NCBI GenBank assembly: GCA_024277445.1
Contig: JAJRVE010000150.1
Location: forward strand, 1 to 38,654
Length of the DNA: 38,654 nucleotides
Reading direction: 5' to 3'
From: Campylobacterales bacterium
Lineage (GTDB): Bacteria > Campylobacterota > Campylobacteria > Campylobacterales > Sulfurimonadaceae
In this document: positions 1 through 38,654 of the stretch, one piece after another
Layout of the letters: each line of letters starts with the position of its first letter
How positions within the stretch are numbered: position 1 is the stretch's first letter
Notes under the pieces: generated by a model
Databases searched by the model: none
What the model was told of the DNA's origin: nothing
The model's input: the letters and a program-made list of their open reading frames with translations, nothing else
Program-made: the position numbers and the translations under genes

Positions 1-535
1 ACTGGTTGTCATCATACACATACTCAATGGGATCTTCTATGGTAATAATATGACGACGGCTGCTGCGGTTGATCTCTTCTATAATCGATGCTAAGGTCGT
101 AGACTTTCCACTTCCAGTTGTTCCGGTGACAAGAACAAGCCCTCGTTGTAGTTCAGAGATCTTAGAGAGCGCTTCTGGTAGGTTGAGCTGCTTAAAGGAG
201 CGGATCTCATGTGGAATAGATCTAAACACTATCGACGTCCCCTTGAGTTGCTGATAGAGGTTTACCCTAAAACGGTGTTTTTTATCTAAGATATAGATGG
301 TATCGTAAGTAAACTTGTGAAGAAACTCAGACATCTTCTTACCCATCAACTCAGCAACAATTCGCTCGACATGCTTAGCAGACAGAACATCCATAGAGAG
401 CGGCGCCATCACACCCTTAATCCGAGCACGAATAACACTGTCACTCTTAATATGAAGATCCGTCCCCTCTTGTTCAATCAGACGTGTTAAAAATGTATTT
501 AATATCTCAATAGCATCATCACTAGTTATCTGCAT
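1..535 (-). CDS. pilT: PilT-like twitching motility / type II-IV secretion ATPase, N-terminal part (runs off window start)
   Basis: Minus-strand translation from ATG at 535: MQITSDDAIEILNTFLTRLIEQEGTDLHIKSDS...; Walker A region RGLVLVTGTTGSGKSTTLASIIEEINRSSRRHIITIEDPIEYVYDDNQ. Confidence 0.88.
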   Translation of the reverse strand, partial: MQITSDDAIEILNTFLTRLIEQEGTDLHIKSDSVIRARIKGVMAPLSMDVLSAKHVERIVAELMGKKMSEFLHKFTYDTIYILDKKHRFRVNLYQQLKGTSIVFRSIPHEIRSFKQLNLPEALSKISELQRGLVLVTGTTGSGKSTTLASIIEEINRSSRRHIITIEDPIEYVYDDNQ

Positions 536-673
536 GCGTACTCCTGTAAAAACTTCTCTTTACTTATTGTAACTTAGAAGCATTCTAAAAACGTCACAAA
601 GTTGGGTGATGTGTTAAGAAGATGACGCAGTTCATCTTTAAAGCGATTAAAATTTTTGGAAGGTTGTGGCTCG

Positions 674-703
674 TGGATTCCTGCCTTCGCAGGAATGACG
701 GGA
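674..703. repeat. REP-like palindromic repeat, copy 1
   Basis: GTGGATTCCTGCCTTCGCAGGAATGACGGG; stem TCCTGC/GCAGGA. Confidence 0.8.
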
Positions 704-760
704 TTTGAACTTTTTAGAAAGTTCAGCGACAGCAAAGCGTATCACAAAAAGTAACTGTAC

Positions 761-873
761 AAAAAAAGTTTCAGATGTGGAGTGAGTTGTGCTGAAGTGA
801 TCCCGCAGGCGTACTAATGTACGTCAAGTGGTGAACTGAAGTGCAAATCGCACCGCAGCTGGAATCTTTTTTA
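761..873 (-). repeat. Structured repeat family SR, copy 1, overlapping the natural RNase J stop
   Basis: Near-perfect terminal inverted repeats AAAAAAAGTTTCAG / CTGGAATCTTTTTT; internal GCGTAC-TAAT-GTACGT hairpin; alignable to copies 2 and 3. Confidence 0.8.
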
Positions 874-3069
874 AGAGACGAAGACGTTAGGGACGATTAG
901 CGGATACTTTTTCATCTTACGATAGATATGCTTACGCACAACCGCTCTAAGATCATTTTCCATCGCCTTAGCATTTTCTATAAGACCTGGTTTCAAGTTA
1001 ACCAAGAAGTGCTCAAGAACATCTTCCATCTCAGCAGCAAATGCCTTGTCTTGCTTGTCAGGAACGATTCAGAAACTCGTCACGCGAGGCTTAGCAATAA
1101 GTTTCTGATCTCCACGAGAGACCTGAGCAATGATCATCACCATACCATCACTTGCCATCTTCTGACGGTCAACAACCACATCATCAGCGATCATATGGTT
1201 GTTTTGGTTATCTATGTAGGTCTTACCAGACTTAACTGACTTAGCTTTACGCATATACTTCGCAGTTACTTCGATACAGTCACCATCGCCCATCAACAAG
1301 ATGTTACGCTCAGGGATACCACAAAGCATTGCTGTCTCTTTATGACGCATAACGTGGTTGTACTCACCGTGAATTGGCATAAAGAATTTAGGCTTAGCTA
1401 AACGTAAAAGAAGCTTCTGCTCTTCGATACCACCGTGACCAGATACATGAAGATCACGATCACGTGCAATACGTGCACCCGCTTTTTCAAGGTGGTTAGT
1501 CATCTCAGAGATGCCACCTTCGTTACCTGGAATAGCACGAGACGAAAGAACAACCAAGTCAGTTGGCTTGATCTTAATATGACGGTGCTCACCAATAGCT
1601 GTTCTAAAGAGCGCAGAGTTCTGCTCTCCCTGAGAACGAGTCGTCAAGATAAGAACTTGCTTATCTGGCATACGACTTACATCATCTGCATCCACAAAGA
1701 TGTTCTTAGGGAAGTCTAGGTACTTGTACTGCATCGCAACCTCAAGGTTACGCTCCATCGATCGACCGATGACACAGATCTTACGACCATACTTGATCGC
1801 ATAGTTGATAGCCTGCTCTAAACGGTGAAGGTTAGAACTAAAAGTAGAGAGGATAATACGTCCTTCTGCCTTAGACATAACACGGTCAAGTGCTGGTGCA
1901 ACAGAGAGTTCACTTGGTGTGATATCTTTGTTGTAAGAGTTTGTTGAGTCAGACATCATCAACAAAACACCTTTTTCACCATAGTGTGCATAACGGTGAA
2001 GGTCCGTTGGGTAACCATCGATCGGTGTATGGTCGATCTTGAAGTCACCCGTATGGATAACGGTACCCGCGTCAGTTGTGATCGCCACTGATGATGAGTC
2101 TAAGATAGAGTGCGTAACATGCATCCACTCGATCTCAAAGTCGTTACCGATCTTGTATACTTTACGCTTCTCAATAGGACGGAAGAAACGACGAGCATCA
2201 GTAAGTTTATGCTCATCAAACTTGTTACCGATCATCGCTAGTGGCATAGCCGTACCGTAAGTTGGGAACTGAAGACCCTCTTTAAACATATATGGCATCG
2301 CACCAATATGATCTTCGTGAGCGTGAGTAATGATAACAGCAACGATCTTGTTTCTAATCTCTTTGATGTAAGAGAAGTCAGGTACCAAGATATCAACACC
2401 GTGCATCGTCTCATCTGGGAAACTCATACCAACATCAATAAGAATCGCTTCGTTATCTGTCTCGATTACCATCATGTTTCCACCGATCTCGCCAAGACCA
2501 CCTAGTGGAGTAACACGTACTTTAGCCGTTGACTTAAGATCAAGCTTGTTGTGTGGGTTAAGACGCTCTGCTTGAACCTCTTGGTTACGAACAGCACAGT
2601 CAAGAAGCTCTTGAACCACTGGTGCAGGTCCGTGACGACGACGTTTTTTGTTACCGCCGTTACGATTTTGGTTGTTGTTGCGGTTGTTATTGTTTCTATT
2701 ATTGTTGTTGCGATTTTGGTTGTTGTTCTCGCCCTCTTTTTTCTCACCGTTTCTGTTTTGGTTATTGTTACGGTTTTGATTGTTGCGATTACGATTGTTG
2801 TTATTACGATTTTGGTTGTTGTTTTGGCGGTTGCCGTCTACATTACGCTCGCGAGGTTCACGGTTACCATCAACATCTGCATTTTCACGTGGCTGGCGGT
2901 TACCATTTACTTCACGGTTCTCACGTGGTTGGCGGTTACCATTACGGTTATTGTTGTTACGTGGACGACGTGGACGGCTCTGTTGACCTTCACCCTCTTT
3001 ACGAGGCGTTAATGGCTCTGAGGTTAAAGCTGGCTTGTTTTCTATGTTATTGTTTTGTGTATCTGACAT
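871..3069 (-). pseudogene. rnj: Ribonuclease J, interrupted by in-frame TGA at 1069-1071 (intact ORF 1069..3069; same-frame continuation to TAA at 871)
   Basis: Metallo-beta-lactamase motif HAHEDHIG, TGDFKID, beta-CASP and GHGG motifs; after the TGA the same frame reads IVPDKQDKAFAAEMEDVLEHFLVNLKPGLIENAKAMENDLRAVVRKHIYRKMKKYPLIVPNVFVS*. Confidence 0.8.
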
Positions 3070-3135
3070 ACATCATTCCTTTTATATACACCTACTCTTC
3101 ACTTAAACATAGAGCAGTTAAGTAAAATGCGGGTG

Positions 3136-3936
3136 TTAAATATCTAATAATTTAAATAGTTGGTGATAGTCGGTTGTTGAAACTTGATGGGGTCGAATCG
3201 AAGCGGAGAGTTCGAGCTGCTCTAAAGCAGCCTTCACAGACTCTTTTTCGTAACGTGAAGAGAGATTTTTAGAGAGCGTTTTTCGCGGCTGTGTGAACGC
3301 CGCTCTGAGCATCAGCTCAAACGCCTCGTTGTCTCGGCTGGAGTGCTTCTGTATAAGAAGCACAGCCGAGTCAACCTTTGGTGCGCGATCAAACGCTTCT
3401 GGTGGTACATGAACAACGATAGACGCTGTTCCCACTGTCTGCGCGATGATACTTAATGCACCAAAGTTTTTGTCTCCCGCAGATGCAGAGAACTTCTCTG
3501 CAACCTCACGTTGAATCATGACCAGTAAATATTCGCAGTTTGGATCGGCGAGGGCTTTGAGGATGATGTTTGTAGCTATGTAGTAGGGCAAGTTCGCCAC
3601 TAATGCATAGGTCTCATCCAAAAGCTCACTCTGCCACGCCTCTAACACATCACCACACTTAAGGGTGAGCTGGCTGGTTTTGATCTCTTGTTTAAACTCG
3701 CGGTTTAAGTACTGACATAAATCGGTATCGACCTCAAAAGCAACAACACTCTTGACATCCACTAAAAACTTAGTTAAATCACCTAAGCCAGGCCCAATTT
3801 CGGCGATAATACTATCACTCTTGGGCATCGCTTCGACGATTTTATAGAGAACACTTCGGTCTTTTAAAAAGTTCTGGCCAAATTTCTTTTTGGCAACGTG
3901 TTCATTACTCATATTTTCATTATACTTTGCATTCAC
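3136..3936 (-). CDS. rsmA: 16S rRNA dimethyladenosine transferase RsmA/KsgA
   Basis: KKKFGQNFLKD, EIGPGLGDLT and NLPYYIATNI motifs; likely start is the internal MSNEHVAKKK. Confidence 0.95.
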   Translation of the reverse strand: MNAKYNENMSNEHVAKKKFGQNFLKDRSVLYKIVEAMPKSDSIIAEIGPGLGDLTKFLVDVKSVVAFEVDTDLCQYLNREFKQEIKTSQLTLKCGDVLEAWQSELLDETYALVANLPYYIATNIILKALADPNCEYLLVMIQREVAEKFSASAGDKNFGALSIIAQTVGTASIVVHVPPEAFDRAPKVDSAVLLIQKHSSRDNEAFELMLRAAFTQPRKTLSKNLSSRYEKESVKAALEQLELSASIRPHQVSTTDYHQLFKLLDI

Positions 3937-4076
3937 TTATAAAATACTGATAGAGTTTCTCATCTACCTTTAAAAGGGACAAAATAGCTATACTCCACCT
4001 ATAAAGTAGCATTTATAGTAACTCTTCGCTAACACTCTTGTGTGACAATACCTTCATCAAAACAGAAGGAAACCCT

Positions 4077-4793
4077 ATGAACTACCTCCCTAAGATTATC
4101 TCAGGCACACTAATAACATCCGCTCTTTTTCTCTTGAGTGGCTGTGGCGACGAAACTGAACAGCCAAATGCACAAGACACTTCACTGATGAAAAGTATCA
4201 ACTTAAACGACTATACCCAAGATGCCCTCAATGATGAGCAAAAATATGCGCTTGCCTATATGTGGCATGAAGAGAAATTAGCTTACGACATCTACCTTGC
4301 GCTCAATACACTCTACCCGAGTAAGCAGTTTGAAAACATTGCAACCAAATCAGAGAGTCAACATATCACTTTAGTTCAAAACCTTGTAGCGTGGTATGAC
4401 CTTAACATTACAAACATTCCCGATTACACTATTAACTACTCAGCAGAAGAGCTATCATCAATGCCTGCTGGTGTTTATGCTATTGACGAGATTCAAAAAC
4501 TCTATGACGATCTCTATGCTAAAGGTAAAAGTTCCCAACAAGCCGCGCTAGAAGTTGGTTGTATGGTCGAAGTGACCGACGTTAATGACTTAGACATCGA
4601 TATTGAAGCAGCGGGTGATAACGCAGCACTAGTAGACACCTTTAACATCTTACGTGATGGTAGTTACAACCACTACTGGGCCTTTGATAAAGGGCTAAAG
4701 AACAGTGGTGTCACAGAGGGTTGTTGCTCGCTTGGAGTCGAGTATTGTCACGACGAATATCCACAAAACACAAAAGGAAAAGGTAAGCGTTAA
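4077..4793 (+). CDS. DUF2202 domain-containing ferritin-like lipoprotein
   Basis: Lipobox LLSGC after the signal peptide MNYLPKIISGTLITSALF; EEKLAYDIYLAL...SESQHI pattern typical of DUF2202. Confidence 0.85.
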   Translation: MNYLPKIISGTLITSALFLLSGCGDETEQPNAQDTSLMKSINLNDYTQDALNDEQKYALAYMWHEEKLAYDIYLALNTLYPSKQFENIATKSESQHITLVQNLVAWYDLNITNIPDYTINYSAEELSSMPAGVYAIDEIQKLYDDLYAKGKSSQQAALEVGCMVEVTDVNDLDIDIEAAGDNAALVDTFNILRDGSYNHYWAFDKGLKNSGVTEGCCSLGVEYCHDEYPQNTKGKGKR

Positions 4794-4841
4794 CACTCTC
4801 TTAATCCCTTTATGTCATGATGACATTACAAAAGGGGTTTC

Positions 4842-5495
4842 ATGGCACGCTTATTACTACTCGAAGATGACGTTAACTTAGCAGAGACACTGGTAGAACT
4901 TCTCGAACTCGAAGGGTTTGAGGTCGAATGGGTTGGTGACGGAGAAAAGGCACTCGATGCGACTTTCATGAACGCTTATGATTTTCTTCTACTTGATGTC
5001 AACGTTCCCTTTGTCAATGGCTTTGAACTTCTAGATGGACTTCGTAAAAGTGGTGACGACACCCCTGCTATCTTTATCACCGCCATGAGTGACATCGCCT
5101 CACTTTCTAAAGGTTTCGGTGTCGGAGCGGATGACTACATCAAAAAGCCATTTGAATTCGACGAGCTCATTGTCCGCATTACCTCACTCATACGTAAGCG
5201 GCTCAAGATCACCGACAACATCATCAGCGTAGATAACTACCATTTTCACATCGACACCAACGAACTTTATCAAGATGAACGCTATCTTCCCCTCTCACCG
5301 GTAGAGCTCAAACTCACAACCCTCTTTTTTAAGCAACTCAACACCACCATCACCAAAGAGAACATCTTAATCGAACTCTCCGATGGAGAAGAGGCAAGCG
5401 AAGGGGCACTACGCGTGCATATCAATAAACTTCGAAAGTACGGTCTACCCATCCAGACTGTAAAAGGAACAGGATACCGCCTTGCAAACTCATGA
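4842..5495 (+). CDS. OmpR-family DNA-binding response regulator
   Basis: Receiver domain LLLEDDVNLAETL...LLLDVNVPFVNG...DDYIKKPF plus winged-helix C-terminus VKGTGYRL. Confidence 0.95.
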   Translation: MARLLLLEDDVNLAETLVELLELEGFEVEWVGDGEKALDATFMNAYDFLLLDVNVPFVNGFELLDGLRKSGDDTPAIFITAMSDIASLSKGFGVGADDYIKKPFEFDELIVRITSLIRKRLKITDNIISVDNYHFHIDTNELYQDERYLPLSPVELKLTTLFFKQLNTTITKENILIELSDGEEASEGALRVHINKLRKYGLPIQTVKGTGYRLANS

Positions 5496-6540
5496 AAAAA
5501 AGGCATTTTGGAAGTTTTTCCTCGCCTACTTTAGTAGTGTTGCCATCCTCATTTTAGTGGCAGGACACTTCTACTACAAACAACAGTACCAACAACATGT
5601 TAAAGATGAACACTTTGCGATTATTAATTATGCTCGTCAACTTAAGATGCATGAGCCCATTACCACTAAAGATATTCATCATGTTATTGAGATAAAAGAG
5701 ATTAAGAATTTTTCGATGGATGCTATCACACTGACAGATACCACTATTGAGAAGTATGTTCCCGCTAACAAATGGCACACCCACTATATCCATATTATTA
5801 AAGATCGTGCCCATTTTGATGCACATATTCAAACCTTGCGTATGCAGATCATCGCTGCACAACTACTTCTTCTAATCTTCTTTGCCCTACTGAGTATTCT
5901 TCTTACAAAAACTGCTCTACGCCCCATGAAAGAGGCGATCACAAAGCTCGATAAGTTTACCAAAGACCTCATTCACGATCTCAACACCCCATTAACCACC
6001 ATCAAGCTTAACATCAAACTTCTAAGCAAAAATGAGGCCTTTAGAGAGAACAAAGCCCTTCAACGCATTGTTAAAAGTTCCTATGAGATCTCTGAACTTC
6101 ATGATAACCTCAAGGTTTTGCTCGAGGAGGACACCTTTTTACTTGAAGATGTCGATCTCTGTCATCTCATTCGCGAACAGATAGGTAGCTATGAACGCAT
6201 TTTTCCAAGCCTAAACTTCGCCATAACCTGTAGTGGATTTCAAGCGCACATCAATAAAAATGCCTTTAAACAGCTCCTGCATAATCTACTCTCAAATGCC
6301 TGTAAATACAACCGCCATGATGGCACCGTGTCGCTGTATGTCAAAGATAAAGCACTCTACATACAAGACAGTGGTAGTGGTATTAAAAACCCTGAACGCA
6401 TCTTCGAACGCAACTATTCAGAACAGAGTAGTAGTGGACTTGGTCTCGATATCGTGAAGCGTCTTTGTGATGCAATGGAGATCAGTATTAAGGTGAGTTC
6501 TTCAGAAGAAGGAACGACCGTCGCATTGACCTTTGGGTAG
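5482..6540 (+). CDS. Sensor histidine kinase, partner of the preceding response regulator
   Basis: HDLNTPLTTIKLNIKLL H-box, N-box LLSNACKYN, G-boxes DSGSG and SSGLGLDIVK; start codon uncertain (TTG at 5482). Confidence 0.9.
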   Translation: MQTHEKKAFWKFFLAYFSSVAILILVAGHFYYKQQYQQHVKDEHFAIINYARQLKMHEPITTKDIHHVIEIKEIKNFSMDAITLTDTTIEKYVPANKWHTHYIHIIKDRAHFDAHIQTLRMQIIAAQLLLLIFFALLSILLTKTALRPMKEAITKLDKFTKDLIHDLNTPLTTIKLNIKLLSKNEAFRENKALQRIVKSSYEISELHDNLKVLLEEDTFLLEDVDLCHLIREQIGSYERIFPSLNFAITCSGFQAHINKNAFKQLLHNLLSNACKYNRHDGTVSLYVKDKALYIQDSGSGIKNPERIFERNYSEQSSSGLGLDIVKRLCDAMEISIKVSSSEEGTTVALTFG

Positions 6541-6576
6541 TGGTATAATGCTATCTATCCAATTATAGGTAGCACA

Positions 6577-6777
6577 ATGAATACGCATAATTTTACACTC
6601 GACGCAGAAACAACTGAACGCCTCAAGGTCTTTGGAGAACTGCTTAACAAAGATGCTGACACCATGATAAATGAAGCACTACAGCAGTACTTTGAAGCAA
6701 AAGAAGAAGAGATGGCGAGTCAAGATCCCATGACGAATCTTAGTTATGATGAGTTTTGGGACGATCTGGACGTTTAA
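6577..6777 (+). CDS. Small ribbon-helix-helix (CopG-like) protein, 66 aa
   Basis: NFTLDAETTERLKVFGELLNKDADTMINEALQQYFEAKEEE has an RHH-like pattern. Confidence 0.65.
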   Translation: MNTHNFTLDAETTERLKVFGELLNKDADTMINEALQQYFEAKEEEMASQDPMTNLSYDEFWDDLDV

Positions 6778-6781
6778 AATC

Positions 6782-8629
6782 TTATAAGGATTGCAGTAAG
6801 GTTAAAAACTTCTCACCATAACGCTCAAACTTCACCTCACCTATGCCACCCACTTGTAACATCGCATCTTTACTTTCTGGTTTTTTCGCTGCCATCTCTT
6901 TGAGTGTTTTGTCACCAAAGACGATGTAAGCCGGAACATTACTCTCTTGTGCGATCTCATGACGAAGTGCCCGTAGTTCCTCAAAGAGTCCAACATCATA
7001 GTCAAAACTCTCAGGTGCTGACTTCTTCACCGTCTTCGCTTTAACATTAAGACGCTCAGAACGAATAAGAAGTGGTGTCTTTCCTTTTAATATCTGCAGT
7101 CCCGTCTCACTCAGCATTAGTCCCTGATGTTCATTCACACTCAAGGCTTCAACCTCTAAGAGACGATCGATGACAACAAACCACTGCTTTTTACTTAACT
7201 TCTCACCTACACCATAAACACTCAAACTATCATGTCCATTGGCCAAGATCTTCTGCTCTTTTGAACCACGTAGAATGTCGATGAGATAGTTCTTACCAAA
7301 GGACTGTCTTGTTCGATAGACGGTGGAGAGAAGCATTTGTGCTTCGATACTGATGTCACGTTTGTCATGGTCTGGTTCCAAACAGTTGTCACACTTGTCT
7401 CCACACACCTCAAGATCATCATTAAAGTAGGCGCCTAACTGTTGGTGCCGACAAGTCTCACTGCTAGCAAAACGCTGTATGGTGGCCAGTTTTTGTAACA
7501 TGTGTGCTTTATACTGTTCATCACCATCATTCATCTCAACAAAACGCTTCTGCTGTATGGTGTCACCTGCACTAAAGAGCAGAACAACATCTGCATGATC
7601 ACCATCACGCCCTGCACGACCGATCTCTTGGTAATAGTTCTCCAAAGTCTTTGGAAGTGACATATGCACCACAAAACGGATGTTACTCTTGTCGATCCCC
7701 ATCCCAAACGCGATGGTCGCCACAATGATCTTTACCTCATCATGCACAAAGTCATGGAAAACACTGTTACGCTGTGCACTTGGCATACCCGCATGATACG
7801 CCGCTGCCCTATAGCCTTTTTTCACAAGATGCGCCGCAATAGCCTCCACACTCTTACGCGAAAAAGCGTAGACAATCCCACTCTCTTCTGTATGGTCATC
7901 TAAAAAATCTGTCAGTTGGTTGTAACCATCTCCCATGCGGTGACGCGCGGTGATCTGCAGGTTATCTCTAAAAACACTTCCCTTTAAAACAACCGCATTT
8001 TCTAGCCTTAGGTTACGTACGATGTCATGACGAACGTGTTCTGTTGCTGTCGCCGTAAAAGCCGCTATTGAAGTGTTCGGATAGATCTCTTTAAGTTGTG
8101 AAAGTGCACGGTAATCCCCACGAAACTCATGTCCCCATTCACTAATACAGTGTGCCTCATCAATCACAAAGTAGTTAAGCTTTATCTGCGTCAGAATGTT
8201 ACGCATGCCATCGGTGTTAAGGCGCTCAGGAGAGAGGTACAAAAAGTCGATCTCACCAGCATAAAGACGACGCACAATGTCACCACCCTCTTCGCCACTC
8301 TGCATAGAAGAGAGCATCTCAGCGCGCATGCCCTGTGCCTTAAGTGACTGCACTTGGTCATGCATCAAGGCGAGCAGGGGCGAGATAACAATGGTTGTCC
8401 CCTCCATCATCAGCGTTGGAAGCTGAAAAGCAAGCGACTTTCCTCCACCCGTAGGTAAAATCATTAGTAGATCTCTACCACTTAAAATAGCATCAACTGC
8501 CTCTTCTTGAAGCGGTCGAAACGCTTTATGCCCGAACTGGGTCTGTAAGATCTTATATTTGTCGTGGGTCTGTTTGTCGTTTGGCATCTGCTCTACTTGG
8601 GTATTTTGTTGATGCCGTAATAGTAGCAT
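6782..8629 (-). CDS. recQ: ATP-dependent DNA helicase RecQ
   Basis: PTGGGKSLAFQLP, VIDEAHCISEWGHEFRGDYR, QEIGRAGRDG, zinc-binding Cys cluster and HRDC-like C-terminus; start may be the internal MPNDKQTHDK. Confidence 0.95.
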   Translation of the reverse strand: MLLLRHQQNTQVEQMPNDKQTHDKYKILQTQFGHKAFRPLQEEAVDAILSGRDLLMILPTGGGKSLAFQLPTLMMEGTTIVISPLLALMHDQVQSLKAQGMRAEMLSSMQSGEEGGDIVRRLYAGEIDFLYLSPERLNTDGMRNILTQIKLNYFVIDEAHCISEWGHEFRGDYRALSQLKEIYPNTSIAAFTATATEHVRHDIVRNLRLENAVVLKGSVFRDNLQITARHRMGDGYNQLTDFLDDHTEESGIVYAFSRKSVEAIAAHLVKKGYRAAAYHAGMPSAQRNSVFHDFVHDEVKIIVATIAFGMGIDKSNIRFVVHMSLPKTLENYYQEIGRAGRDGDHADVVLLFSAGDTIQQKRFVEMNDGDEQYKAHMLQKLATIQRFASSETCRHQQLGAYFNDDLEVCGDKCDNCLEPDHDKRDISIEAQMLLSTVYRTRQSFGKNYLIDILRGSKEQKILANGHDSLSVYGVGEKLSKKQWFVVIDRLLEVEALSVNEHQGLMLSETGLQILKGKTPLLIRSERLNVKAKTVKKSAPESFDYDVGLFEELRALRHEIAQESNVPAYIVFGDKTLKEMAAKKPESKDAMLQVGGIGEVKFERYGEKFLTLLQSL

Positions 8630-8801
8630 TTTTTTGAAAGAACTGATATTTTGAGGGCATATCTACTTAAAAGCAAGTATGGTATCAAGATTAAGAAGTA
8701 TACGGGAGAGACTCTAGAGAGTGATGCGATTATTAAAGTGCTTTTTGCACTTTAGCTCTCTTGACGTGAGTAGTACAGTTTACAGGTAAATCCTGCTTAG
8801 A

Positions 8802-9587
8802 TCAACCAAACTTACCGGTAATATACTCTTCGGTTAACTTTTCTGCAGGTGTTACGAAAAGCTCTTCTGTCTTTCCTAGTTCTATCAACTCGCCTAAGTA
8901 CATAAAGCCTGTATAGTCACTCACACGCGCCGCTTGTTGCATGTTGTGTGTTACGATAACGATGGAAACTTTCTCTTTAAGTTCTGTTACCAACTCTTCA
9001 ATACCCTGAGTAGAGATAGGGTCAAGTGCTGATGTAGGCTCATCAAAGAGTAAGATCTCAGGCTCAACCGCAATAGCACGTGCAATACAAAGACGCTGTT
9101 GCTGACCACCCGAGAGACCGTTCGCATCATGTTTGAGACGGTCTTTGACCTCTTTCCAGATCGCCGCATCCGTCAGTGCTTTTTCAACACGATCTTTAAG
9201 TTCAGTCTTGTTTTTAATACCTTGAAGTTTAAGACCATACGCCACATTGTCCATAATACTCATAGGAAAGGCGGTAGGCTTTTGAAAAATCATACCGATA
9301 TTAATGCGCAGATTGATAAGATCTTCTTTCGCATCAAGGATATTACGACCATTATAGATGATCTCACCCTCGTACTTGTTACCCGGGTAGAGGTCGTGCA
9401 TACGGTTAATAGAGCGAAGCAGTGTTGACTTGCCACACCCCGATGGACCGATCAATGCCGTCACCGAGTTTTTAGCGATGGGCATACTAATCTCTTTAAG
9501 ACTTGGCTCATCCGCACTTGCATAAGTAAACTGAAGTTTTTTGATCTCGAGCGCTTTTTCTTCGCTAACGTTACAGATAGTTGCCAT
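8802..9587 (-). CDS. pstB: Phosphate ABC transporter ATP-binding protein PstB
   Basis: [54 protein letters not shown]; start set to [10 protein letters not shown], overlapping the pstA stop. Confidence 0.96.
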
Positions 9588-10429
9588 TATTTGCCTTTTT
9601 TCGTAAGTAAAACTAATCGGCCTAAGATATTTAGACTCAGAATAAACATAGATAAGATGAAGGCTGCTGCCCAACCAAGGCGCTGCCAATCTTCATAGGG
9701 ACTTGTCGCATAATTATACATCGTGACCGTCAAAGAGGCCATCGGCTCCATAAGATCGGTACTCATAAAGTTATCATTAAACGAGGTAAAGAGCAGTGGT
9801 GCCGTCTCGCCTGCCACACGCGCTACACCCAACAAGATACCCGTCAAGATACCTGCTTTAGCACCACGGTAAACGACTTGGATGATAACCTTGTATTTTG
9901 GTGCACCCAGTGCAAAGGCTGCCTCACGTAAAGTTGTTGGTACTAAGTGAAGCATGTCATCTGTGGTACGCAAGATGATCGGCAACATAATGATGGTCAG
10001 TGCCACAATACCTGCCCACGCACTAAAGTGACCCATCGGTACGACCATGATGGCGTAGACAAACGAGCCCACAACAATACTAGGTGCCGACATCATAATG
10101 TCCGAGATATCACGGATGGTCTCTGCTAGTTTTGACTTTTGACCGTACTCACTTAAGTAGGTTCCCGCCAAGATCCCTAAAGGAACACCCACAAGCGTTG
10201 CTATACCAACGATAATAAGCTGACCAACAAGCGCCTGTTTAAGCCCACTCTCTTCATAACCTGGAGGTGCACCCTCAAACAAGAAGATGTCCCAGTTGAT
10301 CGCCTCAACCCCGTTGCTCACCAAGATATAGAGGATCCAAAAAAGGAAAAAGAGACCGATTCCTGCTGAAAGCGTCGAAAGTGCCATCACGATACGGTTC
10401 ACAAAGACACGTTTTTGTGTAGCTGTCAT
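9587..10429 (-). CDS. pstA: Phosphate ABC transporter permease PstA
   Basis: Multi-TM permease with [19 protein letters not shown]; located between pstC and pstB. Confidence 0.95.
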
Positions 10430-11286
10430 TACACGCTCCTTTTACGGCGAAGGAAATAGAACTTCGCGATAGAAATAATGGTAAAACTGATCACCAACAA
10501 GATAAGCGCCAACTCAAAGAGGCTTGAGAAGTAGAGGTCTGTGTCTGCCTCTGTAAACTCGTTCGCAAGGGTTACTGGGATGGATGTTGCTGGTTGAGTA
10601 AGATCCCAAGATACTTTATGGACATTACCCATAACAAAGGTAACCGCCATCGTCTCACCAATTGCACGACCAAGTGCCAAGATAAGTGCACCAATGATCC
10701 CTGCTTTAGAGTAAGGGATAACGATGTCACGTATAACATCCCACTTCGTACCACCGAGCGCGTAAGCAGACTCTTTTAAGATGTCGGGAGTAGTGTTCAT
10801 AGCGTCACGTGTTACTGCTGCCATAAACGGTAAGATCATAATAGCAAGTACGATACCCGCCGTAAGCATACCAATACCAATGCCCCCAAAGATGTCACGT
10901 ATGATCGGCACAAAGTAAAAGAGACCCCACATACCATAGATAACCGAAGGGATGGCAGCTAAAAGCTCTATGGAGACACCCACTGGTGCTTTAAGTCGCT
11001 CATGTGCGATCTCACTCAAAAAGATAGCAACACCAATAGCCACCGGCACTGCAAGTACCATCGCCAAAAAGGTGGAGATAACCGAACCCATAATGGCCGC
11101 AAAGGCACCAAATTTTTCTAAGTTAGGCGCCCACTTAGACTCGGTCACAAAGTCCAGTCCAAAAGTCTGCATAGAGAGCAGTGACTCTTGAAACAGCACC
11201 GTAAAGATCCACGCCGTAATAAAGAGCACCGTTATGGCGATCAGACGGGTGGAGTTAGCAAAGATATTATCTATGATTTTCGTCAT
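10429..11286 (-). CDS. pstC: Phosphate ABC transporter permease PstC
   Basis: Multi-TM permease with ALGRAIGETMAVTFVMGN; first gene of pstCAB. Confidence 0.95.
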   Translation of the reverse strand: MTKIIDNIFANSTRLIAITVLFITAWIFTVLFQESLLSMQTFGLDFVTESKWAPNLEKFGAFAAIMGSVISTFLAMVLAVPVAIGVAIFLSEIAHERLKAPVGVSIELLAAIPSVIYGMWGLFYFVPIIRDIFGGIGIGMLTAGIVLAIMILPFMAAVTRDAMNTTPDILKESAYALGGTKWDVIRDIVIPYSKAGIIGALILALGRAIGETMAVTFVMGNVHKVSWDLTQPATSIPVTLANEFTEADTDLYFSSLFELALILLVISFTIISIAKFYFLRRKRSV

Positions 11287-11341
11287 CGAAGCACTTCTCT
11301 TTCATTTTTTAACCCATAATCCTAGGCTTTTTGATGACGAG

Positions 11342-11374
11342 ATTTTAGAGTAGTTTGGTTACAAGAAGGTTACA
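11342..11374 (-). promoter_or_regulatory. Pho-box promoter upstream of pstC
   Basis: Minus strand TGTAAC-CTTCT-TGTAAC-CAAACTACTC-TAAAAT; direct repeat with 11-bp period, 10 nt from the -10-like hexamer. Confidence 0.75.
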
Positions 11375-11395
11375 TTTGTAATAACAACCCCTAGT

Positions 11396-12778
11396 TTACG
11401 CTCTTTCAAGCTCTTTTTGGAGCCAGAGTAGAGCCTCTTCGTATGTATTAATCTCACCTTCTATCTGCGCCTCATAGCTTCGATGTAAAATGGTTTTAAA
11501 AGCCTTTGAAGGTCTCAACCCAGCAGCAATAAGATCACGACCTTGTAAAAGGGCATCCATCGGTTTTTTGTCCACCTTGAGTGTTTCTGCTCTCTCCAAT
11601 AACCACTCGCCTGCTTCAAAAGCTCCGGCTTGAGCCTCGGGTGTTGTTCGTCCCAAATAGTCTGCCTTTGCGACTAGAACTAGCTCGCTGATATTTACTT
11701 GATTTGCCAAACGTCTGATAGCTGCTGCTTTAGCACCCTGTTTAAAAAACTGCAAGGGCTTGAGATGATGTTTAACAAGGGGGATGATCTTCTCGAAGAG
11801 GGCTTTCTCATCACTTAGACGCGCTAAAAACTGCTCTGTTAATGGTACCCCTGTATTTTCATGCCCAATAGCACGGATGCGTCCATCCACCTCTTCAGTA
11901 GTATTACTTTTACCCAAGTCGTGACAGAGTGCGGCTAAAGAGAGGTAGAGGTTTTGTTCTCTGTTATCACTATGAAGTCTACTCATCTCATCGACTACCA
12001 TCAAGGTATGCACCCAAACATCACCTTCGGGGTGATAGAGAGGATCTTGAGGTACACCTTGTAGGGCTAAAAGCTCTGAGAAGTATGGCAACATTCCAAA
12101 AGTGTCCAAGACCTTAAAGCCTTGAGAGGGGCGTTCACTTTTTAGTAGAAGCTTTTTAAACTCCTCAAAAACACGCTCTTTTGGAAGCTCCTCTAACATC
12201 TTATCGTTCACCATCTTCTGCGCTAAACGTGTCAGCTCTTCTGTCGGTTGCAGTTCAAATCTTGCCGCAAACTGCACCCCACGGTAGAGCCGAAGTGGGT
12301 CTTCAACAAAGGTCTCAGCATCCACAAAGGTGAGTCGCTTCTGCTTAAGATCATGCTCACCCTTAAAGGGATCAAGAAGTTTACACTCTTTAAGATCGTA
12401 CCCCATAGCATTGATGCTAAAGTCACGACGCGACGCCGCCTCTTTAAAACTAAGTGAGCCATCCAAGGTAACATCAAAACCCTTGTGCCCTTTGGCCACT
12501 TTCTGTTCTGTTCGAGGAAGCGAAAAGTCCAACGCTACACCATCTAGTTGCAGTTTAACAACGCCAAAGCTTTTACCTACGGTATTGACCTTGCCAAACG
12601 GCTGTAACAGGCTTGCCAAGGTGGATAAGTCCTTCACACCAAACACTTCGATATCGATATCTTTTGAGGGAAGTCCAAGCAGTGCATCACGTACAAAACC
12701 GCCAACTACCACAGGTCTAAGCTTGTGTTGCAGAAGGTTTTCTATGACAGGTGTTAAGGCAGAGGGAAGTTTTATCAT
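11396..12778 (-). CDS. cca: CCA tRNA nucleotidyltransferase / poly(A) polymerase family with HD domain
   Basis: VVGGFVRDALLGLPSKDIDIEVFG nucleotidyltransferase motif, RRDFSINAMGYD, and HD motif LAALCHDLGK. Confidence 0.92.
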   Translation of the reverse strand: MIKLPSALTPVIENLLQHKLRPVVVGGFVRDALLGLPSKDIDIEVFGVKDLSTLASLLQPFGKVNTVGKSFGVVKLQLDGVALDFSLPRTEQKVAKGHKGFDVTLDGSLSFKEAASRRDFSINAMGYDLKECKLLDPFKGEHDLKQKRLTFVDAETFVEDPLRLYRGVQFAARFELQPTEELTRLAQKMVNDKMLEELPKERVFEEFKKLLLKSERPSQGFKVLDTFGMLPYFSELLALQGVPQDPLYHPEGDVWVHTLMVVDEMSRLHSDNREQNLYLSLAALCHDLGKSNTTEEVDGRIRAIGHENTGVPLTEQFLARLSDEKALFEKIIPLVKHHLKPLQFFKQGAKAAAIRRLANQVNISELVLVAKADYLGRTTPEAQAGAFEAGEWLLERAETLKVDKKPMDALLQGRDLIAAGLRPSKAFKTILHRSYEAQIEGEINTYEEALLWLQKELERA

Positions 12779-12801
12779 CTCTATATTTTAGCAGAAGTGG
12801 G

Positions 12802-14205
12802 CTATTTACAAGCGCCTTTACTCATTTTCTTAACCGAGAAACCAAAAAGAGAACCTTCACCCACCTTACTCTCTATGATCAACGAAGAGTCATGTAACTT
12901 TAAGATGTAACTCACAATAGCCAAGCCTAAGCCCATGGAGTTGTCCCATGTATTTTTATGCACACGATAGAACTTCGAAGCAACCTTGTCGATGTCGGCT
13001 TCACTGATGCCCATCCCTTTATCTATAACCATGAGTTTGTTGTCAGAAAGCGAGATGGTGACATCATCTTCTGAGTACTTCAGAGCGTTATCAACAAGGT
13101 TAGTCAAAACATTGTCTAACATATCTTTGTCCGCTAAGACCATGCACTCTTCACCATGAAACTTGATCTCTCGATCACGATACTTCGTAGAGAGGTTTAA
13201 GACCACATCTTCAATAAGATCGACCAGGTTAAAACGCATAGGATGGATGGTCAAGTCGTTGTTCTCAAGCTTAACTGATAGAGCAAGCCTATCGATCATA
13301 TAGGCGATTTTACGTGAATTCGAGAGGATCTTCTCCAAAAATCGCACACGGATCTTAGGGTTTACGTTTGGATCGTCCAAGAGAGTGTCGGCATAGCCCA
13401 TGATGGAAGCAAGTGGGTTCTTAAACTCATGTGAGATGGCAGACAAAATGTCGTTTCGTTGCTTGTTGACGAGACGTAGTTTTGCGGTGTACTTACGTTT
13501 TTGCTTGTCGCGTGTCGCCAGTTTTTTCGCTAAGTCTTTAAGGTTAAGAGCGATATGTAAAAACTCTTGGAAGTACTCTGTTTTGATGACCGCTTTATAA
13601 TTTTTGTTAGAGATCTCACCCAAATAGACGACGATCTGCTCGATGTCATAACGCACACGCTTACTCATCTGGTACGCTGCCATAACACCTAAGGTCATGA
13701 AGAGTAAAAAGATAAAGATCAAACGTGACCAAAGGGTATAGAAGTTAGACATAATGGTGTTCAGTGGTGTAGCTAAACGGATATAGATCACACTATCGTC
13801 CACCAAAATCTTCTTGGCGACATAGAGATAATGCACATGCGTTGTCACCGAGTAACGGTTGTCTACACCCAGTCCATCACGTCGTGCCTGCATGATCTCA
13901 ACACGGTTGGCATGGTTTTCCATACTAAACTTGTCGCTATTACTGTCGGCTAAGACTTGCCCATCTTCAGCAACAAAGGTAACACGGTCTTGGATGGCTG
14001 CATGGGTGTTTGCAGCGATACGATCTAAGTCACTGATGTGGTAAGGCTGCATCTGCATCAAGGTGATGCTATGTTCTAACTGCTCTGTGTTTTCTGAGAT
14101 AACAAATGATTTTAGGGTGTAGTAACTAACCAAAGAGGAGACGATAAGGGTCGCCATAAAGAGCCCAACGATGTTCGCAAAAAAGAAGTGGTGGAGTTTT
14201 AGCAC
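12802..14205 (-). CDS. phoR: PhoR-like sensor histidine kinase
   Basis: Two TM segments, SHEFKNPLASIMGYADTL H-box, LVDNALKYS N-box, SMGLGLAIV G-box; next to the PhoB-like regulator and phoU. Confidence 0.88.
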   Translation of the reverse strand: MLKLHHFFFANIVGLFMATLIVSSLVSYYTLKSFVISENTEQLEHSITLMQMQPYHISDLDRIAANTHAAIQDRVTFVAEDGQVLADSNSDKFSMENHANRVEIMQARRDGLGVDNRYSVTTHVHYLYVAKKILVDDSVIYIRLATPLNTIMSNFYTLWSRLIFIFLLFMTLGVMAAYQMSKRVRYDIEQIVVYLGEISNKNYKAVIKTEYFQEFLHIALNLKDLAKKLATRDKQKRKYTAKLRLVNKQRNDILSAISHEFKNPLASIMGYADTLLDDPNVNPKIRVRFLEKILSNSRKIAYMIDRLALSVKLENNDLTIHPMRFNLVDLIEDVVLNLSTKYRDREIKFHGEECMVLADKDMLDNVLTNLVDNALKYSEDDVTISLSDNKLMVIDKGMGISEADIDKVASKFYRVHKNTWDNSMGLGLAIVSYILKLHDSSLIIESKVGEGSLFGFSVKKMSKGACK

Positions 14206-14873
14206 AGAGTGTAACCCACCCCACGAACGGTTTTGATGTACTCTTTTGTCTTACTCGGATCGATCTTCTCTTTAAGACGGTTAATCGCGACATTGACAGT
14301 ACGGTCTTGGTAGATGGCATCACCACCCCAGACATGCTCTAGTAAGTAGTCACGGTCTAAAACAATGTTTTGGTTACCAATGAGGGTATGGAGAAGGTCA
14401 AACTCAAGCTTAGTCAGCTCGATGTTCTCACCCTCAATAGAGAGTTCTCGTGAACCAAGGTCTAAAGTAATGTCACGATAGATTACCTTACCTTCTGTTT
14501 TGTCTTTTTGAGTACGTTTTAAAATGGCTTTAATACGGAGGATGAGCTCTTTCATGTTAAAGGGTTTGGTGATGTAGTCATCGCCACCTCGTTCAAAGCC
14601 CTCTTCGATGTCACTCTCTTTGTTTTTTGCAGAGAGGTAGATGACCGGGGTATCCATGCCTATGTCGCGCATCTGCGCCACAAATTCGCTTCCTTCTACA
14701 CCCGGTAGATTACGATCCATGATGAGGAGGTCAACATCTTCTTCTTCGAGGAGTTGAGCAACATTTTTGGTGCTCGTAAAGCCCATGGTGTCAAAGTTCT
14801 CTTTTTCAAGGTTGTACTCAATGAGCTCTAAAATATCTTCTTCATCTTCAACGATAACGATAAATGCACTCAT
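14199..14873 (-). CDS. phoB: PhoB-like response regulator
   Basis: Receiver domain VEDEEDILELIEYNL...MDRNLPGVEG...DDYITKPF and winged helix DRTVNVAINRLKEK...VRGVGYTL; between phoR and phoU. Confidence 0.9.
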   Translation of the reverse strand: MSAFIVIVEDEEDILELIEYNLEKENFDTMGFTSTKNVAQLLEEEDVDLLIMDRNLPGVEGSEFVAQMRDIGMDTPVIYLSAKNKESDIEEGFERGGDDYITKPFNMKELILRIKAILKRTQKDKTEGKVIYRDITLDLGSRELSIEGENIELTKLEFDLLHTLIGNQNIVLDRDYLLEHVWGGDAIYQDRTVNVAINRLKEKIDPSKTKEYIKTVRGVGYTLC

Positions 14874-14887
14874 CTCATACTCCTTGT

Positions 14888-15556
14888 TTAGTAGACTTTG
14901 ATCTCTCCACCTTTTGCCGCATAGAGCAGAAGGTTAGCGATGTTAACAGCGCGATCACAAGCGCGCTCTAGCTTACGTAGTGTACCAAGTATACGAACAT
15001 ACTCGACTGAAAGCTCTTGTTCGCCCATGATCTGCGTCATGATCTCTTTTTCTAAGATGCTGAAAAGGTCATCGTTCTTGCTCTCTTCCACCATGATCTT
15101 ACGGTAGAGGTCTTCAACATTACACTCACCTGGTTTGTTGAAACACGCTTCAATATAAGTCATAGCGTTAAGTGAAGTCGTATGAAGCTTGATAACAATG
15201 TCATCAAATGGTGCTAGGTTACATTCACCTTCACAGTGCTCACGCATACGTTTTGCATACTTTTTACTACCTTCGGCGATACGAAGCAGCTCATTAGTGA
15301 GTTTTAAATACGCCACTAACATACGCAGTTCTTGCGCTTCTGGACCAAAAAGTGCAAAGGTCTTAACGATCTCATTATCGATAGCGTTTGCCTCAGACCC
15401 AATGGACTTTAAGATGTTTCGCACTTTGTCGTATTGAGCATTGTCATGGTTTTTGTAGGCATCAAGTGTCACTTGGTTTGCCTCAACCACCTGACCCATA
15501 AGTTCTGCGATCATGTTCTGTATATCTTTGATCTTCTGTTCGTACTTTGGTAGCAT
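14888..15556 (-). CDS. phoU: PhoU-family phosphate signalling protein
   Basis: All-helical ~220 aa protein with PhoU-like repeats and genomic context of phoB-phoR. Confidence 0.85.
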   Translation of the reverse strand: MLPKYEQKIKDIQNMIAELMGQVVEANQVTLDAYKNHDNAQYDKVRNILKSIGSEANAIDNEIVKTFALFGPEAQELRMLVAYLKLTNELLRIAEGSKKYAKRMREHCEGECNLAPFDDIVIKLHTTSLNAMTYIEACFNKPGECNVEDLYRKIMVEESKNDDLFSILEKEIMTQIMGEQELSVEYVRILGTLRKLERACDRAVNIANLLLYAAKGGEIKVY

Positions 15557-15605
15557 CGTCTTCCTTGTCTACATGTTCCCACCAAATTGTGTAAGAATTT
15601 TCGCG

Positions 15606-15638
15606 ATTGTAACAACTCAATGTAACAAGATGGTTACA
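15606..15638 (-). promoter_or_regulatory. Pho-box promoter upstream of phoU-phoB-phoR
   Basis: Minus strand TGTAAC-CATCT-TGTTAC-ATTGAGTTGT-TACAAT; same geometry as the other three sites. Confidence 0.7.
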
Positions 15639-15703
15639 GAGGCACAACCCTGTGTAATCGCTAGGTGATATTGTTCGTTTATTATGCCTTAAAAGGATTT
15701 CAA

Positions 15704-15799
15704 ATGAAACTAAATACAATGCGCAGAAAAAGCAGGCGTTATTACACAAAGCTGGTTGCAAAAGTACACCGTTATGAAAAAGAGATCAAAAAAAGATAA
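15704..15799 (+). CDS. Small highly basic 31-aa ORF (not in the supplied ORF track)
   Basis: ATG...TAA translating to MKLNTMRRKSRRYYTKLVAKVHRYEKEIKKR with upstream AAAAGGA ribosome-binding-like sequence. Confidence 0.5.
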   Translation: MKLNTMRRKSRRYYTKLVAKVHRYEKEIKKR

Positions 15800-15825
15800 A
15801 CGCTAGAAGTTGCTATACTTCTACT

Positions 15826-16380
15826 ATGAATATTGAACTCTACTTTTTACGCTCATCAGAGCACTTTATGGTCAAAGACCTGTTACATTATGCCGCTAGA
15901 CTCGATGAGAGTGGTGAGACCTTAGAGGACCACCCTTACTTAGAGCAATACCACCGTAACTACGGTAACTTCAACGGAGACATTGGCGTTTACGCTTTTG
16001 TTGACAACAAACTCGCTGGCGGCGCTTGGGTACGCATACTTGCCAATGGTTTTGGTCATGTTGATGCCCATACCCCCGAACTCGTCTTTTCGGTTCTTCC
16101 AGAGTTTCGCAACCAAGGCATAGGCACAAAGATTATGCATCAACTCATGCGTGAGACAGCCAAACTATACAAGCAACTCTCACTGAGTGTACGAGAAGAC
16201 AACCCCGCCATCGCGCTCTATGAGCGGCTAGGTTTTGTGAAGATCGAAGGAAGCAAACACTCCAACAGTACAGAGAGTGTCTCGTTTACGATGTTAAAAG
16301 ATCTTAGTCAAATAGTCGAAGAAGTTGAGGAAAAAGCCTCTCTTGAAGAAGAACGTTTTAGAAAGTCTTTTCAGTTTTAG
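15826..16380 (+). CDS. GNAT-family N-acetyltransferase
   Basis: VLPEFRNQGIGTKIMHQLMRET acetyl-CoA-binding motif and NPAIALYERLGFVK. Confidence 0.9.
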   Translation: MNIELYFLRSSEHFMVKDLLHYAARLDESGETLEDHPYLEQYHRNYGNFNGDIGVYAFVDNKLAGGAWVRILANGFGHVDAHTPELVFSVLPEFRNQGIGTKIMHQLMRETAKLYKQLSLSVREDNPAIALYERLGFVKIEGSKHSNSTESVSFTMLKDLSQIVEEVEEKASLEEERFRKSFQF

Positions 16381-16385
16381 AAGAT

Positions 16386-16406
16386 GTGACTTCAAAAAGA
16401 AGTCAC
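16386..16406 (+). terminator. Hairpin downstream of the GNAT gene
   Basis: GTGACTT-CAAAAAG-AAGTCAC inverted repeat 6 bp after the stop codon; no strong T-tract. Confidence 0.4.
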
Positions 16407-16435
16407 TTATAATTTGAGGAGAATTATAAAAAGGG

Positions 16436-16453
16436 ATGCCCGAAGGCATTTTT
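16436..16453. terminator. Likely bidirectional Rho-independent terminator between GNAT gene and porin
   Basis: ATGCC-CGAA-GGCAT hairpin followed by TTTTTG; opposite strand has a TTCG loop. Confidence 0.6.
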
Positions 16454-16461
16454 GTTAAGTT

Positions 16462-17658
16462 TTAGAATGAAAGTTGTGCAGTTAGCATGTACTGAGAAGA
16501 GTTAGCTTTTGCACCGTCAGCTATATCACCATTAGATGTAATATCATTATCATACTGTAAGTAGTTAGCAACCCATTGTACATTTTTATTTTGTGCCCAA
16601 ACAAAACCTGCATAATAGGTCTTTTTCTCTAGTGTTTCATTATTGTTAAGCCCAAACTTTTGATCAGAAGTCCAAGAGTCATAACGACCTACTACACGGA
16701 ACTGCTTCTCATCACCAAATCTAAATACAGCGTGTCCATTGTAACCTTTACCCGCCTTTTTATAAATATCTGGGCCATCCATTGTATCCTGTGACTGGAT
16801 ATATTGTGCTGCAATCATGAAGGCTGGCACATTAAACACTGTGTGAAGACCACCCCACACAAGATCTTGATTTCCATTTGGATTACCAACAGTCACTTGC
16901 GTATATTTATTATTTTGTTTATTATATTGACCAAAGAATGAAGCATCCCAATATGTCTCACTATTTTGAGCATCTTTTTTATGCTTTCCTAGAAGATGAC
17001 CTGTTGCTCTCCACTCTAAAGAAAGACCTTTGCCATCTTCAACATTGTGATAACCCTCACCTGAGAACATACCAATCTCACTTGAAAAGTATTCTGTTTT
17101 CGTCTTAAGGTTAAAACCAATATCAGCTGAGTTCGAAAGCTTCGCTGAATTATCTGCCTCAGTAAATACCCAATGAGTATCACGATAGAACCAAGAGTTA
17201 TGCTCCTCATAGTCAATCCAAGGACGGTGAGCTATACCAAGTTCAACACCTGTATATGGAAGGATCTCATTTAAGTAAAGGTAAGCATACTTAAAACGAA
17301 CATTGTAATCTCCTGCAGTTGCATCACTAGTTACGTGCTCCATGTCTAAAGTAACACGAAAATATGACTTAGGGTCTTCTAAAAGGTATGCTTTGACCTG
17401 AATGTATGCACGACGCATCTCAAACTTATTTAAACTGTCTCCTCTAAGGTCTTTATTCGCATCATAGGTCCCATTTGGTGTACCACTGAATTTTTCACCC
17501 TGAGTATTATCATATTGATAATTTGTGTATCCAAGATAAGTCAATCCACTAAATTTTAATTTACTCGCATTTGAATACCACTCAACCGGCTCACCAGCTA
17601 CCGCTGCAGATGTTGTTAGCGTCAACGCTGCTAATGTACTTAAAATCACTTTTTTCAT
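16462..17658 (-). CDS. Outer membrane porin, probably phosphate-starvation inducible
   Basis: Signal peptide MKKVILSTLAALTLTTSAAVAGE, aromatic/beta-strand-rich, C-terminal QYMLTAQLSF; Pho box upstream; between phoU and pstS. Confidence 0.8.
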   Translation of the reverse strand: MKKVILSTLAALTLTTSAAVAGEPVEWYSNASKLKFSGLTYLGYTNYQYDNTQGEKFSGTPNGTYDANKDLRGDSLNKFEMRRAYIQVKAYLLEDPKSYFRVTLDMEHVTSDATAGDYNVRFKYAYLYLNEILPYTGVELGIAHRPWIDYEEHNSWFYRDTHWVFTEADNSAKLSNSADIGFNLKTKTEYFSSEIGMFSGEGYHNVEDGKGLSLEWRATGHLLGKHKKDAQNSETYWDASFFGQYNKQNNKYTQVTVGNPNGNQDLVWGGLHTVFNVPAFMIAAQYIQSQDTMDGPDIYKKAGKGYNGHAVFRFGDEKQFRVVGRYDSWTSDQKFGLNNNETLEKKTYYAGFVWAQNKNVQWVANYLQYDNDITSNGDIADGAKANSSQYMLTAQLSF

Positions 17659-17701
17659 TTTATTCTCCTGTTGGGTACTCCTACCCTTTTTTGTTGTGCG
17701 A

Positions 17702-17734
17702 AGTATAAAACAGCTTGGTTACATCAAGGTTACA
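17702..17734 (-). promoter_or_regulatory. Pho-box promoter upstream of the porin
   Basis: Minus strand TGTAAC-CTTGA-TGTAAC-CAAGCTGTTT-TATACT, followed by AGGAG ribosome-binding site before ATG. Confidence 0.75.
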
Positions 17735-17752
17735 AAGTTGTGACATTGGATA

Positions 17753-17801
17753 AATGGTGAATGGTGAATGGTGAATGGTGAATGGTGAATGGTGAATGGT
17801 G
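17753..17801. repeat. Heptanucleotide tandem repeat (AATGGTG)x7
   Basis: Seven perfect consecutive 7-bp copies read directly in the sequence. Confidence 0.97.
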
Positions 17802-17858
17802 AATAAGGGTGACTTAGTTTGTCTGAGTGGGTTCTTAAATTATTGGAAGGTTGAGATT

Positions 17859-17888
17859 CGTGGATCCCTGCCTTCGCAGGGATGACGG
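17859..17888. repeat. REP-like palindromic repeat, copy 2
   Basis: GTGGATCCCTGCCTTCGCAGGGATGACGG; stem CCCTGC/GCAGGG, compensatory relative to copies 1 and 3. Confidence 0.8.
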
Positions 17889-17974
17889 AAAACTTGAACT
17901 ACTTACAAGTTAGCAACCGCAACCGACGGCGAAGCTCGTCGAAACAGTAGCCATCCCAAAACAGTTTCCCCGTC

Positions 17975-18084
17975 GTAAAAGTTTCAGATTTGGTGTGAGT
18001 TGTGCCGGATGTGAACCCGATAGCGCACTGCTGTGCGTAGAGAGGTGAACTCCGGTGCAAATCGCGCCGAAGCTGGAACTTTTA
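17975..18084 (-). repeat. Structured repeat family SR, copy 2, 3 nt past the pstS stop
   Basis: Terminal inverted repeats GTAAAAGTTTCAG / CTGGAACTTTTAC; internal GCGCAC-TGCT-GTGCGT hairpin. Confidence 0.85.
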
Positions 18085-18087
18085 CTT

Positions 18088-19092
18088 TTACTTGATGTTT
18101 GTTGTCCAATATTCCCGTATCATGTTTTTTGTCGCCTCTGGAAGTGGGATATACCCTAACTTCTTAGCTGCTGCATCACCACTCTTAAATGCATAGTCAA
18201 AAAACTTAATGACTTTTTGGTTCATCTTAGCTTTCTCAACAGGAAGAAGGATAAATGTTGCGGCAACGATAGGGTACGATGTGTCACCTGGTTGTAGTGC
18301 TAGCATCGCATAAAAGTTGTCTTCTTTTGTCCATGAAGCGTACTTCGCGGCTGCTTTGAAGTTTGCCTCTTTAGCCTCTACCCATTTACCACTTGCTGTC
18401 TGAAGAACTGCCGCTGAAAGGTGGTTTTTCTCTTTGTAAGCGTTTTCGATATAACCAATAGTATATGGCGTCTGCTTAACAAGTGAAGCAACACCTTCGT
18501 TACCCTTACCACCAATACCAACAGCCCAGTCGATCGCCTTGCCCGCACCATAGTTGTCAGCCCAGTTTTTAGAGCTTTTGTTTAGGTAGTACGTAAAGTT
18601 GTATGTCGTACCCGATCCATCAGAACGGTGAACAACAATGATCTCTTGGTTAGGAAGTTTAAGTCCCTTGTTGTCCGCTACGATCGCCGCATCATTCCAC
18701 TTCGTGATCTTACCGGCAAAGATGTCTGCAACCACTTCATTTTTAAGATGCAGTTTTGCATCTTCGATACCAGGAACATTAAGCGCAATAACAATCGAAC
18801 CAATAACCGCAGGGAACTGAAGTAATTTTTTCTTCGCAAGCTCTTTTGACTTAAGAGGCTTGTCAGAAGCACCAAAGTTAACGATACGCTTAGAGATCTG
18901 CTTGATCCCGCCACCCGAACCGATAGACTGATAGTTTACACGTGAGTGAGTTTCTTTACCGTACTTGTAAGCCCAGTCGTAATAAAGTGGAGCTGGAAAT
19001 GATGCACCCGCACCACTAAACTTGTCGCCTGCGACAGAAGCAGTCGCAGCAACAGCAATAAGAAGAGCGCTTGTAGCTAATTTCTTGAACAT
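18088..19092 (-). CDS. pstS: Phosphate ABC transporter substrate-binding protein PstS
   Basis: Signal peptide; GAGASFPAPLYYDWAYKY, INYQSIGSGGGIKQI-like segment, RSDGSGTTYNFTYYL. Confidence 0.96.
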   Translation of the reverse strand: MFKKLATSALLIAVAATASVAGDKFSGAGASFPAPLYYDWAYKYGKETHSRVNYQSIGSGGGIKQISKRIVNFGASDKPLKSKELAKKKLLQFPAVIGSIVIALNVPGIEDAKLHLKNEVVADIFAGKITKWNDAAIVADNKGLKLPNQEIIVVHRSDGSGTTYNFTYYLNKSSKNWADNYGAGKAIDWAVGIGGKGNEGVASLVKQTPYTIGYIENAYKEKNHLSAAVLQTASGKWVEAKEANFKAAAKYASWTKEDNFYAMLALQPGDTSYPIVAATFILLPVEKAKMNQKVIKFFDYAFKSGDAAAKKLGYIPLPEATKNMIREYWTTNIK

Positions 19093-19123
19093 GTATATTC
19101 CTTGTTGGATGTTTGATGGTGGA

Positions 19124-19156
19124 ATAATAGGGTAGCAATGTAACGAGAAGGTTACA
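19124..19156 (-). promoter_or_regulatory. Pho-box promoter upstream of pstS
   Basis: Minus strand TGTAAC-CTTCT-CGTTAC-ATTGCTACCC-TATTAT, 10-nt spacer to the -10-like hexamer. Confidence 0.75.
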
Positions 19157-19429
19157 GAGGATTTCTTTCTAGTTTTTCTAATAGATTTACTTTTGATGTC
19201 TAGTTCCCTTGCCTATGAAATTGTGATTCTCCAAACTTTTCTACGATGCGAAATTTAGTTCCGCCCTGCATTGAGCTTTAGCTCTTTATCTCTGTCGCGC
19301 CAGAGAGTAATTTTTGAGAAAAGAGAGAGGCGCTGTTGTTGAGACGTTGTGGTTCAGCCACTAAAGCAGTCTGTTTATTGCCCTCTATATTTCTACGACT
19401 CAAGTAGCTAGTGCTGGGAGTTTGTTTGA

Positions 19430-19700
19430 GTGGGGATGAAAGCGCATGCTTTCACATTAATCAGTGCGTCACTGCTTGAGTTTATTCGTGGCATCTGCAA
19501 AGACGAGTGGAGTGAATGGAGTTCCGTTAAGAAAATGGCACTGTTTGACCATCGGGAGTTTGTCATTTTTAGGAATGAAATGAACGCAAGGAGTGAACCC
19601 GATAGCTATCGGGCTGTGACCAAAGGAAATCCCTTTAGGGAAAGCCGCCACGAGCGCTTTTTGGTTTCGTTTTTTGCGAATAAAAAAGGAAAGAGTATAG
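19430..19700. repeat. Dispersed intergenic repeat, copy a (boundaries approximate)
   Basis: Shares CACATTAATCARTGCGT, GAATGAAGTTCCGTTAA-like segment, GAGTTTGTCRTTTTTAGGAA, GCGCYTTTTTGGTTTCGTTTTT and AAAAAGGAAAGAGT blocks with copy b. Confidence 0.7.
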
Positions 19701-19747
19701 TCATGAATAGTATTGAGTCCAGAAAGTTAAAAGACCAAAATTATCTG

Positions 19748-19774
19748 TGGGTTCCTGCCTTCGCAGGAATGACG
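19748..19774. repeat. REP-like palindromic repeat, copy 3
   Basis: GTGGGTTCCTGCCTTCGCAGGAATGACG adjacent to the selO 3' end. Confidence 0.8.
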
Positions 19775-19776
19775 TA

Positions 19777-21210
19777 TCATGAAGAACAAGACAACTTCAA
19801 ATTCTTAAAAACTTTAGGCGCACTCCCCGCAAACGATTCCAACTCCACATGCTCATCAAAAGGAGCCCGAGCAAGTGTTAATAGCTCAAAAATCCCACTA
19901 AAATCACCCCGATCAGCCTTATCAATAGCATACTGCAACATATAGTTTTTCAAAACATACTTTGGGTTCGTTGCCAACATCTGCGTATGTCGCTCACTAA
20001 CAGAAGTCTGCTCTTTCTCTAATCGCTTAGAGTAATGTACAAGCCAGTCACGCATAGGGTCTTGCAAGTCACACATGGCCAAGATCGCACTACCATCGTC
20101 ATCATAACGACTCAAGATCCTGAAAAATGAGTTATAGTCTATACCCTCTTGTTGCATCATGCCAAACAGCCACCGTAACATAGGAAGATCATCCTCATCC
20201 TCGACTAACAGCCCCAACTTCTTACGCATAAACCCAATATAGTACTCACTGTAAAGCGTTTCATACTTTGCTAAAGCCTCTTGCATCCGCTCAAAACTGA
20301 TTAGTGGAGAGAGCGCATGCATCAACATGGAGAGGTTCCACTGCGCCACTGCTGGTTGCTGACCAAAAGCGTAACGCCCTTGCGTGTCCGTATGGTTACA
20401 GATGTACTCAAAGTCATAGTCATCTAAAAAGGCGAAAGGGCCATAGTCTATGGTCAGTCCTGCCATCGACATATTGTCCGTGTTCATCACGCCATGGTTA
20501 AAGCCTACCCCTTGCCACTTTGCCAAAAGTAGCGCTGTTCTGTCTACCAACTCCTCAAACATCAAGAAGTAAGCATCCTTTTGACCTTTAAGGTGGGCAT
20601 AGCTCTCATCGATCACATAGTCAGCCAAAGCTTCTAACTTATCAAACTGCTTCGTGTTATAGAAGTACTCAAAGGTACCAAAGCGCACCCAAGAGGTCGA
20701 CATACGAAGGACTATCGCCCCTTTTTCCCAACGTTCACGTGCTACATCATGCTCAGAACCTATTAACGCCAAGGCACGAGAAGTAGCTATATGAAGCCCG
20801 CACATTGCCTCAGACATAAGGTACTCACGTATGGAAGAGCGAAGTACCGCCCGTCCATCACCTTGACGAGAGTAAAGTGTCTGACCTGCCCCTTTAAGCT
20901 GTAGGTTCCAACCATTTTCTGTTTTACCTAAGTTGATAGCACGACCATCTCCAAGTCGAGGTACAAAGTGACCAAACTGATGTCCTGCATAACACATAGC
21001 AAAAGGTTCACTTCCCTCTAGTAAGGCGTCACCATTAGTGATCTGTGTCAGAAAATCTTCGTCATCTATTTCAACTCCCAATATCTCAGCCGCATCAGGG
21101 CTATAACTAATAAGAAATGGATTTTTAAGAGGGCTAATATCTGTTTTGTCGTGGAACTCTGCCTCTAATTCTAAGTAGGGCATCTGGACTTTTAAATCTT
21201 TTAATTTCAT
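19777..21210 (-). CDS. selO: SelO (YdiU/UPF0061) protein adenylyltransferase
   Basis: AMCYAGHQFGHFVPRLGDGRAINLG, LKGAGQTLYSRQGDGRAVLRSSIREYLMSEAM, VMNTDNMSMAGLTIDYGPFAF. Confidence 0.95.
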   Translation of the reverse strand: MKLKDLKVQMPYLELEAEFHDKTDISPLKNPFLISYSPDAAEILGVEIDDEDFLTQITNGDALLEGSEPFAMCYAGHQFGHFVPRLGDGRAINLGKTENGWNLQLKGAGQTLYSRQGDGRAVLRSSIREYLMSEAMCGLHIATSRALALIGSEHDVARERWEKGAIVLRMSTSWVRFGTFEYFYNTKQFDKLEALADYVIDESYAHLKGQKDAYFLMFEELVDRTALLLAKWQGVGFNHGVMNTDNMSMAGLTIDYGPFAFLDDYDFEYICNHTDTQGRYAFGQQPAVAQWNLSMLMHALSPLISFERMQEALAKYETLYSEYYIGFMRKKLGLLVEDEDDLPMLRWLFGMMQQEGIDYNSFFRILSRYDDDGSAILAMCDLQDPMRDWLVHYSKRLEKEQTSVSERHTQMLATNPKYVLKNYMLQYAIDKADRGDFSGIFELLTLARAPFDEHVELESFAGSAPKVFKNLKLSCSS

Positions 21211-21410
21211 GATGAAGTTTTAGCAGAGAGTTTGTGAAAGTGTTCATGTTTTGTGAGGAAGATTATTTTATTAAGAAAAAGAGAAGAGAATGGGTAGTCG
21301 AAGTGTACTTTAAAGATAAAAGCAACAATCCTCCAGCAGAGGGACATGACTTCTATTTTAGCATAGCGTTAAAAAATGGACGCCGTGTCCCACTCCATCA
21401 AGATAGTAAG

Positions 21411-21482
21411 CTGTGCCGGATGTGAACCCGGTAGCGCACTGGTGTGCGTGGAGTGGTGAACTCCGGTGCAAATTGCGCCGAT
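21411..21482 (-). repeat. Structured repeat family SR, copy 3, core only, downstream of typA
   Basis: TGTGCCGGATGTGAACCCGGTAGCGCACTGGTGTGCGT...GGTGAACTCCGGTGCAAATTGCGCCG closely matches copy 2; terminal repeats not recognisable. Confidence 0.8.
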
Positions 21483-21505
21483 ACCCGAGGGGGCAGACCC
21501 AGCTA

Positions 21506-23311
21506 CTACTTCTTACGGGCGTGGCGCTTGCGCTCTGACTCTGTTAGGTATACTTTACGTACACGAATACTCTCTGGAGTAATCTCAAGAAGCTCATCGT
21601 CTTCGATCCACTCTAGTGCTCTTTCTAGTGAAAGGTCACGTGGTGGAACAAGTTTGATCGCCTCATCTGCACCAGATGAACGAACGTTTGACTGTGCCTT
21701 ACCTTTAATCGGGTTAACTGCAAGGTCATTTGAACGCGCGTGCTCGCCAACGATCATACCTTCGTAAACCTTCGTCTGTGGTCCAACAAAAAGAACACCA
21801 CGATCTTGAAGACCGAAAAGTGAGAATGAAAGTGTTACACCATTTTCCATAGAAACGAGTGCGCCATACTGACGAGACTCAACTGCGCCAGAGAATGGAC
21901 GGAACTCGATGAAAGAGTGGTTCATAACACCCTCACCTTTTGTGTCTGTCAAGAACTGACCACGGAAACCGATCAATGAACGAGCAGGGATCTCGAACTC
22001 AATACGCTGGAAACCAGAACCCATTGGGATCATAGACTTCATCTCAGCCTTACGCTTACCAAGACGCTCGATAACACCACCTGAAAGATCTTCAGGAACG
22101 TCGATGACTAGGTGCTCAAATGGCTCACATTTAACGCCTTCGATCTCACGTTGGATAACTTGTGGACGAGAGATTCCGAACTCGAAACCTTCACGACGCA
22201 TGTTCTCAGCAAGTACAGTAATCTGAAGCTCACCACGTCCGCTAACACGGAATTTACCCTCACCAATACGCTCAAAACGCATGGCAACGTTCGTTGTCAT
22301 CTCAGACTCAAGACGCTCTTGGATCTTGTTCGATGTTACGTGCTTACCTTCTTGACCTGCAAGTGGTGAGTTGTTAACTGAGAAGATAACAGAAAGTGTT
22401 GGCTCTTCTACGTGCATTGGGTCAAGTGCTACAGGGTTGTTAGGATCACATACCGTGTCACCAACATCTACTGTCTCAAGACCAGCGAAGGCAACGATAT
22501 CACCTGCTTCTGCTGTGTCAATCTCCATACGCTGAAGACCAAGGAAACCGATAAGCTTAGAGATCTTACCTTTTACAAGTTCACCGTCTGCTTTTGCAAG
22601 AAGAACGCTGTCACCCTTAGAGATCTGACCATTAAAGATACGTGCAATACCAATCTTACCTACGTAGTTATCGTAGTCAAGTGTAAAGACCTGTGCCTGT
22701 GCAGAGTTCTCTTTGTCCCCTTGAGGCTCAGGAACATCTTCGATAATTGACTTGAAAAGACAAGTAAAGTCACCATCTTCGTCATCCATATCTTCTTTAG
22801 CGATACCATCACGTGCAGCCGCGTAGATAACTTTGAAGTCTTGTTGCTCATCGGTTGCACCCATGTCAGCGAAGAGGTCAAAGACTTCATCAACAACACG
22901 ATCACATTCAGCTTCTGGCTTGTCGATCTTGTTAATAACAACGATAGGTGTAATTCCCATTGCTAGCATTTTCTTAACAACAAACTTAGTCTGTGGCATA
23001 ACACCTTCGTAAGCATCAACAAGGATTAAAGCCCCATCAACCATCTTAAGTACACGCTCAACTTCTCCACCGAAGTCCGCGTGACCCGGAGTGTCAATGA
23101 TGTTAATCTTGTAACCATCATAACGGATAGCCGTGTTCTTAGAAAGAATCGTAATTCCACGCTCTTTTTCGATGTCGTTTGAGTCCATGGCACGTTCGTC
23201 ATGCTGCTCATGATCTCCAAATGTACCTGACTGCTGAAGTAGTCCGTCTACGAGTGTTGTTTTACCGTGGTCAACGTGTGCGATTACGGCGATGTTTCTG
23301 ATTTTTTGCAT
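21506..23311 (-). CDS. typA: Translational GTPase TypA/BipA
   Basis: [55 protein letters not shown]; BipA C-terminal domain. Confidence 0.97.
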
Positions 23312-23499
23312 TGTGTTTCCTTGCTTTGTTTCTGTCTATATGTTTAGACTTTTCATAGTCACTCAAATGAGTCGCTACAAAAAGCCTGAATGAAGCAGAA
23401 GTTTTAATTTCGCGATTATATCTAAAAAGTGCTAAGAAAGGGTTTTATCTCTTTCAATAGTGTTGGTGAACTTAAGTTTTGTAAGGAAATGAGGCGTAT

Positions 23500-23752
23500 A
23501 AATAGGAATGAAAGCGACTAGCTCTCACATTAATCAATGCGTTACCCCTTGAAGCTCTCTCTAACATCTGCAGGGCTGAATGAAACGAATGAAGTTCCGT
23601 TAAAAAAACGACACTGTCTGAGCTGAAAGCGAGTTTGTCGTTTTTAGGAACGCAAAGAGTGGAATGAAGGAAGTCGCGAGCTAGCGATCCCGAAGCCGTT
23701 AGAGGCGCCTTTTTGGTTTCGTTTTTGGGCAGTGCCAAAAAGGAAAGAGTTA
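23500..23752. repeat. Dispersed intergenic repeat, copy b (boundaries approximate)
   Basis: Collinear similarity blocks with 19430-19700, read by eye. Confidence 0.7.
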
Positions 23753-23867
23753 TGAGACAAAGTTCAAATCATCAAGCAATCCAAACAAATCAAATAAAAC
23801 ATCATTTTTAACAAAACTAAAAATTTGATGTATACTAACCTAACATTAACGCAAACAGGAGTTAAAA

Positions 23868-24920
23868 ATGAGTAAAACAATGACCTTGCTAACCACCAAA
23901 CCAAAGCAAAAAATGAGAATCGGTGCCGTAGCACTCTCCCTCTTTTACCTTTTTAGTGCCCAACTCTATGCCAAAGATGTCAAAGTTAACCTCACTGACC
24001 AACAGATCAATAAAGTATTAAAAGACGCCTACAACAAGTTCAAAGATGACAACGGCGGTAAAAACGCTGACTACATTAAAGAGCTCGCTGTTGTTGATCC
24101 TAAGATCTTTGGTATCTCTATCGTTACGGCTGAGGGTAAAGTCTATGAAGCAGGCGACACCACTGCTGTTGTCTCCATACAGTCCATCTCTAAGCCCTTT
24201 ACAGCCGCTCTTCTTATGGAAGAAAAAGGTAAAAAGTTTCTCCAAGATAAGATCGGAGTAAATGCCACCGGTATGGCCTTTAACTCTGTGATAGCCATAG
24301 AGTTACACGGTCGTACGGCGAGTAACCCACTCGTTAATGCTGGTGCTATCCAGTCTACAAGCTGGATCAAAGCGAAGGACTCTGCAGAGCGTTGGACAAA
24401 GATCAAAAAAAACATGGACGGCTACGCTGGTCGTAAACTACCATTTAACAAAAAAGTCTACATCTCAGAGGTCAATGACAACAAAAGCAACCAAGCCATC
24501 TCGAAACTTCTTGATGCAAACAACCTTATGGGTTCTGATCCACTTGAGGCAACAACCGTCTATACCAAGCAGTGTTCTGTTAACGTCGCAGCACATGACC
24601 TCGGTATGATGGGGGCAACACTGGCAAACCATGGTGTTAACCCTAAAACTAAAAAACGAATGCTTAAAGAAAAGAACGTTGCACCACTTCTTGCCGTTAT
24701 GGCAACAGCCGGTCTTTATGACAACGCAGGTGACTGGTTATATGTCACAGGAACACCGGCTAAAAGTGGTGTTGGTGGAGGCATCTTAGCCGTCATCCCA
24801 GGTAAACTTGCCATCGGTGTCGTCTCTCCACCACTTGACCAGTACGGTAACAGTGTACGTGGGCAAAAAGCAGCCATCTACATCATCGAGCAGTTGGGTC
24901 TTAACCCTTACGCACAGTAA
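23868..24920 (+). CDS. glsA: Glutaminase A family with N-terminal signal peptide
   Basis: AVVSIQSISKPF (SxxK), NPLVNAGAI, SNQAISKLLDANNLM, GVGGGILAVIPGK glutaminase motifs; signal-like KMRIGAVALSLFYLFSAQLYAKD. Confidence 0.9.
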   Translation: MSKTMTLLTTKPKQKMRIGAVALSLFYLFSAQLYAKDVKVNLTDQQINKVLKDAYNKFKDDNGGKNADYIKELAVVDPKIFGISIVTAEGKVYEAGDTTAVVSIQSISKPFTAALLMEEKGKKFLQDKIGVNATGMAFNSVIAIELHGRTASNPLVNAGAIQSTSWIKAKDSAERWTKIKKNMDGYAGRKLPFNKKVYISEVNDNKSNQAISKLLDANNLMGSDPLEATTVYTKQCSVNVAAHDLGMMGATLANHGVNPKTKKRMLKEKNVAPLLAVMATAGLYDNAGDWLYVTGTPAKSGVGGGILAVIPGKLAIGVVSPPLDQYGNSVRGQKAAIYIIEQLGLNPYAQ

Positions 24921-24940
24921 TCTGACTCAAGGAGTTCAAA

Positions 24941-26422
24941 ATGAAATATTCTCTCTTAACAGCGATGCTCTTAGCCCTTGTAGCAACAACAGCCTCCGCA
25001 TCCAAAACACACTTAGATGAGCACAAGACCCTTAACTCTGATTCAGAGCTTCAAGATCGCACCGAGAGTGTTAAGTACAAAAATGCACATGCACAGCCAG
25101 GAAACCTCTCGCAAGATCACACCTATGAGCCTGGGCAGTTTACCAAGCGTGGACTAGAACTCGGGGCTGGTTGGATAGTCACAGGGGACTTACGTCTAGG
25201 TTGGGTTCAGTACGATTACAAAAACCCTCCCCCAGGAAAATCAACTGTTAATAAAGGCCATCTTGACTCTAAAGGTTTCTATACCGTTGGAAAACTCGCC
25301 ATTGAGACACCAAAATGGCATGGACTCTCTGCAAAACTCATGGGTGCTGGCACTACAGACTTCGGGCTAAATGATCCTGCCTATGAAAGTCGAAACTTTG
25401 TTTTTAATGCTGCAGATCCTAAGTCCTATGGTATCGTTCAAGAGGCTTACATAAAGTATCAAGAAAATGGCAATACAGCACTGATTGGTCGCCAAGAGTT
25501 AACTACACCAATGGTTGATGCGGATGATTGGTATATGTTTGCAAATAGTTTCGAGCTAGCTTACTACGCAAACACCATGTTAGAAAACAACCTCTTTGCC
25601 TTTGGTTATTTCTATAAGATGGCGGGTGTTTGGGATTCTGGTGCTTATGATACTAACGTAGCTCCACTCGGTGGTACTAAGTTTTACAGTATGTCTCAAG
25701 CCAGTTTTGCTTCGCAAGAGGACAAAGACAACGCGGGTGACACCGGTATCATCACCGCTACCTATCAGTATGACGACGACACCAACAACCTCCAACTCTG
25801 GAACTACTACGCAACTGACCTCTACAACACACTTTTTGCCCAATATGACTTTAAGTCTAAAGCAGGTGGTTTTTCTTATGATCTCGGTGCACAGTTTATT
25901 AACTGGAAAGAGGTTGGGCAGTTAGCTGATAATGCAAAACTTGATCGCGCGGCAGGTTCAGCTGGTCGTTCAATTGACGCCAGTCTCTACTCCATCCGTT
26001 TTGATGGTTCATTTGACAATGGCATCAACTTCGCCACCGGTGCTGCCAAATACTCTGATGGTGATGGCTTTAGTACTGTTCTTGGAGCATGGGGTGGTTA
26101 CCCATACTTCGCTAACGGTATGATCTTTCACTTCTTTGAAGCAGGGACCTTGCAAAATGCCGCTTCATACAAGGCACAACTTGGTTATGACATCTTAGAT
26201 GGACTTTGGTTGGGTGGGCGTTACACTTATTGGGACTTAGACTCATCCAAATCTATTAGTTCATCTACAGGAAAAGGTCAAGACACCATGCAGATGTACG
26301 GTGTTCGTCTTAGCTATAGTGGTGTTGCAGGTACTTACTTCACTGGCACATATGAGTACGTAGACTTAGACCAACAGCCAAGTATAAACTCTCTCCGCCT
26401 CATCGGTGGTATTAAGTTCTAA
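24941..26422 (+). CDS. OprD-like outer membrane porin
   Basis: Signal peptide MKYSLLTAMLLALVATTASAS; beta-strand-rich; terminal F in LRLIGGIKF; 20 bp downstream of the glutaminase gene. Confidence 0.75.
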   Translation: MKYSLLTAMLLALVATTASASKTHLDEHKTLNSDSELQDRTESVKYKNAHAQPGNLSQDHTYEPGQFTKRGLELGAGWIVTGDLRLGWVQYDYKNPPPGKSTVNKGHLDSKGFYTVGKLAIETPKWHGLSAKLMGAGTTDFGLNDPAYESRNFVFNAADPKSYGIVQEAYIKYQENGNTALIGRQELTTPMVDADDWYMFANSFELAYYANTMLENNLFAFGYFYKMAGVWDSGAYDTNVAPLGGTKFYSMSQASFASQEDKDNAGDTGIITATYQYDDDTNNLQLWNYYATDLYNTLFAQYDFKSKAGGFSYDLGAQFINWKEVGQLADNAKLDRAAGSAGRSIDASLYSIRFDGSFDNGINFATGAAKYSDGDGFSTVLGAWGGYPYFANGMIFHFFEAGTLQNAASYKAQLGYDILDGLWLGGRYTYWDLDSSKSISSSTGKGQDTMQMYGVRLSYSGVAGTYFTGTYEYVDLDQQPSINSLRLIGGIKF

Positions 26423-26440
26423 CACTTTTTATTCTAGAGT

Positions 26441-26456
26441 CCTCGTTAAACCGAGG
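26441..26456 (+). terminator. Rho-independent-like terminator after the porin gene
   Basis: CCTCG-TTAAAC-CGAGG followed by TTTCTACCTTTC. Confidence 0.6.
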
Positions 26457-26585
26457 TTTCTACCTTTCATTTCTTTTAAAAAACTACCTTCGTTATAAAG
26501 AATTATCAATATATGGCTATACTAATGTTTTTAAATATAGGTACACACAATATTTTATGCCTATAAAAGGACTTTTTACACCTCT

Positions 26586-27626
26586 ATGGACTTACTAATA
26601 CTTTTTTTCTTTCTTTCGGTGAGCATCTCTTTTCTCTGCTCCATCTTAGAATCCGTACTCCTCTCTGTTAATATGTCATATGTCTCTGTTTTAGAGAAAG
26701 AACGCCCGAAAATCGGTCAACTTCTTAAAAACCACAAACTCGACATCAACAAATCCATCGCATCTATCTTGATCTTAAACACCATCGCCAACACACTCGG
26801 TGCGGCTGTTGTCGGTGCACAAGCGGCAATCGTCTTTGGTAACGAAGCGATGGTTATCGTCTCTGTCATCTTGACCTTTGCCATCTTGTTTTTCTCGGAG
26901 ATCATCCCTAAGACCATTGGTGCCATCTACTGGAAACAGTTAGCACCTATGGCAACACAGATCATTCGTGTCTTCATCTGGATCACGTACCCTGTCATCG
27001 TCTTAACCCTTTTTGTCACCAACCGCATCTCAAAAGGTCAAGATGATGCGAACACCTTTACCAAAGAAGAGCTACTCGAAAGTATGCTTATCAGTGAAGA
27101 TGATGGAGTTATTGATGAGAAAGAGTCTGACTTCATCGAGAACATCTTAAACCTTGACAAGATCAAAGTGGGTGACGTCTTAACACCACGAAGTGTTGTC
27201 TTCGCCCTAGATGAGAGTATGACACTCAAAGAGGTTATCAACAACGAAGAGGACATCTACAAATTCTCCCGTATCCCTGTTTACAGAGAGTCCATCGAAG
27301 ATGTTACCGGCATCGTTATGACCAAAAAGATCTTTAAGTACGCACGCCAAAATGAGAACCAGACCTTGGCAGACATCAAAAAAGAGATCTTTGTGCTCAA
27401 CGAAAAGATCCCTGTTTCCAAAGCACTCGACCTCTTTATCGCTAAAAAAGACCATATGTTTCTCGTGCAAGACAGTTATGATCAAACCGAGGGCATCTTA
27501 ACCCTTGAGGATTGTGTCGAGACCATCTTGGGTGTTGAGATCGTGGATGAGAGTGATAGTATCGACGACATGCGTGAACTCGCCAAACTCAAGATGAAGA
27601 TGAAGCGTAAGGCAAAAGAGAACTAA
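26586..27626 (+). CDS. CNNM (DUF21) plus CBS-domain membrane protein, HlyC/CorC-like
   Basis: N-terminal TM DUF21 domain (SEIIPKTIGAIYW), then paired CBS domains (VLTPRSVVFALDE..., LEDCVETILGVEIVDE). Confidence 0.9.
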   Translation: MDLLILFFFLSVSISFLCSILESVLLSVNMSYVSVLEKERPKIGQLLKNHKLDINKSIASILILNTIANTLGAAVVGAQAAIVFGNEAMVIVSVILTFAILFFSEIIPKTIGAIYWKQLAPMATQIIRVFIWITYPVIVLTLFVTNRISKGQDDANTFTKEELLESMLISEDDGVIDEKESDFIENILNLDKIKVGDVLTPRSVVFALDESMTLKEVINNEEDIYKFSRIPVYRESIEDVTGIVMTKKIFKYARQNENQTLADIKKEIFVLNEKIPVSKALDLFIAKKDHMFLVQDSYDQTEGILTLEDCVETILGVEIVDESDSIDDMRELAKLKMKMKRKAKEN

Positions 27627-27639
27627 CCCACGAACAAAA

Positions 27640-27664
27640 AGAGATCCTTTTTTAGGGATCTCTC
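27640..27664 (+). terminator. Terminator hairpin after the CNNM/CBS gene
   Basis: AGAGATCC-TTTTTTA-GGGATCTCT inverted repeat. Confidence 0.55.
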
Positions 27665-27729
27665 TACCAAACTACTTTTCACATTATTTCAACACTTTTT
27701 CTCTCTACACTTCTTTTTTACGAAGGAAT

Positions 27730-27975
27730 ATGATGAAAAAAACTACCGCTGCCATACTTTTACTCGTTAGCTTTACCCTTTTACTTACCGGCATATCATT
27801 CACAAAGGATTGGCTAACTTCCATTAACATCCCCGTTGGTGGACAATGTGTTTTTAGTGAAGCCCAGCAAAAAGACCCTACAACACGTCGAGTCTGCATC
27901 AAGGGAACCTGTATCTTGTATAGCGAATGGATCAAGATGAGTGATGAAGAGAGAGAAGCACTACAAAAAGGGTGA
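27730..27975 (+). CDS. Small secreted or membrane-anchored hypothetical protein (81 aa)
   Basis: N-terminal hydrophobic signal/anchor MMKKTTAAILLLVSFTLLLTGISF; three Cys; AGGAATATG start context. Confidence 0.65.
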   Translation: MMKKTTAAILLLVSFTLLLTGISFTKDWLTSINIPVGGQCVFSEAQQKDPTTRRVCIKGTCILYSEWIKMSDEEREALQKG

Positions 27976-27989
27976 TATAGGCTTTATCG

Positions 27990-29405
27990 CTAAAGGATAA
28001 TCATCATCCATGCGGTACCTATAGTCAAGAAAACAATAGTATTGACCAGCGTGACAATCCCACCATATTTGTAAATCTCACTAGACTCCAAGTAACCACT
28101 ACCTGCGTAGATAACATTGGCGGAAGAGCCTTGTGGGGTGATGAGTGCGTTAAAGTTGGTTGCAAAGAGGAGCATGTAGGTCATCATCTCTGGTGGCACA
28201 CCTGCTTTGACTGCTACACCCAAAAAGACTGAAAAGAGTGCTAACATCTGCGCTGTTTGTGAGACGAAGAAGTAGTGTATAAGCACGTAAGAAACAGTAA
28301 TCAAAACATACACAACTGGCCAACTATAACCCTCCACAGCATGCGAGATAAAACCACCTACCCACGCCATAAAGCCTAATGATTCAAGGTTTAAACTCAA
28401 GGCAAAGAGTATGGAAAACCAGACCAAAGTACCTAAGGCATTTCCCTCTTGTGCAAGGTCTTCAAGGGTAAAGATCTTCGTGATCATTAAAATACCAAGC
28501 CCTAAAAAGGCAACAGCTGTCTTGTCGAGTCCCCATGCACCCGACATTACCCATAAAAAGACCATACCGATGAACACGGCCATCATGATCCACTCGTTTT
28601 TACTCACCTTGCCCATCTTCGCTAAAGATTCTACTGCCATCTGTGGTGCTTGTGGCGTCTCTTTGAGTTCAGGAGGAAAGACCTTGTAGAGTATCCATGG
28701 GACTAAAACAAAAAGTACAAGCACCGGAACAAAGGCCACCGTTGCCCAAGAACCAAAACTAATGTGCACACCGAACTGCTCCGCCATCTTGGCACCAGCA
28801 GGGTTCGCTGCCATCGCTGTTAACCAGAGTGTTGAAGAGAGGGTTAGTCCAGCCATAGATGAGAGCATGAGGTAGGCACCCAGCTTTTTACGGGTACCAT
28901 CTGCCACTTTCGAGCCACTGTCGTGTGCCAAGGCATTGATGATGGGGTAGAGTATCCCTGAACGTGCTGTGTTACTTGGAAAGGCGGGAGAGATGAACAT
29001 GTCTGCCGCAATGACTGAGTACGAAAGACCTAGACTTGATTTACCAAAACGTTTAATGATCATAAAGGCAATGCGGCGACCCAAACCTGACTTTATGACA
29101 CCACGAGCAATCAAAAAAGCGACGATAATAAGCAAGATGAACTCTTGAGAGAAGCCACTGTAAGCATCTTTTGTCGAAAGGGTACCCGTTAATACAGCAG
29201 CAGAAAGGGCTAGAATGGAAGAGGTAAAGATGGGAAGTGCGTTGACCATTACCGCCATGATGGCTGAAATGAAAATAGCAAAGAGGTGCCAGGCTTCTGG
29301 CTTTAGTCCTTCAGGCGTGGGCATAAACCAAAGTAAAAGTCCAAAGGCTAAGACAGCTAACTGTAGGTAATGCTCTTTTCGTATTGTTTTCATGTGCTGT
29401 TTCAT
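27990..29405 (-). CDS. SLC13/DASS-family anion (dicarboxylate/sulfate) permease
   Basis: Multi-TM; SPAFPSNTARSGILYPI and LITPQGSSANVIYAGSGY motifs of the DASS family. Confidence 0.88.
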   Translation of the reverse strand: MKQHMKTIRKEHYLQLAVLAFGLLLWFMPTPEGLKPEAWHLFAIFISAIMAVMVNALPIFTSSILALSAAVLTGTLSTKDAYSGFSQEFILLIIVAFLIARGVIKSGLGRRIAFMIIKRFGKSSLGLSYSVIAADMFISPAFPSNTARSGILYPIINALAHDSGSKVADGTRKKLGAYLMLSSMAGLTLSSTLWLTAMAANPAGAKMAEQFGVHISFGSWATVAFVPVLVLFVLVPWILYKVFPPELKETPQAPQMAVESLAKMGKVSKNEWIMMAVFIGMVFLWVMSGAWGLDKTAVAFLGLGILMITKIFTLEDLAQEGNALGTLVWFSILFALSLNLESLGFMAWVGGFISHAVEGYSWPVVYVLITVSYVLIHYFFVSQTAQMLALFSVFLGVAVKAGVPPEMMTYMLLFATNFNALITPQGSSANVIYAGSGYLESSEIYKYGGIVTLVNTIVFLTIGTAWMMIIL

Positions 29406-29480
29406 CCCTAAGCCCTTCTAAAAATAGCAATTTTTAACATAATAACTCTATAATATATCTTTTAACTTAAGGAAATCTTC

Positions 29481-31901
29481 GTGCCTAAATATTTTTTGAC
29501 GCTCTTCATTTTATCTACCCTAATCTTAACACCTTTTCTCTGTGCAGAAGAGATACAAGCAGAGACTAAGCCAACAACAGTTGTTGAAGAGAAAGCAAAG
29601 TTTATTGCTCTCAGTGATGTTCCTCAAGAGGCCGTCGCAACCCTGACAAAACTCAAAGAGATCAGAGATATTTTTGTCGACACCGAAGAGATCAAAGACT
29701 CGCATGTCACCTTGCCCCCATATCTTGAAAGCATACAGCCATATTTAGCGGCCAGTTTTGACGACCTCATCACCAAACGTAGTATTAGAGAGATCCAAAA
29801 AGAGCGTTCAAGCTGGAAAGTCTATAAACTCAAACTCGAGGAGTGGGCAAAACTCTACGCCGAGCGTATCGCTATCTATGATGAAAAACGAACAGAGCTA
29901 GAAACCTACTCTTCACTTTGGAGCGAGACCCATATCAACGCTAACGCTGAGTCTGCACCAGAGGTTATTCAAACCCATATTGCAAATGTCATTATAGACA
30001 TCGAAAAGTTACGTTCAACCGCTAAGCATAACTATGACCTTCTTTTGACCGATGACAACAGTATCTCTACAACACTCTCACAGATCAATGATCGCCTAGA
30101 CAAACTCAAAGAGATCGAAGAGCAACTACACCAACAGGTTTTTTACAAAAACCGTCTACCACTCTTTGAAGCCTTTGGCCTTGAGCCTTTTTCTCCCTTG
30201 GAATTCATGACAAGCATTAGCACCAACGTTCTCGAAAAGCTCAATGAGTTTAAGATCTATGTTCAAGACCACCCTAAAGAAAAGCTCATCATCGTACTTG
30301 TTGGTCTACTGATAGTCGGAATGATAAGCTATTTTTACTGGCTCTTTCGCCAAGGGAAGCTTTTTGTTGAGTCTATATCGAGCAAACGTAAAGCATTCTT
30401 CTTTATCGCACGGCCTGTTTCAACCGCTGTCTTACTGATAGCACTTATCCAAGTGGGTATCTACTCAGAACAGCCACAAGCCGTTAAAGATATGGTCTTG
30501 TTTATCATTTTCATCCCTGTGTTGCGTATCATCATGCTTGTGCTTAATCCTAAAATAGTGCCCTATCTTTACAGCTATTTCGCGATCTTTTTCTTTGACC
30601 TTTTAGAACGCAATGCCATTAGCAACACCTTAGACGATAGACTACTGCTACTCACCATCAATATTTCGATGATCGCTTTAATTATTGTCTTTCTTAAAAA
30701 TGGTGTCATTCATAGCCTACAGATGGGTGTCATCAAAAAAGTTTTTTACAAGTTCCTACCACTTATGGTTTTGATGTTCGTTGCCTCTATCATCGCCAAC
30801 ATCAACGGTATGTTCTACCTTTCAGAACGCATTACACACGGACTCTTTATTGCCATCCAGTCAAGTATTATCTTCTATGCGCTGACCATCATCCTCTCTG
30901 GTTATCTCATCATCTTTATCAGACGACGTATCAGTCTCGTCTCTAACCTCTTAGACAAATATGCTGACACCCTAGAGCGTAACGTCACCCTCTTCATCAA
31001 GATATTTATGGTGGTCTGGTGGCTTAAGCTTCTCCTGCGCACCTTAGGGTTTGAGAGTGCCTTTAATGAGGTCATTGCTACCATACTAGCACAGTCATGG
31101 ATTGTGGGTGAGACGACCATCTCTGTTAGTGCCTTGGTGAGTTTTGTCATCATCTTGGTAGGAACATGGATACTTTCACGCTTCTTTCAAATGCTCTTGG
31201 AAGTCGAACTATTTTCACGCGTTCATTTTGCCCGTGGTGTTCCAACGGCTATCTCTACCGTTTCAAACTACATCATCATCATCAGTGGTTCACTCATCGC
31301 CATCAGCTCGTTAGGGGTCACTACCCAACAACTCGCTCTTGTCTTTGGTGCGCTTGGTGTGGGTATCGGTTTTGGTCTACGTAACATCATCGCCAACTTC
31401 ATCTCGGGCATCATCATGGTCTTTGAGCGTCCCATACAGATCGGTGATACCATCGAGGTTGATAATACTATGGGTAAGGTCATGAGCATCGGCAGCCGCG
31501 CAAGTGCTATACAGACTTTTGATGGCTCTGAGGTCATTGTCCCTAATGAGAGTTTTATCTCCAGCAAGATCATTAACTGGACTCTCTCTGATGAACGCCG
31601 TCGTAAAGTGCTAGAGATCAAAGTCGCCTTCGACAGTGACATTGACACTGTTTTAAACATTATGAAAGAGGTGGCTATAGCGCATGAGAGTGTGCTTAAA
31701 GATCCTGAGCCACTTCCAGCTTTCCAAGGTTTTGGAGACTACTACCTAGAGTTTAAACTTTACTACTGGTTGGCAGACAACCTCATCGTGGCGCAGAGCG
31801 ATGTAGCCATAGAGGTCTATCGTCGACTCAAGGCGGCAAACATTGCAACCCCAATGCCGGTTCAAAAATTGCTTATGCCCAATGAACAAGAAGAGGGTTG
31901 A
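29481..31901 (+). CDS. MscS-family mechanosensitive ion channel, large
   Basis: LALVFGALGVGIGFGLRNIIANFISGIIMVFERPIQIGDTIEV MscS pore/beta domain signature; signal peptide, coiled-coil N-terminus. Confidence 0.95.
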   Translation: MPKYFLTLFILSTLILTPFLCAEEIQAETKPTTVVEEKAKFIALSDVPQEAVATLTKLKEIRDIFVDTEEIKDSHVTLPPYLESIQPYLAASFDDLITKRSIREIQKERSSWKVYKLKLEEWAKLYAERIAIYDEKRTELETYSSLWSETHINANAESAPEVIQTHIANVIIDIEKLRSTAKHNYDLLLTDDNSISTTLSQINDRLDKLKEIEEQLHQQVFYKNRLPLFEAFGLEPFSPLEFMTSISTNVLEKLNEFKIYVQDHPKEKLIIVLVGLLIVGMISYFYWLFRQGKLFVESISSKRKAFFFIARPVSTAVLLIALIQVGIYSEQPQAVKDMVLFIIFIPVLRIIMLVLNPKIVPYLYSYFAIFFFDLLERNAISNTLDDRLLLLTINISMIALIIVFLKNGVIHSLQMGVIKKVFYKFLPLMVLMFVASIIANINGMFYLSERITHGLFIAIQSSIIFYALTIILSGYLIIFIRRRISLVSNLLDKYADTLERNVTLFIKIFMVVWWLKLLLRTLGFESAFNEVIATILAQSWIVGETTISVSALVSFVIILVGTWILSRFFQMLLEVELFSRVHFARGVPTAISTVSNYIIIISGSLIAISSLGVTTQQLALVFGALGVGIGFGLRNIIANFISGIIMVFERPIQIGDTIEVDNTMGKVMSIGSRASAIQTFDGSEVIVPNESFISSKIINWTLSDERRRKVLEIKVAFDSDIDTVLNIMKEVAIAHESVLKDPEPLPAFQGFGDYYLEFKLYYWLADNLIVAQSDVAIEVYRRLKAANIATPMPVQKLLMPNEQEEG

Positions 31902-31956
31902 AAACGATGCTCTATGCATCCATAAACCCCATAACCAACCTAATACAGGAAACATC

Positions 31957-32517
31957 ATGAAAAATATCTTGATCATCGTTGCCCATCCCAAAGCAGACAG
32001 CTTCTCTTTTGCCATGGCAAACACTTACAAAGAAAATGTCGAGGCCAAAGGCCACAAGGCAGAACTTTTAGACCTTTACCGTGACACTCACCAACAGCCA
32101 TTTTTCACGTATGATGATGCCAACAAGCTAGAAACTGACGCTGCCATGAAGTACTACCAAGAGAAGATCACGCATGCTAATGAGATCGTCTTTGTCTTTC
32201 CTTTTTGGTGGGGAAGTTTCCCTGCTATCTTGAAAAACTTTTTTGACTGGAACCTCTCTAAAGGCTTTGCATTTCATTATGTCGATGGTCGCCCAAAGGG
32301 TCTTTTGCAAGGTAAGCGTGTTAAGGTATTTACAACTACGGGCGCACCTAAATTCATCTACATGATCACGGGTGCCAACCGACGCCTTAAAAAGATGATG
32401 GATCAACAGATCATCGCATTTTGTGGCATGAAGTTGGATGGTTTTCATATCTTCGGTGGTGTTGATACCAGTCGTAAAAACACGGACAAGATCATCGAGA
32501 CCATCAAGGCCCTCTAG
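31957..32517 (+). CDS. NAD(P)H dehydrogenase (quinone)/flavodoxin-like fold oxidoreductase
   Basis: ILIIVAHPKADSFSFAMANTY and FVFPFWWGSFPAILKNFFDW motifs; start at internal ATG after AGGAAAC. Confidence 0.9.
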   Translation: MKNILIIVAHPKADSFSFAMANTYKENVEAKGHKAELLDLYRDTHQQPFFTYDDANKLETDAAMKYYQEKITHANEIVFVFPFWWGSFPAILKNFFDWNLSKGFAFHYVDGRPKGLLQGKRVKVFTTTGAPKFIYMITGANRRLKKMMDQQIIAFCGMKLDGFHIFGGVDTSRKNTDKIIETIKAL

Positions 32518-32528
32518 TGTCCTCTAAG

Positions 32529-32562
32529 ACTATATTTACTATAAAATAGCACTAAATATAGT
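32529..32562. terminator. AT-rich hairpin between convergent genes
   Basis: Perfect 10-bp inverted repeat ACTATATTTA ... TAAATATAGT with 14-nt loop. Confidence 0.4.
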
Positions 32563-32619
32563 TTATTATAATATTTTTACTATTTTAACCAAACCTATTT
32601 ATAGTTGTATAGGCTCAAC

Positions 32620-33126
32620 TTATCTTTCTACGAGAAACTCTGTAAACTCATAGTTGTAAGGATTTTTCTCATCTTTTTCATGATGTTCGCTAAAGACTTT
32701 TTTGATGTTGAGATGTTCATACTCTGGGAAAAATGTGTCTCCCTCAACCTCTAAGTCTATGAAGGTCAGGTAGAGTTTGTCTGCGCTATTAATAGTCTGG
32801 TTATAAAGAAATCCACCACCAATAATAAAAAGCTCTTCCACATCTCCTGCTACTTTAACAGCCTCCTCTAATGAACCTACAACATCACACCCTTCTTGTT
32901 TGTAATCACGATTGTTACTGATGATAATGTTGTGTCTTTTAGGTAACGGACGACCGATCGATTCGTAGGTTTTACGACCCATAATAATAGGTTTTTCTGA
33001 GGTTATTTTTCTAAAGTGTTGCAGGTCTGCTGGCAGGTGCCATGGCATGTCGTTCTCTTTACCGATGACACGGTTTTTTGCCATGGCAACAATGATAGAA
33101 ACTATAGGTTTTTTAGACATACGCAC
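32620..33126 (-). CDS. folA: Dihydrofolate reductase
   Basis: VSIIVAMAKNRVIGKENDMPWHLPADLQHFRKIT and IIMGRKTYESIGRPLPKR. Confidence 0.97.
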   Translation of the reverse strand: MRMSKKPIVSIIVAMAKNRVIGKENDMPWHLPADLQHFRKITSEKPIIMGRKTYESIGRPLPKRHNIIISNNRDYKQEGCDVVGSLEEAVKVAGDVEELFIIGGGFLYNQTINSADKLYLTFIDLEVEGDTFFPEYEHLNIKKVFSEHHEKDEKNPYNYEFTEFLVER

Positions 33127-33977
33127 TACACCGAAAAAGGATAAGCGATAGGATCATGATGCTCATAGCCTGTTACACTAAAGTCATCCATAGTTACCCA
33201 TGTCTCAAGATCTTCTAAGCTCTTAATATCAGGATTGATGTGAAGTTGCGGTGAAGGGAATGGCTCACGCTTCATCTGAACATCACGCATCAACTCCAAC
33301 TGATCTTCATAGATATGTGCATTGACGATCTTGTGATATGCCTTACCTGCTTTATGCCCTGTTATCTGTGCCATCAAGGCTAAAAAGACAAAGACCTGCA
33401 CTTGATTAAAATTAAGACCAAGAGGTACGTCGCATGAACGCTGGTATGAAGTAAGATGCAGGGTATCACCTACCAATGAAAAGGTGTGCGTATGCATACA
33501 AGGACGTAGACAACCCATGTGAAACTCACCAGGGTTATAAAAACTGAGGATCTCACCACGATCGTCGATGCCATTTTTAAGATCGTCAACAATCTTTTTA
33601 AGTTGGTCTACCGTGTTACCCTCAGGTGTCTTCCAAGCACGCCCCTGAACACCATAAACGCGCCCCATGTCATCCTCACCCTTTCGGTAAGGGTTGTTCA
33701 ACCACGCTTCATTAAGGTTCGCATTGGCATCCCACGTCTTCGTGCCAAGTTTACGAAAGTCTGCTGCATTGTCATACCCACGAATGTAACCAATGAACTC
33801 TGCGATCGCCGACTTAAAGTAACTTTTACGTGTCGTGATCAGTGGAAACTTGTTACCACCCACATCATACTCAAGATCAGCGTTAATAAGTGTAAGACAG
33901 TTCTTACCCGTACGCTCGTTTTGTATCCACGTACCTTCGTCGATGATCTTGTTGCAGAGGTCTAAATATTGTTTCAT
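33126..33977 (-). CDS. thyA: Thymidylate synthase ThyA
   Basis: LPxxxRC-type region ([36 protein letters not shown]), internal Met start [15 protein letters not shown]. Confidence 0.96.
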
Positions 33978-34007
33978 TGGGCTACCTTTTTTGAAGAGCT
34001 TTTGTCC

Positions 34008-34038
34008 ACGAATTACACGGATAAACACTAATTATTAT
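34008..34038. repeat. Possible dispersed repeat 'CCACGAATTACACGGATAAACACTAATTA' upstream of thyA
   Basis: Sequence resembles a short dispersed repeat seen in many environmental bacterial genomes (from memory); single copy in this window. Confidence 0.35.
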
Positions 34039-34087
34039 TGTGAGAGGATTTTACCATTAATGCGATTAAGCCAAAACTTTCTACTTC

Positions 34088-34261
34088 TCACTTAGTCATC
34101 AAAGTGTCAATTCTGTTGCCATCACAGTCGTATCCATCCTGAGATGCAAGATAATTAAACTTGTACATGCCTAAAATAAGTACCAAAATAAGGCTCACAA
34201 TTAAACTTATAGTAATCCATTTTATTACTTTGTTCCTCTTATTCTGTAAGTGTTTAAGCAC
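34088..34261 (-). CDS. 57-aa single-TM small protein (GTG start), overlaps 3' end of higA; not in the supplied ORF track
   Basis: VLKHLQNKRNKVIKWITISLIVSLILVLILGMYKFNYLASQDGYDCDGNRIDTLMTK*; basic N-terminus, one TM helix, acidic DGYDCDGN tail. Confidence 0.55.
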   Translation of the reverse strand: MLKHLQNKRNKVIKWITISLIVSLILVLILGMYKFNYLASQDGYDCDGNRIDTLMTK

Positions 34262-34625
34262 AATTTATTTTATAGTCTAAAAACAAACTTTCTACTGGTA
34301 TGTGTAATTGTTTATGCAAGCTTCTAATCATCTCAATCGTTAGTTTTCTTTTTCTGTTTAGCACTTCAGAAACTCTTGATTTACTTCCAACGATAGCAAC
34401 TAAATCTTTTTGCTTTAAGCCCTCTTGTTCCATTCTAAACTTTATCGCTTCTATAGGATCGGGTGCATCGATTTTGTAATGCTGCTCTTCATAGGCTTCA
34501 ACTAGCGTAGTTAGTACTTCTAGCTCATCCATCTCTGGTGTGTTGGGTGTAGCTATCATTAAGGCTTCAATCTTTTGAAGCGCGTCACTATAGTTTTGTT
34601 CATTTTTAATGGGTTTAATATTCAT
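34254..34625 (-). CDS. higA: HigA-like XRE-family antitoxin
   Basis: C-terminal HTH: IKFRMEQEGLKQKDLVAIVGSKSRVSEVLNRKRKLTIEMIRSLHKQLHIPVESL; immediately downstream of the toxin gene. Confidence 0.88.
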   Translation of the reverse strand: MNIKPIKNEQNYSDALQKIEALMIATPNTPEMDELEVLTTLVEAYEEQHYKIDAPDPIEAIKFRMEQEGLKQKDLVAIVGSKSRVSEVLNRKRKLTIEMIRSLHKQLHIPVESLFLDYKINCA

Positions 34626-34626
34626 A

Positions 34627-34926
34627 TTATAGATCCTCCATATTAACTTCGTCATACTGCTTATGCGTTCCAATAAACTTTATGAAGACTATTTTTGCAT
34701 AATAGTTGATGGTAACGATCAACCTATATTTATTGCCAGCAATATTGAAGACAATTTTTTCATTTCCGATGACACTGGCACTTCGATACATTGCTTTAAC
34801 TTCATTTGGATTACTCCAATCAAGTTTCAGAACTTCTTTATGCCATGCTTCTAAAGGACTTTTACTATCTTTATAGTGTGATTGCTCATAAAAGTCTTTT
34901 AGTGTTTTCTTTGAAATTATTCGCAT
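34627..34926 (-). CDS. higB: HigB-like type II toxin (mRNA interferase)
   Basis: MRIISKKTLKDFYEQSHYKDSKSPLEAWHKEVLKLDWSN...NIAGNKYRLIVTINYYAKIVFIKFIGTHKQYDEV. Confidence 0.9.
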   Translation of the reverse strand: MRIISKKTLKDFYEQSHYKDSKSPLEAWHKEVLKLDWSNPNEVKAMYRSASVIGNEKIVFNIAGNKYRLIVTINYYAKIVFIKFIGTHKQYDEVNMEDL

Positions 34927-34932
34927 AAAGAT

Positions 34933-34961
34933 ATTATAATATAGTTCCCATTAATGGAACT
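34933..34961 (-). promoter_or_regulatory. higBA promoter/operator: palindrome plus -10 hexamer
   Basis: Near-perfect inverted repeat AGTTCCCATTAATGGAACT (34943-34961), TATAAT on the minus strand at 34938-34933, 6 nt before the higB ATG. Confidence 0.55.
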
Positions 34962-35001
34962 TTAAATATGGTGAGTAAAAATCTTGAGAGATCTTAAACT
35001 T

Positions 35002-36108
35002 TTAAATCCGTCCATACAACTCATTATAAAGACTCAAGGCGTAGCGATCACTCAAAGAAGCGATGTAGTCTGCTATGACACGGTGTTTGTTACGATAATC
35101 TATCTGTTTTAGGTAGTACGGTGGTAAGATCTTCTCCTCTTCCATCATCGCACTATACAAGCCTTTTATAGCCTGTTTTCCTGCGTACATTCGGCGCACG
35201 ATCTGTTTGTGTTGGTAGAGCTCTTGGAAGAGAATCTTTTTGAGTTTTTTGATGTCTGTCTCTAGCTCTTTAGTAAAACCAATAGGGATCTCTGTTTTGG
35301 AGTCGATGACACCTGCTAAGACACGTGAGTTGTCCACCTTGCCTTTTGAGTTGTCTAAGAGGGCATAGACGAGATAGTTGATGAGATGGGAACTAAAACG
35401 GTAGCGGAACATCTCGTCACCATCTTCTTGGCTTACTCCCTCTTCTGCTACCATCGCTAAAACATCTTGTATGATCTTACTCTCTTTAAGCGTCTCAAAA
35501 TTAATGAGTCCAGAGGTAACGCCATCATCAATGTCATGGGTCATGTAAGCGATCTCATCAGCTCTATCGACGACCATCGCTTCGATGGATGGGTGCGTCT
35601 CTAGGTTAAACTGCGCATGAATGCTCTTTGGCAAAAAGCTCTTCTTGTAAGGGTAAGAATGTTTTAAAATGCCCTCTAATGTGGCGTAGGTAAGGTTGAG
35701 TCCTAAAAAAGGTTTGTAACGTTTTTCTAACTTTGTCACCACCCGAAAACTCTGATAGTTGTGCTCAAACCCATTGGTAAAGCCATCATCTTTAAGACAC
35801 TCATCAAGCGTGTCACCACCTACGTGACCAAAAGGTGTATGTCCCATGTCATGCGAAAGCGCGATTGCCTCTGCTAACGACTCTTCAAGACCGAGTTGTG
35901 AGGCGATGGAACGGGCGATCTGTGAAACCTCCAAGGAGTGTGTCAAACGGGTACGAAAGAAGTCACCCTCTTGGTTCAAAAAGACCTGTGTCTTGTACTC
36001 TAACTTACGAAAACTTCCAGAGTGGATAACACGGTCACGGTCGCGTGCATAGGGAGAGCGGAAATCATCATTGATCCCGTAAAATCTTTGGTCTGCTTGC
36101 ATCTTCAT
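35002..36108 (-). CDS. dgt: dGTPase-like deoxyguanosinetriphosphate triphosphohydrolase (HD domain)
   Basis: FRKLEYKTQVF, RTRLTHSLEVSQIARSIA, ALSHDMGHTPFGHVGGD, DRADEIAYMTHDIDDG. Confidence 0.93.
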   Translation of the reverse strand: MKMQADQRFYGINDDFRSPYARDRDRVIHSGSFRKLEYKTQVFLNQEGDFFRTRLTHSLEVSQIARSIASQLGLEESLAEAIALSHDMGHTPFGHVGGDTLDECLKDDGFTNGFEHNYQSFRVVTKLEKRYKPFLGLNLTYATLEGILKHSYPYKKSFLPKSIHAQFNLETHPSIEAMVVDRADEIAYMTHDIDDGVTSGLINFETLKESKIIQDVLAMVAEEGVSQEDGDEMFRYRFSSHLINYLVYALLDNSKGKVDNSRVLAGVIDSKTEIPIGFTKELETDIKKLKKILFQELYQHKQIVRRMYAGKQAIKGLYSAMMEEEKILPPYYLKQIDYRNKHRVIADYIASLSDRYALSLYNELYGRI

Positions 36109-36113
36109 CCTTG

Positions 36114-36641
36114 TTAGCTAGGTATTTTGCTCAGTCGCATCGCTTCGGTAGGCTTTTTGAGCAGTATTGTATCACTTTGGAGTGTGGTTTTGCCAAGGCT
36201 TAGTCTTCCACCGTGCAGTACTTTCGCACGGAGTCCACCTCGCCCTTTCATTTGACGGTAAGTTCCCTTTTGGATGACAGCATCTAGCCATGTACAAGGG
36301 TTACAGTGTGCCATCCCTTCAAAAGTTACATCGCCAATGCTAAACTCTTTACCGATAAGTTCACAAAGGTTGACACCGGAGATCGTGATGTTGCGACGAT
36401 AGTCTCTAATGTCTATCTCTCGCTCAAAAGCCTCTTCGATAGCCTCTGCCACTTCCAAGGAGAAGAAAGTAACGGGGTAAAGACTCTCCTCAAAACGATC
36501 ACCTTTTATCCCTCTTCCTGAAACGAATTCAAGGGTCTCATGGCTTATAGTAGGTGCTTGACCTACCTCGAACTTGGGACGGGTAAAGTAGTTGTGTTGG
36601 GGTGAAGTGAAGAAGTGGTGAAGGGTGATGGCGTAGTCCAA
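36114..36641 (-). CDS. MOSC domain-containing protein
   Basis: GRGIKGDRFE, RRNITISGVNLCELIGKEFSIGDVTFEGMAHCNPC and RGGLRAKVLHGG pattern of MOSC domains. Confidence 0.88.
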   Translation of the reverse strand: MDYAITLHHFFTSPQHNYFTRPKFEVGQAPTISHETLEFVSGRGIKGDRFEESLYPVTFFSLEVAEAIEEAFEREIDIRDYRRNITISGVNLCELIGKEFSIGDVTFEGMAHCNPCTWLDAVIQKGTYRQMKGRGGLRAKVLHGGRLSLGKTTLQSDTILLKKPTEAMRLSKIPS

Positions 36642-36644
36642 GGA

Positions 36645-36866
36645 CTACTTTCCTAGTTCAAACTGCTTGTCAACTTCGATCGGTTTTTGCCCTGGAGGAT
36701 AGGTAGCTTTTTCTGCTTCTTTAGCATTATAGTCACGACACTCTTGTGGGATGTTTTGCATGTTTGGATCATTACGCATAATATCATCACAATTGCTTGC
36801 GTTGATACTAAAGTATGAACACCCTGTTAGTAACAACAGTGTTGGAAGGAGTAAATAAGTTTTCAT
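36645..36866 (-). CDS. Small lipoprotein
   Basis: Lipobox LLLTGC in MKTYLLLPTLLLLTGCSYFSINASNCDD. Confidence 0.7.
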   Translation of the reverse strand: MKTYLLLPTLLLLTGCSYFSINASNCDDIMRNDPNMQNIPQECRDYNAKEAEKATYPPGQKPIEVDKQFELGK

Positions 36867-36921
36867 TTTATATCTTTTTCATTTTTAAGACAATTATACA
36901 GTGTTAGGTTAAAAACCTCAT

Positions 36922-37329
36922 TTAACGCTGGTTCTCTCTGTCGATGGAGAAGTTCGCAAAAGCACCTTCTACACTTAAAACACTACGATATCGTGCTTGC
37001 GTCAGTCGTACACGCTTTGTTTTTAAGTCACAGATAGCAATACGAAAATTAGCACCCATCTGTGGTTCAACAATACAGATAATCTTATCTTCGAGTTGTC
37101 TGGTGGCGTGTACCGTGCCTTGTAAGTTGTGAAAAAAGTATTGCGGATAGCTTAACGGGGTTATCTCAACGATCACCACACTCTCGCGCTGCTCAAAACT
37201 CTCCGCGATGATAGTGGCATCTTCATAACTCTCAAACTGCACGCACCACTCATCGAAGTGCTTGTTAAAATGTACCATATCTTCATCTAAAAAACCGCCG
37301 GCAGGTGATTGAAGTGCAAAAATAGCCAT
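36922..37329 (-). CDS. Hypothetical protein, 135 aa
   Basis: Open ORF with coding-like composition in a same-strand gene run; no recognised family. Confidence 0.65.
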   Translation of the reverse strand: MAIFALQSPAGGFLDEDMVHFNKHFDEWCVQFESYEDATIIAESFEQRESVVIVEITPLSYPQYFFHNLQGTVHATRQLEDKIICIVEPQMGANFRIAICDLKTKRVRLTQARYRSVLSVEGAFANFSIDRENQR

Positions 37330-37344
37330 TAGGATAGACCTCTC

Positions 37345-37959
37345 TTAGTAGAGTGCACGACCACATCCTTGCATGTTTACCCCATCAAAGTTGATGTAAA
37401 CCGTTGACTCATAACTTCGATCAACCATGGTGTCATGGCAAACTCTGTTTTCGATGCGAACATATAAAAGATTGGTGTTGGACTGCATCTTGTACTCGGT
37501 TGCCTTGTATTGTGAAGCACGCTCAACAACCTTGAAGTGTGTCTTGACTTCACCATAGTTTGTTATAAAAAGCACCTCTTTGTCTGAAGTGATCTCTAAC
37601 ACCCATCCTGGCTCATTACCAACAGCACGGAAGGCAACACCATTGAGCTTCGCTTTTTCAAAGGTCGCAGCGATGTCATCATTTTGACAATTGTACTGCT
37701 TTTTTCCTACCTCTAATATGGCTTCCTCACCTTTACTCCAGTACATAACATCATCTGCGCCATACTTGACATCTGAGTCACTCTGAAGGCGTTTGGTCTT
37801 GAGGGTTTTAGAGGGGAGAAAGAGCCATGCAGCTTCGTCACTCGCCTCCGCCACAAAGCTGTAGTTATCAGAACAGTTGTAGACATAAACATTTTTCTCT
37901 TTACTCTCTGCAGAGAGGCTAACACCCAATAGTAATAGTAAAAAAAGTCTAAACAGCAT
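37345..37959 (-). CDS. Exported MliC-like / COG3650-like protein
   Basis: Signal peptide; N-terminal YNCSDNYSFVAEASDEAAWLFLPSKTLKTKRLQS resembles MliC; VAFRAVGNEPGWVLEI resembles COG3650 'GNEPxW'. Confidence 0.7.
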   Translation of the reverse strand: MLFRLFLLLLLGVSLSAESKEKNVYVYNCSDNYSFVAEASDEAAWLFLPSKTLKTKRLQSDSDVKYGADDVMYWSKGEEAILEVGKKQYNCQNDDIAATFEKAKLNGVAFRAVGNEPGWVLEITSDKEVLFITNYGEVKTHFKVVERASQYKATEYKMQSNTNLLYVRIENRVCHDTMVDRSYESTVYINFDGVNMQGCGRALY

Positions 37960-38654
37960 GGTCTACTTGACCTCTTCTGTAGCGTAACATTAAGTACGCC
38001 AGCAGTGAATATACGATGGTTTGTATCCATAACAATCCAAACTGATTCATAACCTGATCAAAGGAAGCACCCATCTGGTTAAGGCGTAAAAAGCCTTGTA
38101 TACCTGGTGTGGTTGGTGCTAGGTTAGAGAGCCAGATCAACCACTCTGGTAACATCTCCAGTGGCCAGACAAAACCTGCTGAAAAGACCAAAGGTAGAGA
38201 GGTGATTAAAATCACGGGAGTAGGGTATTCACGCCCTTTGAAGAGTGCACCCAACAGTGTTCCTAATGCGGCGACTGCTACCAGAAAGCTCACTCCATAG
38301 AGTAGGAGTTCACCTACTTTAGCAATGTGTGGCACACCAAAAAAGCCAAAGGAAAAACCGAAAAAGAAAAGCATATATACAAAGTAGATACTTCCAAAAG
38401 CAATATAACGGACAGCCATAACAGCACTAACACGCTCGGTGTTGTAGTAGCCTCTCTGCCCTAAGCGGTTCTGACTGTTCTGCCCGCCACCTAGAAGTGA
38501 TATACCGATCAACATGGTCTGTTGCAATATCAAGATGAAGACTGCAGGGATAACGTAATTGATATAAGAACCGGAGATGTTAAAGGTGTTTATATAGCTT
38601 GTTTTAAAAGGGGTATACTCTAATTTTGCGGTCACCATCGGCACACTCTTTTTG
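37949..38654 (-). CDS. ABC-2 type transporter permease, C-terminal part (runs off window end)
   Basis: Multi-TM; frame stays open past 38644 to the window edge; YVIPAVFILILQQTMLIGISLLGGGQN and FSAGFVWPLEMLPEWLIWLSNLAPTTPGIQGFLRLNQMG typical of YhhJ/YbhS-like permeases. Confidence 0.85.
   Translation of the reverse strand, partial: KKSVPMVTAKLEYTPFKTSYINTFNISGSYINYVIPAVFILILQQTMLIGISLLGGGQNSQNRLGQRGYYNTERVSAVMAVRYIAFGSIYFVYMLFFFGFSFGFFGVPHIAKVGELLLYGVSFLVAVAALGTLLGALFKGREYPTPVILITSLPLVFSAGFVWPLEMLPEWLIWLSNLAPTTPGIQGFLRLNQMGASFDQVMNQFGLLWIQTIVYSLLAYLMLRYRRGQVDHAV

Follow-up and report, generated by a model that had tools for sequence, protein, structure and literature searches.

Enterobacterial-type intergenic imperfect palindromes such as ERIC are dispersed, non-autonomous sequences of about 100-130 nt, and we know of neither a fixed stop-codon adjacency nor a gene-specific outer stem in these repeats. 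REP and REPIN sequences (GTAG and CGTC superfamilies), which go with RAYT genes, are many dispersed intergenic palindromes often found near gene ends. Escherichia coli REPs no more than 15 nt from a stop codon are reported to slow the terminating ribosome (PMC12306157). Integron attC sites follow the stop codon as well, and it is their antisense (bottom) strand that folds, on the leading-strand template (PMC5371416). Here, we analyze a structured repeat (SR) present in three copies in a 38,654-nt contig (JAJRVE010000150.1, hereafter the window) from a Campylobacterales bacterium of the family Sulfurimonadaceae (Campylobacterota).

Three SR copies in the window

The three copies (Table 1) sit at the ends of genes encoding RNase J, a PstS-type phosphate-binding protein and BipA/TypA. 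As noticed in a sequence-only reading of this DNA, all three genes are on the minus strand with SR in one relative orientation, and the terminal inverted repeats of copy 1 end exactly on the stop codon of the RNase J C-terminal frame. The compensatory exchange in the tip hairpin that had been pointed out is equally visible in the letters, since GCGTAC-TAAT-GTACGT in copy 1 is replaced by GCGCAC-TGCT/TGGT-GTGCGT in copies 2 and 3. What had been described as an internal hairpin is indeed a hairpin, but it is merely the tip of one continuous structure that spans the whole element. Copy 3 is a full copy, broken up by nested hairpin insertions. The RNase J gene itself is frameshifted near position 1069, with its C-terminal 65 codons off the frame of the main ORF, which may be either an assembly error or real.

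Table 1. Positions of the SR copies, their host genes and adjoining repeats in the window
Feature	Position	Strand	Remarks
SR copy 1, full element	761-873	+	Folding strand +, antisense to RNase J
Copy 1, P1 distal (5') arm AAAAAAGTTTCAG	762-774	+	
Copy 1, P1 proximal (3') arm CTGGAATCTTTTTT	859-872	+	Overlaps stop codon of gene
Copy 1, conserved 88-nt core, AGATGTGG...CCGCAGCT	773-860	+	Helices P2-P4
Copy 1, P4 apical hairpin	809-824	+	GCGTAC-TAAT-GTACGT
TAA stop codon, RNase J C-terminal frame	871-873	-	Coincides with outer end of copy 1
RNase J ORF	1069-3069	-	C-terminal part in another frame, about 871-1068
SR copy 2, full element	17974-18086	+	At end of PstS-type gene (stop 18088-18090)
PstS-type phosphate-binding protein (PBP_like_2)	18088-19092	-	
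SR copy 3, core	21406-21476	+	Nested hairpins interrupt outer helices on both sides
Nested hairpin GGGACATGAC...GTGTCCC beside copy 3	21333-21393		Same type breaks up the copy in locus L028
BipA/TypA gene	21506-23311	-	TAG stop 21506-21508 abuts copy 3 with nested 20-nt hairpin
CGTC-tagged REP-like repeat, distal side of copy 1	650-701	+	Also 17837-17888, 19724-19775

Pairing in SR is under selection on one strand, antisense to the host gene

SR is a single hairpin of ~112 nt and about 40 pairs, consisting of an outer stem P1 (~11 bp plus AG/CT), a 9-bp P2, an internal loop, P3, and a P4 capped by a tetraloop. Its core measures 88-89 nt in all 27 copies examined. By eye, P3 displays tandem G-A motifs, in which CTGAAG or GTGAAC faces itself, and an invariant TTGTGC/GTGCAA with tandem G-U pairs. 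Covariation was judged against shuffle and slide controls, and none of 500 shuffles reached the observed level. The dispersed copies yielded 18 two-sided pairs (89 cells versus 28 when shuffled) and the set of single-copy hairpins found at porB 23 (111 versus 32), and both sets exceeded every control in cells paired, two-sided pairs, two-sided cells and covariation score. The covariation and selected structure proposed from the window alone are therefore borne out. On the antisense strand of the host gene, G-U pairs far outnumber A-C pairs (150 versus 9, and 133 versus 4), and this strand is the more stable in all 45 sequences (24/24 and 21/21), with a folding energy of -57 kcal/mol against -35 kcal/mol for the sense strand. 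Selection on pairing is thus confined to the antisense strand.

The sequence-only reading had suggested a 3'-UTR RNA element or a terminator module. A sense hairpin in the host mRNA, which would protect the 3' end, slow the terminating ribosome or end transcription, would account for the exact placement at the stop codon and the single orientation relative to the gene; the sense RNA does fold, and the E. coli REPs offer a precedent (PMC12306157). However, pair changes that pass through G-U on the antisense strand leave the mRNA with A-C mismatches, the sense side of several stems lacks a T run, and an orientation bias by replichore beyond the strand bias of genes (see below) is not predicted. 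We consider this reading unlikely, and neither a 3'-UTR RNA nor an intrinsic terminator is the natural interpretation, because the strand with the covariation and the many G-U pairs runs antisense to the gene. SR as the intrinsic terminator of its host gene is not supported by direct inspection either: a short-loop scan returned no terminator-like site at copy 1, and the T run is missing from several copies.

Could transcription of the plus strand, running towards the gene end, instead yield a small RNA or an antisense regulator? That strand has about 16% G-U pairs and fixed tandem U-G/G-U and tandem G-A motifs, as structured RNAs do. Yet no promoter is conserved in 34 porB loci, no promoter-like site is present at copy 1, and the downstream genes at porB are of mixed orientation (21:13), which also discards convergent neighbors as the explanation of the folding strand. 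Rfam 15 covariance models gave no SR match at either gathering or permissive thresholds. We regard an antisense RNA as quite doubtful. An ARAGORN tRNA scan of three SR loci gave no match, and a cobalamin-riboswitch-like stretch (GGTGCAAATC), suggestive by eye, had no match either.

SR is fixed to stop codons, gene orientation and, in one complete chromosome, replication direction

Gene-end placement in a fixed orientation, which had been claimed for the three window copies, holds well beyond them. In five species (G000, G025, G043, G049 and G007), SR starts between -12 and +20 nt from the stop codon in 111 of 117 sampled copies, the other six appearing by eye to be shifted by nested hairpins or divergent, while the orientation relative to the host gene is the same in all 117. 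The hosts include, besides the three genes of the window, porB, lgt and def; judging from their sequences, argJ, gmk, infC, carA and a thioredoxin gene look like further hosts.

The only complete chromosome, G025, shows that orientation also follows replication. All 12 copies between 0.25 and 1.2 Mb are on the minus strand, and all 17 between 1.59 and 2.87 Mb are on the plus strand. The analysis of G025 used stretches around the matches and sample stretches at even spacing. With replichores placed by GC skew, 68% of sampled genes are leading. Every one of the 29 copies follows its replichore, with host genes leading (p ~1.5e-5 given that share), as do 27/27 when the two weakest matches are removed. 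In this one complete chromosome, SR orientation is thus fixed by replichore.

SR is abundant in one genus and likely descends from a porB hairpin

A covariance-model search of this and related genomes, which had been proposed from the window, revealed tens of copies. A DNA search of the window's genome produced 40 matches, of which some were fragments of the same copy, and a model built from 24 copies produced 60, from which opposite-strand matches to the same hairpin were removed, leaving about 35-40 distinct copies, far above chance. Seven other genomes of the genus contain 17-55 matches each, so that SR is numerous in all eight, while other genera of the family have mostly one or few. The sequence-only reading had staked its case on further copies, covariation and nonrandom placement and orientation, all of which were found. 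The PorB protein of the window's genome is 98% identical to that of MAG S145_25 and 97% to that of MAG GH11. Phages, plasmids and viral contigs gave no SR match. SR also occurs at gene ends in two other genera (G065, locus L066; G013, locus L067), where the host-protein C termini (SEAGPK..., NASNGAALKTEL) resemble those of host genes in the window's genus; this resemblance suggests either older dispersal or transfer of a gene together with its element.

As for its origin, many Sulfurimonas and several sister genera have an SR-type hairpin 3' of the porB stop codon (35 of 80 named porB loci), and in most Sulfurimonas genomes scanned this copy is the single strong match. Conservation at the porB copies falls to background just outside P1 (34 loci). 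The porB 3' hairpin is likely the ancestor of the repeat family, and its conservation across the bacterial family suggests a function useful to the host, which a purely selfish reading leaves unexplained.

Copies are gained, lost and swapped between related species. At the end of lgt, SR is present in four of eight genomes and absent from four, and at def it occurs only in G000 and G060. Neither a clean empty site nor a target-site duplication was seen at these lgt and def orthologues, where intergenic DNA diverges too fast to align. Orthologous copies from divergent species resemble each other no more than randomly chosen copies do. For the close pair G043/G049, identity between orthologous copies is mostly 96-100%, with three exceptions at 79-85%. 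The genes at these three sites nevertheless encode proteins that are 99-100% identical, and hardly any differences are seen in the DNA past the intergenic stretch, indicating that these copies were exchanged or replaced.

The outer stem matches each host gene

While the core is constant, P1 varies among copies and tracks the end of the host gene, down to TAG/CTA versus TAA/TTA. In copies with a nonstandard P1, the two arms of a copy match each other much more closely than arms exchanged between copies do (0 of 10,000 permutations), and at lgt each SR-bearing lineage has its own matched P1. Over all copies, pairing is 0.78 at position 10, 0.59 at position 11 and 0.28 at position 12; P1 therefore matches about the last 11 bases of each host gene and stops abruptly. 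This sharp end makes template copying of arbitrary length less likely as the sole source of P1. A self-priming hairpin is a further idea, to which we give little credence: with the core at a stop codon, the 3' end would fold back on the new leading strand and copy ~11 nt of the gene end, so that each insertion would make an inverted copy of its target as outer stem. Were this true, insertion or renewal would be tied to fork direction, of which we know no described example.

Nested and neighboring repeats

Small hairpins are nested at fixed places within SR (window 21333-21500; loci L028 and L057; several G025 loci, L182, L185-L190 and L193), for example TGGGTCTGCCCCTTCGGGTA between AGC and TCGG, or GGGACATGAC...GTGTCCC; another, CCCGACCGAAGGGACAAATGCCCTTGGGG, is found in the Sulfurimonas porB copies L097 and L144. 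In locus L024 (G000:C79), a second, partial SR copy lies in tandem directly distal (upstream) of the first, and the outer arms of the two are almost alike (ACATAAGCCGTAG versus ACATAAGTCGCAG). CGTC-tagged REP-like repeats (CCGTCATTCCTGCGAAGGCAGGAATCC), of which three are located in the window, are found distal to many SR copies, so these intergenic regions have the appearance of hairpin repeats arranged in an ordered mosaic.

The CGTC unit beside some SR copies is separate and not constant. SR ends bear no unpaired GTAG/CGTC tag of the kind that marks one end of a 20-40 bp palindrome, and no SR match occurs in 12 Y1_Tnp loci with their flanks. SR as a RAYT/REPIN unit is not supported. As to a MITE, also raised by the sequence-only reading, the spread resembles that of a mobile element, but a matching transposase was not found, the RAYT genes have no copy in the flanks searched, the inverted ends are gene-specific and no autonomous parent was found.

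SR has the strand geometry of attC sites but not their sequence

Scattering of attC sites by an integron integrase would explain three features of SR, namely its stop-codon adjacency, its antisense folding strand and the position of that strand on the leading-strand template, and two genomes of the genus encode integron integrases above cut-off. On the other hand, IntI passes the cut-off in 2/8 genomes while SR is present in 8/8, the host genes are chromosomal housekeeping genes, and no SR was found in 52 kb searched around the integrases. The core boxes R'' and R' (RYYYAAC/GTTRRRY) expected at the hairpin base are absent as constant boxes from the SR alignments, where the stem at the base differs from gene to gene, with compensatory changes. 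We therefore hold it very improbable that SR copies are attC sites, an identity that fails on sequence, arrays and distribution. The integrases above the TIGR02249 cut-off lie in G025:C1 at about 1030-1046 kb (L354, L355) and in G049:C114. G025 has an array of at least 12 attC-type repeats (TAACGTTTAAAATGAGCAATCAAAAAGCC...), different in sequence from SR.

Discussion

With attC membership failing, and the RNA readings weakened by the G-U-rich strand, the lack of a conserved promoter and the mixed orientation of neighbors, we favor, with moderate confidence, a dispersed and still-mobile family of DNA hairpins derived from the porB 3' hairpin, with an attC-like geometry but no attC. The porB hairpin would have spread to tens of gene ends in the window's genus, with exchange ongoing, and the folding strand would act as single-stranded DNA rather than RNA. 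By analogy with the attC bottom strand, this strand, antisense to the gene and on the leading-strand template, may be maintained in the orientation that hides it from the lagging-strand template. Copying of DNA from one repeat to another would spread and homogenize the family, a process that hairpin cleavage or template switching may assist. Against a DNA hairpin family stands the observation that, in the orientation seen, the strongly folding strand is not the one that is single-stranded at the fork. The IntI and RAYT loci of the genus show no link to SR, and no mobilizing enzyme was found. If confirmed, the DNA hairpin family would let the spread and correction of DNA hairpins, and their exclusion from the lagging strand, be studied in a natural setting where each genome offers tens of replicates, and the single porB copy would be a dated starting point for the passage from functional 3' hairpin to repeat family.

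We have not found described the combination of fixation to stop codon, gene orientation and replication direction with a gene-matched outer stem; among the palindromes compared here, none is fixed to all three at once and none has an outer stem matched to each host gene. Set beside attC sites, SR has no constant R boxes, no cassette arrays and a sequence unlike that of the genus's own attC repeats. Intrinsic terminators resemble SR in their A-rich/T-rich stem ends directly after the gene, but SR folds strongly on the opposite strand, is without a T run in several copies and has an 88-nt conserved apical structure. Like REP/REPIN, SR is dispersed and close to gene ends, yet it is one 112-nt strand-asymmetric hairpin abutting the stop codon in a single orientation; it lacks its own tag, and no link to RAYT was found. 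ERIC-type palindromes, which we set against SR by description only, share with it the character of dispersed, non-autonomous imperfect palindromes.
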